Under the pieces are notes generated by a model that saw nothing but the letters and a program-made list of their open reading frames with translations, did not search any database and had not been told where the DNA came from. Shown here piece after piece: positions 1-64,000 of a stretch of 64,000 bases of DNA. The translations under genes were made by a program, and so were the position numbers. The DNA is taken from positions 104,622 to 168,621 of the forward strand of contig SLTJ01000024.1 of NCBI GenBank assembly GCA_004347685.1, read 5' to 3'. The stretch's first letter is position 1. The number at the start of each line of letters is the position of its first letter. The DNA comes from Clostridia bacterium. GTDB taxonomy: Bacteria > Bacillota > DSM-521 > Neomoorellales > SLTJ01.

Positions 1-30
1 AATCCACCTGCGATTTTAACATTTATACGG

Positions 31-57
31 TCAAGTGCGGGGCGGAGATGACGATAA
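31..57 (+). promoter_or_regulatory. Candidate SigD (sigma-28) promoter for the SLH gene
   Basis: TCAA, then exactly 15 nt, then GACGATAA. The SigD consensus is TAAA-N15-GCCGATAA, so each box has one mismatch. The -10 box shares the GACGAT variant with the better flgM promoter of this window. It lies about 140 nt upstream of the SLH start. Assignment is by pattern only. Confidence 0.4.
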
Positions 58-199
58 TATTAGGAAGGGGCGGGGGTACAGGCCGGGTTGGCCGGGGCCG
101 GAGGCCAGTAGCCACTGGCGTCCTTTCGAAGGGCCAGTGCCCGCAGAAAAAAAATTTTTTTGTTTAGGGGGTCTCGTCACCGTGGGAAAGGGAAAAAGG

Positions 200-1873
200 A
201 TGAAGATAGTGCTTCTGGTTATTATCGCTGTGGTCAGCCTCCTTTGGCCGGCGGTAGCAATGGCTCAACAGGCTGACCTGGTCAACGACGGAAGTATTGA
301 GGTGAAATACTTCCATGGCGGATCACCTGGGTTCGGGTCAAAACTCAACTGGATTTCCCGCAGCAATGCCGTGACTATCACCATGCAAGTATACAGCGAC
401 GCGTGGGGCCCGGATACCCTCTCGGATACCTTCAAGGTGGGGAGCGTAACCGAAGGGGTCTACCGATACGGGACCACCGGAGATTACGCCGACATCATAG
501 TTACCCGCTATGACCTCCGTCCTGGCGTAAACCGGATCTCACTGCGGGCCAGCGGGTACCCGTCGGAGACATTGACCATCACTTATCAAGATCTGCCTGA
601 AATCGACGGGCAGTACCTGGGTGAGATGAAGAACGGGAAACTGGAGGCTTTCCAGAAGGCCGTCTCGCTTAATTTCCCCAAGACAGTCTACTTATACGTC
701 TACAACAATAACAGCCGTGAACCGGTAACCGATCAGAGCCTGCGGCTGGAGGTGGTGCGCACGCCCGAACAGTTGGACACCGTCGTTGCTCAGGGGTTGG
801 AGCGTCCTGACGAAAGGCGGGCATTCGTTAGCCCGGTCTTCCACGTAGGGGGAGCGGATAATCAGGCCGCGTTTTCGGAGCCGGGCACCATCACCCTGGC
901 CTTTGCTCCCCAGGTCAGCACCCTGGCGGCAGACACGATCAGCATCGGATACAAAGAGGATCTCAGCAGCCAGTGGACCTGGATAGGCGGGGTGACGGAC
1001 GCCCGGAAGCATACCATCACCGCGCCCTTCAAAGGCATGGGCTATTACGCCGTATTCAACGCCACCCGGGGGTTTGCGGAGTTCGACATGCCAGATACGT
1101 TGTTCGCTGCGGATGATGGCACGCACCCGGTTGACCTGCGCTGGAGCCGGCAATACGTGGAAACGCTGTGGGCCAAGGGGATAATGACGGGAGGGTATGA
1201 CACCCTGGATGATACCAAATACACCAAGTACGAGTTCGGCCTGGCTTATAAGAAAGGTGGCGAAAAGGTCAAGGAAGTGCCGGTCGCCAGGGGTGAGTTC
1301 GCGGCCATGATGGTCAAAGGCATCGGGTGGCCACTTGTCCCTGAGCCCGCGAACGGGAAACGGACGTTTGACGATACCTACGATTCTTCGAAGGGGTACC
1401 TGTCAGCAATTACGTACGACACTGACGGGGTAGTTGATAAGGTATACGCCGCTGATGATTACGCTCACGATCCTAATCATTACGCTGACAGTCTTACCCA
1501 GTATCTCGAAACCGCGGCCCGTAACGGGATGATCAACGGGTACCCGGTAGATAACAACGATGACGATATACCTGACGCCTATGCGTTCAGGCCCGAGGAT
1601 ACCCTGACCCGCCAGGAGGCGGCGACCATTATTGCCCGGACCATGAACCTGAAGCTGGAGACCGATCAGGCGAAGGTGGATGCTGCCTTGCAGAAGCAAT
1701 TTAGTGACGCGAGCAGTATCGGCGAGTGGGCGCGGCCCTATGTGCTGGCGGCAGCCAAGACTGGCTACTTTGAAGGCTATGGGAGCGGTACCTTCGGCCC
1801 CAATGACAAACTCACCCGCAGCCAGGCGGCCAAGCTGGTGTACCTGGTGATGAAAGAGATGAAGAAGATCTAG
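200..1873 (+). CDS. Secreted S-layer homology (SLH) domain protein
   Basis: Predicted surface protein of 557 residues. It begins with a signal peptide (MKIVLLVIIAVVSLLWPAVA, cleavage near AMA-QQ), followed by about 290 residues without a recognised family and three C-terminal SLH repeats at roughly residues 312-375, 429-484 and 505-557. SLH repeats attach proteins non-covalently to pyruvylated secondary cell wall polymer. ATG 200 is chosen because it starts the signal peptide behind an AAGGG-like site. An in-frame GTG at 182 behind AGGGGG would add six residues and is possible. The repeats keep typical features such as W-A-x-x-Y-V and the T-R-x-x-A-A/F element. It stands alone on the plus strand, convergent with the flagellar operon. 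A SigD-like promoter upstream could tie it to motility. The ligand of the N-terminal part is unknown. Confidence 0.85.
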   Translation: MKIVLLVIIAVVSLLWPAVAMAQQADLVNDGSIEVKYFHGGSPGFGSKLNWISRSNAVTITMQVYSDAWGPDTLSDTFKVGSVTEGVYRYGTTGDYADIIVTRYDLRPGVNRISLRASGYPSETLTITYQDLPEIDGQYLGEMKNGKLEAFQKAVSLNFPKTVYLYVYNNNSREPVTDQSLRLEVVRTPEQLDTVVAQGLERPDERRAFVSPVFHVGGADNQAAFSEPGTITLAFAPQVSTLAADTISIGYKEDLSSQWTWIGGVTDARKHTITAPFKGMGYYAVFNATRGFAEFDMPDTLFAADDGTHPVDLRWSRQYVETLWAKGIMTGGYDTLDDTKYTKYEFGLAYKKGGEKVKEVPVARGEFAAMMVKGIGWPLVPEPANGKRTFDDTYDSSKGYLSAITYDTDGVVDKVYAADDYAHDPNHYADSLTQYLETAARNGMINGYPVDNNDDDIPDAYAFRPEDTLTRQEAATIIARTMNLKLETDQAKVDAALQKQFSDASSIGEWARPYVLAAAKTGYFEGYGSGTFGPNDKLTRSQAAKLVYLVMKEMKKI

Positions 1874-2082
1874 CTAGCGCTGGACAGATAGGATCTCGAC
1901 CGGATCTGCTGGGTTTCGTGGGCTGGAAAGGGAAGTGAACAAGCCGCCGATTTGCCTTGTTCTGCCCCGGCAGCGCGGGTATTTCTCTGGGAAGGCCCAT
2001 GGGATGGAAATTCAGGCTATGGGCGGCTCGGATTGGAGCCGGGGGTCTGGAAAGATGAAGGAGTCAGGAGGGGAATGGCAGT

Positions 2083-2328
2083 TTACCTGTCGGGTGGTTC
2101 GTCGCCCGGGGGCAGCAAACCGGAAAGGTCGGGTACCGGTGCGCGGGCCGCCTGCCGCATCTCTTCGCGGATGGCCTGGTAGATTTCCTCACGGTGCACG
2201 GGCACGCCCTTAGGCGCCTCGACGGCCAGGCGCACCCGGCCGTGCTCGACGTCAATGGCCACAACGCTCACCCGGATTTCTTCGCCGATCACCACTGTTT
2301 CCCCGACCTTGCGGGTCAGAACCAGCAT
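2083..2328 (-). CDS. csrA: Translational regulator CsrA
   Basis: Small homodimeric RNA-binding protein of 81 residues that binds GGA motifs in leaders and blocks translation, classically of flagellin mRNA. The N-terminal [10 protein letters not shown] strand, the [21 protein letters not shown] block and an acidic/proline-rich tail match the family. The tail is slightly longer than in short CsrAs (about 61-75 residues). ATG is preceded by AAGGAATACC. It is the last gene of the flgM-to-csrA transcript, 8 bp after fliW, its protein antagonist. This pair forms the partner-switching loop known from Bacillus, in which free FliW sequesters CsrA until flagellin titrates FliW. No terminator with a clear U-tract is visible after it. 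Confidence 0.95.
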
Positions 2329-2336
2329 GGTATTCC

Positions 2337-2807
2337 TTACGCCCCGGATCCGGCTGCCCGGCGTGGCGGGCGGGCAAAAAGCCGGTGTCTGGGGGTATAG
2401 GGCTCGCCCAGCACTACCTGCAGGCCCAGGCTCTTTTCCACGTTGAAGACCAGGGGCCCGGCCAGGTTGGTAGTGATGTACTCTACCCGGTCGTCGGGAA
2501 TAGTCACGGTGGTGTAGACCAGCACCTCCTGCGGGCGGCTGACGCCTAGTCTCTCCTCATCTTCCGGGGTCAATTCCACCGCGTAATCCGGAAAGAAGAC
2601 GAAGGGGTCTACGAGCAGAAAGGCCACTTCCGGGGCATCCACGGCCTGCATCCAGGTGAACACCGGGTTACCCGGCACGGGGTGAAAAAAGTAGGTGTGC
2701 AACTCTTCAAAGCCCAGGAGGCCGTGAGGGAAGGTAATGAGTCTTTCTGCACTCACCTCCAACAGGCCAAAACGGGTTGTTTCCACCCGCAGTTGGGCAC
2801 CGGGCAC
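2337..2807 (-). CDS. fliW: Flagellar assembly factor FliW
   Basis: FliW binds both flagellin and CsrA, coupling flagellin level to CsrA activity. The family hallmarks are the N-terminal strand ending in [13 protein letters not shown], the central VDPF-x-F-PDYAVEL segment and NLAGPLVFN. The reading frame extends to an ATG at 2816, but AAGGAG directly abuts that codon. GTG 2807 lies 9 nt after AAGGAG and gives a better start (156 residues). It lies between flgL and csrA in the same direction. Confidence 0.93.
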
Positions 2808-2904
2808 GACTGTCATCTCCTTGCTTAAAACGACAAAACCCCTAACCTCGCAAAGTCAGCACAGTATATCTTTCCAATGGCCCACGAAGCCTATGCTTCC
2901 GGCC

Positions 2905-3804
2905 CTACCGCAGGTAGTCCACCAGGCTTGGCTGCAGGACCTTGGCGCCGGTGGCCAGGCCGGCCTGGTAGACGTAGGACTGGATGGCGTAATCCATACT
3001 TATTTTGGCCATATCTACGTCTTCTAACCGGGAGAGGAGTTCGGTCTGCTTGGTGTTGGCCTCGGCTGCCCGGCCCTTGGCCATATTCAGCCGGTTGCTC
3101 TTGGCCCCCAGGGTAGCCCGGATGTTGAGTAGGTTGTCCATTTGGCCGTCGAGAGCGGTCAGCACCGCCTGGAGGTCAGAAGGGTTACCATCTTCCAGGG
3201 CCGTCTTTAGTTCAAGGAGGGCAGCAAACAATTGGCTTTCTTGGCTGCTGCTGTCTACATTAAACACGGCAGTTCCGGTGACATTGGGGGCGATCGTTAC
3301 CCCAGGAGATACCTCCCACTGCAGCTCCTGATTGTTGCCGTCATAAGTTACGGCTGATCCAGTCCTGATGAAGGGCGGTGCCGTCGTCTGCTGGCCGGCA
3401 AAAATATACTGCCCCGCGTAGCTGGTATTGGCAATGGCCACCATCTCATCAATAAGCTGGTCCACTTCGGCAGCCAGGGCCTTCATGTCGGTCTCGGAAA
3501 GGGTGCCGTTGGCGCCGTAAATGGCCAGCTCCCGCGCCCGCTGCATGTTGGCGGTAGCGTTGTTCAGTGCGCCTTCCGAGGTGTCCAGCCAGCCGATGGC
3601 GTCTTCCATATTCTTGGTGTACTGCTCGTCCTGATTCAGGGTGCTCTTGAGCACCATGATGCGGGCCAGGGCGGTGGGGTCGTCCGAGGGGCGGCTCACT
3701 ACCTTGCCGGTGGACATCTGCTCCTGCGCCTTGCTCATGCGCTCCAGGTTGCGGTTGATGTTGTTTACTACGGTGCGGCTGATCATGCTTTGGGTAACGC
3801 GCAA
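2905..3804 (-). CDS. flgL: Flagellar hook-filament junction protein FlgL (HAP3)
   Basis: Structural junction protein linking FlgK to the flagellin filament, 299 residues, secreted by the flagellar export apparatus. The flagellin-like N-terminal coiled coil contains MSTGKVVSRPSDDPT, and the C-terminal helix (residues about 255-299) has the heptad pattern of D0/D1 helices. The central segment (about 130-200) is the variable exposed domain. The start is TTG, 10 nt after GGAGAG. It lies downstream of flgK with a 97-bp gap. Confidence 0.92.
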   Translation of the reverse strand: MRVTQSMISRTVVNNINRNLERMSKAQEQMSTGKVVSRPSDDPTALARIMVLKSTLNQDEQYTKNMEDAIGWLDTSEGALNNATANMQRARELAIYGANGTLSETDMKALAAEVDQLIDEMVAIANTSYAGQYIFAGQQTTAPPFIRTGSAVTYDGNNQELQWEVSPGVTIAPNVTGTAVFNVDSSSQESQLFAALLELKTALEDGNPSDLQAVLTALDGQMDNLLNIRATLGAKSNRLNMAKGRAAEANTKQTELLSRLEDVDMAKISMDYAIQSYVYQAGLATGAKVLQPSLVDYLR

Positions 3805-3901
3805 CTAGGATCTCTCCTTTACCGGCGGGTTGAAAAGGGATTGTCTATAGTACAAGTAGCCGGATGAAATAGCTGCAGCGTAAAGGCGGCGGGTTGCCGG
3901 A

Positions 3902-5308
3902 CTATACGGCCATGCGGTTGATAATGGTGTCCAGCAGGCTGTCCATGGTGGTTATCACCCGGGCCGCGGCCTCGTAGGCGCGCTGGAACTGGATCAGACC
4001 TGCCATCTCCTCGTCCAGGGAAACGCCGGAGAGGCTGTCCCGCCGCTGCCTGAGCTGGTCCACCAGCACCGTCTGGTTTTCCACCATGCGGCTTGCCTCG
4101 TGTGCGTTTATCCCTAACCGGGCCACCAGATTGCGGTAAAAATCGTCTATGGTCTGTGACGACCCGCCAAAATCTACGGACTGCTGGCGCAACTGGGCTA
4201 TCTCCAGGGCCTTGGTACCATCGCCAGGAGCCACCGGAGTGCTCGCAGCGGCGGCCACCCGGGTGACGTCCTCCACCAGGTACTGGTTCACGTAAATATT
4301 GGCCGCGCCAGAGATTTCATAAGGAGTGGACGCGGCAAGAGGTCCTACCGCCTGGTCTGAAGCGACGAAGAAGGGTACGTTATGATCTTCCCTGAGCCCG
4401 TAACCGTCCTGGTGGATGCCATTAACCTCCCTAGCCAATGTTTTGGCCCACGCGTCCAGGTCGTCCTTGTACTCTCCCACCAGGTCCCACGCCTCGTGCA
4501 GGCCCAGCATGTTCCCCCCGTACTCCTCGGTTACATTCAAAATATCTAGCGACAATTCTGTGGCCTGGTCCCCGTCTACCAGGGTCACCCCCGCGCCCGT
4601 CACCGTCACGCTCCCGTCCTCATGCAGCTCTACCTGGATGTTCAGTACCTGCGAGAGCTCGTCCAGGAGTTTATCCCGCTGGTCCAGGAGGTCATTGGGC
4701 TGGTCCCCGGCCAGCTTGATGGCCTGAATCTGGCGGTTGAGGGCCGCTATCTGGGAGGTGAGGGTGTTTACCTGGTCCACCTGGATGGAAAGGCTGGTTT
4801 CCAGGTTGTCCTGGATGTCCTGCAACTGCTGGTAGGTGTGGCGCAGGGCCTCGGCCAGCGCGTTGGCCGTCTCCACCACGGTGGTGCGGACCGGCGCGCT
4901 TTCCGGGTACTTGGACAGCTCCTGCCAGCTATCCCAGAACTGGTTCAGCAGCGTGGCCAGGCCGGTCTCTCCCGGCTCCATAAAGACCGTCTCTACCTGG
5001 GCCAGGGCCTGGCTTTTTTCCTCCCACCGTCCCAGGGAACTCTGCTCGTAACGAATCTGGGCGTCCAGGAATGCGTCGCGGATACGGTCAATCATGGCCG
5101 CCTCCACCCCGGTTCCAAGTTGCCCCGGCCCCAGGGGGCGGTTCAGGGCTGGCACCGGAAAGGGGGTGGTAGCTTCCAGCACGGCCCGCTGGCGGGTGAA
5201 CCCGGGAGTATTAGCGTTGGCCACATTATGGGAGGAGACCTCCAGGCCCTTTTGTTGCGCCTGCAGGCCCCGCAGGGCGATATTGATACCAAAAAAGGCC
5301 GACGTCAT
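3902..5308 (-). CDS. flgK: Flagellar hook-associated protein FlgK (HAP1)
   Basis: Hook-filament junction protein of 468 residues. The N-terminus has the rod/hook signature (residues 22-35, EVSSHNVANANTPG). A long coiled-coil region follows at about 90-220, and the C-terminal hook-protein helix ends QRAYEAAARVITTMDSLLDT. Its substrate chaperone flgN is directly upstream. Length is within the usual 450-550 range. Frame and codon use match its neighbours. Confidence 0.95.
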   Translation of the reverse strand: MTSAFFGINIALRGLQAQQKGLEVSSHNVANANTPGFTRQRAVLEATTPFPVPALNRPLGPGQLGTGVEAAMIDRIRDAFLDAQIRYEQSSLGRWEEKSQALAQVETVFMEPGETGLATLLNQFWDSWQELSKYPESAPVRTTVVETANALAEALRHTYQQLQDIQDNLETSLSIQVDQVNTLTSQIAALNRQIQAIKLAGDQPNDLLDQRDKLLDELSQVLNIQVELHEDGSVTVTGAGVTLVDGDQATELSLDILNVTEEYGGNMLGLHEAWDLVGEYKDDLDAWAKTLAREVNGIHQDGYGLREDHNVPFFVASDQAVGPLAASTPYEISGAANIYVNQYLVEDVTRVAAAASTPVAPGDGTKALEIAQLRQQSVDFGGSSQTIDDFYRNLVARLGINAHEASRMVENQTVLVDQLRQRRDSLSGVSLDEEMAGLIQFQRAYEAAARVITTMDSLLDTIINRMAV

Positions 5309-5338
5309 GAGCTTACCTCGCTTTGAGACCGCTGGCAG

Positions 5339-5839
5339 TTACGCCTGCGCGTCCAATCTCAGGTGGTCTTGAGGGCAAGATACTTCTCCACTGGCCTCGT
5401 AAACAACATCCGGCTGCGGCCATATGGTACTGCGCATGTACTTAATGTAGGCAAGACAATGCCGGATGAGAATCCTGTTAAGCAGGTTGAGTTCCTTAAT
5501 GCGGCCGAAGTTGTGGCTGAGGCTGGCGGTCAGGCTTTGTAGTTGGGCGTGAGCTTCTTCCGGGGCATAGGGGAGCACTTCCATCAAGGTCACCTGGTTA
5601 TCACCCAGCTTGAACAGCCGGGACAGCTCCTCCTGAACCTGCATCCGCTCCTCTTCCAACCTGGATAGCTCCCTGCTGGCCTGGGCCTGGGCCGAAGTTA
5701 TCGCCTGCAGACCCTCAAGGTTATTGCCTTGCAGGGCCAACAACTCCTGTTCGGCCAGCGATACCAATTGGGAGACAAGCTGGTTTTGTTTATCAAGCAG
5801 CCTAGTTAAAGAAGCAAACAGACCTTCCACCTGAGCCAC
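5339..5839 (-). CDS. flgN: Flagellar export chaperone FlgN
   Basis: Cytoplasmic chaperone for FlgK and FlgL, 166 residues, almost wholly alpha-helical. The FlgN family pattern is visible in the first 110 residues: LLDKQNQLVSQLVSLAEQE followed by an E-rich second helix. Sequence identity in this family is low, so the assignment also rests on position between flgM and flgK. The last 30 residues are not typical and contain a WPQPDVVYE stretch. Confidence 0.85.
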   Translation of the reverse strand: MAQVEGLFASLTRLLDKQNQLVSQLVSLAEQELLALQGNNLEGLQAITSAQAQASRELSRLEEERMQVQEELSRLFKLGDNQVTLMEVLPYAPEEAHAQLQSLTASLSHNFGRIKELNLLNRILIRHCLAYIKYMRSTIWPQPDVVYEASGEVSCPQDHLRLDAQA

Positions 5840-5876
5840 TTCTTTCTCTTACTGTAACTATACTGTAACTACTCCT

Positions 5877-6011
5877 GTAACTACTCAGGCCACCGCCTAT
5901 CACAGCCTTTGAGCGCGGCCTCGCCGTCACTTTCGCGAAAGCTGATAACCCGCTGGTGCCTTCAGTCGTTCGCCGCCTGACCCCCGACCGGCCTGGAGGC
6001 TGAGTAGTTAC
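5877..6011. repeat. 135-bp element bounded by a perfect 12-bp inverted repeat between flgM and flgN
   Basis: GTAACTACTCAG at 5877-5888 is matched exactly by CTGAGTAGTTAC at 6000-6011. Three degenerate direct copies of CTGTAACTA lie just before the left arm. The interior is GC-rich and has no open frame. It interrupts the flgM-flgN operon and could be a palindromic intergenic repeat or an mRNA processing structure. Confidence 0.6.
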
Positions 6012-6014
6012 CTC

Positions 6015-6299
6015 TTACTTTTGTTCCTTTAGGATGGCTTCGGCCACCTGGTCGGAGGAAACGGTGTAGGCACCGGAGGCAATCTTGGCCTGTAGCTCCC
6101 GTACCAGTTCCCCCCGAATTTCCGGGTGCGCCAGCACCTGCAGCACCAGGTACGATATGCTGCGACCGGCAGTAGAGATATCGGCCCTATCCATTTCGGG
6201 AGGCCGGCCAGGGGCCTCCGCCTTAGCCGGTAGCCTCGGCGGCAAGGGGGTTCTCATGCTGACCGGCAACTCTTCTGGTGAATACCTTTCTATTTTCAT
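6015..6299 (-). CDS. flgM: Anti-sigma-28 factor FlgM
   Basis: FlgM binds SigD/FliA until the hook is finished and it is exported. The protein is about 94 residues with the C-terminal family helices (RELQAKIASGAYTVSSDQVAEAILKE), including the conserved I-x-x-G-x-Y and V-A-E-x-I-L positions. The N-terminal half is proline-rich and disordered, as usual. ATG 6299 (MKIERYS) is preferred; an upstream in-frame GTG at 6308 is possible. It is the first gene after the SigD promoter, an arrangement that gives autogenous feedback. Confidence 0.9.
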   Translation of the reverse strand: MKIERYSPEELPVSMRTPLPPRLPAKAEAPGRPPEMDRADISTAGRSISYLVLQVLAHPEIRGELVRELQAKIASGAYTVSSDQVAEAILKEQK

Positions 6300-6378
6300 C
6301 CATGACACCGCCCGAAACTTTTCATCCTATGGCTCCAGTCATAATAGCCAAAATGGGCGCTATGAGCGTCTACTTAAT

Positions 6379-6405
6379 ATATCGTCGAGGAGTAATAGTT
6401 CTTTA
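6379..6405 (-). promoter_or_regulatory. SigD (sigma-28) promoter of the flgM-flgN-flgK-flgL-fliW-csrA operon
   Basis: Read on the minus strand: TAAA (6402-6405), exactly 15 nt, GACGATAT (6379-6386). The consensus is TAAA-N15-GCCGATAT, so there is a single mismatch. It lies in the gap after cheB and about 80 nt before the FlgM start, the expected place. Confidence 0.8.
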
Positions 6406-6430
6406 GGGGCGGTAGGGGCTTTATCGGTAA

Positions 6431-7135
6431 TTAACCAGCCGTGAGCTTCACCAGCTCGGAGGCCCACCGGTCCAGGGGCAAGATCAGGTCAACCAACCCG
6501 GCGGCAATGGCCGCTCGCGGCATACCGAAGACTACGCATGACGCCTCGTCCTGGGCGAGAATAAAACCACCCTTTTCCCTCACGGCTCGTAGCCCGGCTA
6601 CACCGTCGTTCCCCATACCGGTCAGGACTCCGGCCACGACCTCACTGCCAAAGGCCTCAGCCAGAGAAAGGAACATCAGGTCGGCTGAAGGTTTGAAATG
6701 GGTGGGCAAGGGGCTTTCCTTGCTCAGGAGAACCGTGGCGTTGTCGCTTTCCCGCTCAATGCGCAGGTGGTAGCCCGCCGCGGCGACTATGGCTGTTCCC
6801 GGGGTGAGACGATCACCTTGCTGCCCTTCCTTCACCTGCAGGGCCGAAAGCTCGTTGAGGCGCCGGGCCAGGGGAGCGGTGAAGCCTGGGGGCATATGTT
6901 GTACGATTACGATGGGAGCCGGAAACGAGGCGGGCAGTTGGGTGAGGATAGTCTGCAGGGCGGCCGGTCCGCCGGTAGAAGCCGCCAGTCCTACTATTTT
7001 GACCCGGGACAAACTCTTGTCCCGAGGGGAGAGGGGTAGCCGCCCGGGCGCCGGCCCGCGGGGGGTAACCTTTACCTGGGCGGCAGTCTTTATCTTTTCA
7101 CTGTCCATGACCAGAACCCTAACTGGCAAGCTCAC
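6431..7135 (-). CDS. cheB: Chemotaxis protein-glutamate methylesterase CheB lacking the receiver domain
   Basis: Catalytic domain of CheB, which demethylates (and deamidates) glutamyl residues of chemoreceptors. The catalytic triad is visible as Ser in ASTGGP, His in VQHMPPGFT and Asp in MGNDG. The usual CheB is about 350 residues with an N-terminal phospho-acceptor domain. This frame has only about 45 residues before the catalytic domain, and these (DSEKIKTAAQVKV, then proline-rich) resemble the normal interdomain linker. GTG 7135 overlaps the end of cheA; ATG 7108 behind AGGG is an alternative. Without a receiver, activity cannot be raised by CheA phosphotransfer in the classical way. No cheR is present in the window. 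Confidence 0.88.
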   Translation of the reverse strand: MSLPVRVLVMDSEKIKTAAQVKVTPRGPAPGRLPLSPRDKSLSRVKIVGLAASTGGPAALQTILTQLPASFPAPIVIVQHMPPGFTAPLARRLNELSALQVKEGQQGDRLTPGTAIVAAAGYHLRIERESDNATVLLSKESPLPTHFKPSADLMFLSLAEAFGSEVVAGVLTGMGNDGVAGLRAVREKGGFILAQDEASCVVFGMPRAAIAAGLVDLILPLDRWASELVKLTAG

Positions 7136-9191
7136 GCCTGGCCTTAGCCTCTGCCTGATCGAGCAAGCTGCGCACGTCCAGTATTAGAGCCACCTGGCCG
7201 TTGCCCATGATAGTAGCCCCGGCCAGGCCGTGGATTTGTCCGATATAGTCCCCCAGAGACTTGATAACTATTTCCTGCTCGCCGATGAAGTCGTCAACAA
7301 TGAAGCCCACCCGCTTTTCGGAGATGCCGGCCACGACTACGGGCAGGGTCTTTTTGCGTTCGGGGGGAGAGTCTATTCGCAGCACCTCGGCCAACTCAAC
7401 CAAGGGCAATATCTGACCGCGCAGCAGCACGGCGTCTTGCTGGTGAATCCTTTGCACGGTGCCGGTCTCTACCTGCACAATTTCCACCACGTTGCTCAAG
7501 GGGAAGGCCATGATGCGGCCGGCAACGGTTACCAGGAGGGAACGGTTGATGGCCAGGGTCAAGGGCAGTTTGATGGTGAACTTCGCTCCCCGGCCGGGGG
7601 TGGTATGGGTTTCAATGAGGCCATTGATCCTCTCTAGGTGGCTGCGGACGATGTCCATGCCTACTCCGCGGCCGGAAACGTCGCTCACGGCGGCGGAGGT
7701 GGAAAAACCTGGCATGAAGATCAGGTTCAGAGCTTCCCTGTCGTCCAGCCGGCCAGCCGCTTCGGCGGACAGCAGGCCCTTTTCCACTACCTTTTGCCGC
7801 AGGAGTTGGGCCTCCATTCCCCGGCCGTCGTCGGCGATGGTAATGACGATTTGGTTTTCCTGGTGAAAAGCTTTGAGCTCAATGGTTCCGCGCGCCGGCT
7901 TGCCGGCCCTGGCCCTTTCCTCCGGTGTCTCTATCCCATGGTCAATGGCGTTGCGCAGGAGGTGGATGAGGGGATCGCCGATTTCCTCGATAACCGTGCG
8001 GTCTAGCTCTGTTTCCCGCCCCTCAATGACGAAGTTTACCTCTTTGCCCGCCTTGTGCGCCAAGTCGCGCACCATGCGCGGGAAACGGTTGAAGACTTGA
8101 TCAATGGGAAACATCCGCGCCCGCATGATTTCTTCTTGCAGGTCACTGGTCACCCGGCCGATATGGGTAGAGATTTCTTCCAGGGCATCCAGCAAATCTT
8201 GAGCGTTGGCATTGGCCCGCAGGCCGTTTTCTGCTTCCGCCAGCCGGGTACGGTCAATAACCAGTTCCCCTACCAAGTTAAGCAAAACGTCCAGACGGCG
8301 CACATCCACCCTGACTGTCTGGTTCAGCCGTTTGGCCGCTTCGTCACTTTCGGCACTAGCACCTGGGCTTGCTCCTGGTTGCGCCTGGAGGGAAGCGGCC
8401 CCCAGTCGGCTTTCAGCTTCCTGGTCTAGGGTTACCGGGGCTATTTGGACTGAAGCTATTTCCGAGGTGCTTTTAATAATGTTGCCGACATGGTCGGCAT
8501 CCTCTCTGCTGACCAACAGGAGCTCAAATGACAGTTCAAATTTTTCGGCTTCGATGTCTTCTACGCCAGGGACGGTCTTGATAACCTCGCCGACTTCTTC
8601 CAGGCTCTTAAAAACTATGTAGGCTCGCGGGCCTTTCATCAGGCAGTCCTTCTCGAGTTCCACGCGAATATGCCAGACGCGGTACCCTTTGATTTCCGCG
8701 GCCCGGACCAGGTTCTCCTCAATATCGTTTAGCTGCAAAATGGGTGACGTGGCTGCAGCCGCGGCTTTATCCGCCGCCTGTGGGCCGGCTTCTCCCCCTG
8801 CGGCTGGCTGTATCCGCTGCAGCCTGGCCACGGTGGCCGAAATGTCCGCGCTCTCGCTGCCGCTGTCCGCGACCTCGGCTATCAACTGCCGTAACAGGTC
8901 CAGGGCTTCCAGCAATACGTCCACCAGCTCCGTGGTTACGGTCAGGGCCTGTTGCCGCACGAGATCCAGCACGTTTTCCATGGCGTGGGTGAGGGTAGCT
9001 GTTTGCTTGAAGTCCATGGAAGCCGAAGACCCCTTCAGGGTGTGGGCCGCGCGAAAGATCTTGTTGATCAGCTCGGGGTCCTCCCGCCTATCTTCCAGTT
9101 TGACCAGGCTCTCATCCAGGATCTGCAATTGTTCTTCGGCCTCATCAAGGAATATGCTCATATATTGGGACATGTCCATGTCAGCGGTCAT
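7119..9191 (-). CDS. cheA: Chemotaxis sensor histidine kinase CheA
   Basis: Receptor-coupled kinase of 690 residues with the full domain order. HPt domain: about 1-105, phospho-acceptor His50 in AAHTLKGSSASM. P2-type response-regulator docking domain: about 160-260, after an Ala-rich linker. Dimerisation helices: about 290-350. HATPase domain: about 350-545, with the N box (HLLRNAIDHGIE), DDGRGM and a GRGVGMD lid. CheW-like domain: about 550-685. It is in one transcript with mcp, cheW and cheB. No CheY is encoded in the window. Confidence 0.97.
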   Translation of the reverse strand: MTADMDMSQYMSIFLDEAEEQLQILDESLVKLEDRREDPELINKIFRAAHTLKGSSASMDFKQTATLTHAMENVLDLVRQQALTVTTELVDVLLEALDLLRQLIAEVADSGSESADISATVARLQRIQPAAGGEAGPQAADKAAAAATSPILQLNDIEENLVRAAEIKGYRVWHIRVELEKDCLMKGPRAYIVFKSLEEVGEVIKTVPGVEDIEAEKFELSFELLLVSREDADHVGNIIKSTSEIASVQIAPVTLDQEAESRLGAASLQAQPGASPGASAESDEAAKRLNQTVRVDVRRLDVLLNLVGELVIDRTRLAEAENGLRANANAQDLLDALEEISTHIGRVTSDLQEEIMRARMFPIDQVFNRFPRMVRDLAHKAGKEVNFVIEGRETELDRTVIEEIGDPLIHLLRNAIDHGIETPEERARAGKPARGTIELKAFHQENQIVITIADDGRGMEAQLLRQKVVEKGLLSAEAAGRLDDREALNLIFMPGFSTSAAVSDVSGRGVGMDIVRSHLERINGLIETHTTPGRGAKFTIKLPLTLAINRSLLVTVAGRIMAFPLSNVVEIVQVETGTVQRIHQQDAVLLRGQILPLVELAEVLRIDSPPERKKTLPVVVAGISEKRVGFIVDDFIGEQEIVIKSLGDYIGQIHGLAGATIMGNGQVALILDVRSLLDQAEAKARRELAS

Positions 9192-9209
9192 GAAGCGTGC
9201 CAGCCTCCT

Positions 9210-9689
9210 CTAAACAGCCTTTTCAAAGGAGCCCTGTTCTGCCATCAACTCCCGGTATTCACTTTCACGTAATACTTTAGCCACATCCAGCAGGATTACC
9301 AGACGATCGTTCCATTTGCCCACGCCTCTGAGGTAGGCGGTATCAACTCCGGAAACAATGGGAGGTGTTGGTTCAATGTTTTCCTGCGGCAGGCGCAACA
9401 CCTCGGATACAGAATCAACAATCAGCCCCACCACCACGGCGCCCACCTCCACCACCATGATCCTGGAGCTCCCGGTGGCCTCCGCCAGGGGCAGGCCAAA
9501 GCGTTTGCGTAGGTCAATGACCGGGATAATCCGTCCCCTCAGGTTAATGACCCCTTCGACAAATTGCGGCGTGCGCGGTACCCTGGTAACAGGCTGCATG
9601 CGAATTATTTCCTGAACACAGCTTATGTCTATCCCGTATGTTTCCCCTGCCAGTTGCAAGACTACCAGTTGTTCCTCCACCATTATCAC
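9210..9689 (-). CDS. cheW: Chemotaxis coupling protein CheW
   Basis: Cytoplasmic adaptor of 159 residues linking chemoreceptors to CheA. It is a single CheW/SH3-like domain with the conserved VEGVINLRGRIIPVIDLRKRFGL segment and a V-x-x-V-x-E-V strand. It lies between the mcp gene and cheA, 18 bp before cheA. Start ATG 9689; a second ATG two codons later is equally possible. Confidence 0.95.
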   Translation of the reverse strand: MIMVEEQLVVLQLAGETYGIDISCVQEIIRMQPVTRVPRTPQFVEGVINLRGRIIPVIDLRKRFGLPLAEATGSSRIMVVEVGAVVVGLIVDSVSEVLRLPQENIEPTPPIVSGVDTAYLRGVGKWNDRLVILLDVAKVLRESEYRELMAEQGSFEKAV

Positions 9690-9733
9690 CCCCTATATTT
9701 AATTCCATATGGAGGGAAGAACTCCTTTTTGCT

Positions 9734-11479
9734 TTACAGCTTAAATTGAGATACGGCCTGTGCCAGTTGCGCGCCCAGTTCGCCCAGCCGTTCGGCCGCG
9801 GCGGCGATCTCGTTGACGCTGGCAGCCTGTTCCTCGGCGGTGGCACTCACTTCCTCCGTTCCCGAGGCTGCTTCCTCGGTTATGGAGGCAATATTTTGCA
9901 TGGCCTCTCCGGCCCGGCCGGCATCCCGGGCTACTCCCTGGGCCACGGTAGCAATTTCGTTAACGGAGTTGACCAGGAAGGAGATGACTTCGCCTATCCG
10001 GCGGAAGGTCGTACCGGTTTCTCCGATAACTGCCGAACCGGACTCCACCTGGCGGGTTCCTTCCTGCATGGTAGCCACCACATGGCCCGTTTGGCTTTGA
10101 ATTTCCCGGATAAGAGATGAAATCTGCTGGGCGGCCTGCGCCGACTGTTCGGCCAGCTTGCGTACCTCCTCGGCCACCACGGCAAAGCCCCGGCCCTGCT
10201 CCCCGGCCCGGGCGGCCTCAATAGCCGCGTTCAGGGCCAGGAGGTTGGTCTGATCCGCGATGCCGGTAATTACCTCGACGATACGCCCGATTTCGCGCGA
10301 CCTCTCTCCCAGTTGGTTGATGGCCTGGGCCGATTCGTCAACCCTCGCCTTGATGGTGGCCATCTGGCTGATGGCGGCCGTAATGGCCTTTTCCCCTTCC
10401 GCGGCCGCCTGCAGTGCCGCTTTCGACCGGCTGGCCACTTCCGTCACGTGCTGGCTCACTTTCTGGATATCGTCCACTATCCTGTCAATGGTAGCCGCGG
10501 TATCCGCCACATGGCCGGTTTGCTCCTCGGAGCCCCGCGCCATTTCCTGGACCGTAACCGCCACCTGGCGGGCGGACTCTCCGACCTGCGCCGTACTGGC
10601 GGCCAGTTCCTGCGTGGCCTCGGTTACCCTTTGGGCCGTATCGGTAACGCGGGTGATGAGGCTACGGAGGTTATCCACCATGCGGTTGAAGGCGTTCACC
10701 AGTAACCCCACCTCGCCGCCCGAGGCCTCCTTCACGGACCTCACGGCCAGGTTGCCGTTGGCTACTGCCTGGCTGTAATCAATGACTGCGGCCAGGGGCC
10801 GGGTTATGGAGCGGGTAAGGAAGATAGTAAGGAGAATGGTGGCGATGATGGCCACCGCCAGGGCGATGAGCATATTGGTCACGGCGGCACCCTCTAAGGT
10901 CCGTACCCGCTGCATATCCGCGTTCTGCCTTTCGAGCAATATCTGGCGAAGTTCGTTGTTCTTCTCCGTAATTCGCTCGGCAGCTCCGGCCGTGACGTAC
11001 TGGTAAGTGAAATCAGCCGTTATCTCCCAGCCGCTGCCCAGGGCCGGGATGATATCGCGCTCTACGGAATCGTTAAGAGTCTGATCTACTTGCTCTACCA
11101 CATTGAGGATATCGGTTTCCTCCTGGCCGGTAATCTGGCCGCGCAAGAAGGAAAGCCTGTCAGCAAAGGCCTGGGAATCCGCCTTGAATTGTTCGATCCG
11201 GGAAGTATCCTTAGTGATCATAAGTTCCTGGATATCGGCATATTTGGTTACTGCCAGCCGGGATAATTCCTCTACGGCTGCCACCACAGTGCTATGATTT
11301 TCCACCTTCACCGTGGCCCGCTGGATTCCTTGCAGGCTATACCAGAGAAACAGCATGGATACCGCGAAGATAATCACGATGACGGCAATACCGGTGGCGA
11401 TCCTAGTAGCGATGCGGCGGTCGCCAAAGAAAAAAAACGAAGATAAAATGCGGGTAAATCTCTTTACTATACCTGACAC
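9734..11479 (-). CDS. Methyl-accepting chemotaxis protein
   Basis: Transmembrane chemoreceptor of 581 residues. TM1 is at about 26-50 and TM2 at about 195-220, enclosing a roughly 145-residue helical sensor of four-helix-bundle type. A HAMP domain follows TM2, then the long cytoplasmic signalling coiled coil. The highly conserved tip is recognisable ([20 protein letters not shown]). The C-terminus ends without a CheR-binding NWETF-like pentapeptide. Start GTG behind GGGGGAAGG. First gene of the mcp-cheW-cheA-cheB cluster. The ligand cannot be inferred. Confidence 0.93.
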
Positions 11480-11597
11480 CCGTTACCTTCCCCCTGAAGT
11501 TAAAAGTAAGAGTCCTCATAGGAAAACAGGCCGCGAAACCAGTTCCCTGTCGAAACTAAGGGCCTCCTGCCTCACCGCCAATCCCTGCCGGTGACAC

Positions 11598-11696
11598 GGC
11601 GCTCAACTTATCGCCCACATTGTGCGCTACCCGAAGCCCTCGCTGTTCAGCGGTCGTACTATGGGCGAGTGCCTTACAGACAGTGAGTTGAGTGCC
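11598..11696 (-). other. Nested inverted repeats in the leader of the mcp gene
   Basis: The 253-bp gap between the fapA-like gene and mcp contains GGCGCTCAACT (11598-11608) paired with AGTTGAGTGCC (11686-11696, one G-U), and inside it TCGCCCA (11611-11617) paired with TGGGCGA (11662-11668). Nearer to mcp, CACCG/CGGTG could form a further hairpin. This could be a structured mRNA leader or a palindromic repeat. I do not recognise a riboswitch class, and c-di-GMP aptamer signatures are not evident. Confidence 0.4.
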
Positions 11697-11732
11697 GGGG
11701 CGCAGGCGGCATGACGTCTCTCAGGCTTCTCT

Positions 11733-13703
11733 CTACTCTCCGTGCAGCTCGGCATACCCTTCTGTGTTCACCCTTTCGAGCCTGGCCCCCGCTTTAAGCA
11801 GGACACCGGGGTAAGCCCTATCGGCCCGGATATACTTGCCCTTCGGCACCTGGACCGTGGTGGCGCTTTCGGCCGGGCTTCCCAGTTCCCTGGCCAGCAC
11901 GTTGCCCTGGGCGACGATATGCCCGCCCCGGAACACCCCCGGGGAGCCGGCGATGACCACGTCGCCGCCGGCCATAATACTGCAGTTGTACGCCCCCTTA
12001 CCACTGATGGTAACTTTACCGCTGGCCTGAAGGGTCGAGTTCTGGGCGTATACCACTGTTATGGAACTGGCCGTCTCGGAGTGAATCGCCACCTGGCCGG
12101 ATAGCCCCTGAGCTTCCTGGTTCCAGCCCTCCACCATTTCCTGCAGGTCTTCCAAACGCTTGATTTGCAGTGGGTTCAGGCCGTCAAGTTGCCGGTACAG
12201 CCGCCCGGTGAGCTGGTACAGCTTTTCAACTTCTACCTCCACCTCCTCGCGCTGAAACTGCTTCAAGGCACCGCCCAGTTCGTGCAGGGCCTTGCCCAGA
12301 TTGGGGTACCTGCTTTCCATGATGGCCTTTACCAGCACACCTTCACCCCGGATCTCCACCTGCACATTTTCCTTCAAGCCGGGGCTCTGCCGCGCCAGGT
12401 ACAGGGTACGCAACAGGCCCTCCAGGTCGCGGGAAACTACGGAAATGGCGTTTACCAGCCCCTGGGCGGCGATGGCCGTGCCGCCAGCCTTCAGGATCGA
12501 GCCGAGCACGTTGTGGCCGACGAAGATATTACCTCCCGCGGTCAGCTCGGCGTTAGCCACAAAACCGGAAACCTGAATATGGCCCCCGGCCTTAATGGAC
12601 ATGCCGTCAAGGACGTCGCCCTGAATCATTACGTCCCCCCGGAAATCTATTTTGCCCGTGTGAGCATCTACCTGGCCAGTGAGGGTATATAACGGGAGCA
12701 CGGTGACCAGGTTCCCTTCCCGGGTGGGGCGCCCGGTGGCGGTGGCCACGGCTGTGTAGCCTTCGTCCCGGAGCTCGACGCCCTTGCCGGCCCGCAGGAC
12801 CATATCCCTGGGCGTGCCCGGGTTGATGACCTGGCCCAGGACGTTGGTCCCCGGCTTACCCTCCCGGGGCGGTATCTTGGTGGCCAACACCTCCCCCGGC
12901 TCCACACTGAGAACGAGGTGTTGCCCCAGGTAGTCGGTGCGCTCCTGAGAGGCCATTTCCTCCAGTTTCTTCTCAAAATGGTAAATGACCTGGGCGTCAA
13001 CCGGTGGCTCGGGTAATGTCCCCTGGGCCACCTGGATTTCCCTTCCGTGGTCCAGGGAAATGGCCATTTTCACCGCCTCCTGGTCAATGCCATGGACCAC
13101 GCCGTGCTCCCTGAGGATGTCCATGACCTGCTCAAAGGTCACGGCAAAGGACTGCCGCTCCACCAGCATCCCCTCCACCACCAGGTTGCTGGTGAAACCG
13201 GTATCCTTTATTTTGTACACTTCGCGGTCCTGGAACGTGACGCTTACGAAGGCCCGAAACTTGTCCGGGGACACGGTGACGTTGACCTCAGCCCGTCCGG
13301 GAGTCTCATCTGCCGCCAGGGCCCAGCCCTCGGCCGAGGTTATGGGTGTGGGCGTGACGATTTCCTCTCCCTGGTACCAAATGTGAACATGCGGCCCCGG
13401 GGCTATGGTTGCGGGCCGGCCTGAACCTGCGGGCGGGATGACAATTAGCCCGCCGTCAACTATACCTGCCTGGCCGTCGCTGCTTTCTATACTTTCCGCA
13501 GCTCCGGCTCCGGCATCTTGCGGCGCCGGCGGCGTGACCCGGATACTGGCCGGCTGTGAGCCCAGGCCGAATACGCCCTGTCTCCCCGGGTCCAGCACTT
13601 CAATTTCCAGGAGTTCCCGTGATACGCCGAGGGCCTTTTCCGCCAGGGTTATGGCCTCTTCCACCGACTTACCGGTAAAAATTAGTGGGTTACTGGCTGC
13701 CAC
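11733..13703 (-). CDS. FapA-family protein (DUF342, flagellar assembly protein A)
   Basis: About 656 residues. An N-terminal Jag-N/KhpB-like domain (VEEAITLAEKALGVSRELLEIEVLDPGRQGVFGLG) precedes a FapA domain and a C-terminal repetitive beta-helix rich in GG-x-I-x-V units, with a helical insertion around residues 450-530. FapA-type proteins occur next to chemotaxis and flagellar genes in many anaerobes and are thought to be cytoplasmic; their molecular role is not settled. The frame opens at 13787, but GTG 13703 has AAGGGGGT 7 nt upstream and begins just before the Jag-N homology. It lies upstream of mcp-cheWAB in the same direction. Confidence 0.85.
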   Translation of the reverse strand: MAASNPLIFTGKSVEEAITLAEKALGVSRELLEIEVLDPGRQGVFGLGSQPASIRVTPPAPQDAGAGAAESIESSDGQAGIVDGGLIVIPPAGSGRPATIAPGPHVHIWYQGEEIVTPTPITSAEGWALAADETPGRAEVNVTVSPDKFRAFVSVTFQDREVYKIKDTGFTSNLVVEGMLVERQSFAVTFEQVMDILREHGVVHGIDQEAVKMAISLDHGREIQVAQGTLPEPPVDAQVIYHFEKKLEEMASQERTDYLGQHLVLSVEPGEVLATKIPPREGKPGTNVLGQVINPGTPRDMVLRAGKGVELRDEGYTAVATATGRPTREGNLVTVLPLYTLTGQVDAHTGKIDFRGDVMIQGDVLDGMSIKAGGHIQVSGFVANAELTAGGNIFVGHNVLGSILKAGGTAIAAQGLVNAISVVSRDLEGLLRTLYLARQSPGLKENVQVEIRGEGVLVKAIMESRYPNLGKALHELGGALKQFQREEVEVEVEKLYQLTGRLYRQLDGLNPLQIKRLEDLQEMVEGWNQEAQGLSGQVAIHSETASSITVVYAQNSTLQASGKVTISGKGAYNCSIMAGGDVVIAGSPGVFRGGHIVAQGNVLARELGSPAESATTVQVPKGKYIRADRAYPGVLLKAGARLERVNTEGYAELHGE

Positions 13704-13881
13704 CCTCGCCACCCCCTTAGAAAAAGAGCCTTCCCCACTTGCGGAGAGGCCTGTTGACCTCTGGCAGCCCGGCGGTCGTGGCATCAAGCTTTAGACCCGT
13801 GGCTTTGCGTCCTTGCCTTTCGACAAGTTTGCCTTTGGCAGGGGTGAAAGTGATCTTCAGTTATTCACTTCGACAAATTCC

Positions 13882-15051
13882 TTATAATTCCTGCTGCACA
13901 GGCATATTTTTCCGGCGGTATTGGCTGAAAAATACCAGCAGGCCGGCCGGGCCGCTCAGGGCCGCGAGAAGATACATCCGGTTAAAGCCGACCAACTGAG
14001 AAATAACTCCGAGGAGTATTGAACCGGCGCCGATTCCCAGGTCGAAGGCGGAGAAAAAAGTGGCATTGGCGGCCCCCCGGCGCGTAGGGGGGGCCAGGTT
14101 AATAGTGAGGGCCTGGAGGATGGGCTGGGTGGCGCCGAAGCCGAGACCATTAAGAACGGCCGCCAGGACGAACCACCAGATGTTTTGCGCCCCGGCCAGG
14201 ACCAGCATGGCCAGGCTGATGAGGATCAGGCCGGGGACCACCACTGGGGCCGGGCCCTGGCGGTCCGCGATCACCCCGCTAACAGGACGCACTACCATCA
14301 GGACCAGGGCATAAATGGTGAAGTAGATGCCTATGTTGGCAATGCCCTTTTCCAAGGCGTACAGGGAAAGAAAGGATACCACTCCCCCCCAGGTGAAGGT
14401 AATGAAGAACATGATCAGCGCCGGGGGCAGGGCCCTGGTTTCGAAGAGGGCCGGCTTAGCATCACCTCCCCGGGGTGCGGGCGGCACGCGCATGGCTGCC
14501 GCCAGGAGCAGGGCCAGTAGGGCCAGCAGGGAACTGGTGGTAAATAATTCGCCAAAACCAAACCGGTTGATGAGGAAAAGGCCGAGGGCCGGGGCTAGGG
14601 CCATGGCCAGGTTGTTAAACAGCCCGTAATAGCCCATGCCCTCCCCACGCCTGGAGGCCGGGATGAGATCAGCGGCGATGGTACCGGCCGCGGTAGTGGA
14701 GCCGCCCCAGCCTATGCCGTGGATGACGCGCAGGAGCACCAGCCACAAAATGGCGCCAGCAAACTGATAGCTCGCGGCCACGGCCACAAAAACGGCCAGG
14801 CCGGTTAGAAAGATGCCCTTGCGTCCGCGCCGGTCCAGTTCCAGGCCCAGCCACGGACGTACGGCCACCGCGGCCACGGTGAAGATTCCAGTGATCATGC
14901 CGATCATGCTTTCCCGTCCCCCGAGTTTTCCCACATAAACAGGCAGGGTCGGCATAAGCATTTGAAATGCCATGAAGATAACGAAGTTAACGACACAGAT
15001 AAGGACAAAATCCCGGGTCCACAGACGCTGCGGGCTCTCTAGTTCTGACAT
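13882..15051 (-). CDS. Major facilitator superfamily transporter
   Basis: Integral membrane protein of 389 residues with about 12 hydrophobic segments. The loop between TM2 and TM3 carries the MFS motif as RPWLGLELDRRGRKG, with a similar RPVSGVIADRQGP in the second half. The general pattern fits drug- or metabolite-efflux MFS proteins; the substrate is unknown. ATG start with GGGAGG 9 nt upstream. It is downstream of the triple-HTH regulator, which could control it. Confidence 0.88.
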   Translation of the reverse strand: MSELESPQRLWTRDFVLICVVNFVIFMAFQMLMPTLPVYVGKLGGRESMIGMITGIFTVAAVAVRPWLGLELDRRGRKGIFLTGLAVFVAVAASYQFAGAILWLVLLRVIHGIGWGGSTTAAGTIAADLIPASRRGEGMGYYGLFNNLAMALAPALGLFLINRFGFGELFTTSSLLALLALLLAAAMRVPPAPRGGDAKPALFETRALPPALIMFFITFTWGGVVSFLSLYALEKGIANIGIYFTIYALVLMVVRPVSGVIADRQGPAPVVVPGLILISLAMLVLAGAQNIWWFVLAAVLNGLGFGATQPILQALTINLAPPTRRGAANATFFSAFDLGIGAGSILLGVISQLVGFNRMYLLAALSGPAGLLVFFSQYRRKNMPVQQEL

Positions 15052-15058
15052 TGACAGG

Positions 15059-15108
15059 CCTCCCTGAAATTAGAGGTGAGAGGTTGGGGGTTAGAACTCG
15101 CGGTGAAA
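15059..15108. repeat. Partial copy (left end) of the dispersed intergenic element
   Basis: CCTGAAATTAGAGGTGAGAGG followed by GTTGGGGGTTAGAACTC matches the left end of the element found at 35.55, 40.11 and 53.54 kb. The hairpin-containing right part is missing here. It fills the gap between the MFS gene and the XRE gene. Confidence 0.5.
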
Positions 15109-15897
15109 CTAGCTGGTATTCATCATGCCGCGATGCGACTGTTTGTATAGCTTGATAAAGTTGAAAATGAACCGGAGTTCTTCCTCCGTGCAATTACACA
15201 CCAGGCGGAGCACGCTCTGCACCTGGGGGTCTCCTAGCAATTCGCGCAGATCGGGTCCCATCATTTCCAGCATGCTGCCTGAATCCGCGTCATCAACGAT
15301 AAGGTAACAAGGGGAGATGCCCATAACACCGGCCAGTTTTTCGATGGTCTGCAAAGACGGTTGTACCCGCCCGTGTTCTATTTGCCCTACCAGCCCTGGG
15401 GAAACGCCGGCACTCCGGGCCAGGGCCGCCTGTGACAGCCCCTGTTCCTCCCGCGCCCGGCGCAATTTCTGTCCCATGGCCCCGCCGGGACCCACCAGGG
15501 TTGACACCGAAACCTTCAAGGTGCCAGCTAAGGCCTTCAGGGTATGGACGGCCGGGTAGACGTTGTCCCGCTCGATCTCGCTCAGATATGAAGGAGAGAT
15601 GCTTACCTTCTCGGCCAATTCCGAAAGGCTCAGGCCGCGTTCTTCCCGGATCACGCGCAATCTCTCTCCTAGAGATACGGTTACTCCGGTAGTGTCTTCC
15701 AAAAGCTGGCTTCTGGGAGTATTAAGGCCGCCGGCTATCTTCTCCAGGGTTTTAAGGGAAGGCGTCTTGGCCCCCCGCTCTATTTCACTTAGGTAAGACA
15801 CCGAAAGCTGGGTTTGCTGCGCCAATTCCGCGAGCGACAGGCCGCGATCTTCCCGGAGCTGGCGAATGTACTGTCCCTTGACCTTCAAGCTACCCAC
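15109..15897 (-). CDS. Transcriptional regulator with three tandem XRE-type HTH domains
   Basis: 262 residues comprising three consecutive HTH_3 domains at about 10-65, 78-132 and 142-197. The first two keep the recognition pattern YLSEIERG/YLSEIERD and the third has LVGQIEHG. The last 60 residues are helical and may mediate oligomerisation or ligand sensing. Each domain resembles the DNA-binding domain of CI/SinR-type repressors, so the protein probably binds an extended or multi-part operator. Start GTG 15897. A SigA-type promoter lies just upstream. The adjacent MFS gene is the obvious but unproven target. Confidence 0.88.
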   Translation of the reverse strand: MGSLKVKGQYIRQLREDRGLSLAELAQQTQLSVSYLSEIERGAKTPSLKTLEKIAGGLNTPRSQLLEDTTGVTVSLGERLRVIREERGLSLSELAEKVSISPSYLSEIERDNVYPAVHTLKALAGTLKVSVSTLVGPGGAMGQKLRRAREEQGLSQAALARSAGVSPGLVGQIEHGRVQPSLQTIEKLAGVMGISPCYLIVDDADSGSMLEMMGPDLRELLGDPQVQSVLRLVCNCTEEELRFIFNFIKLYKQSHRGMMNTS

Positions 15898-15918
15898 CCC
15901 GTCTCTAAAATCAAACCT

Positions 15919-15948
15919 ATCCTACTCCAACATGGCGGCTATTGTCAA
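15919..15948 (-). promoter_or_regulatory. SigA-type promoter for the triple-HTH regulator
   Basis: On the minus strand TTGACA (15943-15948), an 18-nt spacer, then TAGGAT (15919-15924). The -35 box is perfect, the -10 matches 4 of 6. It lies 22 nt before the GTG start, so the leader would be very short. Confidence 0.5.
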
Positions 15949-16051
15949 GGAGTTGCTTCATCGCTTTCGTCGTACCCATTGGCCGTAACGGGGGCTCGAT
16001 CGGAGGCGTGGTTGTGCTGGTTGTGGTTGTTGTGGTTGAGGAAGGCATTTG

Positions 16052-16091
16052 CGAGAAAAATGGCCAGGAGGCACCGCCGGGCCTCCTGGCC
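16052..16091 (-). terminator. Rho-independent terminator of the carbohydrate-binding-module gene
   Basis: A perfect 11-bp stem (GGCCAGGAGGC 16062-16072 with GCCTCCTGGCC 16081-16091, 8-nt loop) is followed on the minus strand by ATTTTTCTC. It begins about 18 bp after the stop of the module gene. Beyond it (about 16005-16040) is a low-complexity TGGTTG-rich stretch without a gene. Confidence 0.85.
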
Positions 16092-16109
16092 TGACTTCGC
16101 TGGTGTGGT

Positions 16110-16400
16110 TCAGGAAATATCGCACTTCCAGTTCCAGCCGTTGTTGTTGTCCCAGTTGTTGGCGCTGTCCTTGAAACAGAAATTGATTTCCCGATTGCCG
16201 CCGGCCACGATGGTGGCATGGAAGCTGCTGTCGAAATCCCGGGACATGGGCACGGTGGCCGTGGTATTCCAGCCGTCAAAACCGTAATGCAGCCACATGT
16301 TATCCGCGCCGGAGTTAGCCAGCAGGCCTTTATACGCGATGGTGACATTCTGCCCCTTGCGGGCTGGGGCCGGTTCAACGGCTATGCGGTTATCAAACAT
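16110..16400 (-). CDS. Standalone carbohydrate-binding module (CBM25-like, starch-binding type)
   Basis: 96 residues forming a single beta-sandwich module. The CBM25/53 pattern is recognisable: YKGLLANSGADNMWLHYGFDGWN, then VPMSRD, then FCFKDSANNWDNNNGWNWKCDI. These modules bind alpha-glucans such as starch or glycogen. No signal peptide, enzyme domain or linker is attached, so the protein should be cytoplasmic, perhaps binding intracellular glycogen. ATG 16400 has AAAGGGGGTG 7 nt upstream. Single-gene transcript ending in a strong terminator. Confidence 0.8.
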   Translation of the reverse strand: MFDNRIAVEPAPARKGQNVTIAYKGLLANSGADNMWLHYGFDGWNTTATVPMSRDFDSSFHATIVAGGNREINFCFKDSANNWDNNNGWNWKCDIS

Positions 16401-16561
16401 GCGTTCACCCCCTTTCGTCTTCAACTTCTAACGCTATTAAATTGTGCCGGGGACGGGCTCCGGTAGTCTAGAAAATCTCTCCACGGCTAGCAGGATATGA
16501 ACAACACACGTAGAAATAGCTACGTTGGTTGATAAAAAACAGCAAAAAGGGGGATGCAGGA

Positions 16562-16972
16562 TTGATTACCAAGGTGTATGGCGCTAATATTGCGGTCAAA
16601 GACCTGGACGCAGCCGTGAAAAAGTACGAGGACTTGCTGGGCATCAAGCCCTTCAAATTCATGGGGGAGGGGGATTTTGCATTTCCCGGTCTGAAAGGCG
16701 CGGCCTTTAATATTGACGGTTTCATCCTTCATCTTATCGCCTCTGACGACCCGGGCACGTCAATTTCCAAGTTCGTGGAAAGCCGGGGAGAAGGTGTGTT
16801 CCTGCTGTCGCTAAAATCGGATAACGTGGCGGAAGACATGAAGCGGATGGAGGCAGGCGGAGCCAAGTTTGCCCTTCCCGAGCCGGCCCGGGGTGACTTT
16901 GGCGAGGTCAACTTCGTCCATCCTAAATCGGCGCACGGAGTGCAGTTGGAGGTATACAACCCGAAGGAATAA
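16562..16972 (+). CDS. VOC-superfamily protein (glyoxalase/methylmalonyl-CoA epimerase-like)
   Basis: 136 residues with two beta-alpha-beta-beta-beta halves typical of vicinal oxygen chelate proteins. The N-terminus YGANIAVKDLDAAVKKYEDLLGIKP and the C-terminal NFVHPKSAHGVQLEVYNP contain likely metal ligands, with His in HPKSAHG and Glu in QLEVY. The segment resembles methylmalonyl-CoA epimerases, but the family has many activities and none is certain. TTG 16562, 8 nt after AGGGGG, is preferred to the upstream TTG at 16529. Monocistronic, divergent from the carbohydrate-binding-module gene. Confidence 0.8.
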   Translation: MITKVYGANIAVKDLDAAVKKYEDLLGIKPFKFMGEGDFAFPGLKGAAFNIDGFILHLIASDDPGTSISKFVESRGEGVFLLSLKSDNVAEDMKRMEAGGAKFALPEPARGDFGEVNFVHPKSAHGVQLEVYNPKE

Positions 16973-17039
16973 ACCTGCGCGGCTTCGTCCTGGCCCTGGG
17001 ATGGCCTCTGCCGGCTATCTGCGGGGCCATGTTCTTTTG

Positions 17040-18437
17040 CTACCAGATGCGTCTGGCTACCCGGGCCAGTTGATTCAAATTGCGGCATTCGTATACCTGG
17101 TGGCAGCGCATAGCGTAAAGGGGCATCAGGCTGTCCTCGCGTCCCCAGGTGTCCCGGGGACATGGGTTGAGCCAGTACGTCCGGCGGCACCTGCCGGTGA
17201 TCTGCTGCCAGTGCTCCTCCCCTGGGGGACGCCAGTTATTGCGGGCATCCCCCAGGACAATCAGCGTGGTGCGGGGGGAGAGGAGGTGGAGATAGTCCCG
17301 GGCAAAGGCCTGGAATACCCGCCCGAAGTCGGAGAACCCCGAACGGGAAAAGCAGGTTTCCTTTTCCACCAGTTCCAGGGCCCGTGGTAAAGGGTGACGC
17401 TGGAAGTAAGGCGTGACTTCAGCCAGATCATCTACAAAGACAAAGGAGCGAACCCGGCTGAACCGCCGTTGCAGGCTGTAGGTGAGCTGCAGCATGAATT
17501 TGCTGAACCGGGCCACCGAATTGGAAACGTCGCACAGCAACAGCAGTTCCGGACGCCCCGGCCGATGGTTCCGGTGAGCTAGGCGTAGAGGGATGCCCCC
17601 GGTACTCCCGGCCTGCGCGGCGGTGCGGCGCAGGTCAACCTGCCCGCGGGCCGAGGCCCGGTACCTCCGGCCACGGCGGGTCGCCAGTCTGCGGCAGAGG
17701 CGGTAAATCTGGCGCTCAACTGTTTTAACTTCGTGGGTGGAAAGAAGCTGGAAATCCTTGGCGGCCAGATTTTTGTTTTGTAATACGGCTAGGAGACCTG
17801 AACGTCCGAACCGACGGCTGATATTTCTCTCAATTTCATCTTCGATTACCAGGGAGAGGTGATCCAGCCGCTCCCGGTACCGCTGGAGTTCTGAGGGTGA
17901 AAGTTCCCCCTGTTGGTATTTGTGCTCCCATTCGTATTCTGTCATGAACCAGTTGAGGGCTATCTGCACCCTTCTCACCAGGCCGGGGATATCGGCTAAA
18001 TCCTCGGTGCCCAGCGGCATGGCTGCTGTTGTCCGGGCCACGAAATCGTAACCGGCCGCCATGTCTCCCCTGGCCACGACGGCGGCGAAATCTTCGTCTC
18101 CAGGGCCGCCGGCGCCGCTGTGGCCGAGGCCGCGACCATCATGGGCTTCGGCCCGCTCCTTGGCGGCCGCCGGGCCGGCGGGCAGGCGGCCGGCAGGGGT
18201 GACGAGACCCGCCGGCCCGTTACTCCCCGGCTCCAGGAGATGGACCAGCAGGCTGCGCACCACCGTGTCCTGTTCCGGGCTCTTGGCCAGGGTCGCTTCT
18301 ACCGCGGAGAAAAAGTCTTCTTTGCGGCTGAGGTCAATGAGCTCTAGGCTCCGCAGGCAGTCCAGCACTTCTGCCGGGCTCACCCCGACCCCGACCTGCC
18401 GCAAGATCCGCACTATTTGGACCATTGCCTGCTCCAT
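17040..18437 (-). CDS. CoxE-like von Willebrand factor A domain protein
   Basis: 465 residues. The N-terminal 270 residues are helical, with an RRLATRRGRRYR...VDLRRT segment characteristic of CoxE-like proteins. The VWA domain follows with the metal-site motif LLLLCDVSNSVARFSKF (D-x-S-N-S, a variant of DxSxS) and LIVLGDARNN. Such VWA proteins pair with MoxR ATPases as chaperone-like complexes that insert cofactors or metals, or remodel targets. The paired ATPase gene is 50 bp upstream. AGGAGGGACGGC precedes the ATG. No carbon-monoxide-dehydrogenase gene is nearby, so the client is unknown. Confidence 0.88.
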   Translation of the reverse strand: MEQAMVQIVRILRQVGVGVSPAEVLDCLRSLELIDLSRKEDFFSAVEATLAKSPEQDTVVRSLLVHLLEPGSNGPAGLVTPAGRLPAGPAAAKERAEAHDGRGLGHSGAGGPGDEDFAAVVARGDMAAGYDFVARTTAAMPLGTEDLADIPGLVRRVQIALNWFMTEYEWEHKYQQGELSPSELQRYRERLDHLSLVIEDEIERNISRRFGRSGLLAVLQNKNLAAKDFQLLSTHEVKTVERQIYRLCRRLATRRGRRYRASARGQVDLRRTAAQAGSTGGIPLRLAHRNHRPGRPELLLLCDVSNSVARFSKFMLQLTYSLQRRFSRVRSFVFVDDLAEVTPYFQRHPLPRALELVEKETCFSRSGFSDFGRVFQAFARDYLHLLSPRTTLIVLGDARNNWRPPGEEHWQQITGRCRRTYWLNPCPRDTWGREDSLMPLYAMRCHQVYECRNLNQLARVARRIW

Positions 18438-18487
18438 GCCGTCCCTCCTGATCCGGGTAATTGCCCTCGCCCTGTATCAACGCGGGC

Positions 18488-19378
18488 CTAGCCGCAGTTC
18501 GGCAGGTTAGGTACCCACAGGTCCACCTTCCGGTAAGCCAGCTCCAGGTCCTCCTGGTACTTCAGCAGGACCGGCAGGGTATCGGCCACCACCGCGGCAT
18601 CAAGATCCATTACCCCCAGGGCCGCGAGGCTCTGGGCCCAATCCAGGGTTTCGGCTATGCTGGGCGGCTTTTTCAGTTGCTGCCGCCTCACCTGACACAC
18701 AAACTCCGCGATCTGGCCGGTCAGGCGCGCGCCTATGCCGGGGAGCTTGTTCCTGATGATTTCTGTCTCCAGCCGGGGCTCCGGGTAATCCAGGTAAAGA
18801 TAAACGCACCGCCGTCTGAGGGCATCGCCGAGCTCGCGGGTGGCGTTGCTGGTGAGAATCACCTGCGGCCGCTGTCCGGCCTTGACAGTGCCCAATTCGG
18901 GAATGGAAACCTGGAATTCTGACAGGGCTTCCAGAAGAAAGGCCTCAAACTCCTCGTCCGCCTTATCCACCTCGTCAACCAGCAAAATGGTGGGGGATTC
19001 GGCCAGCAGGGCCGCGAGCAGCGGGCGAGGAAGCAGGAACTCCTGGGAATAAAGCTGGCCCTTGATTTCTGCCCATTCGCCGCCCTGTCCCTGGTGGGCC
19101 TGGAGGAAAAGAAGTTGTTTATGGTAGTTCCACTCATAAAGGGCTTTGGCCTCGTCCAGCCCCTCATAGCATTGGAGGCGGATGAGCTGGTGGCGGGTGA
19201 CCCTGGCCAGGGCGCTGGCCAGCTCTGTCTTTCCTACCCCGGCCGGGCCTTCAACCAGCAGGGGTTTGCCCAGGGCCAGGGCCAGGTATACAGCTACCCC
19301 GCCCCGCCGCTCCAGCAGGTAACCGTCACTCGCCAGGGCCACCAAGGTTTCGTCTACACTGCCGAACAATAAGCCCAC
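18488..19378 (-). CDS. MoxR-family AAA+ ATPase
   Basis: 296 residues. Walker A is GPAGVGKTELA at about 44-54, Walker B is ILLVDEVDKAD, sensor 1 is LTSNATRELGDALRRRCVYLYLDYP. This is the MoxR/CoxD type that works with VWA proteins; the partner is the next gene. The frame opens at GTG 19378 directly abutting AAGGA. TTG 19369, 8 nt further from the same AAGGAG, may be the real start. The two genes form a small operon between guaB and the VOC gene. Confidence 0.9.
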   Translation of the reverse strand: MGLLFGSVDETLVALASDGYLLERRGGVAVYLALALGKPLLVEGPAGVGKTELASALARVTRHQLIRLQCYEGLDEAKALYEWNYHKQLLFLQAHQGQGGEWAEIKGQLYSQEFLLPRPLLAALLAESPTILLVDEVDKADEEFEAFLLEALSEFQVSIPELGTVKAGQRPQVILTSNATRELGDALRRRCVYLYLDYPEPRLETEIIRNKLPGIGARLTGQIAEFVCQVRRQQLKKPPSIAETLDWAQSLAALGVMDLDAAVVADTLPVLLKYQEDLELAYRKVDLWVPNLPNCG

Positions 19379-19411
19379 TCCTTCGGGCTGAGATTTGCCC
19401 GCATTTCGCGT

Positions 19412-20920
<1,509 letters not shown>

Positions 20921-20951
20921 TTACCGGCCGGAGACAAGAAGGTAGCGTAAC

Positions 20952-21197
20952 TCAATCCTGCCCTTCGACGGAATGCAGGCCGTAGTGCTGAAAGTGCCGT
21001 CGTAGGTTGGCCACGGCCTCCGGGGGGATGTCCAGTTCGGCGGCCATTTCGGTGTCGGTGGCCTGGCGGGCCAGGCCGGCAATGAACCGGTCAAAGTCCA
21101 CCCCGATTTCCCGCGCCTTATCCTGCAAACTCAACCCTCGGTCCCAGGGAACCCTGGCGCGATATTCCTGCACCTGTATCACCTCTGTAGTAGCCAT
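20952..21197 (-). CDS. Small conserved protein of unknown function (helical, HTH-like)
   Basis: 81 residues, soluble, mostly helical. The segment ATDTEMAAELDIPPEAVANLRRHF looks like a helix-turn-helix, suggesting DNA binding or a sigma-factor-like fold, but I do not recognise the family. Codon use agrees with neighbours. It sits directly upstream of guaB with its own TATAAT-containing upstream region after cobC. Confidence 0.65.
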   Translation of the reverse strand: MATTEVIQVQEYRARVPWDRGLSLQDKAREIGVDFDRFIAGLARQATDTEMAAELDIPPEAVANLRRHFQHYGLHSVEGQD

Positions 21198-21234
21198 AAG
21201 AAGCCTGGGCCGCCCGCGGCGGTGCCAGCCTCCA

Positions 21235-21240
21235 ATTATA
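21235..21240 (-). promoter_or_regulatory. Candidate -10 box for the small gene and guaB
   Basis: A perfect TATAAT on the minus strand, 38 nt before the ATG of the small gene and overlapping the end of cobC. No good -35 box is present at 16-18 nt. It would give guaB expression independent of the B12-regulated operon. Confidence 0.35.
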
Positions 21241-21889
21241 GCCCTTCCCCATCAGGCTCCGGTCCATGCGCGTGCTCCAGGTGGTGAGCGTCATTGAATA
21301 GGGTAAGAATGGGACGGCCGTCGTAGAAATCTATGATGTTTACCGCGGTGTTATCCTGGGCCAGGCCCCACAACCGGTCCAGGGACAGATCGAGGAGGCC
21401 GCAGAGGATAGTCCGGATAGTTCCACCGTGGGAAACTACCAGGAGGTTCTTGTCCGGGTGTCTGGCTACCAGGTCGGTGATTACGCGGCAGGCCCGCTCC
21501 TGGACTTCAGCGAACCTTTCTCCTTGGGGAATACCCACCTGGCCGGGATTTAGACGCCACTGGGTGGCTATCCCGGCGTACTTCTCGTTAATTTCCTGGA
21601 AAGTAAGACCTTCCCAGAGGCCGAAATTGACTTCCCGCAACTCCATCAGCGGTGTTACTGGCTGGCCATAGGCAGCGGCCACTATTTGAGCCGTCTCGAA
21701 GGCCCGGGAAAGGTCGCTGGCGTAAAAGAAATGCAAATCCTTGTCGGCCAGTCTTTTGGCCAGCAGTCTCGCTTGCTGGCGGCCTGCATCGCTGAGGGCC
21801 ACATTGCTATGGCCTTGATACTGGCCATGTTTATTCCAACCGGTGCTGGCATGGCGGACCAGGTACAGTCGGGTCACCTCTCTACCCAC
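21236..21889 (-). CDS. cobC: Histidine phosphatase family protein, probable alpha-ribazole-5'-phosphate phosphatase
   Basis: 217 residues, phosphoglycerate-mutase-like fold. The catalytic RHG motif appears as LVRHASTGWN, Glu in LREVNFGLWEG, the second His in VVSHGGTIR. As the last gene of the cobalamin operon it most likely removes the phosphate of alpha-ribazole phosphate or adenosylcobalamin phosphate in nucleotide-loop assembly. RHA replaces the usual RHG (Ala for Gly), which is tolerated in the family. Either GTG 21889 or GTG 21877 (overlapping the cobD stop as GTGA) can be the start. Confidence 0.85.
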   Translation of the reverse strand: MGREVTRLYLVRHASTGWNKHGQYQGHSNVALSDAGRQQARLLAKRLADKDLHFFYASDLSRAFETAQIVAAAYGQPVTPLMELREVNFGLWEGLTFQEINEKYAGIATQWRLNPGQVGIPQGERFAEVQERACRVITDLVARHPDKNLLVVSHGGTIRTILCGLLDLSLDRLWGLAQDNTAVNIIDFYDGRPILTLFNDAHHLEHAHGPEPDGEGL

Positions 21890-22977
21890 CTCCGTTCACT
21901 GAGCAGGTCGGACAGCGCCTCTATGAGCCTGACGTTTTCCCAGTGGTTGCGTATGGCCAGACGAAAGAACCTCTCCCCCAGCCCGGGAAAATTGGCGCAA
22001 TCCCGCACCAGGATACCCCGGCGGGCCAGGGATTCCCAGAGACCGGCTGAGGTGAGGCCAGGCGCCAGGATTTCGACCAGCAAGAAGTTGGCCCGGGAGG
22101 GATACGGTCTGAGGCCCGGCATCCCGGCCAGTGCTCGGCTAAGGAATTCCCGCTCCTGCTTAATCGCCCTTCTGGCCGCCTCTAGATAACCAGAAGCAGC
22201 CGTGGCGGCTATCCCGGCAATTTGGGCCAGGGAGTTAACACTCCACGGCGGCTGGAGCATACTTACCTCGCCCAGCAATTCGGGTCCGGCCAGGAGATAG
22301 CCTAGGCGCAGGCCGGGCAGGCAAAAGCTTTTGGTTAAGGAGCCGACAATGGTGAGGCGGGGAAAGTGCCCAATCCATTCCCGGTAACTGCTTGTCTCTT
22401 TATCCGTGACCAGGGCGATGAATGATTCATCAACCACCAGGTAAATCCCTTCCTCCTGGCAGAATTCCGCCAGCACCTCCAGGGTATGGCGCTCCAGTAG
22501 CTGCCCGGTGGGGTTGTTGGGATGCCCCAGAAAGATCATGTCTGCCTGATGGCATTGCGGCAGGAAGGTGGTGAGCGGCAGGGAAAAGGAGCTACCTTTA
22601 TCTAGGGGGAAGAAGATAATATCCGCGCCGGTGGCGGCCGCGGCCCGGGCATATTCGCTGAAAGTAGGGGCCAAAGTTAACACCCTGGCTGGCCGCCGCG
22701 ATAATGCCAGAAGGTAAATGGCCTCGCTGGCCCCGTTGGTGGGCAGGATGCAGGCAGGTGGCACCTGCAGGAACTCGGCCAGGGCCAGGCGCAACTGCCG
22801 GCTTTCCGGGTCCGGGTAGTACTGGATCAGATCCAGGTTTTCCCGCATGACCGCCAAGACCTCCGGCGGCGGTCCCAGGGGATTTAGATTGGCGCTGAAG
22901 TCGAGCACGTCCGCCGCCGTAACGCCGAACTTTTCGGCGGCGGTGCGGTTGCCACCGTGGGGAGGGGATAGGCTCAC
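21874..22977 (-). CDS. cobD: L-threonine-O-3-phosphate decarboxylase (CobD-type aminotransferase fold)
   Basis: PLP enzyme of 367 residues that makes (R)-1-amino-2-propanol O-2-phosphate, the linker of the cobalamin nucleotide loop. Features: N-terminal DFSANLNPLGPP typical of CobD/HisC, PNNPTG, and the PLP lysine in SLTKSFCLPGLRLGYL. It could in principle be histidinol-phosphate aminotransferase, but the SANxNPLGPP motif and the position between cobS and cobC favour CobD. GTG start 4 bp after the cobS stop. Confidence 0.9.
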   Translation of the reverse strand: MSLSPPHGGNRTAAEKFGVTAADVLDFSANLNPLGPPPEVLAVMRENLDLIQYYPDPESRQLRLALAEFLQVPPACILPTNGASEAIYLLALSRRPARVLTLAPTFSEYARAAAATGADIIFFPLDKGSSFSLPLTTFLPQCHQADMIFLGHPNNPTGQLLERHTLEVLAEFCQEEGIYLVVDESFIALVTDKETSSYREWIGHFPRLTIVGSLTKSFCLPGLRLGYLLAGPELLGEVSMLQPPWSVNSLAQIAGIAATAASGYLEAARRAIKQEREFLSRALAGMPGLRPYPSRANFLLVEILAPGLTSAGLWESLARRGILVRDCANFPGLGERFFRLAIRNHWENVRLIEALSDLLSERRWVER

Positions 22978-22981
22978 GTTC

Positions 22982-23746
22982 TCACCACCATTCTTTTAAG
23001 GCTAGCATGATTACCAGCAGGATGGTCTCCTGGACCTCGGCCAGGGCGCCGTAGGTATCGCCAGTACAGCCGCCAAGGCTTATTTTGAGCTGGCGGCTAA
23101 ACCAAAACAGGAAAGCGGCGGCCAGGGCCTGGATTAGCAGGCCGCCAGGACCGGCCACCAGCCAGGCTATGGCGGCCGCTACGGTTGTGGCCAGCCAGAA
23201 GCGGCTCCGGCTGGCGTAGCGGGAAAAGCCGCGGCCCAGGCCTTCGGTTCGCACGTAGGGAAGGAACACGATGGCCCCGGCCATCGCCCAGCGAGCCAAC
23301 ACCGGTGGCAAGATAAGAATTTCCTGGGCGGCCTCTACGGGCAGAGAGGCCAGCACGCCGAATTTCACCAGCAGGAGAATAACGGCTCCGATTACGCCCA
23401 TGGCTCCTACCCGGCTGTCGCGCATTATCTCCAGCTTCCTCTCGCGGGGCCGGCCGCTGCCCAGGCCGTCCAGTGTGTCCATCAGGCCATCCAGGTGCAG
23501 ACCCCCGGTAAGCCAGGTGGAAACGGCCAGGAGGACCGCGCCCAGGACCAACGGGGGTAGGACAGGGCGCAAGAGCTGGAAAATGCCGTAGTCAATCAGG
23601 CCCAGCACCAGCCCGGCCAGGGGGAACCACGCGGTGGAGCGGCCCAGGGCTTCCTCCTGCCCTGGGGCACCGGACTTGACTGGCAGGCGGGTAAGGAAAC
23701 CTATAGCCGTGACCAGGGCCGTGAATTCGCGGGCGAAAAATCGCAC
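22982..23746 (-). CDS. cobS: Adenosylcobinamide-GDP ribazoletransferase (cobalamin synthase)
   Basis: Membrane enzyme of 254 residues joining adenosylcobinamide-GDP and alpha-ribazole (phosphate). Conserved residues: FLTRLPV near the N-terminus, LHLDGLMDTLDGLGSGRPRERKLEIMRDSRVGAMGV (metal-binding acidic residues) and a C-terminal GGCTGDTYGA. About six membrane segments. AAGGAG with 7-nt spacing precedes the ATG. Confidence 0.95.
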   Translation of the reverse strand: MRFFAREFTALVTAIGFLTRLPVKSGAPGQEEALGRSTAWFPLAGLVLGLIDYGIFQLLRPVLPPLVLGAVLLAVSTWLTGGLHLDGLMDTLDGLGSGRPRERKLEIMRDSRVGAMGVIGAVILLLVKFGVLASLPVEAAQEILILPPVLARWAMAGAIVFLPYVRTEGLGRGFSRYASRSRFWLATTVAAAIAWLVAGPGGLLIQALAAAFLFWFSRQLKISLGGCTGDTYGALAEVQETILLVIMLALKEWW

Positions 23747-23800
23747 ATGGAATGACTCCTTCCAGGGTTACGGTGATCCGTTTTGTTTTTCAACAGCCCC

Positions 23801-25156
23801 CTAGCTGGCGGCCTGGCACCTGCGCAAGAACGACCCAGCCCATTCTGGATTGGCTCCCCAGTGCAGGTGCAGGTAGGAGGCCAGGACATTGCCGGCCACG
23901 AATCCTTCCCGGCGGCCGCCGTCCGCTTCCCAGGCCCAGGGGAACTCGGGCGATTCCGGGTTGAGGCGTGAATAGTGGAAGGCGTGACCCCATACTTCCT
24001 GGCCCGCTTGGCAAATAGGGTTATCTGCCAGGCTGCGGGCCCGGGTATAGCCGAACCCCTGCAACCTCACGGTCATTTCTACCCGCGCCGGCACCACCCC
24101 TACCATGGGGTAGCCGTCAACTTCGCGGCAGAGATACATCAGCCCGCCGCACTCGGCGTAAACCGGCAGGCCCTGGGCCGCAGCTCTGGCCAGACTGCGA
24201 CGCATAGAGGCATTGGCCGCCAGCTCCGGCAAAAACATCTCGGGGAAACCGCCGCCCAGGATAACCCCCCGGGTACCGGCAGGCAACTCTCTATCAGCCA
24301 AGGGGCTGAAGGGTACCAGCTCGGCGCCCAGGCTGGTCAAAAGCTCAAGGGCGTCCTGGTAGTAAAAATGAAAGGCCGCATCCCGGGCCAGCGCCACCTT
24401 GACCGGTGGGGAGCAAAGGGGTGGCACGACGGTTGCTTCAGTTTCAACAGCCGGAGCCGATTGGGCTGTGGCCAGGAGCCCGGTCCAGTCAACTGTTTCG
24501 GCCAGGATGGCCGCCAGCTTATCCCTCAAAGGTTTCAGGGGCGAGCCTTCGGGCCGGGCGACCAATCCCAGGTGCCGCTCCGGCACCTGCAGTTCGCGCT
24601 CCCACGGCAGGTAGCCGAGGACGGGGAGGCCAGTTGCAGCCTCGATGGCGTCTTTTACCAGCCGGTAATGTTTCTGGCCGCTGACGCGGTTACAGATAAC
24701 GCCGGCCAGGCGCACCCGCGGGTCGTAACGCTGGTAGCCCAGCACCATGGCCGCGGCGCTGGCTCCCAGGCCGTGGCAGTCTACCAGCAAAATAACCGGA
24801 GCCGCCAGCAGTTCCGCCACTTCGGCGGTACTGCCGCGGCCGTCGCGGCCGTGCCCGTCGTACAGGCCCATCACCCCTTCGATCAAGGCTATGTCTGCCC
24901 CCCGGCAGGCCCGGGCGAAGATCTCCAGGACCCTGGCCTCGCCCAGCATCCAGGTATCCAGGTTATGGGAGGGACGGCCGGTGATCTCCGCGTGGTAGGC
25001 CGGGTCAAGGTAGTCCGGCCCCACCTTAAACCCCTGTACCGTACAGCCCTGCTGCCGTAGAGCGGCCATCAGCCCCATGGTTGTTGTGGTCTTGCCGGCG
25101 CTGCTATGGGTGGCTGCGATTACCAGCCGCGGGATGCACGTTTTTACCACTGCCAT
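23801..25156 (-). CDS. cbiA: Cobyrinate a,c-diamide synthase
   Basis: ATP- and glutamine-dependent amidation of the a and c acetates of cobyrinate. 451 residues: N-terminal P-loop-like ATPase (THSSAGKTTTTMGLMAAL), and a C-terminal class-I-like glutaminase domain with Cys in YAECGGLMYL and His near the C-terminus (SYLHLHWGANP). ATG 25156 overlaps the end of cbiB by 13 bp. The longer frame start at 25198 falls inside cbiB without a ribosome site. Confidence 0.95.
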   Translation of the reverse strand: MAVVKTCIPRLVIAATHSSAGKTTTTMGLMAALRQQGCTVQGFKVGPDYLDPAYHAEITGRPSHNLDTWMLGEARVLEIFARACRGADIALIEGVMGLYDGHGRDGRGSTAEVAELLAAPVILLVDCHGLGASAAAMVLGYQRYDPRVRLAGVICNRVSGQKHYRLVKDAIEAATGLPVLGYLPWERELQVPERHLGLVARPEGSPLKPLRDKLAAILAETVDWTGLLATAQSAPAVETEATVVPPLCSPPVKVALARDAAFHFYYQDALELLTSLGAELVPFSPLADRELPAGTRGVILGGGFPEMFLPELAANASMRRSLARAAAQGLPVYAECGGLMYLCREVDGYPMVGVVPARVEMTVRLQGFGYTRARSLADNPICQAGQEVWGHAFHYSRLNPESPEFPWAWEADGGRREGFVAGNVLASYLHLHWGANPEWAGSFLRRCQAAS

Positions 25157-26115
25157 CGTATCCACCACCCGGCAGCCGCCGCCATCACCCAGAAGCAAAG
25201 GCTGGCGGCATACATGGCCTGCACTGCCTGTCCGATATGCTCGCAGCGAACGGGCTGGAATTCCGGCCCGATAGCCGGCCTTTCCTCGGGCCGGCCGTGG
25301 TAGAAGTTGGTTCCGCCGAGCCGCACTCCCAGGGCCCCGGCCATTACCGCCTCCGGGATGCCGGCGTTGGGGCTGGGGTGCCGGCCGGCATTTCTACGCC
25401 AGGCATACCAGGCCCGGCGCCAGTCATACCCCAGGATGGCGGCCGTTCCCAGCATGACTGCCCCGCCCACCCGGGCCGGGAGGTAATTGGCCGCATCGTC
25501 CAGCCGGGCTGCGGTCCGGCCAAAGTCGCGATATCGTTCGTTCCGGTAGCCGACCATGGCATCGAGGGTGTTGGCCGCCCGGTAGGCCATGGCCAGGGGG
25601 GCCCCGCCCAGGAGGGCGTAAAAAAGAGGGGCGATCACGGCATCTACAGTGTTTTCAGCCACCGTCTCCACAGTCGCCCGGGCTACTTCTCCCTCGGGCA
25701 GGTGCATCGTATCCCGGCTGACGATCAATTGTAGCTGCTGTCTGGCGGTCTGCAGATTTCCCTGCCGTAGCGGCACATACACCGCCGTGGCGGCCCGGCC
25801 CAAATCCCGGATCGCCATGCTGGCATAGATGAAATAGGCGGTCAGCAGGATTTCAAGCCCGGGGAAAAGGTGGCGGGCCAGCCAAAGCAAAGCCGTGGTG
25901 GCAGCAAAGGTGCCGGTTACCACCGTAGCCGCGAGAACCAGCCCCCGCCGCCTTTCCCGGCCGGGATGGCGCTCCCGGGGATAAAGGCGGCCTTCGAGCC
26001 AGGTTATCAGTTTTCCGATTCCCCGGACCGGGTGCGGCAGCCAGGCCGGGTCGCCCAAGGCCAGGTCCAGGGCCAGGGCGCCGGCCAGGGCTAGGAGAAA
26101 GGCGCGCGGAGTCAA
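25144..26115 (-). CDS. cbiB: Adenosylcobinamide-phosphate synthase
   Basis: Membrane protein of about 323 residues attaching aminopropanol phosphate to cobyric acid. Family motifs LDLALGDPAWLPHPVRGIGKLI, then RDTMHLPEGEVARATVETVAENTVDAVIAPLFYALLGG, and GIPEAVMAGALGVRLGG. TTG 26115 is proposed as start because GGAGGT lies 7 nt upstream and the family N-terminus begins there; no ATG is suitable. The 29-bp gap after cbiP carries GGTTGGGGGTTGG. Confidence 0.93.
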   Translation of the reverse strand: MTPRAFLLALAGALALDLALGDPAWLPHPVRGIGKLITWLEGRLYPRERHPGRERRRGLVLAATVVTGTFAATTALLWLARHLFPGLEILLTAYFIYASMAIRDLGRAATAVYVPLRQGNLQTARQQLQLIVSRDTMHLPEGEVARATVETVAENTVDAVIAPLFYALLGGAPLAMAYRAANTLDAMVGYRNERYRDFGRTAARLDDAANYLPARVGGAVMLGTAAILGYDWRRAWYAWRRNAGRHPSPNAGIPEAVMAGALGVRLGGTNFYHGRPEERPAIGPEFQPVRCEHIGQAVQAMYAASLCFWVMAAAAGWWIRWQW

Positions 26116-26144
26116 ATTAAAAACCTCCAACCCCCAACCTCCAG

Positions 26145-27653
26145 TTATATCCCCAGGAGGTGATAAATTCGTTCTATCTCCACGTTGTCCCGTACCCACC
26201 AGGCCCAGCGGTCAAAGGCCTGTTCCCGCCGCGCGGCCAGGCTCAGGGCCGGTCCAGCCTTCGGCGCCAGCCCCCGCCGCTGCCGCAACACGTTGAGGAA
26301 ATGACGGCGGAAGGCGTCGTTATCAAACAGGCCGTGAAGATAGGTGCCCCAGCACCGGCCGTCTGCGGAGACAGCCCCTTCCCCGGCCCCTTCCAGCGAA
26401 AAGGCCGGATGACATCCGTCCAGGAGCCGGGTGTGGCCGTGGTGGATTTCGTATCCTTGCACTGGGCTCCCCTGTAGTCCAGCGAAGAATATCCCGCCGG
26501 CAGCCACCTTGGCGGTTACCTGGCGCGTGCTCTTAGCCGGGTGAAAGATGGTTTCCACCGGCAGCAGCCCCAATCCGCGAGCTTCTCCGGCCGGTGATTC
26601 CACCCCGGCCGGGTCCTTGAGGCTCTGGCCCAGCATCTGGTAGCCGCCGCAGATGCCCACTACCGGCGTCCCTTCCCGGTAGCGACTGGCAATGGCCGCC
26701 GCCATTCCTGTGGTCTGCAACCAGGCCAGGTCCTCCAGGGTATTCTTGCTTCCGGGGAGGATGATGGCGTCAGGAGTACCCAATTCGGCCGGGTGGCGGG
26801 CGTAATCCAGGGCGACATCTTCTTCTTCGGCCAGGGACTGAAAATCGCTGAAATTGGCGATGCGAGGCAAGTTGATTACAACTACGTGCACTTCACCGCT
26901 TCCTGGCGAATTCCGGTTCCTCGTCTCCTCCAGGCTGACGGAGTCCTCCTCCGGCAGGCCGAGAGCATCCAGATAAGGGATCACCCCGAGCACCGGACGG
27001 CCGGTCCTCTCTTCCAGGAAGGCCAGGGCTGGCTGCAGCAATTCCTTGTCACCGCGAAACTTGTTGAGGATGAAGCCGCAAACTCTGGCCGCGTCCTCCG
27101 GCGGCAGGAGTTCCAGGGTACCCACCAGGCTGGCCAGGGCACCACCCCGGTCAATATCAGCCACCAAGATTACCGGCGAGTTGGCCAGCCTGGCTGTGCG
27201 CATATTGGCTATATCCCGGTCGGCCAGGTTGACCTCGGCCGGACTGCCGGCCCCCTCGATGACGATGATTTCAAACTCCTGGCTCAGCCTCTGCCAGCAG
27301 TCTTCCACGGCTGGCCAGAAGGAAAGGTTGTGTTGGCGGTGATAGGCGCTGGCGCTTAAGGTCCCGATGGGGTGTCCCTTGACTATCACTTGGGAGGCGG
27401 ACGACCCGCTCGGCTTAAGCAGGATGGGGTTCATCTCTACCCGCGGTTTGAGGCCGCAGGCCTGGGCCTGCATGGCCTGGGCCCACCCTATCTCTCCGCC
27501 GTCAGCGGTAACAAAAGCGTTTAGGGCCATATTCTGGGCCTTAAAGGGGGCTACCCGGTACCCGTCCCGGTGGAGGAGGCGGCCCAGGGCGGCCACCAGC
27601 ACGCTCTTGCCGACGTGGGAACTGGTCCCCTGAAACATGATGGCCCTAGCCAT
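26145..27653 (-). CDS. cbiP: Cobyric acid synthase
   Basis: Amidates the b, d, e and g side chains of adenosylcobyrinic acid a,c-diamide. 502 residues: ATPase half with FQGTSSHVGKSVLVAALGR, NMALNAFVT and EGAGSPAEVNL; glutaminase half with Cys in VVGICGGYQMLG and GTYLHGLFDN. ATG 27653 overlaps the end of cbiC by 8 bp. Complete and of normal length. Confidence 0.97.
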   Translation of the reverse strand: MARAIMFQGTSSHVGKSVLVAALGRLLHRDGYRVAPFKAQNMALNAFVTADGGEIGWAQAMQAQACGLKPRVEMNPILLKPSGSSASQVIVKGHPIGTLSASAYHRQHNLSFWPAVEDCWQRLSQEFEIIVIEGAGSPAEVNLADRDIANMRTARLANSPVILVADIDRGGALASLVGTLELLPPEDAARVCGFILNKFRGDKELLQPALAFLEERTGRPVLGVIPYLDALGLPEEDSVSLEETRNRNSPGSGEVHVVVINLPRIANFSDFQSLAEEEDVALDYARHPAELGTPDAIILPGSKNTLEDLAWLQTTGMAAAIASRYREGTPVVGICGGYQMLGQSLKDPAGVESPAGEARGLGLLPVETIFHPAKSTRQVTAKVAAGGIFFAGLQGSPVQGYEIHHGHTRLLDGCHPAFSLEGAGEGAVSADGRCWGTYLHGLFDNDAFRRHFLNVLRQRRGLAPKAGPALSLAARREQAFDRWAWWVRDNVEIERIYHLLGI

Positions 27654-28302
27654 CCCTGCTTCCCTCGCTTTCTCCCCCGGCATCGCCCGTGGCCAGGCGA
27701 AGCAGGGCGTTGATCACGCTCACGGCCACGGTGCTTCCGCCCCTGGGGCCAGCCACGGTGATATATGGCCAGGGTGAGGCTGCCAGCATTTCCTTTATTT
27801 CAGCCGCGCCGACGAACCCCACCGGCACCCCGACGATCATGCTCGGAACCTGGCCCCCTTCGGCCAAGCGCAGGACCTCCAGCAAGGCAGTGGGGGCGTT
27901 GCCGATGGCTACCACCGCTCCGGGAAGGCGGTCTGCCTGGCGGCGGATGGCGGCCATGGCCCGGGTGATCCCGGCGGCTGCAGCCAGGGAGGCGGTTTCC
28001 GGCTCTCCAATAGCGCAGTATGTCTTCACCCCCAGGCTGCCGGCCAGTTTCTTACTGATGCCCGCCCGCACCATCTCCACGTCGGTTATGACTGCTGCTC
28101 CCCGCTGCAGGGCCTCGATGCCCAGGGTCACGGCCCGGGGGTCAATGAGCAGCATGCCGGCCAGCCCCAGGTCGCCGCTGGCATGGACAGCCTGGTAAAT
28201 GATCTCCTTTTCCGCCGCCGTCCCGGCAAGACTGCCTAGGCGGCCGGCGATGATTTCCCGGCTCCTGGTCGTAATGGCGGCCGGGTCAGTCAATAGTTCC
28301 AC
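27646..28302 (-). CDS. cbiC: Cobalt-precorrin-8 methylmutase
   Basis: Moves the methyl group from C11 to C12 to give cobyrinic acid. 218 residues with the catalytic histidine in YQAVHASGDLGLAG, then RGAAVITDVEMVRAGI and the C-terminal GNAPTALLEVLRL and PVGFVGAAEIKEML motifs. GTG 28302 is chosen because AGGGGGG precedes it and the family N-terminus starts there. It overlaps the end of cbiX by 17 bp. Confidence 0.96.
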   Translation of the reverse strand: MELLTDPAAITTRSREIIAGRLGSLAGTAAEKEIIYQAVHASGDLGLAGMLLIDPRAVTLGIEALQRGAAVITDVEMVRAGISKKLAGSLGVKTYCAIGEPETASLAAAAGITRAMAAIRRQADRLPGAVVAIGNAPTALLEVLRLAEGGQVPSMIVGVPVGFVGAAEIKEMLAASPWPYITVAGPRGGSTVAVSVINALLRLATGDAGGESEGSRDG

Positions 28303-28669
28303 TATCAGCCCCCCTGATTCTCTCGGCCAGAATGGACGCCAGCCTGGGGTCGGGACCGATCTCGCCGGCGTACAGGATAGCCGCCTTTCCCTGCAGCCGC
28401 TGCTGCTCGGCGGCAATCAGGGCCGGAATATGCTCCCGTACATGCCTTCCAGCCACCAGGAACAACGGCGCGACGATAATCTTCTCCGTCCCCTGGTGCA
28501 CCAGGCTGTCAACGGCCTCAGGCAGGGTGGGTGAGGCGAAGGAAAGGAAGGCCACCTGCAGGAAGTCCAGTTGCACCTGCGCCCGGACCATTTCCGCTAC
28601 GGCCAGTACCACCTGATTGGCGGCGGCTTCACGGCTGCCGTGGCCCAGGATAATCCCCCCAGTTTTCAG
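28286..28669 (-). CDS. cbiX: Sirohydrochlorin cobaltochelatase, short CbiX, probable CTG start
   Basis: Inserts Co2+ into sirohydrochlorin, the entry step of the anaerobic pathway. The family N-terminus (GGIILGHGSREAAANQVVLAVAEMVR) is present in frame only upstream of the first ATG/GTG/TTG. The stretch between an in-frame TGA and that motif offers CTG at 28669, preceded by GGAGGTG with 7-nt spacing, giving MKTGGIILGHGSR and 127 residues, the size of short CbiX. Metal-binding histidines are in LGHGSR and AGRHVREHIP. The gene overlaps the cbiJ end by 41 bp. Confidence 0.88.
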   Translation of the reverse strand: MKTGGIILGHGSREAAANQVVLAVAEMVRAQVQLDFLQVAFLSFASPTLPEAVDSLVHQGTEKIIVAPLFLVAGRHVREHIPALIAAEQQRLQGKAAILYAGEIGPDPRLASILAERIRGADSGTID

Positions 28670-29435
28670 CTTTGTTCACCTCCAGGGCTTTCGCCACGAT
28701 TTCTTCAATACGTCCGGTGGCGGGACCCGGCAATGAGGCCGGTCTTTCTACTATGACCACCGGTAGGTGCAAATCTTGGGCCGCGGCGATCTTGGCCGCT
28801 ACTCCTCCTTGCGGCCCGCTTTCCTTGGTAACCACTACCTCGGCCCGGTAAAAGCTGAACAGGGCCCGGTTGAGTTCCCGGGAAAAAGGCCCCTGCATGG
28901 CCACGATCTGGGAAGGCAGGAGGCCGCATTGGTGGCAGAAAGCCAGACTCTCGGCTACAGGCAGTATCCTGACTACCAGCCGGCGGCCGGGCTCGCGGGC
29001 GGCTTCGGCCGCAAAGGGCGCGAGGTGCCGGGTACCGACGGTAAGGAAAACTACTCTTCCCAGGGAAAAGGCCATGCGGGCCGATTCCTCCCAGCCAGCG
29101 GGGCGATATATACCAGGACAGGTTGGGTTCACCGGTGGCCGCTCCCACCTGAGGTAAGGAACGCCTTTCCTGAGAGCAGCCGCATGGGCCGCGGCGGAAG
29201 CGCCGGTGGCAAAAGGGTGGGTGGCGTCCACCAGCAGGCGAACCGGGTACCGGGCTAGTACCTCTTCCATTCCTACCGCATCCAGGGGGCCGGTAAGCAC
29301 CTGCCCGGCCCCGGCCGCACGGGCGAGTTGGGTGCCGTAAGCGGTCAGAGAGCTGGCCAGTACCACCAGACCACGGGTCGCCAGCTCATTGATAATCTCA
29401 CCAGCGTCAGAGGTGCCGGCAAGGACCAGGATCAC
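28629..29435 (-). CDS. cbiJ: Cobalt-precorrin-6A reductase
   Basis: NADH-dependent reductase of the corrin ring, 268 residues. It has the Rossmann-like start LVLAGTSDAGEIINEL, then LVDATHPFA and the C-terminal VVTKESGPQGGVAAKIAAAQDLHLPVVIVERP, all typical of CobK/CbiJ. GTG 29435 forms a GTGA overlap with the cbiH stop and has GAGGGGGT upstream. Confidence 0.94.
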   Translation of the reverse strand: MILVLAGTSDAGEIINELATRGLVVLASSLTAYGTQLARAAGAGQVLTGPLDAVGMEEVLARYPVRLLVDATHPFATGASAAAHAAALRKGVPYLRWERPPVNPTCPGIYRPAGWEESARMAFSLGRVVFLTVGTRHLAPFAAEAAREPGRRLVVRILPVAESLAFCHQCGLLPSQIVAMQGPFSRELNRALFSFYRAEVVVTKESGPQGGVAAKIAAAQDLHLPVVIVERPASLPGPATGRIEEIVAKALEVNKAENWGDYPGPRQP

Positions 29436-30157
29436 CAGCGGTACCCCCTCGGTGTCACCAGGTATGACCCCCACTGCCGCGTCTCGTTATTGCCGATGAT
29501 AACTACGGATTCCATGTCCAAGGGTAATTGCGGCAAAGCCTCCAGGGTGGTAAGGATTATGTTCTGTTCGGGTCGGTAGGCCCGTTGCACCACCCCTACT
29601 GGAGTCCCGGCCTCCCGGTAACGCCTGACCAGGGAGGTTACCTCCGGTAGCCGATTTCTCCGCCGGCTGGACGGATTGTAAAGGGCCACCACCAGGTCAG
29701 CCGCCAGGACGGCGGTAAGGCGCGCCATGATGGTTTCCCAGGGGGTGAGCAGGTCGCTCAGGCTGATGACGGCAAAATCGTTGGCCAGGGGTGCGCCCAG
29801 GAGGGCGGCCGCGGCAGTGGCAGCCGTCACCCCGGGGATAATCTCTATTGCTGGCGCCGGCGTAAATTCACCGCCGGCCAGGAGTTCCAGCACCAGACCG
29901 GCCATGCCGTAGACGCCGGAGTCGCCGCTCGAGACCAGGGCTACCTTGCGGCCCCGGCAGGCCCAGGTGGCGGCCTGGCGGCAGCGCTCCACTTCGTGGC
30001 GCATCCCGGAACTGATGACTTCTTTGTCCGTCAGGAGCCCGGAGACAAATTCCAGGTAGCGGCGGTAGCCCAGCACTACTTCGGCTTCCTCCAGGGCCGC
30101 CTGCGCCCGCAGGGTCATGTGGGTCACCCCTCCTGGGCCGATACCGACGACAAACAG
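29432..30157 (-). CDS. cbiH: Cobalt-precorrin-3 C17-methyltransferase, start uncertain
   Basis: SAM-dependent methyltransferase that also triggers ring contraction. About 241 residues: FVVGIGPGGVTHMT at the N-terminus, SSGDSGVYGMAGLVLEL, IEIIPGVTAATAAAALLGAPL, FAVISLSDLLTPW and VVALYNPSSRRRN. No ATG, GTG or TTG lies just before the N-terminal motif. CTG 30157 is the nearest candidate; ATG 30277 would add 40 unconserved residues. The 5' end overlaps cbiG by at least 34 bp in the -1 frame. Confidence 0.88.
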   Translation of the reverse strand: MFVVGIGPGGVTHMTLRAQAALEEAEVVLGYRRYLEFVSGLLTDKEVISSGMRHEVERCRQAATWACRGRKVALVSSGDSGVYGMAGLVLELLAGGEFTPAPAIEIIPGVTAATAAAALLGAPLANDFAVISLSDLLTPWETIMARLTAVLAADLVVALYNPSSRRRNRLPEVTSLVRRYREAGTPVGVVQRAYRPEQNIILTTLEALPQLPLDMESVVIIGNNETRQWGSYLVTPRGYRW

Positions 30158-31299
30158 GCGGCCAGGGCTGGGCGGCCCGCAAACTCCGCTCCCAGGGCTA
30201 CCGTCACCCGGCCCACGATCATCTTTGGCACCAGGAGCTTGGCCCCCTGTGCTCCCAGCAAGCTGGCCGGTTCGCATACACCTTCCACCCCCATTCTTGC
30301 CTGTACCCGGGCCGAACGCGTGAGCTCCGGGTGCCGTTCCAGACAGGACTGCAGTTGGGCCGGACTGAAGCCACGTACGGGGACACCCAGAGCCCGGCCG
30401 GCCTCCACCAGCCCCGCTTCCGCCAGCTTTGCCTCCAGGGTATGCAGGGCGGCCAGGGAAAGGGGCGAATACTGCCCGGCCTCCAGGGCCGCCAGTACGG
30501 CTTCCCGGACTTCGGTGGCCGTTACTCCCCGGCGGCAGCCAACCCCGGCCGCCAGGCAGCGCGGGTGGAGGTAGAGGGTAGGAGCTGACCGCCGGGCCTG
30601 CAGGTGGGCGGCAGACCGGCGGCAAGTCAAAAGCATCAGGGGCTCCGGCGCGGGCGGCACAGTCCCTTCCCCGGTGACCACCTCAATTTGGGGGAAGTCC
30701 CTCGCCCAGCCCGTGTAAGCTTCCAGCCCTTCTTCGACCGCCAGCCAAAGGCGCCCACCGTCCAGGAGCCGGCCCATGAATCCGGCCAGTGCCCGGTGAG
30801 GTTCGGGGGTAATCCCTGACCTGGCCAGAACCACATCCAGGGGCTTGACCCGGTGCAGGTCGCTGGCGGTGGTGATCACCGCCTGGGCCCCCAGGGAAGC
30901 GGCTAGAAAGCCGGCCAGTTCGTTGGCCCCGCCCAGGTGCCCGCTTACCAGGCTCACGGCCTGCCGGCCCACTTCGTCTATGACTACCACCGCCGGATCG
31001 GTCGTTTTGCTGCGCAAGTGCGGGGCCACCAGCCGCACCGCGATACCCACGGCCATGACCATCACCAGGGCCTGGCGGTTGGTAAAGGCCTGGGCGATCA
31101 AGGCCGGCAAGTCCGCTGGCAGCGGTTCCAGCCGTACGGTGGCCGGAAGGTCCCCGGTAGCTTCCTCGTCCTTGTCCAGGGCGGCGGCTGGCACGCAGAG
31201 GCGTACTTCCTCCACCCTGCCCCGGCCGGCGCAGGCCCGGGCTGCTTCCCGGCCCACCGGGTAACCGCGGCGGCTCAAGGCGATAACCATTACTCGCAT
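30124..31299 (-). CDS. cbiG: Cobalt-precorrin-5A hydrolase
   Basis: Opens the delta-lactone of cobalt-precorrin-5A, releasing acetaldehyde. 391 residues with the N-terminal ALSRRGYPVGREA, the central VGIAVRLVAPHLRSKTTDPAVVVIDE and VSLVSGHLGGANELA, and the C-terminal CbiG domain (GVGCRRGVTATEVREAV). ATG 31299 overlaps the cbiF end by 10 bp. The upstream extension of the frame lies inside cbiF and is not conserved. Confidence 0.95.
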   Translation of the reverse strand: MRVMVIALSRRGYPVGREAARACAGRGRVEEVRLCVPAAALDKDEEATGDLPATVRLEPLPADLPALIAQAFTNRQALVMVMAVGIAVRLVAPHLRSKTTDPAVVVIDEVGRQAVSLVSGHLGGANELAGFLAASLGAQAVITTASDLHRVKPLDVVLARSGITPEPHRALAGFMGRLLDGGRLWLAVEEGLEAYTGWARDFPQIEVVTGEGTVPPAPEPLMLLTCRRSAAHLQARRSAPTLYLHPRCLAAGVGCRRGVTATEVREAVLAALEAGQYSPLSLAALHTLEAKLAEAGLVEAGRALGVPVRGFSPAQLQSCLERHPELTRSARVQARMGVEGVCEPASLLGAQGAKLLVPKMIVGRVTVALGAEFAGRPALAACLSSVSAQEG

Positions 31300-32051
31300 G
31301 GCTTTTGCCCCCGGAAGCTGTGGGCGAAATCCCCGGCATACAGGCGGGAGGGCTGGCCGTCCCGGGCGAGAAAATCGCCGACCAGGATGAGGGCGGTGCT
31401 CGTTAACCCGGCTTGTTTGGCTAGGCCGGCTATCCCGGCCAGCGGACCGGAGATGATCTTTTCTTCTGGCCACCCCACCTTATATACCACCGCGGCCGGC
31501 GTATCCGGCGGGTAGGCGGTCAGCAACTCGGCCGCCACTTGGTCAATCTGGGAGATGCTCAGGAAAAGGCAAAGGGTGGCCTGGTGGGCGGCCAGGCTGG
31601 CCAGGCTTTCGCGTTCCGGTACCGGGGTGCGGCCCGGGGCCCGGGTGAGGATCACCGTCTGGGACTCCGCCGGTACGGTAAGCTCCACCTTGAGGGCCGC
31701 GGCTGCGGCCAGGAAAGAGCTTACTCCCGGTATCACCTCGTAGGAGATCTGGTGGCGGTCCAAAGCCCGCATCTGCTCGGCAATGGCCCCGTAAAGGCTG
31801 GCATCCCCGCTGTGCAGCCTGGCCACAATGTGGTTTTTCCTTACCTCGGCGACCATTACCTCCACCATCTCTTCCAGCGTCATCCCGGAACTGTCATAGC
31901 GGGGTACGCCGGCCGGCACGAACTTCAGGCAGTCTGGGTGCACCAGGGAGCCGGCATAAATCACGGCCCCGGCCTGCTCCAGGACATTCCTGGCCTTCAG
32001 GGTCATGAGCTCCGGGTCCCCCGGGCCGGCCCCGATGAAATAGACTTTCAT
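31290..32051 (-). CDS. cbiF: Cobalt-precorrin-4 C11-methyltransferase
   Basis: 253 residues. The tetrapyrrole methylase fold shows as VYFIGAGPGDPELMTLKA, RLHSGDASLYGAIAEQM, YEVIPGVSSFLAAAAALKVELTVP and VVYKVGWPEEKII. ATG 32051 forms an ATGA overlap with the cbiL stop. Length and motifs are normal for CbiF/CobM. Confidence 0.96.
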   Translation of the reverse strand: MKVYFIGAGPGDPELMTLKARNVLEQAGAVIYAGSLVHPDCLKFVPAGVPRYDSSGMTLEEMVEVMVAEVRKNHIVARLHSGDASLYGAIAEQMRALDRHQISYEVIPGVSSFLAAAAALKVELTVPAESQTVILTRAPGRTPVPERESLASLAAHQATLCLFLSISQIDQVAAELLTAYPPDTPAAVVYKVGWPEEKIISGPLAGIAGLAKQAGLTSTALILVGDFLARDGQPSRLYAGDFAHSFRGQKPCE

Positions 32052-32767
32052 TGCCTTTTCGCCCCCCGCGCCAGGATCAGGGAGAAATACGACATTTCCC
32101 GGTCCACCCATTCGTCCAGATCCCGGCTGCATATTTCGTCCGGAAAGCCGCAGCGGCTGACCAGCACCGCCTCCTGTTCCAACCCTTTACGGCGCAGAAG
32201 TTCTACCCATTCGCGGTAGCGGCCGGCAGCCTTCAGGATCACCACGGTGGAGAAGCAGTCCAGGAGGGACGCCATCGCGGATACCGCAATGGATCCCGGT
32301 ACTACGGCCAGGGTTTCGTCACCTTCCGCCAGGGGCCAGGCCGCGGCACTAGCCGCGGCGGCAAAACTGGTCACCCCAGGGACATTTTCCACCGCCAGCC
32401 CCGGCATGAGTTGCTGCAGGTGCTCGCGAAGGTAGGCATAGGTGCTATAGGTAAACAGGTCGCCCAGGGTGAGGAAGGCCACGTCTAGCCCCTGCTCCAG
32501 TCGGCGGGCTATTTCCCGGGCGCTCCCGGCCCACGCCTCCTGCCGCTGGTCCCGGTCCCTCGTCATAGGCAGGAGCAGTTCGAGTATTTCCTGGCCCGGG
32601 CGGAGATAAGGGGCAGCTACTTCTAGCGCTAAGCTGGGCCGGTCCGGCCCCCCCTTGGGTACGGCTACTACCGATACCCGGCCTAGGATACGGCTGGCCT
32701 TAACGGTCAGCAATTCGGGGTCCCCCGGCCCCAGACCCAGGCCGTAAAGCTTACCCGGCACATGCAT
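32048..32767 (-). CDS. cbiL: Cobalt-precorrin-2 C20-methyltransferase
   Basis: 239 residues, SAM-dependent. It begins LYGLGLGPGDPELLTVKASRIL, followed by FLTLGDLFTYSTYAYLREHL, VENVPGVTSFAAAASAAAWPLAEGDE and a C-terminal VLVSRCGFPDEIC. ATG 32767 follows AAAGGTG and overlaps the end of cbiT by 17 bp. Complete. Confidence 0.95.
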   Translation of the reverse strand: MHVPGKLYGLGLGPGDPELLTVKASRILGRVSVVAVPKGGPDRPSLALEVAAPYLRPGQEILELLLPMTRDRDQRQEAWAGSAREIARRLEQGLDVAFLTLGDLFTYSTYAYLREHLQQLMPGLAVENVPGVTSFAAAASAAAWPLAEGDETLAVVPGSIAVSAMASLLDCFSTVVILKAAGRYREWVELLRRKGLEQEAVLVSRCGFPDEICSRDLDEWVDREMSYFSLILARGAKRQ

Positions 32768-33365
32768 CACCTTTCTTCCCACGGATAATGTAAACGCGAG
32801 TAAGATGGCGAAAGGCATGATTTTGTCCCCCCAGGCGCTGCATCTGCCCGACCTCGAGCTCCCAGGCCTCGGTTTCAGCCTGCAGGCGGTGGAATTCGGC
32901 CAGGGCCGTGGTCAGGGTTCCCAGGGTAACAGCATTAACCACGATTAGTCCCCCTGATAGCATTTTTTCCCAGCAGACGGCCAGAATGCCGGCCAGGTGC
33001 CCGCGGTTACCCCCTACCATCACCCGGTCCGGCCGCGGCAGCGAAGCCAGGACCTCTGGCGCCAGGCCGGTGACCACCTGGACGTTTTCCAGGCCGAAGG
33101 CCCGGGCGTTGGCCCGCACCAAGGCCGCCGCCTCCGGATTGGCCTCCACTGCGTATACCTGGCCGGGGAAGACGAAGCGGGCGGCCTCTACGCTCAAGGA
33201 GCCAGTCCCGGCGCCGATGTCATATACTGTCTGCCCGGATGCCAGGCCGGCCTTACTTATGGTTACTACCCGTACCTCCTCCCGGGTCATGGGCAGACCC
33301 TCCAGCCGGATAAATTCCGCGTCGGCGATACCCGGGGTGGCAAAGGGCCAGTGTCTCTCAGGCAT
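32751..33365 (-). CDS. cbiT: Cobalt-precorrin-6B C15-methyltransferase (decarboxylating)
   Basis: 204 residues. Class I SAM methyltransferase with motif I VYDIGAGTGSLSVEAA, acidic residue in VYAVEANPEA and the CbiT-specific MVGGNRGHL. The first residues GLPMTREEVR are the usual CbiT start. It overlaps cbiE by 8 bp. CbiT and CbiE are separate genes here, whereas many bacteria have a CobL fusion. Confidence 0.95.
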   Translation of the reverse strand: MPERHWPFATPGIADAEFIRLEGLPMTREEVRVVTISKAGLASGQTVYDIGAGTGSLSVEAARFVFPGQVYAVEANPEAAALVRANARAFGLENVQVVTGLAPEVLASLPRPDRVMVGGNRGHLAGILAVCWEKMLSGGLIVVNAVTLGTLTTALAEFHRLQAETEAWELEVGQMQRLGGQNHAFRHLTRVYIIRGKKGDACAG

Positions 33366-33978
33366 CTAGCAGCACCACCAGGTTCAAGGCGCTGAAATTC
33401 TCGGCAATACCCTGGCCGGCGTCAATGCGGGTGATGCGTTCTTCCGGGTACCCCAGGTTCTCACATACGTACATGACCTTACGTACCCCCCGGTCCAGCA
33501 GGTAGCGGGCTATGGCTGTCGGTGAATGGTGCCGGTCGGTGAGGACGGCCACCCGGGGAAGGTCCAAGACGGCCTCCAGCTCGTCCCAGTCATGGCCGTG
33601 CAGGCTGATCACCCTGGCCTGACTCGTATCTTCTTTGAGGCGGGCAAAGGCCAGTTGCCACGGGCTGAGACCTGGGTGAACCTCCATTTCTTCCGGGGCA
33701 AACTCCTGCCGCAACCGGGGCAACAGGCTATGAAAACATGGGTCGCCAGAAAGGAGAACGGCTACCCTCTGAGTGCGCGCCCGGGCGCGTATATAGGCGA
33801 TGGTATCTTCCAGGGGCAGGCTGATTTCCCTTTTTTCGGCCACAGATTCCGGGAAAAGCTCCAGGGCCCGGCGGCTGCCTACCAGGACCGTGGCCCGGGC
33901 TGCGGCCGCGGCGGCTGCCGGGAGAAGATATTCCCGGCTACCTGGTCCGATGCCTATCACCAGCACTCTGGCCGGCAT
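33358..33978 (-). CDS. cbiE: Cobalt-precorrin-7 C5-methyltransferase
   Basis: 206 residues, tetrapyrrole methylase fold: VIGIGPGSREYLLPAA, VLLSGDPCFHSLLPRL, EVHPGLSPWQLAFARL, SLHGHDWDEL and a C-terminal YVCENLGYPEERI. It overlaps cbiD by 22 bp and cbiT by 8 bp, which suggests tight translational coupling. Confidence 0.95.
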   Translation of the reverse strand: MPARVLVIGIGPGSREYLLPAAAAAAARATVLVGSRRALELFPESVAEKREISLPLEDTIAYIRARARTQRVAVLLSGDPCFHSLLPRLRQEFAPEEMEVHPGLSPWQLAFARLKEDTSQARVISLHGHDWDELEAVLDLPRVAVLTDRHHSPTAIARYLLDRGVRKVMYVCENLGYPEERITRIDAGQGIAENFSALNLVVLLDA

Positions 33979-35216
33979 CCAAGCGTACCTCCCAGTTCCC
34001 GGGCCGGCGGCGTACAGGCCAGCATCTGGCCATCAGGCCCGGTAATGATAACCCCTATCTCCCAGTCACGCTCCGGGCCGGGGGTAAAGCGGTGCAGGAA
34101 GCCCCTGACCTTCTCCCCGGCGGCGACAGCCACCCTTTCCAGAACCGGTGCCTTGAGACCGGCCTGGTCCAGGCAGTCCACGGCCTGGCCCACGGAAGCG
34201 GCGGCCATGATCCCGGCTACTACCGGGGCTGGGGCTCCCAGCAGGGCGGCATGAGCCGCTAGGGTTTCCCGGCGGGCGTCAGCCACCCGGTTGTGGGTGT
34301 TGAAAATACCGGCCGCCAGTTTCACCAGTTTGCCCGGCTCGCCCAAGAGGATAAACCGCTCCACGCCCCGGCCGGCTGCTTCCTCGAGCATAAAGCCGAA
34401 AAAGTTCCCGGCCTGGACCACGGCCGGGGCCGGAAAGCCGTACCGGCAGGTGGCGACCTGCTGGCTTTTCCTTCCCGGGGTGAGAACCAGAAGACTGTTA
34501 CCCCCAGCCAGGGCCATATCAATCTGCGGCACCAGGGACTGACAGTAGGCTTCCTCGGACATGGGTTCGACAATCCCGGTCGTGCCGAGAATGGATAGAC
34601 CGCCGGTGATGCCTAGTTGCGGGTTCATGGTTCTCCTGGCCAGATGCTTTCCTTCGGGAAGGGCCACGGTTACCATGACGCCCCCGGCAGGCACCACTTC
34701 CCGGACGGTCCGGGTGATCATCTCGCGCGGCACCGGGTTTATGGCTGCTTCCCCGACGGGCACGGGCAGCCCTGGCCGCGTCACCCGGCCTACCCCGGTC
34801 CCGCCGACAATGGTCACCTGCTCTCCAGCCGCTTCCTCGATAATGGCGATGATCTTTACTCCGTGGGTAACATCCGGGTCATCCCCGGCGTCTTTGACGA
34901 CGTAGGCCCAGGCCCTGCCCCGCCTCGCCTTCCCAGCCGCCACCGGGATAACCAGGCGCTCCCCCTGCGGGTTGGCGACACTTACCTCATCAGGACAGGG
35001 CTGGCCGGTCCACAACATAGCGGCTGCCTTGGCCGCGGCCGCAGCCCCGGCCCCGGTGGTAAATCCCCGACGCCAATACCGGCCACGGTAGTAACGAAAA
35101 CCAAAAGGGCTGTCAAAAGCGTCGCCCGGCCGCCTACCGGTTCGGAGCTCACCTGGGGGCTGGCCGCGTTGCCGGCCAGTAGTACGGTTTTGGTAGGTCA
35201 GTCCCGGCATTTTCAA
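33957..35216 (-). CDS. cbiD: Cobalt-precorrin-5B C1-methyltransferase
   Basis: Methylates C1 in the anaerobic pathway. The CbiD signature RRGFTTGAGAAAAAKAAAML is followed by DVTHGVKI, GVGRVTRPGLPVPVGEAAINPVPR and GTTGIVEPMSEEA. At about 419 residues it is longer than usual (about 370) because of a basic, probably disordered N-terminus of some 50 residues. TTG 35216 lies 7 nt after AGGAG. ATG 35210 is possible; ATG 35231 would sit against the riboswitch terminator and is less likely. First gene behind the B12 riboswitch. Confidence 0.93.
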   Translation of the reverse strand: MKMPGLTYQNRTTGRQRGQPPGELRTGRRPGDAFDSPFGFRYYRGRYWRRGFTTGAGAAAAAKAAAMLWTGQPCPDEVSVANPQGERLVIPVAAGKARRGRAWAYVVKDAGDDPDVTHGVKIIAIIEEAAGEQVTIVGGTGVGRVTRPGLPVPVGEAAINPVPREMITRTVREVVPAGGVMVTVALPEGKHLARRTMNPQLGITGGLSILGTTGIVEPMSEEAYCQSLVPQIDMALAGGNSLLVLTPGRKSQQVATCRYGFPAPAVVQAGNFFGFMLEEAAGRGVERFILLGEPGKLVKLAAGIFNTHNRVADARRETLAAHAALLGAPAPVVAGIMAAASVGQAVDCLDQAGLKAPVLERVAVAAGEKVRGFLHRFTPGPERDWEIGVIITGPDGQMLACTPPARELGGTLGCRPECW

Positions 35217-35237
35217 TATCTTTCTCCTCATAAGATA

Positions 35238-35268
35238 AACCCCCCAGCTTTACCTAAGCTGGGGGGTT
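35238..35268 (-). terminator. Attenuator hairpin of the cobalamin riboswitch
   Basis: Perfect 13-bp stem, AACCCCCCAGCTT (35238-35250) with AAGCTGGGGGGTT (35256-35268), 5-nt loop, followed on the minus strand by TTTATCTTAT. The segment 35303-35312 just upstream in the RNA is complementary over exactly 10 nt to 35247-35256, which covers the loop and part of both stem arms. Forming that antiterminator excludes the hairpin. Confidence 0.85.
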
Positions 35269-35324
35269 AACTTGCTGCCAAAACCACCTTCCCCATCAAC
35301 CGTAGGTAAAGCGGCAAGCGCTCC

Positions 35325-35545
35325 GGATCGGTATCCTGGCTCTGGTTCATCACTGCCTGCGCCTTCCCGTCCAGCACTCATATAAACAAAATCTTCCCGT
35401 TGCGGGAACCTGTCTCCGCACATACGGTACACGAGTGCAGGATAGTGGCCCTTGCAGGCAGCTCCCCCTTACAGTGGCGGGACCGCGCCGGATTCGCACC
35501 GGCTTCCCTCCCGGAGCCTCGCACTATGCAGTTTACATGCAGGTT
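35325..35545 (-). promoter_or_regulatory. Cobalamin (adenosylcobalamin) riboswitch aptamer
   Basis: Minus-strand RNA with the ordered conserved blocks GGGAAGCCGGTGCGAATCC, GGTCCCGCCACTGT followed by AAGGGGGAGC, then GGGAAGGCGCAGGC, and finally GATGAACCAGAGCCAGGATACC. Between the third and fourth blocks is an extended optional arm closed by GCACTC/GAGTGC. This is the B12-box class. Terminator and antiterminator follow, so control is by premature transcription termination when B12 is plentiful. It governs the cbiD-to-cobC operon. Confidence 0.95.
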
Positions 35546-35548
35546 AAC

Positions 35549-35635
35549 CACCCTGAAATTAGAGGTGGTCCTACCCCACCGCCGTTTTCATACCTCTGAT
35601 GGTGCCACCTGGGTGGCATGGGGGTCTACTCAGCC
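35549..35635. repeat. Dispersed intergenic element, short copy
   Basis: CCCTGAAATTAGAGGTGG, then CCACCGCCGTTTTCATACC, CTGATGG, a hairpin (TGCCAC 35603-35608 / GTGGCA 35613-35618), and GGGGGTCT. The flanks match the copies at 40.1 and 53.5 kb, while both arms of the hairpin differ together. The middle hairpin of the long copies is missing. It lies between cobU and the riboswitch. Confidence 0.65.
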
Positions 35636-35706
35636 CCCAGGCCGCACCTTCTCAGCCAAAGACTTGAGCACCAGGCCAAATGCCGAAATGCTGCGACCGG
35701 TCTCCC

Positions 35707-36312
35707 TCACTCGCACTTCCCACTCCCCACGTCCCCTTCCGGCCGACCCTTGATCAGTACGGGTATCCCGGCCACCACCAGGTAAACCCTGGCGGCGGCT
35801 CTGGCCACTATCTGGTTGGCCAGTCCGAGGACATCCCGGTAGATTCTCCCGGCCTGGTACTCCGGCACCAGCGCCATGCCCACCTCGTTCGTTACTACGA
35901 CCAGGCTGGCTTGGGCCCCTAGCCCGACCGCGGTCAAGCGTTCGACCTGGGTCAAAACCTCTTCCTGGCGTCCGGCCGGCAGATTCAGTTCCTTCTGGCC
36001 CGCATCCGGGAAAATCCCCCGCAAAAGCCGGTTCGCCACCCAGACGGACAGGCAATCGAGCAAAATCACCTGCCGCCGGCCTGCCTCCGCCTGTACCGCC
36101 GGCACCAGCTCCAGCGGGGCCTCTACGGTCCGCCAGGATGCCGGCCGCTGATCCCGGTGGTGCTGAATACGGGCCGCCATCTCGGGGTCTGTCACTTGGG
36201 CCGTGGCTATATATACTACTTCGAGACCGCTCGTACAGGCCAGGTTCTGGGCAAAACTGCTCTTGCCACTTCTGGCTCCGCCCAGCACCAGCACGACTTC
36301 CCCCGGCTCCAC
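35707..36312 (-). CDS. cobU: Adenosylcobinamide kinase / adenosylcobinamide-phosphate guanylyltransferase
   Basis: Bifunctional nucleotide-loop enzyme of 201 residues. P-loop GGARSGKSSFAQ at 11-22, RPASWRTVEAPLEL, VILLDCLSVWVANRL and VVTNEVGMALVPEYQAGRIYRDVLG are the CobU hallmarks. The guanylylated histidine is probably in ARIQHHRDQRP. It lies upstream of the riboswitch and has its own promoter, so it should escape B12 attenuation unless transcripts read through. Confidence 0.96.
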   Translation of the reverse strand: MEPGEVVLVLGGARSGKSSFAQNLACTSGLEVVYIATAQVTDPEMAARIQHHRDQRPASWRTVEAPLELVPAVQAEAGRRQVILLDCLSVWVANRLLRGIFPDAGQKELNLPAGRQEEVLTQVERLTAVGLGAQASLVVVTNEVGMALVPEYQAGRIYRDVLGLANQIVARAAARVYLVVAGIPVLIKGRPEGDVGSGKCE

Positions 36313-36348
36313 CGCTTCCCGCCAGCCTCCCGTAACCTGTCGGGGTCA

Positions 36349-36377
36349 ATTATAGCCCATCGCGCCCCACCTGGCAA
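36349..36377 (-). promoter_or_regulatory. SigA promoter of cobU
   Basis: Minus strand TTGCCA (36372-36377), 17-nt spacer, TATAAT (36349-36354): 5/6 and 6/6 matches. It lies 37 nt before the GTG start of cobU. No B12-box motif lies between promoter and gene. The rest of the gap up to 36505 shows nothing else. Confidence 0.7.
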
Positions 36378-36505
36378 CCCTTAGATTTGACCTACCCCGA
36401 GCCAATGTTCTAGGCAACCTTGGCCAGGAAGTGTTGAAGAAAGGTTTCGGCCCGGCGGCAGGGTTGGCGCCTCGGGTTCGCCCCATCGTCCCGGGCCCGG
36501 GCTTC

Positions 36506-37327
36506 TCACCCGGCCGCGGCCTGCTGCAGGGCCGCGACAATGACATCCGAAACGGCGCAGGTGCCCAGCGGGGCCCGGTCGTCACCCGGAAGTCCGTGGA
36601 AGTCGGAGCCACCAGTGGCGATCAGGCCTTGCCGCCGGCAGAGTTCGGCCAGTTCCCGGGTGGTTTCCTCGTCATGCCCGGGATAGTAAACCTCCAGGCC
36701 CTTGAGTTTACCGTCCTGCAGGAGTTGCTCCAGCAGGGCCGGGTCTTTGATCAGCCCAGGGTGAGCCAGGACCGGCACTCCCCCGGCCGCCAGCACCAGG
36801 TCAATAGCCTCCTGGGGGCTGAATTTGGTCCTAGGAACATAGGCCGGGGCCCCGGTGCCGAGAAAACGGACAAAAGCTTCATCCACGCTGGAGACATAGC
36901 CCTTATCAATCATCACCTCAGCAATGTGAGGCCGGCCGATGGAGGCCGCATCACCAGCCCTGGCCAGGACTTCTTCCCACTTCAAGGGCATGCCCAGGGC
37001 GGCGAGTTTCTCCAGAATGCGCCGGCCCCGCCGGCAGCGGCCTTCCTGGCGGGAAGAAAGAACCTCACGCAGCTCGGGGTTAAACGGGTCAATAAAATAC
37101 CCGAGGATATGTACTTCATGTTCATCCCACAGGGTGCTGAGTTCGATGCCCGGCACCAGCCGCAGGTCGAGATGTCCGGCGGCTTCCTGCGCCGGCGGCA
37201 AACCGTCAGTGGTGTCGTGGTCGGTGATGGCGAGCGCGTGCAGGCCCGCCTCCCTGGCCAGGATCACCACCTGTTCCGGCGTGCGGCCCCCGTCGGAAGC
37301 CCGGGTGTGAACGTGGAGGTCAACCAA
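36506..37327 (-). CDS. PHP-domain phosphoesterase
   Basis: 273 residues. Metal-binding motifs of the PHP fold: DLHVHTRASDGGRTPEQVV, ITDHDTTDG, PGIELST and a C-terminal GGSDFHG. The arrangement with an inserted helical domain around 110-190 resembles YciV/RnmB (TrpH), which hydrolyses 3',5'-nucleoside bisphosphates or short RNA 5' ends. The exact substrate cannot be read from the sequence. It overlaps the dipeptidase gene end by 8 bp. Confidence 0.88.
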   Translation of the reverse strand: MVDLHVHTRASDGGRTPEQVVILAREAGLHALAITDHDTTDGLPPAQEAAGHLDLRLVPGIELSTLWDEHEVHILGYFIDPFNPELREVLSSRQEGRCRRGRRILEKLAALGMPLKWEEVLARAGDAASIGRPHIAEVMIDKGYVSSVDEAFVRFLGTGAPAYVPRTKFSPQEAIDLVLAAGGVPVLAHPGLIKDPALLEQLLQDGKLKGLEVYYPGHDEETTRELAELCRRQGLIATGGSDFHGLPGDDRAPLGTCAVSDVIVAALQQAAAG

Positions 37328-38318
37328 TACTGTTTCCCTGCCTTGGCAAGATGCTTTGCATTACCCGGAGGAAATTTCCTCCCATTATTTTTTCAACTTC
37401 ACCCGGGGGATATCCTCTTTCCAGCAGAACTCTCCTGATTTTACTTCGGGAATCGGCCCCTTCCAAGCCGGCCGGAGTGGAGCTGATGCCGTCGTAATCG
37501 CTGCCTAGGCCCACGTGCTCCAGTCCGGCCACCCGGACGGCATGGCTGATATGGGCCACTACCGCATCCAAACCCACCTGTCCGGTTCCCAGCAGGCTGG
37601 GAGCCAGGGTTATGCCCACCACCCCGCCGGCGGCGGCCAGAGCCTTGAGCTGCTCGTCAGAGAGATTGCGGGGGGTGTCGCACAGGGCGCGGCAGTTTGA
37701 GTGCGAAGCAATCACCGGTTGGGAGCTGGCCTCCAGCACGTCCCAGAAACTGCGTTCGGCTAGGTGGGAAACGTCAACCAGCATTCCCAGGCGGTTCATC
37801 TCCCCCACCACTTCTTCCCCCCGGCGGGTCAGGCCGCCGTTGGCTTTTGCCTCTCCGGCCCCTTCGGCCAGCAGGTTGCGCTGGTTCCAGGTGAGGCTGA
37901 GGCAGCGCACCCCCAGGCGGAAGAGAACACGCAGTACAGCGAGGTCCTCCACCGCTTCCGCCCCTTCCACGGCCAGTACTGCGCCCAGCCGCCCCGGCCG
38001 GGGAAAAGCCGTCAGGTCTTCGGCGGTGAGTATTACCTGGATCCGGTCGGGAAAAAGCTCTGTTTCCCGCCAGAAAGTGTCAATAAGGTGTAAGGTCCGC
38101 CGCCACGCCTGGTAGGGTTTGAACTCGGGTTCAACGTAGACAGCAAAAAACTGGATATCTACCCCGCCGGCGGCCAGACGTGGCAGGTCGAGGTGGCCCT
38201 CCGGTATATGGTCCAAATGTCTCGCCCCATCAACCAGCCGCAGAAGAGTATCACAATGGGTGTCAATGGCCACCGCCCGCGCGGGGGTTGCGGGTTCGGA
38301 GTGTGGTTGAACTGGCAA
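37320..38318 (-). CDS. Membrane dipeptidase family (renal dipeptidase, peptidase M19)
   Basis: About 332 residues. Binuclear zinc site motifs: AIDTHCDTLLRL, the bridging Glu in EGAEAV, DVSHLAERSFWDV and VIASHSN, with the C-terminal GLGSDYDGI. No signal peptide, so it is cytoplasmic. Bacterial members cleave varied dipeptides, including D-amino-acid-containing ones. TTG 38318 lies 8 nt after GGGGGAG; the frame is open to 38375. Confidence 0.9.
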   Translation of the reverse strand: MPVQPHSEPATPARAVAIDTHCDTLLRLVDGARHLDHIPEGHLDLPRLAAGGVDIQFFAVYVEPEFKPYQAWRRTLHLIDTFWRETELFPDRIQVILTAEDLTAFPRPGRLGAVLAVEGAEAVEDLAVLRVLFRLGVRCLSLTWNQRNLLAEGAGEAKANGGLTRRGEEVVGEMNRLGMLVDVSHLAERSFWDVLEASSQPVIASHSNCRALCDTPRNLSDEQLKALAAAGGVVGITLAPSLLGTGQVGLDAVVAHISHAVRVAGLEHVGLGSDYDGISSTPAGLEGADSRSKIRRVLLERGYPPGEVEKIMGGNFLRVMQSILPRQGNSIG

Positions 38319-38413
38319 AGGCAGCACTCCCCCTGGATGACAATAAGAATACCGTAAGTAACTACCGCAAATCATTGACGGGATGGCCCTTGGTGTCGCC
38401 CGCCGTAATTAAC

Positions 38414-38674
38414 CTACCGGGGCTCAACGATGAGCTTGATGGCCGTCCTTTCTTCCCCGTCTATCTGTATGTCGGTGAAACCGGGGACGCAAACCAGGTC
38501 CATGCCGCCGGGAGCAACAAACCCGCGGGCAATGGCGATTGCCTTAACGGCTTGGTTGAGTGCCCCGGCTCCTATCGTCTGAATCTCGGCCCCTCCCCTC
38601 TCCCGCAGCAGGCCAGCCAGAGCCCCGGCCACAGAGTTCGGGTTAGATTTTGATGATACTTTCAAAACTTCCAT
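38414..38674 (-). CDS. spoVS: Stage V sporulation protein S
   Basis: Alba-like nucleic-acid-binding protein of 86 residues, needed for spore coat assembly and septum events in Bacillus. The sequence is almost invariant across spore formers: MEVLKVSSKSNPNSVAGALAG, then GAGALNQAVKAIAIARG and ERTAIKLIVEPR. ATG 38674 has GGAGGG 7 nt upstream. It has its own SigH-type promoter. Confidence 0.98.
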   Translation of the reverse strand: MEVLKVSSKSNPNSVAGALAGLLRERGGAEIQTIGAGALNQAVKAIAIARGFVAPGGMDLVCVPGFTDIQIDGEERTAIKLIVEPR

Positions 38675-38696
38675 GGGCAACCCTCCTTGCCCCTAT

Positions 38697-38724
38697 ATTC
38701 TGCGTTAAGCTAAAGAAATCCTTT
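38697..38724 (-). promoter_or_regulatory. SigH promoter of spoVS
   Basis: Minus strand AAAGGATTT (38716-38724), 14 nt, AGAAT (38697-38701). The Bacillus SigH consensus RWAGGAxxT-N14-HGAAT is matched at every specified position. spoVS of B. subtilis is known to be SigH-dependent, so sequence and biology agree. It is 22 nt before the spoVS ATG. Confidence 0.85.
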
Positions 38725-38772
38725 TTGTTAACTTTTAAAAATTAAGGAGGACAAGCAATGCCCCCCGCCGTT

Positions 38773-39561
38773 TTACCCGGGCATAACCAGATTCATACCG
38801 GCGATACTAGTTGCCTGCCCGTTGTCAGCAATATCAATAACCACGCCTTGCAGGACCACCGGTCCGGGAGCTACGTCAAATTTGGCCGGAAGCTGTGTGA
38901 TGAACTTCCGGATGACCGGCTCCACAGCGATACCGAGCACTGAATCCCGGGGCCCGGTCATGCCGATGTCAGTCACGTAGGCCGTACCCTTGGGCAGCAG
39001 GCGGGCATCAGCCGTAGGAATGTGGGTATGGGTACCGTAAACCGCGCTTACCCGGCCGTCAAGATACCAGCCCAGGGCCATTTTTTCCGCGGTGGCCTCA
39101 GCATGGAAATCTACCACTATGGCCGTTGCCTGCTCCCGGAGCGCGGTCACCAGGGAATCCGCAGTGCGAAACGGACAGTCCAGGCTGGGCATAAAGGCCC
39201 TGCCGGCCAGGTTGATCACCGCCACTTTTACCCCTCGGACCAGCGGTACCAGACAGAAACCGTGGCCGGGAGTATCCGGCGGGTAGTTGGCTGGCCGCAG
39301 CAGCCGCTCCCTGTCGCCGATGAAATTATATATCTCCTTCTTATCCCAGATATGATTGCCTGAAGTCAGCACATCTATCCCGGCCTCAAAGAGTTCATCA
39401 GCGACTTCCCGGGTCAGCCCGTTGCCGCCGGCCGCGTTTTCGGCGTTGGCTATGACCAGGTCCGGCCGGTATTCGGTCCGTAGACCCGGCAGCAGGCTGC
39501 CGATTGCTTTCCGCCCGGGCCGACCTACTATATCTCCGATAGCTATTATTCTCAATTTCAA
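38773..39561 (-). CDS. ymdB: YmdB-family metallophosphoesterase (2',3'-cAMP phosphodiesterase family)
   Basis: 262 residues. Motifs GDIVGRPGR, ANAENAAGGNG, TSGNHIWD, VDFHAEATAEK and YGTHTHIPTAD form the binuclear metal site. In Bacillus this protein affects biofilm and late adaptive gene expression. It sits in the conserved rny-ymdB-spoVS neighbourhood. TTG start, with a second TTG two codons later also well placed after GAGG. Confidence 0.95.
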   Translation of the reverse strand: MKLRIIAIGDIVGRPGRKAIGSLLPGLRTEYRPDLVIANAENAAGGNGLTREVADELFEAGIDVLTSGNHIWDKKEIYNFIGDRERLLRPANYPPDTPGHGFCLVPLVRGVKVAVINLAGRAFMPSLDCPFRTADSLVTALREQATAIVVDFHAEATAEKMALGWYLDGRVSAVYGTHTHIPTADARLLPKGTAYVTDIGMTGPRDSVLGIAVEPVIRKFITQLPAKFDVAPGPVVLQGVVIDIADNGQATSIAGMNLVMPG

Positions 39562-39571
39562 CCTCTATCCA

Positions 39572-40105
39572 TTACTTGTTGAACACCAGCACCCGGCCTG
39601 CTTCCCTAAAAGCTATCAGCCTCTTGTCAGGCACGGCTCCCTTAACGTTTTCCAGCATATGCCCGATTAGTTCTTCTTGCGCCAGCAAGTCTTCTTCCAG
39701 AAGGTGCTCGTCATCGCCTTCCGCCAGGATGTCCTGTCCAAAACTTTCCTTGAGTACGCCTGTTATCACCACCAGTTCGTCCTGCCTGAAGGTCGTCACA
39801 TCGCGCTTGACCTCGATCATGGAGATACCTTCATAAGTAGAATAATCTATGCTTGCAACTTCCGCCTCTTGCTGCTCAAGGAAATTCATGGCCGCAATAC
39901 AGCCCGTGACGGTTTCCCGGAAACTGAGCCATTCGTCAGGGGCGATGATGCGTCCAACCATGAAGGTGAACTTGAGCAAATGATCGGTGGGCTCATAGTT
40001 GATACTGCCGACTTCAGGGTAGCGGATAAGGATAGAAATAAGCAACCCTACACTGTCCCGGATGTCGTCACTGCTGGTGGAATGCTTACGGGCCACAACT
40101 ACCAC
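39572..40105 (-). CDS. Conserved protein of unknown function between rny and ymdB
   Basis: 177 residues, soluble, no signal peptide or membrane segment. It starts near VARKHSTSSDDIRDSVGLLISILIRYPEVGSINYEPTD and has mixed alpha/beta character, then an acidic helix (EGDDEHLLEEDLLAQEELIGHMLENVKG). I do not recognise a family. GTG 40105 or GTG 40096 (behind AGGTGG) may be the start. The 10-bp gap to ymdB suggests co-transcription. Confidence 0.75.
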   Translation of the reverse strand: MVVVARKHSTSSDDIRDSVGLLISILIRYPEVGSINYEPTDHLLKFTFMVGRIIAPDEWLSFRETVTGCIAAMNFLEQQEAEVASIDYSTYEGISMIEVKRDVTTFRQDELVVITGVLKESFGQDILAEGDDEHLLEEDLLAQEELIGHMLENVKGAVPDKRLIAFREAGRVLVFNK

Positions 40106-40265
40106 CTGCCCTGAAACTAGAGGTGAGAGGTGGGAAGTGGGAGGTGGGACACTTGTAGGAACCGGCTGCGCCGATTCCTGATCTTAACTCCCGTCTGTGC
40201 CACCGCCCCCGTTTTCATACCTCTGATGGTGACGCCAGCGGCGTCGTGGGCGTCTGCCCTGAAGT
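40106..40265. repeat. Dispersed intergenic element, long copy with two hairpins
   Basis: CCCTGAAACTAGAGGTGAGAGG start, G-rich purine tract, hairpin 1 (GGAA-x-CGGC 40158-40166 / GCCG-x-TTCC 40170-40178), pyrimidine tract, CCGTTTTCATACCTCTGATGG, hairpin 2 (GACGCC 40231-40236 / GGCGTC 40240-40245), GTGGGCGTCT and a second CCCTGAA about 147 bp after the first. The rest of the 369-bp gap to rny (40266-40474) has another palindrome (GGAGGTCGG/CCGACCTCC near 40280-40305) but no gene. Confidence 0.65.
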
Positions 40266-40474
40266 CGGAGGCTGGAGGTCGGACCTCGCTTCCGACCTCC
40301 AGCCCTGCCACCGCTTTCATCCACCTCGCGTTGCCGGGTGCAGCCCCGCTCTGGGAGCCTCACCAGGATAAAGGGATGTTCAACGCGGACATGGCCATTT
40401 CCTGCCTGTCCAGGACTAATTTTTTTACCAAAAAGAACAGCGGCCCTGCGGACCACCGGGATTGGCGGTCTGAT

Positions 40475-42019
40475 TTACTTGGCGTACTCCACGGCCCTCA
40501 CTTCTCTGATAACAATTACTTTAATGTAGCCGGGGTACTCCAGGTCGTTTTCGATTTTCTGCACGATACCTTTGGCCAGCAAGGTGACGTCGGCGTCGTC
40601 AAGCTGGTCGGGCTTGACCATAATCCTGATCTCCCGGCCGGCCTGAATGGCAAAGGACTTTTCCACCCCGGCAAAGGAGTTGGCGATTTCCTCCAGCTTT
40701 TCCAGGCGCTTTAGATAGGCTTCTAAGGTCTCCCGCCTGGCTCCCGGCCGGGCGGCGGAAATGGCATCCGCGGCCTGCACCAGTGCCGCCTCTACGGTTT
40801 GCGGTTCCACGTCCCCATGGTGGGCGCTGATGGCGTGTACCACTGCCGGGCTTTCCCGGTACCGTTTTACCAACTCCACGCCTATGGCCACGTGCGGGCC
40901 CTCGACCTCGTGGTTGGTGGCCTTGCCGACGTCGTGCAGGAGTCCAGCCCTTTTGGCTACCTGCACATCCACCCCCAGTTCGGCGGCCATGGTTCCAGCC
41001 AGGGTGGCCACTTCCAGCGAATGCGCCAGGACATTCTGCCCGTAGCTGGTGCGGTACTTGAGCCGGCCCAGCAGCTTGATAAGTTCAGAGTGGATGCCAT
41101 GCAGTCCCAGCTCAAAAACGGCATGTTCGCCTTCCTCGAACATCTTCTGGTCCAATTCTTTCTGGGCCTTTTCCACCATTTCCTCGATTCGAGCCGGGTG
41201 GATACGGCCATCTACAATGAGCTTCTCCAGGGCCATGCGCGCCACTTCCCTCCGGATCGGATCAAACCCAGACAGGATTACGGCCTCTGGAGTATCATCA
41301 ATGATAAGATCTACCCCGGTCAGGGTTTCTAGAGCCCGGATGTTCCGCCCTTCCCGGCCGATTATCCGCCCCTTCATTTCGTCGCTGGGCAGCGGCACCA
41401 CGGAAACAGTGGTTTCAGCCACATAGTCGGCAGAGCAACGCTGAATGGCCTGGCTGATTATTTCCTTGGCCCGCTTGTCAGCTTCTTCCCGTAACCGGTT
41501 TTCGGCTTCTTTGAGCCTGATGGCTATTTCCCGTTTGTTTTCCTGCTCGACCCTGGCCAGGATAAACTCCCGGGCCATCTCGGATGAAAGGCCGGAAATC
41601 CGCTCCAGCTCAGTCAGTTCCTTTTCCTTCATTTTCTGCAGTTCCTCGTACTCACGCTGCAGCTCCTGTTCCTTATCCTGAAATCCGCTCTCGCGCCGTT
41701 CCAAGGATTCTGCTTTGCGGTCCAGCGCTTCCTCACGTTGCACCAGGCGTTTCTCCAGGCGCTGTATTTCATTGCGCCGTTCCCGTACCTCTTTTTCCCA
41801 GTCACTGCGCAGCCGGTGTACTTCTTCCTTGGCTTCCAGAAGCGCCTCCCGCTTCTGGGCCTCGGCCTCCTTCTGCGCCTCCTCGACTATTTTGGCAGCC
41901 TCTTGCTCGGCGGACGCTATCCGGGCCTCGGCCAGCAGTCTTCGCACTAGGTATCCAGCAGCAAATCCCGCTACTGCCAGTAGGACAGGCAACCAGACCG
42001 TAATCGAAATATGTTTCAC
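40475..42019 (-). CDS. rny: Ribonuclease Y
   Basis: Membrane-anchored endoribonuclease initiating mRNA decay in Gram-positives. 514 residues: N-terminal TM ([21 protein letters not shown]), long coiled coil to about 200, KH domain around 205-275 with [17 protein letters not shown], and an HD domain with [12 protein letters not shown] and GLLHDVGKA near residue 363. Complete. The GTG start lies behind GGGG. A promoter, a structured leader and a terminator precede it. Confidence 0.97.
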
Positions 42020-42051
42020 CCCCCATCTTTATATAGGGGCGAACCAACCCA

Positions 42052-42081
42052 TAAAAAGAAAAGCCGCGGTCCCGGCTTTTC
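42052..42081 (-). terminator. Strong intrinsic terminator upstream of rny
   Basis: Minus strand stem GAAAAGCCG / CGGCTTTTC (42073-42081 with 42058-42066; 6-nt loop) followed by TTTTTAT. It lies about 200 nt after a consensus promoter and 33 nt before rny, so it can attenuate rny or end a separate small RNA. Confidence 0.85.
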
Positions 42082-42283
42082 CCCACTAGTACCATTTGCG
42101 TAACAGGCCACCACCGTCCCTGTTACCGGGTGAGTATCGAACCAGATACACATAGCTCCTTGCCACCAGCCGCATCACCCGTTCTGGTACGCGGTTCCCC
42201 CGGACGAAGGGCTGCTGGTCTACCAACACTCACCTCGCTCTATATCAACCGGATGGTAACTAGCTTCAGGCCAGTTCTTCCCT
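42082..42283 (-). ncRNA. Unidentified structured RNA / leader between recX and rny
   Basis: The segment between the predicted start point and the terminator folds well by eye on the minus strand. P1: CTAGTTACCAT (rc of 42253-42263) with ATGGTACTAG (rc of 42086-42095), ten pairs with one bulge. P2: GGTGAGT (42228-42234) with ACTCACC (42129-42135). Hairpins: GTAACAG/CTGTTAC (42120-42126 / 42100-42106) and GTATC/GATAC. CCAGC/GCTGG and CCGC/GCGG lie inside P2. No convincing open reading frame. It matches no riboswitch class I can recall; 6S-like features are partial. Confidence 0.5.
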
Positions 42284-42289
42284 TCATTA

Positions 42290-42318
42290 ATTGTATTCTG
42301 CTGCTCAGGCTTTGTCAA
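42290..42318 (-). promoter_or_regulatory. SigA promoter of the rny leader
   Basis: Minus strand TTGACA (42313-42318), 17-nt spacer, TACAAT (42290-42295): a 6/6 and 5/6 match. It starts 5 bp after the recX stop codon. Confidence 0.8.
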
Positions 42319-42322
42319 GAAA

Positions 42323-42814
42323 TTACTCGGGTTCACCGGGAGCGGACGGCAGTAGCAACTGGGCCCGGACTTTTTTGATGACTTCGGAAGGAAACCCACG
42401 TCCCTGGAGAAACCTGGCCACCCGGGGCCACATCGTGGATTCGCGCCGCCCCAGGGCCGCCAAACGTTTCCGGGCCGCTTCGAGGGCGGCCGCCATTTCC
42501 GCTTCTGTATCCCAGCCTTCGGCCAGGCAGCGCTCAATCACCTCGGCGGTCAGTCCGCGGGCCTGGAGCTTGCCCATGGCGCGGTAAGAACCCCACCCGC
42601 GAGCCCGGGCCAGGCGCAAAAGATCACAGCCCAGTTGATAGTCGTCAAGATAACCATCCCGGCTAAGTTCTTTCAGGGTGTGCGCAATAGTGCCGCGGCT
42701 GAAGTTTTCCCGGGCCAGGTGCTCCCGCACCTCGGCCACACTCCTGGCCTGCCGCGACAGAAACCGCCAGGCCGATTCCAGAGCGGTATCTATGTCCGCG
42801 CCGCTGCAACTCAC
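42323..42814 (-). CDS. recX: Regulatory protein RecX
   Basis: Modulator of RecA filament stability, 163 residues made of helical repeats. Typical segments are ALESAWRFLSRQARSVAEVREHLARENF, DDYQLGCDLLRLARARGWGSYRAMGKLQARGL and a third repeat ending FPSEVIKKVRAQL. It starts 14 bp after recA. Confidence 0.92.
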   Translation of the reverse strand: MSCSGADIDTALESAWRFLSRQARSVAEVREHLARENFSRGTIAHTLKELSRDGYLDDYQLGCDLLRLARARGWGSYRAMGKLQARGLTAEVIERCLAEGWDTEAEMAAALEAARKRLAALGRRESTMWPRVARFLQGRGFPSEVIKKVRAQLLLPSAPGEPE

Positions 42815-42828
42815 CTGCCTGCTCCTCG

Positions 42829-43845
42829 CTACTCTTCCTCCGGGAGTGAGGGCCGGACCAGGGCCAGGCGGCGGATCTCATCTTCGATAGTCTGGCACAC
42901 TTCCGGGTGTTCCCGCAGGTATTCCCGGACATTTTCCCGGCCCTGTCCCAGGCGCTCATCCTGGAAGGAATACCAGGCGCCGCTTTTCTGGATTATGTTC
43001 AGCTCAGTCCCCAGGTCAATAATATTTCCTTCCCGGGAAATCCCCTGTCCATAAATAATATCGAATTCAGCCTGGCGGAAGGGCGGAGCCACCTTGTTCT
43101 TAACCACCTTCACCTTGGTTTTGGTGCCGATTATGTCATTGCCCTCTTTGAGGTTATCTGTCCGCCGCACTTCTAGGCGGACGCTGGCGTAGAACTTAAG
43201 GGCCCGACCTCCGGGAGTGGTCTCGGGGTTGCCGAAAAACACGCCTATCTTTTCGCGCAACTGGTTGATAAAAACAGCCACCGTTTGTGACTTGCTGATG
43301 GCTCCGGACAGTTTGCGTAGAGCCTGGGACATCAGGCGGGCCTGCAAGCCCACGTGGGCATCGCCCATCTCTCCCTCCAGTTCGGCTCGCGGGACCAGGG
43401 CGGCTACGGAGTCTATTACTATCACGTCTATGGCACCGCTGCGCACCAGGGCTTCGGTTATTTCCAGGGCCTGTTCCCCCGTATCCGGCTGGCTCAACAG
43501 GAGGTTATCAGTATCCACCCCCAGGTTGCGGGCATAGGTCGGGTCCAGGGCATGTTCTGCATCCACAAAGGCCGCGATACCTCCCGTTTTCTGGGCTTCG
43601 GCAATGATATGCAGGGCTACGGTTGTTTTTCCTGAGGATTCCGGACCGTATATTTCTACGATCCTCCCCCGGGGCACCCCGCCGACACCCAGGGCCAGGT
43701 CCAGGGCCAAGGAGCCGGTGGAAATAACCTCCACCTGCATCAGGGCTGAAGCCTCGCCCAGCTTCATAATGGAACCCTTACCAAACCTCCGCTCTATCTG
43801 GACCAAGGCCAGCTCCAGCGCCTTGTCCTTCTCGGACACCGTCAT
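42829..43845 (-). CDS. recA: Recombinase RecA
   Basis: 338 residues. Walker [10 protein letters not shown] at 67-75, Walker [11 protein letters not shown], loop L1 around [23 protein letters not shown], loop L2 with [22 protein letters not shown], and a short acidic C-terminus (RPSLPEEE). ATG 43845 is only 3 nt from GGAGAG; GTG 43839 is a well-spaced alternative. I see no SOS-type GAAC-N4-GTTC operator in the short gap upstream, so it may depend on the upstream operon promoter. Confidence 0.98.
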
Positions 43846-43898
43846 CTCTCCTTTCCATCAATCAATCAAGCAAGCAATAAAGATGAAGACAAGGTTTC

Positions 43899-44453
43899 TC
43901 AGGCACCTCCCAGGGGAAAGGCCTGAACCCGGGTATAGATGGCGCCGGCGGGAGTTAACCTACTTTCCATCAAGGCAATGGCTTCCACGTGCTGTTGTCC
44001 AAAGGCGCGCCCGGCGTAGCGTGGCAATGCCTCCAGGAGAGGAGCCAGGTTACGCGGCGAGCGCACTCGTCCCAGGGTCACATGGGGAGAAAAACTGCGA
44101 TCGGGGACAAAGCCCAGCCGGGCCAGGTTCTCGGCCAGGCGCTGCTGCGTGAGCAAAACCTGCGGGGCCTGGCCTCCGGCCCAGATTACCTTGGGGCGTC
44201 GGCCGGCGGGAAAGGTGCCTATGCCGCTGACGGTGAGGGAAAAGGGCCTGGCAACGGCCGCACTGTCCCTGATGGCGCCGGATAACTGCGGCAGTATCCG
44301 CGGGGAAACCTCGCCCAGGAATTGCAGGGTAATATGAAAGGAGTCACGACCCACCCATTTTACATCCGCGGGTAGAGCTGATAGTTCCCGGCTGGCCGCC
44401 GCCAGGTTTCCCCGGATTTCTTCCTCCAATTCAACGGCCACAAAGGCCCGCAC
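43899..44453 (-). CDS. thpR: RNA 2',3'-cyclic phosphodiesterase (2'-5' RNA ligase family)
   Basis: 184 residues with the two HxT/S-h motifs HITLQFLG and HVTLGRV of the 2H phosphoesterase superfamily. Acts on 2',3'-cyclic phosphate RNA ends. In clostridia it is commonly upstream of recA. Its GTG start directly abuts the stop of the metallophosphoesterase gene. Confidence 0.93.
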   Translation of the reverse strand: MRAFVAVELEEEIRGNLAAASRELSALPADVKWVGRDSFHITLQFLGEVSPRILPQLSGAIRDSAAVARPFSLTVSGIGTFPAGRRPKVIWAGGQAPQVLLTQQRLAENLARLGFVPDRSFSPHVTLGRVRSPRNLAPLLEALPRYAGRAFGQQHVEAIALMESRLTPAGAIYTRVQAFPLGGA

Positions 44454-45821
44454 CTAAAACACCTGCCGCTCGAGGCTGAAGCCATTGTCTTTGTCTGATA
44501 CCTTGATAATGTCTGCCATGCTAGGCTTTAATCTGCCTTCCCCATCCGGCTGGAAGTACAGCACCACCAGGGTATAAGGGACATCATGGGTTACGGCCAG
44601 GCCCCGAATCCCGGCCGCCCCGGTAGTTCCGGCATCCACCAGCCACGAGTCCCGGACCCGCTCTATGTTCAGGCGGTGATCGTGACCGTAGAGGATAACC
44701 TCCGCTTCCCCAGCCAGAGCCCTGGCCAGCCGATTATTATGCACTGCTATGACTGTAGGTTTGTTCGCGCTGCCGGCCAGGAATTCCTGCAACCCGGCAA
44801 CAATTTCCTGTATTTTTTCCTCTCCCGGCGGGGTCAGGGCATTGCTGTAGGAAGACGGGTCGGCCTGGCCCAGGATGGTCAAGCCTTTAACCTGCACCAT
44901 CTCTTGATCCAGCACCTTTACGTTCGGCAGCTTTTTCAGAGAGGCGACAACCTCAGGGGAATCATGATTACCAGGAACAAAGATATAGGGGATGGGGGTG
45001 GCCTTGATTTGCTCCGTCATTTTCGCTTCCAGCGGAGTACCCAGGTCGGTGATGTCCCCGGTGTCCACGATGAGGTCTACCTTGAATTTCTCGCTCACTG
45101 CCCGAATCAAAGGATAGGCCGCCGGGTTGTTGTGCAGGTCAGAAACATGCAGGAGTTTCACTGCGGCCGCCTCTGTTCCGGGTACCGGGCCGTTTTCCAG
45201 ACGGGAAAAAAGGTCGGCGACATTTTCCGCCACCGCTTGCATCTGCTGGTTAAGGCTATCCATATTGGCCATAGCTTCCTGGGCCAGCCCGATAGCCCAG
45301 GGGGCCATTTGCAACATGCCTTCGTAGTTGGGATTGCCGAAGCGACTAACGTCATAGGTGGCGGCCACTCCGCCCAGGAGGCCGGCCACCAGGACTGCCG
45401 CGGCCGCCGTTGAGGCGAGGAAGTCCCGCAGACCGGTACACCTGAGGGCCGCTGCGGCCAGGCTGCCGCCCATGGCCGCCAGGAGCAAGACTTTCACCAA
45501 CAACAGCCGCAGGCCCTGATACAGGGAAGGCTTCAAGTGATCGAGGAATTCCTTTTCGCTAGCGACGTGCCCGGCGAAATCACTCAAATTCTCCAAATTC
45601 ACATTTTCCCAGGTAACAGTAACCTGCAGCGGTACCTTATGGGTAACCGCCGAGATCTGGCCGAAGGGCGGCAGGCTGACGGCGGTAGTACCGGTGAGGG
45701 CGGGGCGAAAACTCACCCCGACCTGTAAGGAGTCCAGTTGCAGGGAAAAACTGCCGGCCAGGCTGACCAGCATCAGTCCCGCCAGGGCCGCCAGCAGGAT
45801 CCGTCCCAGTCTAACCAGCAT
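44454..45821 (-). CDS. Membrane-anchored metallophosphoesterase
   Basis: 455 residues. TM at about 7-27, an extracytoplasmic stretch of about 90 residues, two more hydrophobic segments at about 120-165, then a calcineurin-like phosphoesterase domain from about 215: SDLHNN (226), DTGDITD, PGNHDS (285), AVHNN and GHDH (381). ATG 45821 has GGAG upstream and overlaps the protease gene by 11 bp. It resembles YkuE-like enzymes, but the N-terminal architecture is unusual. Substrate unknown; the domain's side of the membrane depends on the TM count. Confidence 0.82.
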   Translation of the reverse strand: MLVRLGRILLAALAGLMLVSLAGSFSLQLDSLQVGVSFRPALTGTTAVSLPPFGQISAVTHKVPLQVTVTWENVNLENLSDFAGHVASEKEFLDHLKPSLYQGLRLLLVKVLLLAAMGGSLAAAALRCTGLRDFLASTAAAAVLVAGLLGGVAATYDVSRFGNPNYEGMLQMAPWAIGLAQEAMANMDSLNQQMQAVAENVADLFSRLENGPVPGTEAAAVKLLHVSDLHNNPAAYPLIRAVSEKFKVDLIVDTGDITDLGTPLEAKMTEQIKATPIPYIFVPGNHDSPEVVASLKKLPNVKVLDQEMVQVKGLTILGQADPSSYSNALTPPGEEKIQEIVAGLQEFLAGSANKPTVIAVHNNRLARALAGEAEVILYGHDHRLNIERVRDSWLVDAGTTGAAGIRGLAVTHDVPYTLVVLYFQPDGEGRLKPSMADIIKVSDKDNGFSLERQVF

Positions 45822-47298
45822 GGGCCAGCTCCGCTTTCTTCTGATAGCCGCCAAGAATCTGCCGCAGGCGGTCACCGCCGAGGCTTTCTTGTTCCAACAA
45901 CACGCCAGCCACCTCACGAATAAGGTCCCGGTAAGGGCTGAAGATTTTCGTGAGGCTCTCCTCCTGCGCGGACATGATTTGCCCGATCACCCTTTGCCTG
46001 GTGGCAGCCGTGAGGTCGGTCCAAGAAACCACCCCCAGGGAGGAAAGGCCGGATTCCACCATCTGACGGGCTATTTCCAGGGCTTGCTGGAAGTCGCTGC
46101 CGGCACCAGTGCTGGCCGCCTCCAGTATCATCTTCTCGCTCACGTATCCTCCCAGGCAGATCTTAATCTGGTCTTCCATGTAGCCCTGGGTATACAGGTA
46201 CAGGTCTTCCCTTGGCGCTTGGCGCATATAGCCCAAGGCCTGGCCCCGGGAAGTAATGGTCAAGTGGGAAACAGACCCCGGCCGCAGCAGTTCGCTAGCC
46301 AGGGCGTGGCCCGTCTCGTGCACGGCGATGCGGTGTAACTCTTCCCGGCCGGGTTTCCGGCCCAGCTTCTCCCCCAGCATCACCTTGTCGGTAGCGTCCT
46401 GCAGGTGCTTTTGCGTGATGACCGGGCTCTTTTCCCGCAGGGCGAGAATGGCCGCTTCGTTGGCCAGACTCTCCAGGTGCGCCCCGGAGAACCCGAAGGT
46501 GTTGGCCGCCACTGCTTCCAGGTCCACATCGTCGGCCAGCGGCTTGTTGGCCACGTGCAGACGCAGGATCTGCAGCCGGCCCTCCCTGTCCGGCAATTCT
46601 ACCCGTACCTGGCGATCAAACCGTCCCGGCCGCAGGAGAGCCTCGTCCAGCATATCATATCTATTCGTGGCTCCGATCAGCAGGATGCTGGTTTCCTGCT
46701 CTTTTTTCAGCCCGTCCATTTCCACCAGCAGTTGATTCAATGTCTGGTCGTATTCCTGATGGGCCGTATAGTTGCCCCGCCGGCCGCCCAGGCACTCGAT
46801 TTCATCAATGAAGATAACCGCCCGCCGGTGCCGGTTCTGGGCCGCGAGTTTCTGCGCCCGGCGAAAGAGGTTGCGGATACGCTGGGCGCCGACGCCGGCG
46901 TACATCTCGATGAACTCGCTCCCGGAAACAGCAAGGAAAACAGCGTCCGTATAGGCGGCGGCAGCCCTGGCCAGCATGGTTTTACCAGTCCCGGGCGGGC
47001 CGGCCAGAAGGATGCCCCGTAGGGGCCTGATTCCCATCTGGCGAAGGTTTTCGGCTTCCAGGATAAAATCCAGGGCCTCCTGCAGTTCCTGGATGGCCGT
47101 GGGCTGGCCGCCGATATCCGCAAAAGTCGTTTTTTGTCTGGCCGGCACGGTGCCCAAAGGCGATGCCGCCAGGTCGCCCCGGTATTCCATCAGATAATAG
47201 AGAAGCAAGGCCAGGAAGGCAACCGCCACCACCGGCCAGAGGTTATAGCCCTGAACTAATAGAAAAATAACCACCGCGATGCCGGCGCCTATGCCCAT
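45811..47298 (-). CDS. FtsH-like membrane AAA+ zinc metalloprotease
   Basis: About 495 residues. Two adjoining TM segments at the N-terminus with almost no loop between them, then an AAA domain (GPPGTGKTMLARA, IFIDEIECLGG, SRH ATNRYDMLDEALLRPGRFDRQV) and an M41 peptidase domain with HETGH (HExxH) and the third ligand Asp in GAGSDFQQALEIARQMV. Canonical FtsH has about 70 extracytoplasmic residues between the TMs and is about 600-640 residues. All catalytic residues are present. ATG 47298 is preferred; GTG starts up to 47319 are possible. Confidence 0.85.
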   Translation of the reverse strand: MGIGAGIAVVIFLLVQGYNLWPVVAVAFLALLLYYLMEYRGDLAASPLGTVPARQKTTFADIGGQPTAIQELQEALDFILEAENLRQMGIRPLRGILLAGPPGTGKTMLARAAAAYTDAVFLAVSGSEFIEMYAGVGAQRIRNLFRRAQKLAAQNRHRRAVIFIDEIECLGGRRGNYTAHQEYDQTLNQLLVEMDGLKKEQETSILLIGATNRYDMLDEALLRPGRFDRQVRVELPDREGRLQILRLHVANKPLADDVDLEAVAANTFGFSGAHLESLANEAAILALREKSPVITQKHLQDATDKVMLGEKLGRKPGREELHRIAVHETGHALASELLRPGSVSHLTITSRGQALGYMRQAPREDLYLYTQGYMEDQIKICLGGYVSEKMILEAASTGAGSDFQQALEIARQMVESGLSSLGVVSWTDLTAATRQRVIGQIMSAQEESLTKIFSPYRDLIREVAGVLLEQESLGGDRLRQILGGYQKKAELAHAG

Positions 47299-47302
47299 TT
47301 CT

Positions 47303-47818
47303 TTAAGCACCAGCGGCACCCCCCTTCGCGTCCCGGCGCGGGACGATGCGGTACAGGTTATGGGCCGCGTGCCGGGCCTGGAAAAAGATGAAGCCGTCGT
47401 CCACCGCCAGGCGGTAATCCTTTACGCCCACGGCCGCCATTTCCTGCGCCACCCGGGCTGCCATTACGGTAAAGTCCCCCTGACTGGCAGCTTCGTAGAT
47501 GGCGTACTGAACCCTGTCCCACGCGCCTTCCAGCAAGGGATCAGTGGTGGAGGTTATCTCTACCGGCAGGCCTTGCCGTGAAGCGATGGTTTGCAGTTGG
47601 GGATAGGTTCGGCCCAGGTCGCTTACCTGCCCCAGGGTTATAGTTACGTTATCGCCTGAAATTTCCACCTGTTTAACGCCGGCAATGCCCAGAAGTTGAT
47701 CCTTTAGCGGCTCCTGCACATAATACCGCTGGTAAAGGAAGTTTCCGGCCAGCAGCGCAGCCAGAGTAACGGCCAGAAACACGACGATGAGATGTGTCCG
47801 TAGGCCAGCGAAGATCAA
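47303..47818 (-). CDS. Small single-pass membrane protein of unknown function
   Basis: About 171 residues: one N-terminal TM (THLIVVFLAVTLAALLAGNFLY) and a soluble domain with mixed strands and helices, ending in ARHAAHNLYRIVPRRDAKGG. I do not recognise the family. TTG 47818 has AGGGGGGT upstream; the longer GTG at 47857 lies upstream of the predicted transcription start. It is the first gene of a four-gene run (this gene, protease, phosphoesterase, thpR) ahead of recA. Confidence 0.72.
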   Translation of the reverse strand: MIFAGLRTHLIVVFLAVTLAALLAGNFLYQRYYVQEPLKDQLLGIAGVKQVEISGDNVTITLGQVSDLGRTYPQLQTIASRQGLPVEITSTTDPLLEGAWDRVQYAIYEAASQGDFTVMAARVAQEMAAVGVKDYRLAVDDGFIFFQARHAAHNLYRIVPRRDAKGGAAGA

Positions 47819-47843
47819 ATCGCTACCCCCCTGTCCTGCCAGA

Positions 47844-47852
47844 ATTATAGCA
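47844..47852 (-). promoter_or_regulatory. Extended -10 promoter for the membrane-protein/protease/phosphoesterase operon
   Basis: TGCTATAAT on the minus strand, a perfect extended -10 element, about 26 nt before the TTG start and right after the rimO stop. The -35 region (AGGTTT at 17 nt) is weak, as often seen with extended -10 promoters. Confidence 0.55.
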
Positions 47853-47871
47853 CACACCGCGCGGCCAAACC

Positions 47872-49251
47872 TTAGGAGATGCCTGGTAAGGCCTGTTTGG
47901 GGACCCGGCCGTAAAGGTCGTAGCTATCGCTAGTCTCGATTCTCACCGGCACGATTTCCCCCGGGTGAAGGCCGGTACCGGCAAAACGAACCACTCCGTC
48001 CACCTCCGGGGCCTGATGCCGGGAGCGACCAATCCACTGCTCTTTCCTCCCGGCAGCACCTTCCACCAGAACCGGAATGGTCTGCCCTTCCCAGCGGCGG
48101 TTGCGGCTGGCTGAAATATGCTGCTGGCACGTCATGAGTTCATGGTAACGCCTTTCCGCCACTTCCGCGGGTACGGCCGGCTCCAGGCCGGCGGCAACTG
48201 TGCCTTCCTGGGGAGAAAACTTAAAGGCCCCCACCCAGTCCAGGCTAGCCGCTTGGAGGAACTGCAGGAGCTGGCGGAAGTCTGCTTCCGTTTCGCCGGG
48301 GAAACCGACGATGAAGGTGCTGCGCAGAGTTACGCCTGGCAGTGCGGTGCGGATACGGCGCACCAATTCCAGGAACTCGTCACCGCTGCCGGTACGGCCC
48401 ATACGGCGCAAGACAGAAGGGCTGGCGTGCTGGAAGGGTAGGTCCAGATAATGACAGATACCAGGCTCGGCTGCCATTACTTCCAGGACTTCATGCCGCA
48501 GGTGCTGGGGATGGCCGTAAAGAAAACGCAGCCAGGTGAGGCCTTCCAGCCGGGCTAGCCGGCGCAGCAAGTCGGCAAACCGGCCGTAATCCGGCTGGTC
48601 GGTGCCGTAATAAGTCGTATCCTGGGCCACCAGGATGATCTCCCCGGCTCCACGGGCGATCAGGCTCCTGGCCTCGGCCAGGACAGATTCAGGCGGACGG
48701 CTGCGGTACGGCCCGCGCAACCTGGGAATGAGGCAGAAAGAACACTGGTGGTTGCACCCCTCGGCAATTTTCAGATACGCTGTGCCGGATCCGGTGCTCA
48801 CCACCCGCGGCAGAGTACCGCCATTCATGCCCGACCCTGGACCCACGAATACGGCCGGGGGGCTGCCCTCCTGTTTCTCGAGTACCGTGGTTATCCGTTT
48901 CAGATGGCCAGGCCCGATAATGGCATCTACCTCTGGGATTTCCCGCGCCAGTTCGGCCCCATATTCTTCCGCCAGGCACCCGCATACAGCCAGAATACGG
49001 CATTCCCTCCCCTTGTACCTGGCTACCTCTAGGATGGCATTGACCGATTCTTGCTTGGCCTCGGTGACAAAGCTACACGTATTGACGATAATCGCCTCGG
49101 CCCGGGAAGGCTCCCCGACGATCTCGTGCCCTGCCTCCTGGAGCAAACCGAGCAGGGTTTCGCTGTCCACCAGGTTTTTGGCGCATCCCAGACTCACTAC
49201 AGCTACTCGCAAAGGCCAGCATCCACTCCCTGAAGACCTATGCCCAGTCAT
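47872..49251 (-). CDS. rimO: Ribosomal protein S12 methylthiotransferase RimO
   Basis: Radical SAM enzyme that methylthiolates Asp of ribosomal protein S12. 459 residues: N-terminal MTTase domain with VSLGCAKNLVDSE, radical SAM cluster CNHQCSFCLIPR near residue 167, and a C-terminal TRAM domain. ATG 49251 comes 6 bp after the rodZ-like stop. The open frame continues 164 codons further into that gene but is not conserved there. Confidence 0.95.
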   Translation of the reverse strand: MTGHRSSGSGCWPLRVAVVSLGCAKNLVDSETLLGLLQEAGHEIVGEPSRAEAIIVNTCSFVTEAKQESVNAILEVARYKGRECRILAVCGCLAEEYGAELAREIPEVDAIIGPGHLKRITTVLEKQEGSPPAVFVGPGSGMNGGTLPRVVSTGSGTAYLKIAEGCNHQCSFCLIPRLRGPYRSRPPESVLAEARSLIARGAGEIILVAQDTTYYGTDQPDYGRFADLLRRLARLEGLTWLRFLYGHPQHLRHEVLEVMAAEPGICHYLDLPFQHASPSVLRRMGRTGSGDEFLELVRRIRTALPGVTLRSTFIVGFPGETEADFRQLLQFLQAASLDWVGAFKFSPQEGTVAAGLEPAVPAEVAERRYHELMTCQQHISASRNRRWEGQTIPVLVEGAAGRKEQWIGRSRHQAPEVDGVVRFAGTGLHPGEIVPVRIETSDSYDLYGRVPKQALPGIS

Positions 49252-49256
49252 TCTCC

Positions 49257-50045
49257 CTAGGGCGAGGTTCTGTTTACTCTCCGTGCCCCCTCCGGGGTGA
49301 AACTCCAGGTCACTACCTGGCCGCGTGCGCCCATGGGACCGGCCGGGCTGCCGTTTTGGCGTACTTCCACCGCTCCCGCATCGCCGAACTTGATATTGAC
49401 TTCCTGCTCTCCAGCAAAGGTTTGTCCTTCGCCTGCCCGCAGGATACCGCTGAATTCCAGCCGCCCGTCTACCCGGACCTCCATCCAGCACTCCCTTTCC
49501 TTCACCAGGACTTCCACCCTTACCAGACTGGCCTGCGTAGGTCCGGCCGGAGGTTGCCCAGGCCCGGGAGACGTTTCCGGCGCCGGTGTTTGCTCCGGGG
49601 TGGCATTGCTGGCCGGCGGTTTCCCTGGTATTTCCACGGCCGGCGAAGGGGTTTCTCCCGGTAGAAAACCTACCAGGCGCATCCTCCAAACCAGCCCGAA
49701 GGCTATCGTGGCGACCACTACCAGGAGGAAAAGGAGCAGCCAAATTGGCCGGCGCCTTTTCCCCAAACTCGGCGGTGCGGCCGGCGACACGGTCAGCACT
49801 TCATCTTCCGGAAAGGGATAGACTTCGTTTAGAGTTTTTACCAGTTCGTCGCTGTTCAGACCTAGGTAGGAAGCATAGGCCCGGAGAAAGCCAACCGCAT
49901 AGACGCGGCCGGGCAAAGCCGACAGATCCTCGTTTTCCAGCGCCTCCAGATACTTGACCCTGATCTTGGTGGCTTCTTCTACTTCTCTGAGCGTGATCCC
50001 CTTTTCTTTACGCGCAGCCTGCAGCTTGCTGCCGATGTCAGGCAA
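49257..50045 (-). CDS. RodZ-like HTH membrane protein
   Basis: 262 residues. Cytoplasmic HTH domain (residues 1-70, ARKEKGITLREVEEATKIRVKYLEALE), basic stretch and single TM at about 105-125 (IWLLLFLLVVVATIAFGLVW), a Pro/Thr-rich linker and a C-terminal beta domain (DUF4115) at about 175-260. This is the architecture of RodZ/YmfM, a morphogenesis protein binding MreB. The position between spoIIIE/ftsK and rimO matches ymfM in Bacillus. Confidence 0.88.
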   Translation of the reverse strand: MPDIGSKLQAARKEKGITLREVEEATKIRVKYLEALENEDLSALPGRVYAVGFLRAYASYLGLNSDELVKTLNEVYPFPEDEVLTVSPAAPPSLGKRRRPIWLLLFLLVVVATIAFGLVWRMRLVGFLPGETPSPAVEIPGKPPASNATPEQTPAPETSPGPGQPPAGPTQASLVRVEVLVKERECWMEVRVDGRLEFSGILRAGEGQTFAGEQEVNIKFGDAGAVEVRQNGSPAGPMGARGQVVTWSFTPEGARRVNRTSP

Positions 50046-50109
50046 ATAATTTCACCCGCCCGGGTTTTTTGCTTATCTTCGACACCGAACTCCAATTTCC
50101 TTGTTGCGA

Positions 50110-52398
50110 TTAGAAATTGCCAAAAAGACGGTGGTAGTCGTCCCAGTCAATGAGAAGACTTCTAGCCTTGCTTCCTTCGTAAGCACCGACAATGCCCCGG
50201 CTCTCCATCAGATCCACCAGGCGGGCCGCCCGAGCATAACCGATGCGTAGCCGTCGCTGCAGCAAGGAAATGGAAGCCTGTCCGCTTTCCAAGAAGATCC
50301 GTACTGCCTCTGGCAGCAGTTCATCATCGCTACCTTCTTCCCGCGCCGGTATCTCGCCCTGGGTAATGCCGGCCACATACTCGGGTTGCTTTTGGGTTCG
50401 GAGGAACCCCACCACCTTTTCCACTTCACTGTCCGCAACATATACTCCTTGCAACCGGACGGGTTTAGGGGCCCCGACCGGCAGAAAAAGCATGTCACCA
50501 CGGCCGAGGAGCTTCTCCGCCCCCGCCATATCCAGGATGGTGCGGGAATCAACCTGGGAGGAGACGGCAAAAGCAACGCGCGAAGGAATATTGGCCTTGA
50601 TCAGCCCTGTAATCACGTCCACTGAGGGCCGCTGGGTGGCCACCACCAGGTGGATGCCAGCCGCGCGGGCCATCTGGGCCAGGCGGCAGATGGATTCTTC
50701 TATCTCCACCGGCGAGACCATCATCAGGTCGGCCAACTCGTCAATCACTATCACGTATAGCGGCAGCGAAGGGGTGGACTGTGACTGGTCGCGCAGCCTG
50801 GCCCGATTGTAGCTGGCTATGTCCCGCGCCCCGGCAGTGGCAAACAACTGGTAGCGGTTTTCCATTTCCGTCACCATCCACCGCAGACCCACGGCTGCCT
50901 TTTTCGGGTCGGTTATCACCGGCGTTAAGAGGTGGGGAATATGGTTGAAATGGGCCAGCTCGACCCGCTTGGGATCAATGAGCAAGAAGCGCAGCTCCCC
51001 GGGGGTGCCTTTAAACAACATACTGCAGATAAGGGCGTTGAGGCAGACACTCTTGCCCGAGCCGGTGGCGCCGGCGATCAGCAAGTGCGGCATTCGGCTC
51101 AGGTCAGCGATTACCGGTGTCCCGGCAATATCCTTGCCCAGGGCAATAGTGAGCTTAGAGCGCGAGCGCTGGAACTCGGGGCACTCCAGAACCTCACGAA
51201 AATGCACCGGGGCGATGTGGTGGTTGGGAACCTCGATCCCCAGGGCGGCCTTACCCGGTATGGGGGCCTCGATGCGAACCCCGGGCGCCGCCAGACTCAA
51301 GGCAATGTCGTCTGCCAGGGACACGATGCGGCTTACTTTTACGCCGGGAGCCGGGTGTACCTCATAACGGGTAACCGTGGGTCCATGACTTACATTGGTT
51401 ACTTCGACCTTGACGCCAAAGCTGTCCAGGGTTTCCTCCAACAGCCTGGCCCGGTCATTATCCTCTCTAGGGGAATTGTTGTCCCGGCCGTGCGGCCGGG
51501 GCAGCAGGCTGATAGGAGGGAGAACAAATCCCCCTCCGTCTGCGGTAACCTCCGGTCTTTCTTCGGCCCCGTCTTCGGGAGTCACCGCTTCCAGAAAAGT
51601 CCTGTCCACAGCTTCTTCTGGTTCGTGCGTCCGGTGGCCGGGAGCAGGGGACGTTCGGATCTCAGCCCCGTGATCCCGGCTGGCCTTGGCCGCGCCCGTC
51701 CGGGCCCGGCCCTCTGGATCTTCTGCCTTGGGGTTACCTTCTCCGCTGGGTTCTGCTCCCCCTGCTTTCTCGTCCTCCTCTTCGATAAAAAGGAAGCTGA
51801 TTAGGCCGGAGTGCACCGCCCTGAACAGACGGGACAACTGTACCGCGATGACCTGGCCCAGGTTCCGCAAAGGGATCTGGGTAACCAGGACAAAAGAAGC
51901 CAGAAATACGGTAACCAGGACTATATATGACCCTGGCAGGCCCAGGGCGGCATTAAGAAGCCACGCCAAGCCCGCCCCGATCAGCCCTCCGCCCTGGCCG
52001 GAGATACCCGTTTTCAGGGCCGCAACAAAACCCGAGCCGGCTACCAGGGAGAGATTAGCGGCGACTAGAAGCCCCAGGTACGCCAAGATAATTCCCCATC
52101 CCGCCCGGGACAATGGCCCCCGACAGCGGTCCCGTACCAGTTGCCAGCCGCGAAAAGCCAGCAGCAAGGGTATTCCATAGTCTACTCGCCCGGCTACGGC
52201 CTGGAGCAAGCTGACGGTAAAGCGTCCGGCAGCGCCAAAGGCCCGGCCTCCAGGGGGGGGGATGGCCAAGTCTGAACTCACCAGGCTGGCCAGGCAAAAA
52301 ACAGCCAGCGCTATCAGCACCAGGCCCAGGATCTCATCCCGCAGACTGCCCGAGGGGGGCAGGTTTTTTTTGGTGGCAGGGATAGGCAAGGGATTCAC
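50110..52398 (-). CDS. ftsK: DNA translocase of the FtsK/SpoIIIE family
   Basis: 762 residues. Four TM segments in the first 180 residues, an acidic and basic linker to about 290, then the motor: alpha domain, Walker A GATGSGKSVCLN near residue 440, Walker B LYVIVIDELADLMM, arginine-rich RLAQMARAAGIHLVVATQRPSVDVITG, and a C-terminal gamma winged helix that reads KOPS/SRS sites. Pumps chromosomal DNA across the septum in division or sporulation. I cannot tell SpoIIIE from FtsK function by sequence alone. Confidence 0.95.
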   Translation of the reverse strand: MNPLPIPATKKNLPPSGSLRDEILGLVLIALAVFCLASLVSSDLAIPPPGGRAFGAAGRFTVSLLQAVAGRVDYGIPLLLAFRGWQLVRDRCRGPLSRAGWGIILAYLGLLVAANLSLVAGSGFVAALKTGISGQGGGLIGAGLAWLLNAALGLPGSYIVLVTVFLASFVLVTQIPLRNLGQVIAVQLSRLFRAVHSGLISFLFIEEEDEKAGGAEPSGEGNPKAEDPEGRARTGAAKASRDHGAEIRTSPAPGHRTHEPEEAVDRTFLEAVTPEDGAEERPEVTADGGGFVLPPISLLPRPHGRDNNSPREDNDRARLLEETLDSFGVKVEVTNVSHGPTVTRYEVHPAPGVKVSRIVSLADDIALSLAAPGVRIEAPIPGKAALGIEVPNHHIAPVHFREVLECPEFQRSRSKLTIALGKDIAGTPVIADLSRMPHLLIAGATGSGKSVCLNALICSMLFKGTPGELRFLLIDPKRVELAHFNHIPHLLTPVITDPKKAAVGLRWMVTEMENRYQLFATAGARDIASYNRARLRDQSQSTPSLPLYVIVIDELADLMMVSPVEIEESICRLAQMARAAGIHLVVATQRPSVDVITGLIKANIPSRVAFAVSSQVDSRTILDMAGAEKLLGRGDMLFLPVGAPKPVRLQGVYVADSEVEKVVGFLRTQKQPEYVAGITQGEIPAREEGSDDELLPEAVRIFLESGQASISLLQRRLRIGYARAARLVDLMESRGIVGAYEGSKARSLLIDWDDYHRLFGNF

Positions 52399-52555
52399 CT
52401 CCAGGGAGATTATTCGCCAACCACCAAAAAGTTCCTGTCTGATCGGGCAACAATATCCGGCCGGGGGGATTAATTATGGCTTCTCTCCCCTGGCCCCGCG
52501 TATTTTCCCTCACTGGAAGCAATAATAACCTTAATGAGGTAAAAGGAGGATTAGC

Positions 52556-53302
52556 ATGACCCATACAGGGTGGGAGGCGGTCCAGCCGCCCGGGACGGGG
52601 CCCGAGAAGGCAGAGCCACGGCGGGTGGTAGGGTCGTCTCGTGCGGCCAATATCAAGGAACTGGGGCAGCCCGAGGTACCTGAGTTCCAAAGCAATATTC
52701 ATTGCCTGACCATAATCGGCCAGATTGAGGGGCACATGGTCATGCCGGCCCAAAACAAGACTACCAAGTACGAGCACATAATCCCGCAACTGGTAGCCGT
52801 GGAACAGAACCCGGAAATCGAGGGCCTACTGGTTATTCTCAACACTGTTGGCGGAGATGTCGAGGCCGGCCTGGCCATTGCTGAGATGATCGTCACCATG
52901 TCCAAGCCCACCGTGTCGCTGGTGCTAGGTGGCGGGCACAGTATCGGCGTGCCTATAGCCGTCGGCGCGCAGTATTCCTTCATTGCCGAGACGGCCACCA
53001 TGACCATTCATCCTATCAGACTGACCGGACTGGTTATTGGGGTACCACAGACATGGGAATATTTGGAGAAGATGCAAGACCGGGTCATTGATTTCACCGC
53101 CAAGCACTCCCGGATCAGCGCCGAGCGGCTACGCGAGCTAATGTTCACCACCGGGGAGCTGGCCCGGGATATCGGCACGGTCCTGGTGGGCAAGGACGCC
53201 GTCCAAGAAGGGCTCATAGACGAGGTGGGAGGATTGGCTCAGGCGGTCAAAAAGGTACAGGAACTGACCGGACAGAAGTCGGGCGGGGGGTTAAAACAGT
53301 GA
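52556..53302 (+). CDS. tepA: ClpP-class serine protease TepA (YmfB)
   Basis: 248 residues with a ClpP/SppA-like fold. The nucleophile is in [13 protein letters not shown] and the His in [26 protein letters not shown] matches the oxyanion region. The Bacillus homologue TepA aids protein translocation or signal-peptide clearance. AAAAGGAGG precedes the ATG. Divergent from ftsK across a 157-bp gap; this gene pair and orientation are conserved in spore formers. Confidence 0.93.
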
Positions 53303-53523
53303 TCCTTTACACTCCGGTACCGCAGGAATTGATCTGGGAAGGATGGGACAAGACGCCGGAGTATTTCTGGGCCAGGATTGACGGCCGGATCGTGCAACTG
53401 GAAAAGTCCGGCCACGCCACCGCCAGGATAATCCGCCTGTACAGCACCGATCCCCTGGACTACCTGGACCCGGCCTTCTCTCCCGGCCGGGAGGTGGACC
53501 TGGGGGCAGACCTAAAACCATAG
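53299..53523 (+). CDS. ylzJ: YlzJ-like protein
   Basis: 74 residues, small conserved protein of spore formers always next to tepA. It begins [15 protein letters not shown] and ends with [18 protein letters not shown]. The GTG start overlaps the tepA stop as GTGA. Function unknown. Confidence 0.9.
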
Positions 53524-53536
53524 CCGCCCCCTCCAG

Positions 53537-53695
53537 GGACCCTGAAAACAGAGGTGAGAGATGGGAAGTGAGAGGTAAGAGCTCGTAGGAACTTGCTGAC
53601 GCAAGTTACGGATTGGAATTCCACCTCCACCCGCGCCACTGTTTCACCCTGCTGATGGTGACGCCGAAGGCGTCGTGGAGGTCTGCACTGAAAAT
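53537..53695. repeat. Dispersed intergenic element, long copy with two hairpins
   Basis: CCCTGAAAACAGAGGTGAGAG start, hairpin 1 (AACTTGC 53590-53596 / GCAAGTT 53601-53607), CTGATGGT, hairpin 2 (GACGCC 53660-53665 / GGCGTC 53669-53674), GTGGAGGTCT, then CACTGAAA about 146 bp after the first CCTGAAA. Hairpin 1 is in the same place as in the 40.1 kb copy but with both arms changed. It lies between the convergent ylzJ and dehydratase genes. Confidence 0.65.
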
Positions 53696-53716
53696 GGATG
53701 GGGACTGTACCGCTCC

Positions 53717-55627
53717 TCAGCTTCCTTCCAGCACCGGCAATAGGTTTTCCTCCGCGGCGTTGGGTGCTGCCCCCGCCGCCTGCTCCTCCCGGCGGAACCC
53801 GGGGAACACCCCGCGGACCAATCCCACTACCTCTTCCACATCATGGCCGGCCCAGGACGGGCCGCCGATGGCGGCCACCAGTTCCGGCACGGCCCGGGCG
53901 GCCTCCTCTACCCCGTTCATGCACGACACCAGGATCCGCCGGTGCCGGGTAGCCTCCAATCTCTCCGCCTCGGTAAAGAGCTCCTCGTGCAGCTTTTCCC
54001 CCGGGCGCACACCGGTATAAATAATCTCGATATCCTCGCCCGGCTCAAAACCGGAAAGCCGGATCATGCTCCGGGCCAAATCCTCTATCCTCACCGGCTC
54101 TCCCATATCCAGGACGAAGATCTCCCCGCCTTTGGCCATAGCCCCGGCCTGGATGATAAGCTGTACCGCCTCGGGAATGGTCATGAAGTAGCGGGTCATT
54201 TCCGGGTGGGTGACCGTGACCGGACCCCCACGGGCAATCTGTTCCTGGAACAAGGGAACCACGCTGCCCCGGCTCCCCAGCACGTTGCCAAACCGCACTG
54301 CGGCAAACCTGGTGGTGCTCTCCCGGTTCATGTGCTGTACCACCATCTCGGCCAGCTTCTTGCTGGCCCCCATGATGCTGGTGGGGTTCACTGCCTTGTC
54401 TGTAGAAATCAGGATAAAGACCTCTGCCCTCTGGTCCTTTGCTGCCGCAGCCACGTTCCAGGTGCCCAGCACGTTATTTTTAAGGGCCTCGCCCGGATTC
54501 TCTTCCATTAACGGCACGTGCTTATGGGCCGCAGCGTGGAAAACCACCTGGGGCCGGTAGAGCCGCATCACCTCCGCTACCGCCGCCGCATCCCGCACGT
54601 CAACGATACTCTGCACCAGGTCGAGGTCGGTACTGGCATTTATCAGTTCCTGGTAAATATTATAGATGCTGTTTTCCCCGTGCCCCAAGAGGATCAAGCG
54701 GTGCGGCGCAAACTGGCTGATCTGGCGGCAGAGCTCCGAGCCGATGGACCCCCCGGCACCGGTGACCAGCACCACCCGGCCCTCCAGATAGCCGGCAATG
54801 GACTCCAGATCCACCTTCACCGGCTCCCGCCCCAGTATATCTTCCACCTTTACTTCCCGGATCTGGCTGATGCTTACCCGGCCGTCAATAAGCTCGTACA
54901 TCCCGGGCACAATCTGCAGCCTGGCCGGCGTCCCCTGGCAGACCTCCACTATCTCCCTGATCACCCGCCCTGGCACCGACGGCATGGCGATGATGATATC
55001 CTGGACCGCGTAATCGTCCACCAGCCGGGGGATGTCATTACGGGTACCCAAAACCGGCACGCCCAACAGACGCTGCCGCTGTTTAGCCGCGTCGTCGTCC
55101 ACAAATCCCACCGGTGTCAGTCGTGCTTCACTGTTATTCTTTAGCTCGCGCACCACCACCGCCCCGGCGTCGCCGGCCCCCACAATGAGTACCGGCCGCC
55201 CGCCCTTAGAAGCCCCGCCGTTTAGGCCGTAGTCCCGCAAAAGCCTCCAGGAAAGCCGCGAGCCGCCGATGAACAGCACGTTGAGCATCCACGCCAGGGG
55301 GAAAACGGTGCGCGGCAGGGGAAAAGTGGATCCCTCCATGAAGAAGTAGGCCAGGGCGACATTGACTACCGTGCCCAGGGTCACCCCCTGGAGGATGGCC
55401 AGCAGCTCTCCGGTGCTGGCGTACTGCCAGAGACGGCGGTAGAGGCCAAAGAAATAAAAGGAAACCAGGTAGCTGGCCGCAAAGGGCAGAGCCATCTCCC
55501 GGGAGGAAGTTATGTATTGCTCCGGTATGGCCCCGTCAAACCGCAGCCACAGCGCGGCCAGCAGGGCCACGCTGACCAGCAGGGCATCAACTATGGCCAG
55601 GGCAATAGTTCTGCGCAACCGGATCAC
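53717..55627 (-). CDS. Membrane UDP-GlcNAc 4,6-dehydratase-type protein (PglF/CapD/FlaA1 family)
   Basis: 636 residues. Four TM helices in the first 140 residues, a CoA-binding-like Rossmann domain with VGAGDAGAVVVREL, and a SDR domain with VTGAGGSIGSELCRQ (near 294), ISTDKAVNPTSIMGASKKLAE (Lys near 419) and PGEKLHEEL. PglF/WbpM-type enzymes make the UDP-4-keto-6-deoxy sugar that starts bacillosamine or QuiNAc synthesis. The SMGASK site, in place of YxxxK, is normal for this subfamily. The 3' end faces ylzJ. Confidence 0.93.
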   Translation of the reverse strand: MIRLRRTIALAIVDALLVSVALLAALWLRFDGAIPEQYITSSREMALPFAASYLVSFYFFGLYRRLWQYASTGELLAILQGVTLGTVVNVALAYFFMEGSTFPLPRTVFPLAWMLNVLFIGGSRLSWRLLRDYGLNGGASKGGRPVLIVGAGDAGAVVVRELKNNSEARLTPVGFVDDDAAKQRQRLLGVPVLGTRNDIPRLVDDYAVQDIIIAMPSVPGRVIREIVEVCQGTPARLQIVPGMYELIDGRVSISQIREVKVEDILGREPVKVDLESIAGYLEGRVVLVTGAGGSIGSELCRQISQFAPHRLILLGHGENSIYNIYQELINASTDLDLVQSIVDVRDAAAVAEVMRLYRPQVVFHAAAHKHVPLMEENPGEALKNNVLGTWNVAAAAKDQRAEVFILISTDKAVNPTSIMGASKKLAEMVVQHMNRESTTRFAAVRFGNVLGSRGSVVPLFQEQIARGGPVTVTHPEMTRYFMTIPEAVQLIIQAGAMAKGGEIFVLDMGEPVRIEDLARSMIRLSGFEPGEDIEIIYTGVRPGEKLHEELFTEAERLEATRHRRILVSCMNGVEEAARAVPELVAAIGGPSWAGHDVEEVVGLVRGVFPGFRREEQAAGAAPNAAEENLLPVLEGS

Positions 55628-56014
55628 TAGCCGTCACCAGAAGAAACACGAGGCGGCATTTTTCGCTCCTCTCCGTGCTCAAGACCAACTCATGGGCCAG
55701 AAAAACCTTTCCACCAAGCATATATCCAGATATCCAGTTCGACACGAATATGGAAATTCCTTGTCTCCTGCCGCACCGCAAGACATTTATCTTCCCAAGA
55801 GCCGTATCCGTGATTTGCTCTTTCATTTGGGAGCCCAGAAATAAAACGCTTGCGAAGCAGCCTTTACGAGACTACGCGGGCCTTCCGCCCGGCCCCTATG
55901 CCCGGACCCCCTTGCCCCGGCCGGCGTCCCGCAGGGTGAGCCAGAGGATCTTCAGGTCCAGCAGAAAGCCGCGCCGCCGCAGGTACTTGAATCGTACCAT
56001 ACAGAAACCTCGCC
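55628..56014. other. 387-bp gap with remnant sequence
   Basis: Between dehydratase and aminotransferase. The right third contains the sugar-transferase fragment listed separately. In the left two thirds I see no gene, terminator or clear promoter; it is more AT-rich than its surroundings. Confidence 0.5.
55896..56000 (-). pseudogene. 3' fragment of a sugar transferase gene
   Basis: 34 codons from ATG 56000: MVRFKYLRRRGFLLDLKILWLTL, then RDAGRGKGVRA and a stop. The LDLKILWLTL segment equals the C-terminal part of the intact sugar transferase at 58.1-58.8 kb (LDLKILWLTLLKVLKREG). Catalytic parts are missing, so this is the remnant of a second phosphoglycosyl transferase gene. Confidence 0.65.
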
Positions 56015-57223
56015 TTAGCGGGTGGCCGCCTCCAGCACTTTCTCCATGGCCCGGCAAGTATCCCGCATATCTCCCTCCGAGAGGGTGGGGTGCACCAGAA
56101 ACATAAGGGAGGTCTCACCAAGCGCCCGGGCCACCGGCAGGCGCTCCGCCGGCCCCAGCCCGGCGTCCCTAAAAGCCTTCTCCAGGTAAATCTCGCTGCA
56201 GCACCCGGTAAAGCAGGGAATACCCTCGGCGTTGACGGCCCGCGACACCCTGTCCCGGTCCCAGCCCTCCTTTAGGGCCTCCGGGCGCAGGAAGGCGTAA
56301 TACTTATAGTAGGAATGGCCGATCTCCGCCGGCGGGACAGTCACCCGCAGCGCCGGTATCTGCCGGAAACCCTCCGTCAGGATGGCAGCGTTGCGCCGCC
56401 GCGCCGCCACCCACCCGGGCAGCTTTTTCAAGGCCACCCGGCCGATGGCCGCCTGCATCTCCGTCATCCGCCAGTTGGTGCCGAAGGACTCGTGCAGCCA
56501 GCGGAAGCCCGGCGGGTGCTGCCGGTGGTAGACGGCCTCATAGCTCTTGCCGTGGTCCTTATAGCTCCATACCCTCTCCCAGATTTCCCGGCTGTTGGTG
56601 GTTACCATCCCGCCCTCCCCGCCGGTGGTCAGGATCTTGTCCTGGCAAAAGGAAAAGGCGGCCACGTCCCCCAGGGAGCCCACCGGCCGGCCTTTGTAGG
56701 TGGCCCCGTGGGCCTGGGCGCAGTCCTCCACCACAAAAAGTCCCCTCTCCCGCGCCAGCTCCAGGAGGGGGTCCATGTCGCACGGCCAGCCGGCCAGATG
56801 CACGGCGACGATGGCCTTGGTCCTGGGGGTGAGGGCCGCCCGCACCGTCTCGGCGGTGAGGTTCTGGCTCACCGGGTCCACGTCGGCCAGCACCGGCCTC
56901 GCCCCCCGCATCACCGCGCAACTAGCCGAGGCGATGAAGGTGCGGGAGGGCACCACTACCTCGTCCCCCGGCCCGATCCCCAAGGCGTAAAGGGCAGCCT
57001 CCAGGGCCACCGTGCCGTTGGCCAGGGCCACGGCGTAGCGGCATCCCGTAAAGGCGGCAAACTCCCGCTCAAAGAGCCGTCCCTCCTCGCCCGTCCAGTA
57101 GTTCACCCGCCCGGAGCGCAGCACCCGTTCCGCGGCCTCGATCTCGTCCTCCGCGAAGTAGGGCCAGGGGGGCAGGGGCAGCTCGCGCACCGGCCGGCCG
57201 CCGTCAATGGCTAAGGTACTCAC
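56015..57223 (-). CDS. DegT/DnrJ/EryC1/StrS-family sugar aminotransferase (PglE-like)
   Basis: PLP-dependent aminotransferase of about 402 residues. Features: GRVNYWTGEEG near the N-terminus, VVPSRTFIASASCAVMRGARPVLADVDP, VVEDCAQAHGA, and the PLP lysine in FSFCQDKILTTGGEGGMV (near 194). It would aminate the 4-keto sugar from the dehydratase. GTG 57223 (MSTLAIDGGRP) fits the family start; the frame runs to a TTG at 57286. Between acetyltransferase and dehydratase genes, consistent with a bacillosamine-type pathway. Confidence 0.92.
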   Translation of the reverse strand: MSTLAIDGGRPVRELPLPPWPYFAEDEIEAAERVLRSGRVNYWTGEEGRLFEREFAAFTGCRYAVALANGTVALEAALYALGIGPGDEVVVPSRTFIASASCAVMRGARPVLADVDPVSQNLTAETVRAALTPRTKAIVAVHLAGWPCDMDPLLELARERGLFVVEDCAQAHGATYKGRPVGSLGDVAAFSFCQDKILTTGGEGGMVTTNSREIWERVWSYKDHGKSYEAVYHRQHPPGFRWLHESFGTNWRMTEMQAAIGRVALKKLPGWVAARRRNAAILTEGFRQIPALRVTVPPAEIGHSYYKYYAFLRPEALKEGWDRDRVSRAVNAEGIPCFTGCCSEIYLEKAFRDAGLGPAERLPVARALGETSLMFLVHPTLSEGDMRDTCRAMEKVLEAATR

Positions 57224-57300
57224 CAAAACAACACTTCCCACACGTAAAGTTGAAAAAGGGGTGACGAAATCAAGCCGGCAGGGCAACTACCCGCCAGCTA

Positions 57301-57951
57301 CTAGCCCGCGTGGAACTTGATGGGCCGGGCCGGTACCCCCACCGCCGTGCAGTGGGGCGGGATGTCCCGAATGACCACCGCCCCGGCGCCGATGGTGGAC
57401 CAGACCCCCACCGTGACCCCCTGGATCACCGTGGCCTTGGTACCCAGCAGGCAACCCTCACCAATGGAAACGTGGCCCGCCAGGTCCACGTGCCAAAAAA
57501 GAGTAGCGTAGCGATTTATAAAAACATCGTGGCCCACCCCACATCCCGGGTTAAGGGCCACGTGTTCTCCCAGCCTTATGTCCACCGTGAGAATGCACCC
57601 GGCGCAGACGATCACACCTTCGCCCACTTCCACCCGGCCGGACATGGTTACCGAAGGGTGAATCAGGGAAGCGAACTGCAGGCCGGCCCGGCGGGCCTTT
57701 CCCACCAGCCGCCGCTTGGCCTTGGGATCACCGATGGCGCACACAGCCGCCACCCCGCGAGCCCTTTCCCGCTCCGCCCAGGATAAATCTCCCAACACCG
57801 GATAGCCATTAACCACCCGGCCGTGGAGTTCTTTCGTGTCATCCAAAAAGCCGAGCAGTTCCCAGGTGGCCCGCTCCCGGTTGATGTCCTCCACCAGCCA
57901 GGCCACCTCCCGGCCAAAACCGCCGGCACCGATAATCACCAGTGGCCGCAA
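57301..57951 (-). CDS. Sugar O/N-acyltransferase, NeuD/PglD-like left-handed beta-helix
   Basis: 216 residues. N-terminal Rossmann-like domain (LVIIGAGGFGREVAWLVED) and a C-terminal hexapeptide-repeat beta helix; the catalytic His is likely in GCGVGHDVFINRY. PglD acetylates UDP-4-amino sugars with acetyl-CoA to give UDP-diNAc-bacillosamine. It lies between the sugar transferase and aminotransferase genes. Confidence 0.92.
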   Translation of the reverse strand: MRPLVIIGAGGFGREVAWLVEDINRERATWELLGFLDDTKELHGRVVNGYPVLGDLSWAERERARGVAAVCAIGDPKAKRRLVGKARRAGLQFASLIHPSVTMSGRVEVGEGVIVCAGCILTVDIRLGEHVALNPGCGVGHDVFINRYATLFWHVDLAGHVSIGEGCLLGTKATVIQGVTVGVWSTIGAGAVVIRDIPPHCTAVGVPARPIKFHAG

Positions 57952-58121
57952 CTATCCCTCACCTCTCCCTCCGCGTGATTGCCAGTTTCCATCTTATGGC
58001 CGTTCTCCAGCCTGTGGGTATTGCCGCGGCGCAGAGAGGGGATTAACCGCCAGCAGGCCGTCGCTTCCGGCATGCCATGTAAGTGGTCGATAACTATACA
58101 GGTATCAACTACTACCTTCAT
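57936..58121 (-). pseudogene. 5' fragment of a PIN-domain (VapC-type) toxin gene
   Basis: ATG 58121 forms an ATGA overlap with the sugar transferase stop and begins MKVVVDTCIVIDHLHGMPEA, a textbook PIN N-terminus with its first acidic residue. After about 20 codons the homology stops and the frame runs into the acetyltransferase start. The other catalytic acidic residues are missing. Confidence 0.65.
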
Positions 58122-58762
58122 AAAGATCCCGCAGCCTCTGACCGGCCCTTGGTCCCCCGGAACTCCGGCATGGTGGCGTGGCCGGCGGCGCTGATACCCT
58201 CCCGCTTCAGTACCTTGAGCAGAGTCAGCCACAGGATCTTGAGATCGAGCCCCAGGCTCCAATGGTCCACGTACCACACGTCCAGCCGGAACTTTTCCTC
58301 CCAGGTGATGGCGTTCCGCCCGTGCACCTGCGCCCAGCCGGTGATCCCCGGCTTCACCTCGTGCCGCCGCGCCTGCTCCGGCGTGTAGCGCTCCAGGTAC
58401 TCCATCAACAGGGGCCTGGGCCCTACCAGGCTCATCTCGCCCCTGAGCACGTTGAATAGCTCTGCCAGCTCGTCCAGGCTGGTGACGCGCAAAAACCGGC
58501 CCAGGCGCGTCAGCCGCTCCGCGTCGGGCAACATGCGACCGTCAGCGTCCCGCCGTTCCCGCATGGTGCGGAACTTATAAATAACGAAGGGCTTCCCGTG
58601 CAGCCCAGGCCGCTCCTGGCGAAACAGCACCGGCGACCCCATGGTCAGCCGCACCACAACGGCCAGAACCAGCAGCACGGGGGAAGATAAGAGCAACCCC
58701 AGCGCGGCAGCCGTAAGGTCAAGCCATCTCTTTACCATGGGTAAACGGGCAAGAGATATCAT
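58118..58762 (-). CDS. Undecaprenyl-phosphate sugar phosphotransferase (PglC/WcaJ-type bacterial sugar transferase)
   Basis: About 214 residues, monotopic phosphoglycosyl transferase: re-entrant hydrophobic helix (LDLTAAALGLLLSSPVLLVLAVVV), then VLFRQERPGLHGKPFVIYKFRTM, LRVTSLDELAELFNVLRGEMSLVGPRPLL (Asp-Glu dyad) and KPGITGWAQVHGRN. It transfers a sugar phosphate to undecaprenyl phosphate. ATG 58762 has CGAGGT upstream. The frame is open 64 codons further (to 58954) with a coding-like but unrecognised segment (LDDFLAFDDCTILEEIKHAR), probably a remnant of another gene. Confidence 0.92.
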   Translation of the reverse strand: MISLARLPMVKRWLDLTAAALGLLLSSPVLLVLAVVVRLTMGSPVLFRQERPGLHGKPFVIYKFRTMRERRDADGRMLPDAERLTRLGRFLRVTSLDELAELFNVLRGEMSLVGPRPLLMEYLERYTPEQARRHEVKPGITGWAQVHGRNAITWEEKFRLDVWYVDHWSLGLDLKILWLTLLKVLKREGISAAGHATMPEFRGTKGRSEAAGSL

Positions 58763-58913
58763 GGTACCTCGCATGATGTGTCTCTGATGTGGCTCAGTGA
58801 CAAAGGCTTCGGACAGGTGTTCCCAGTAATATATTCGCCGTGCCCGATCATTTTCCTGTCGCGCATGCTTGATTTCCTCCAGGATTGTGCAGTCATCAAA
58901 GGCGAGGAAGTCG

Positions 58914-59354
58914 TCAAGGTGATCCAGAGCGGGGAGAGCGTGAGGGTACATCACCGATAAAGACCAGCCGGGGGTTAGCTATCCGGGGCCGGCGATACCT
59001 TAACTTCACCATGGCTCCGCCGTGGGTAATGTTGGTGCGGATGGTGCGGCGGATGTCCAGTTGCCGGGCTTGGCGGCTCTGGCGGTAGCGCCTGGAGATG
59101 CGGCTGGCCAGCCGCCGGGCCAGGGCCCTTACCACGCGCGCGGCCTGGGCCACGTCGGCCTCATCCAGGTGCTGCAGGTCGGCCTGGAGCAAATCCATAT
59201 ACTGGGCCTGCAGTTCAGCCAGCAGGGCATCGGTTTCCGGGTCGCCAGTGCCTTCCACAGGCAGCCCGTCGACCAGGGGCACGCTGCGGTTTCGCCAGTA
59301 GGCCAGGTGGCTGCGTACCAGCGCCGGCAATATAACCGTGGTCTTCCAAGTCAA
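58914..59354 (-). pseudogene. Truncated CoxE-like VWA protein gene
   Basis: About 146 codons whose last third (RRLASRISRRYRQSRQARQLDIRRTIRTN...LRYRRPRIANPRLVFIGDV) aligns with the linker and start of the VWA domain in the complete gene at 17.0-18.4 kb. Homology ends exactly at the first metal-site Asp (GDV); a short unrelated tail and stop follow. Most of the VWA domain is gone, and no MoxR gene is adjacent. Confidence 0.7.
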
Positions 59355-59403
59355 CCCATAGTTCCTGGCGGGTCATTCGTCTCTCCCCATTTTTTGTTCC
59401 ACA

Positions 59404-59448
59404 TATACCATATATACCATTTATACCATTTATACCATTGTACCATTA
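59404..59448. repeat. Five tandem 9-bp repeats (TATACCATT)
   Basis: TATACCATA, three times TATACCATT, then GTACCATTA. It lies in the AT-rich gap between the VWA remnant and the Uma2 gene. On the minus strand a TGATATAAT extended -10 follows at 59464-59472. Likely a simple-sequence tract; no function visible. Confidence 0.7.
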
Positions 59449-59537
59449 TTGTATCGTGATAGCATTATATCACATCCCGTTCTTCGCATGCCAATTACAG
59501 ATTATAAGCACACGCGGGTAGCTGCACCAAACGGCCC

Positions 59538-60125
59538 TCAGGGCCACAGGGTGGCCACATCGATCCGCAGGTCGGGAAAAAGGGGGGAGGTCAGTTCCCC
59601 GCCGTCTTCATACTCAGCCACTTTGACCAACTGGTTGGCCTCATCCCTGCGATAGACTTCCAGTACCTGCAATTCGGGGTCGGCCAGCCAGTATTCGTGC
59701 ACGTCGTGGGAAGCATATAGACTCTTTTTGAGCTTCTTGTCCTGGTAGCGGGAGCTTTCGGAAACGACTTCCACCACCAGGTCCGGGGCGCCCTTGACGT
59801 TTTCCCGGCCCAGGCGCCCCAGGCGCTCACTACTCAAGAAAAGCAGGTCGGGCTGTACCACGTCGCGGTTAGATAGAATTATGTCTACCGGCGCAAAGAA
59901 AATCTCCCCCCATTGGTGGGCTAGAACGTATTGCCTAAGAACACTATATAAATTGCCCAAAAAACGCTGGTGAACAGTGGTAGGCGCCGGTGTCACGTAA
60001 TGCTCCCCCCCGATCAATTCATGCCGCCGGCCGTCCTCGGGAAACAGGAGATAGTCCTCGTAAGTAAAGGGGCCAAACCGCTCCTGGCTAACCGCGGCTT
60101 CCGCTTGGGCTGCGCTGGTGATCAT
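59538..60125 (-). CDS. Uma2-family (DUF820) putative restriction-endonuclease-fold protein
   Basis: 195 residues. Typical segments: FTYEDYLLFPEDGRRHELIGGEHYV, HQRFLGNLYSVLR, VDIILSNRDVVQPDLLFLS (catalytic Asp), PDLVVEVVSESS (E-x-V) and KKLKKSLYASHDVHEYWLADPE. The PD-(D/E)xK core is intact. These genes are common in mobile or repeat form in cyanobacteria and thermophiles; the role is unknown. AAGGAGG lies upstream of the ATG. Confidence 0.9.
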   Translation of the reverse strand: MITSAAQAEAAVSQERFGPFTYEDYLLFPEDGRRHELIGGEHYVTPAPTTVHQRFLGNLYSVLRQYVLAHQWGEIFFAPVDIILSNRDVVQPDLLFLSSERLGRLGRENVKGAPDLVVEVVSESSRYQDKKLKKSLYASHDVHEYWLADPELQVLEVYRRDEANQLVKVAEYEDGGELTSPLFPDLRIDVATLWP

Positions 60126-60159
60126 GAGCCATACCTCCTTAGCGCCAGCTTTTGGTGGT

Positions 60160-60168
60160 ATTATAACA
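60160..60168 (-). promoter_or_regulatory. Extended -10 promoter of the Uma2 gene
   Basis: TGTTATAAT on the minus strand, 35 nt before the ATG. No clear -35 box. Confidence 0.5.
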
Positions 60169-60305
60169 CAGCCGGCTCCCCAGGACTAGCCGCCTTTATA
60201 AGATTGGCGGCGGGTTATACGCCAAGAAATGACGCCCGCAATAAAATCAGGAGGTGGCGGGTTAACACCACCTGTGCTATGATGCAAGGGAATACTTTTA
60301 TTATA

Positions 60306-60360
60306 ATTGCCGTTTTCGCATCTGATGGTGACGCCGACAGCGTCGTGGGTGTCTCATAGA
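60306..60360. repeat. Partial copy (right end) of the dispersed intergenic element
   Basis: TTGCCGTTTTCGCATCTGATGGT, hairpin 2 (GACGC 60330-60334 / GCGTC 60340-60344), GTGGGTGTCT. The left part is absent. It directly abuts the epimerase remnant, so it may mark a recombination junction. Confidence 0.55.
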
Positions 60361-60671
60361 GCGCAGATCTCCCGGCCGGGGCGGGCCGTAGGCAGGCGGC
60401 GGCAGCTCCAACTTCCCTCCCTGCTGCCGCAGCACTTCCTCCAGGGCCTGCCGCAAGCCACTCTCCAGCTCGTTCACGTCCGTACCCCGGCCCGTGCCCA
60501 CGTTGTAGGCGCGGAAGCCCTCCCACTCCCCGTAGACGTAATCCCGGATGTACTTGCCGATAAATGGGCTCACCCGCCCAACTGCCTTCCCCCGGGGGTG
60601 CCCTGGAACTCCGGTATGCTGGCGTGGCCGGCGGCGCTGATGCCCTCCCGCTATGGTGCGGAACTTGTAGC
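60359..60671 (-). pseudogene. Mosaic of epimerase and sugar-transferase gene remnants
   Basis: 60361-60523 is nearly identical to 61801-61963 of the intact epimerase gene; about 46 nt are then missing, and 60532-60560 matches again (KYIRDYV region). 60600-60654 matches the 3' end of the intact sugar transferase (58150-58204), joined to a KFRT-encoding piece at 60655-60671 after loss of the middle of that gene. No piece can make a working enzyme. The rest of the 630-bp gap between the Uma2 and AbrB genes has only promoter elements. Confidence 0.8.
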
Positions 60672-60686
60672 ACCGCACAGTTCTTC

Positions 60687-60715
60687 TTTACAAAAGTCAA
60701 CGTTTGCCTTACAAT
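60687..60715 (+). promoter_or_regulatory. SigA promoter of the toxin-antitoxin pair
   Basis: TTTACA (60687-60692), 17-nt spacer, TACAAT (60710-60715): 5/6 matches each. It is 41 nt before the GTG start of the AbrB-like antitoxin gene. Confidence 0.65.
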
Positions 60716-60756
60716 AGTATGAGAGTAGGGCATTACAAGGGGCGGGGTATTACCTG

Positions 60757-61008
60757 GTGCTAGCCAAGGTTTCAAAAAAGGGACAACTAACCCTGCCGGC
60801 CGAGGTTAGAAAACGGCTCAACATTAAGCAGGGAACCTACGTACGTTTCGTGATCGAGGAGGGGGACGTTCGCCTCATCCCCGCTGGTAAAGGGGTGGAG
60901 ACCCTCAGGGGAAGTGTCCAAGTCACGGACCAGCAGGACTTCGGTGCCGCGCGTCACCGCGTCATGGAGGAGGCCAGCCGTGCAAGGGCCACCCGTACTC
61001 GACGCTAA
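60757..61008 (+). CDS. AbrB/MazE-family swapped-hairpin antitoxin
   Basis: 83 residues. The N-terminal SpoVT-AbrB domain reads AKVSKKGQLTLPAEVRKRLNIKQGTYVRFVIEEGDVRL; the C-terminal 35 residues are basic and would wrap the toxin. It binds DNA and autoregulates typically. GTG start. It overlaps the PIN toxin gene by 29 bp. Confidence 0.9.
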   Translation: MLAKVSKKGQLTLPAEVRKRLNIKQGTYVRFVIEEGDVRLIPAGKGVETLRGSVQVTDQQDFGAARHRVMEEASRARATRTRR

Positions 61009-61390
61009 CATCTTGCTCCGCTTCTTGACTAACGACGTTCCGGAGCAAGCCGACCGCTGTACAGAACTGCTCCGGCGGCTGGAAACCAGCGCAGAGCAGG
61101 TGCTCCTCCCCGACCTCGTCCTAGCCGACGTGGTGTGGACCCTTGAGAAATTTTACAAACAGCCCAAGGCGAAAATCCGCGAATTGTTGCTCCCCATCCT
61201 TGGCTTACGCGGGCTGCGTTTCTCCAGCAAGGAAAGCGCGCGCTTGGCCCTGCAGATGTACGTAGATAAAAACGTGGATTGGACTGACGCCTTCGTGGCG
61301 GCCCAGATGTTAGCGAAGGGGCGAACGCGAATTTATTCTTACGACCATGATTTCGACAGGCTATCCGGAATAGTTCGCCTGGAGCCTTAA
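60980..61390 (+). CDS. PIN-domain toxin (VapC-type ribonuclease)
   Basis: 136 residues. Acidic active site: LDANILLRFLTNDV (Asp), ADVVWTLEKFY (Glu position), VDWTDAFVAAQML (Asp pair) and SYDHDFDRL. Mg2+-dependent RNase neutralised by the upstream AbrB-type antitoxin. GTG 60980 has GGAGGAGG 6 nt upstream and starts MQGPPVLDANILL; the frame is open further upstream inside the antitoxin gene. Confidence 0.92.
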   Translation: MQGPPVLDANILLRFLTNDVPEQADRCTELLRRLETSAEQVLLPDLVLADVVWTLEKFYKQPKAKIRELLLPILGLRGLRFSSKESARLALQMYVDKNVDWTDAFVAAQMLAKGRTRIYSYDHDFDRLSGIVRLEP

Positions 61391-61641
61391 AGACCTTCCC
61401 TCCTACCCTCGTAGGCCAGGCGATAGGCCGCCCGCCCTAATCCTAACTCGACCAACTCTTTCCAGGTGACGCTTAAACTGAGCAAAACTGACAACCTCCG
61501 CCCTCCTGTGCTACCTAAAACGAACCTCCTACTCTCCACGCTCTACTCGGGATTCCTGCCCGGGTGGGGTTAAGCTTCAGTACCCACCTCAGCCGCTCCC
61601 TTTCTTTGTTACTGGCTACCCCCAACTCCAGCACCCCCAAC

Positions 61642-61674
61642 GTACATCTAACATGTACAACCATTTAGTTGTAC
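61642..61674. promoter_or_regulatory. Overlapping palindromes 3' of the epimerase gene
   Basis: GTACAT (61642-61647) with ATGTAC (61653-61658), and GTACAAC (61655-61661) with GTTGTAC (61668-61674), sharing the GTAC core. It could be an operator pair or hairpin signals. The remaining gap from 61391 shows no gene. Confidence 0.35.
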
Positions 61675-61676
61675 CT

Positions 61677-62651
61677 TTACCCTGCATCCTCCTCCCGGCC
61701 GGCGAACCAGGCGGCGGTGCGTCTAAGCCCTTCCGCCAGGGTCACCCGCGAGCGCCAGCCCAGCTCGCGCGCCATCTTGCCGGCATCCAACAGGCTGGAG
61801 CGCAAATCTCCCGGCCGGGGCGGGCCGTAGGCAGCCGCCGGCAACTCCAACTTCTTTCCCTGCTGCCGCAGCACTTCCCCCAGGGCCTGCCGCAAGCCAG
61901 CCTCCAGTTCGTTCACGTCCGTACCCCGGCCGGTGCCCACGTTGTAGGCGCGAAAACCCTCCCCCTCCCCCGCCAGGACCGAGAGGTTCGCCCGGGCCAC
62001 GTCCTCAACGAAGACGTAATCCCGGATGTACTTGCCGTCGCCGTTAATCACCGGCGCTTCACCGTGCAGCATCCGTTGCAGGAAGATGGCCACCACCCCG
62101 GCCTCACCGTGGGGGTCCTGCCGGGGGCCGTAGACATTGGCATAGCGCAGCGCGGTACAGCGCAGGCCGTATTCCCGGACGAAAAACTGCAGGTACATCT
62201 CCCCGGTGAGCTTGGCTATCCCGTAGGGCGAGACCGGCGCCGCCGGGTGCTCCTCGTCCGCCGGCTCATACACGTCACCATAGAGCACCCCGCCGGATGA
62301 AGCAAAAACAAACGAGCGCGTCCCGTACCGCACCGCTGCCTCCAATACGTTCAACAGCCCCAGCACATTGGTGCGCGCGTCAAAGGCCGGCTCCCGCACC
62401 GAACGGCTGACCGAGATCTGCGCCACCTGGTGCACCACCTGCTCCGGCCGCACGAGCTCAAAAACCTGCCGCACCGCATCTGCGTCCGCCACGTCCACCT
62501 GGTAGAGCGGCACCCCCGGCGGCAGGTTCTCCCGCTTGCCGCTGGACAAATCGTCTACCGCCACTACTTCATGCCCCGCCGCCAGGCACTCATCCACCAC
62601 ATGCGACCCGATAAACCCGGCCCCGCCAGTTACTAAAATCTGCAACACCAT
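61677..62651 (-). CDS. NAD-dependent NDP-sugar epimerase/dehydratase (GalE-like)
   Basis: 324 residues, extended SDR. NAD motif TGGAGFIGSH, FASSGGVLYG, catalytic YGIAK, ALRYANVYGPRQDPHGEAGVVAIF, GDGKYIRDYVFVEDVA and the C-terminal PGDLRSSLLDA. Similar to UDP-glucose/UDP-GlcNAc 4-epimerases; substrate not determinable. It is the parent of the duplicated fragment at 60.4 kb. Same direction as the GT4 gene. Confidence 0.92.
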   Translation of the reverse strand: MVLQILVTGGAGFIGSHVVDECLAAGHEVVAVDDLSSGKRENLPPGVPLYQVDVADADAVRQVFELVRPEQVVHQVAQISVSRSVREPAFDARTNVLGLLNVLEAAVRYGTRSFVFASSGGVLYGDVYEPADEEHPAAPVSPYGIAKLTGEMYLQFFVREYGLRCTALRYANVYGPRQDPHGEAGVVAIFLQRMLHGEAPVINGDGKYIRDYVFVEDVARANLSVLAGEGEGFRAYNVGTGRGTDVNELEAGLRQALGEVLRQQGKKLELPAAAYGPPRPGDLRSSLLDAGKMARELGWRSRVTLAEGLRRTAAWFAGREEDAG

Positions 62652-62754
62652 TCTCTCCTTTTGTCAATCTTCACGGATGTTATCCCCTCTTGTGGTTAAT
62701 CTCATTTAGCTGCTTCGGTTACCTTAAGCTGTTCAATACCACACCATTCCCTCG

Positions 62755-63960
62755 CTAATCGTTGATATGCTGCCTCACTCTTTGCTTCAGGTAGCGGTCG
62801 TAGATAGTGGCCATCTCAGTCAGAACTTTTTCTAAGGAGTAGTCCTGAATCTTCGCCCGCCCGGCCACCCCCATGGCGACCCGCAGTTCAGGATCCGAAA
62901 TAAGCCTTTCTAGGGCCTTAGCCAGCCCCGGCACATCGCCCAACTCCACCAGCAAACCCGTTTTTCCGTGTTCCACCAGGTCGCGATTACCACGCACGTT
63001 GCTGGCCACCACCGGCTTCCCAGCGGCCATGGCCTCCATGATGCATTTAGGTAGGCCTTCACGTTTGGGAACCAGCGTGGCAATATCCGTTTCCCAAAGA
63101 ATCTGCGGCACGTCCCGGCGGTAGCCCAAGAAGCGCACCCGCGACATCCCCTCTTGCTCCACCCTTTGTTGCAGGGGAGCCATTTTTTCACCCGTACCCA
63201 CCAACAATAGGTGACCACGATCGAACCGCCTTGTAAACTCTCGCCAAGCGTCAAGGAGAAAGTCATGGTTCTTATTTTCATTCAGCTCCGCCACGCAGGT
63301 GACCACCACATCACCGGGGTCTATGCTCAACGCGGTACGGACGCTGCTCCCATCCATCGGCGGGGCAAAGTATTGATCCAGATCTACCCCTACCCCGTGC
63401 ACGAAAAATAGGTTTTCCCCGGGCTTGAAACCTAGCCGCTGGGCGTTTTCAAAATCCTCGCCGTTCATTACGATAAGCCCGTCAGTCCAACGAGCGGCAA
63501 CGCGTTCCGCAGTATGGTAGATGAGCCAATTGCGCCTCGGCGCGCCCTGGTAAAAATGAAAGCCATGCGCCGTGTAAAGAACTATCCCCTGATGAGTGGC
63601 CTTGGCCAACAATCTCCCCATGAAGGCAGCCACTGGAGTATGGACGTGGATAAGGTCGAAGTGGTGCTCCTTTAGCAAAGCCCTCAACTGGCGGAAGGCC
63701 TGGACATTGGCAGGGCTATAAGGCGAACGGGCAAAGGGGGCCTCCCAGCATGTCACCCCCGCCCTCTCCACGTCCTCCCTGCGCCCCTCTGAAGAAGAAG
63801 CCGCTGCATGGACCTCATAGCCTTTCTCCTGCAGCAGTTTAATGAAAGGAATATGAAAGGCAGCCAGGTGAGTATATACCGAAGCGATAAAGAGCACTTG
63901 GCCGCTACTCTTACGGTGGGAGATATTATCTCTGGCCTTTTTACGTGATTTGTGATTCAC
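62755..63960 (-). CDS. Glycosyltransferase family 4 (PglA/EpsD-like)
   Basis: 401 residues, GT-B fold. The N-terminal half starts VYTHLAAFHIPFIKLLQEKGYEVHAAA with HVHTPVAAFMGRL; the donor-binding half has TCVAELNENKNHDFLLDA, LVGTGEKM and the E-x7-E element in REGLPKCIMEAMAAGKPVVAS. It resembles PglA, which adds a sugar to undecaprenyl-PP-bacillosamine, fitting the four bacillosamine-type genes downstream. Complete in the window. Confidence 0.9.
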   Translation of the reverse strand: MNHKSRKKARDNISHRKSSGQVLFIASVYTHLAAFHIPFIKLLQEKGYEVHAAASSSEGRREDVERAGVTCWEAPFARSPYSPANVQAFRQLRALLKEHHFDLIHVHTPVAAFMGRLLAKATHQGIVLYTAHGFHFYQGAPRRNWLIYHTAERVAARWTDGLIVMNGEDFENAQRLGFKPGENLFFVHGVGVDLDQYFAPPMDGSSVRTALSIDPGDVVVTCVAELNENKNHDFLLDAWREFTRRFDRGHLLLVGTGEKMAPLQQRVEQEGMSRVRFLGYRRDVPQILWETDIATLVPKREGLPKCIMEAMAAGKPVVASNVRGNRDLVEHGKTGLLVELGDVPGLAKALERLISDPELRVAMGVAGRAKIQDYSLEKVLTEMATIYDRYLKQRVRQHIND

Positions 63961-64000
63961 TTCTTACCCCCAGTTCTTTCGACTATTAGGTCGAAAAATT

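Follow-up and report, generated by a model that had tools for sequence, protein, structure and literature searches.

A candidate transcription attenuator in the leader of the RNase Y gene rny, recurrent in Bacillota

The minus strand of the window, by which we mean the whole stretch of 64,000 nucleotides analyzed here, carries recA (43845-42829), recX (42814-42323), a leader region and then rny, the gene for RNase Y (Table 1). RNase Y determines how long mRNAs persist, on a global scale, in many Gram-positive bacteria. The leader has a promoter of its own, formed by TTGACA (42318-42313), a 17-nucleotide spacer and TACAAT (42295-42290); it is the sole promoter-like site in 1.1 kb, where 0.3 would be expected, and with matches at 11 of 12 positions we consider the promoter named in the preliminary description to be real. 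The predicted leader RNA extends from 42284 to 42050 on the minus strand, about 235 nt, and ends in an intrinsic terminator. A simple terminator scan overlooked this hairpin (42080-42059), which was found by folding and from its sequence. The terminator expected ahead of rny is therefore present, but it is 36 nt away from the gene and just outside the interval 42082-42318 to which it had been assigned. Its 5′ arm, GCCGG (42076-42072), is at the same time the 3′ strand of an alternative helix, P0, discussed below.

The leader RNA folds with -89.2 kcal/mol (z = -2.1; 9 of 200 shuffled sequences fold equally well), compared to z = -0.96 for the opposite strand. This is moderately better than shuffled sequence and by itself modest evidence, so that the single sequence is insufficient to carry a claim. 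The fold predicts these helices of the earlier description: P1, which joins 42264-42253 to 42095-42085 by 11 pairs with one bulged U; P2, with seven pairs between 42234-42228 and 42135-42129; and the local hairpin 42126-42100. They fare differently in relatives. P1 is recognizable there, but the sequence of the internal hairpin that P2 closes (42129-42234) shows no conservation, P2 not being the feature that is kept, and the local hairpin is absent from most relatives compared. The earlier reading had also missed the alternative pairing of a 5′ strand with the terminator arm, which is weak in the window.

Table 1. Elements of the rny leader and its gene in the window.
Element	Position	Strand	Basis or remark
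Sigma-70 promoter TTGACA-N17-TACAAT of the leader	42290..42318	-	11/12 matches; position shared by relatives
P0 5′ strand (putative antiterminator) CUGGCCU	42268..42274	-	pairing in nascent-RNA minimum free energy (MFE) fold; positional homologue of Moorella GAAACUAGG
P1 5′ strand GCUAGUUACCAU, homologue of conserved CUACCA	42253..42264	-	fold and relatives
Conserved motif GGUUGAUAUAGA (family GG(G)UU(U)n..AUAUAGAU)	42239..42250	-	motif enrichment in relatives
Internal hairpin with GGUGAGU...ACUCACC (P2) at its base	42129..42234	-	fold; variable interior of the family
Local hairpin GUAACAGG...CCUGUUAC, insertion ahead of P1 3′ strand	42100..42126	-	fold
P1 3′ strand AUGGUACUAGU	42085..42095	-	fold
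Intrinsic terminator hairpin AAAAGCCGGGACCGCGGCUUUU	42059..42080	-	fold; homologue of CCGAGUUUC.ACUCGG
Terminator U-tract CUUUUUAUG	42050..42058	-	sequence
rny (RNase Y), putative controlled gene	40475..42019	-	as listed; likely start AUU 42010-42008

Covariance searches against Rfam gave no family above its gathering threshold in the window, in 20 relatives or in one Moorella-type relative, and at relaxed thresholds the matches were noise far below threshold (e.g. Thr_leader, 16.7 of 55 bits). The earlier statement that no known riboswitch signature fits thus holds. 6S RNA (RF00013), an obvious candidate at first as a free-standing structured RNA of about 190 nt, has no match at the locus; the only match in the genome lies on another contig (C10:27852-28028, 79.6 bits). 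Elsewhere in the window, on the minus strand, there are a c-di-GMP-I-GGC riboswitch (13759-13842, 77.1 bits) at the 5′ end of a long open reading frame on the same strand (11733-13787) and a cobalamin riboswitch (35330-35508, 68.9 bits, model positions 46-168 matched).

Searches for homologues of the window at the DNA level yielded nothing convincing beyond a 31-base similarity in the terminator, and the family was therefore traced through rny synteny. With the RNase Y protein as anchor, we collected 61 relatives, then 299 genomes of the phylum, and added about 120 further upstream regions; in total, about 150 rny upstream regions from more than 100 Bacillota families were compared. A strict TTGACA-N17/18-TANWAT promoter is found in 142 of 150 regions (0.1 in shuffled sequences) and an intrinsic terminator within the leader in 127 of 150 (6.8 in shuffled sequences). 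As in the window, nearly all relatives thus have a promoter upstream of both leader and gene, and most have a terminator between the two. The distance from the -10 box to rny has a median of 233 nt and most leaders measure 93 to 540 nt, with compact versions of about 110-125 nt (L031). Among named genomes, the rny-proximal terminator is present in Moorella, Anaerosalibacter, Syntrophomonas and some Peptococcaceae; none was found near rny in the sampled leaders of Bacillus, Paenibacillus, Lachnospiraceae and Clostridium. The terminator hairpin usually reads CCGAGUUnn..CUCGG. Across the upstream regions L004-L153 the CCGAGUU..CUCGG sequence is conserved far beyond what a hairpin needs, and it is kept even where promoter and terminator are only about 20-30 nt apart (L033, L090, L127).

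The P1 strands, CUACCA and UGGUAG, are recognizable in many leaders, and P0 stacks on this helix. Column covariation in a MAFFT alignment of 23 excised leaders supports P1 weakly, because some 3′ strands are misaligned. A covariance model of the family matched 24 of 41 genomes at E ≤ 0.01, with all matches upstream of rny but one, in G007:C7. This match, the sole one away from rny in the 41 genomes, lies at about 1175-1270 of L234 (G007:C7:61774-61869, E = 7e-4) and may be no more than a similar terminator. The family model, R1, was built without the window and misses it (best E = 1.1 in 401 bases, no match in the whole 64 kb); the variable interior had been removed from R1, and true members are split for this reason. 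We consider the leader in the window a probable member of the family of rny leaders on the basis of synteny, the promoter, the 5′ half, over which it can be aligned with L015 and other relatives, the conserved motif and P1.

Most leaders contain, near their 5′ end, a strand complementary to the 5′ arm and loop of the terminator. In Moorella, the resulting helix P0 is formed by GAAACUAGG and CCGAGUUUC. In L064 and L072 the pairing is kept with changed sequence (AGUAGCCC/GGGCUACU), L096 combines the same 5′ strand, AGUAGCCC, with GGGCUGCU, and further versions are CUGCCCUGG/CCAGGGUAG in L137 and GCGUGAA/UUCACGC in L118. In permutation tests on sets thinned to dissimilar 5′ regions, the pairing of a leader's own 5′ region with its own terminator arm was better than cross-species pairing (z = -5.2, -4.7 and -4.0 for n = 64, 50 and 36), scores that residual relatedness in the thinned sets could inflate; the controls were flat (internal windows +1.3, terminator 3′ arm -0.8). 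The best complement of the terminator arm falls within the first 25 nt in 67 of 108 leaders, where 18 were expected. When the nascent RNA is ended at the terminator arm, its MFE fold contains P0 in 77 of 108 leaders, against 28.5 with shuffled upstream sequence, and at full length the terminator is present in the MFE fold of 84 of 108. The two states are close in energy in most leaders, with a median of +2.0 kcal/mol in favor of the terminator and 52 of 86 leaders within 4 kcal/mol. Column covariation for P0 was not significant in the Moorella-like group (the same 23 leaders), since P0 is nearly invariant there, and some leaders have no clear P0 (L036-L038, L054, L058). For the family, the comparisons nevertheless point to an antiterminator that is maintained in evolution and excludes the terminator.

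The copy in the window is a weaker case. Its P0 consists of CUGGC/GCCGG and CU/GG, i.e. 5+2 base pairs, and is present in the MFE fold of the nascent RNA, with 7 pairs in the antiterminator against 8 in the terminator. Its energy is not better than that of shuffled sequences (z = -0.39), and the terminator state is favored by 10 kcal/mol. L031 and L028, from the same taxonomic family as the source of the window, have compact leaders with a stronger P0 and 9 antiterminator pairs each.

A second conserved element, GG(G)UU(U)..AUAUAGAU, directly follows the P1 5′ strand at about +30 to +60 and is strongly enriched. Between +25 and +65, AU-rich forms of the motif are present in 66 of 86 leaders, where 15.2 would be expected, and ATAGAT itself in 30 of the 86, against an expected 2.1. 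Over the following 40 nt the enrichment declines (24 of 73 against 11.8), and further on there is none. As judged by inspection, pairing is all that is kept on the strand opposite the motif, which hints at a site recognized or cleaved while single-stranded more than at a two-sided aptamer.

The start of rny also appears unusual. We inspected 30 close loci (the window at 42010-42008 on the minus strand, and loci from L004-L033, L154, L155, L161, L180 and L199). In 29 of these, the 20 nt that follow the very strong Shine-Dalgarno sequence (GGAGGTGA) contain no AUG, GUG or UUG, and 28 have an in-frame AUU, AUC or AUA at a distance of 11-14 nt from the first base of that sequence. This putative start codon comes directly after an in-frame stop codon in L015 and L028. 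In the window, the GUG listed as the start (42019) overlaps the Shine-Dalgarno sequence, and the AUU given in Table 1 is the likely start codon. Start calls over 149 loci gave 76 AUU, 16 AUC, 15 AUA and 33 canonical codons, the rest being other, a count that is softer because the transmembrane start of RNase Y is rich in isoleucine codons. In E. coli, infC and pcnB are known to start at AUU, with discrimination by IF3 (PMC9410913); a literature search for AUU starts and RNase Y returned nothing on rny. The AUU, AUC or AUA start may possibly act as a translational brake of the IF3 type on RNase Y.

Taken together, we think it likely that the rny transcript begins with this region as its leader and that the leader acts as a transcription attenuator. 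The preliminary description had offered this as one option, and it is now well supported by the recurrence at rny in dozens of families and by the covarying antiterminator. At the level of sequence, the case appears firm for the family and moderate for the copy in the window, because the P0 of the latter is short and not better than chance and model R1 is blind to it. With riboswitch and T-box platforms, the known attenuator leaders of Bacillota, the rny leaders share a promoter, a structured leader and mutually exclusive antiterminator and terminator directly before the gene. They differ in having no known sensor domain, in preceding rny, in placing the antiterminator strand close to the 5′ terminus, stacked on P1, and in the sequence conservation of the terminator itself (CCGAGUU). 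We found no rny attenuator in the literature searched (structured RNAs, attenuation, autoregulation of RNase Y; a 2017 survey of 224 motifs was outside its scope), nor an Rfam entry, and the rny leader would appear to be a new RNA family of the attenuator-leader type.

Promoter, terminator, the covariation of the latter with the 5′ strand, the motif and the specificity for rny come directly from sequence comparison and its statistics; from these we infer real termination, regulation of the fold and its input. RNA polymerase would start at the leader promoter and first make the 5′ strand (GAAACUAGG-like; CUGGCCU in the window), followed by the P1 5′ strand, the GGUU..AUAUAGA motif, the variable interior and the P1 3′ strand. 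P1 would then bring the 5′ strand beside the emerging 5′ arm of the terminator. Where P0 holds, the terminator could not fold and rny would be transcribed; where the terminator folds, transcription would stop just before rny. For the input, our preferred guess is RNase Y itself, ahead of a metabolite or another RNA-binding protein: in negative feedback, it would bind or cut the AU-rich motif at about +30 to +60 and thereby remove or disturb the antiterminator strand. RNase Y heads the list of candidates, since the B. subtilis enzyme autoregulates its production and cleaves its own 5′ UTR, most strongly within the first 50 nt (Korobeinikova et al. 2023, PMC10303841), the zone that corresponds to the position of the conserved AU-rich motif. 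The B. subtilis gene further resembles the leaders studied here in its long 5′ UTR, its strong Shine-Dalgarno sequence and a sensitive, AU-rich stretch within those 50 nt, but there control is exerted by cleaving the completed mRNA, and the description includes no terminator (PMC10303841). The 5′ UTR of E. coli rne, through which RNase E is autoregulated (PMC10303841), is likewise the structured 5′ UTR of a main decay endonuclease; there, control is post-transcriptional via a bound stem-loop, and no attenuation is involved.

A more specific version, which we put forward tentatively and regard as doubtful, has RNase Y or a partner nuclease acting on the AUAUAGAU motif co-transcriptionally, with the AUU/AUC start tying synthesis to IF3. 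A cut or binding event while the interior is being made would detach the 5′ antiterminator strand and let the terminator form, so that a surplus of nuclease would be read during transcription; the conserved start codon behind the very strong Shine-Dalgarno sequence would be the second brake. It is less probable that the GGGUU..AUAUAGAU region, P1 and P2 form an aptamer for a metabolite that sets the balance of P0 and terminator. The fixed position of the motif next to P1, a GGG/CCC helix in many leaders and an expression platform resembling that of riboswitches would suit such a sensor, but the conservation appears one-sided, without a conserved partner strand or second loop in the interior (by inspection), versions of about 110-125 nt exist and no Rfam class fits.

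Ranked behind this, and improbable in our view, is an independent small RNA that ends at the terminator, while constitutive read-through or a second promoter supplies the rny transcript. A promoter, a stable fold and a terminator do predict a discrete RNA of about 220-235 nt, and the length of the leaders is highly variable. In Moorella-type genomes, however, the terminator ends 9-19 nt upstream of rny, which leaves another promoter no room, so that rny would be expressible by read-through only; furthermore, covariation between 5′ strand and terminator arm is what a cis-acting switch would show, and the family model matches essentially only upstream of rny. The least likely reading is that the terminator merely serves to stop transcripts of recA-recX, and that the leader is a structured 5′ UTR, made constitutively, whose main role is post-transcriptional, through cleavage by RNase Y. 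This reading draws on the cleavage in B. subtilis (PMC10303841) and the zone in which the motif lies, but a plain recA terminator would have no need to follow the rny promoter or to covary, in its 5′ arm, with the 5′ strand of the transcript, and the terminator here does both.

In the literature searched, B. subtilis is the one species in which the control of RNase Y itself has been elucidated, and there it proceeds via mRNA cleavage. If the attenuator proposed here is real, its presence in dozens of Bacillota families would give the decay machinery a further control point, at the level of transcription, and, together with the possible AUU/AUC start, the synthesis of RNase Y may be restrained at two levels.
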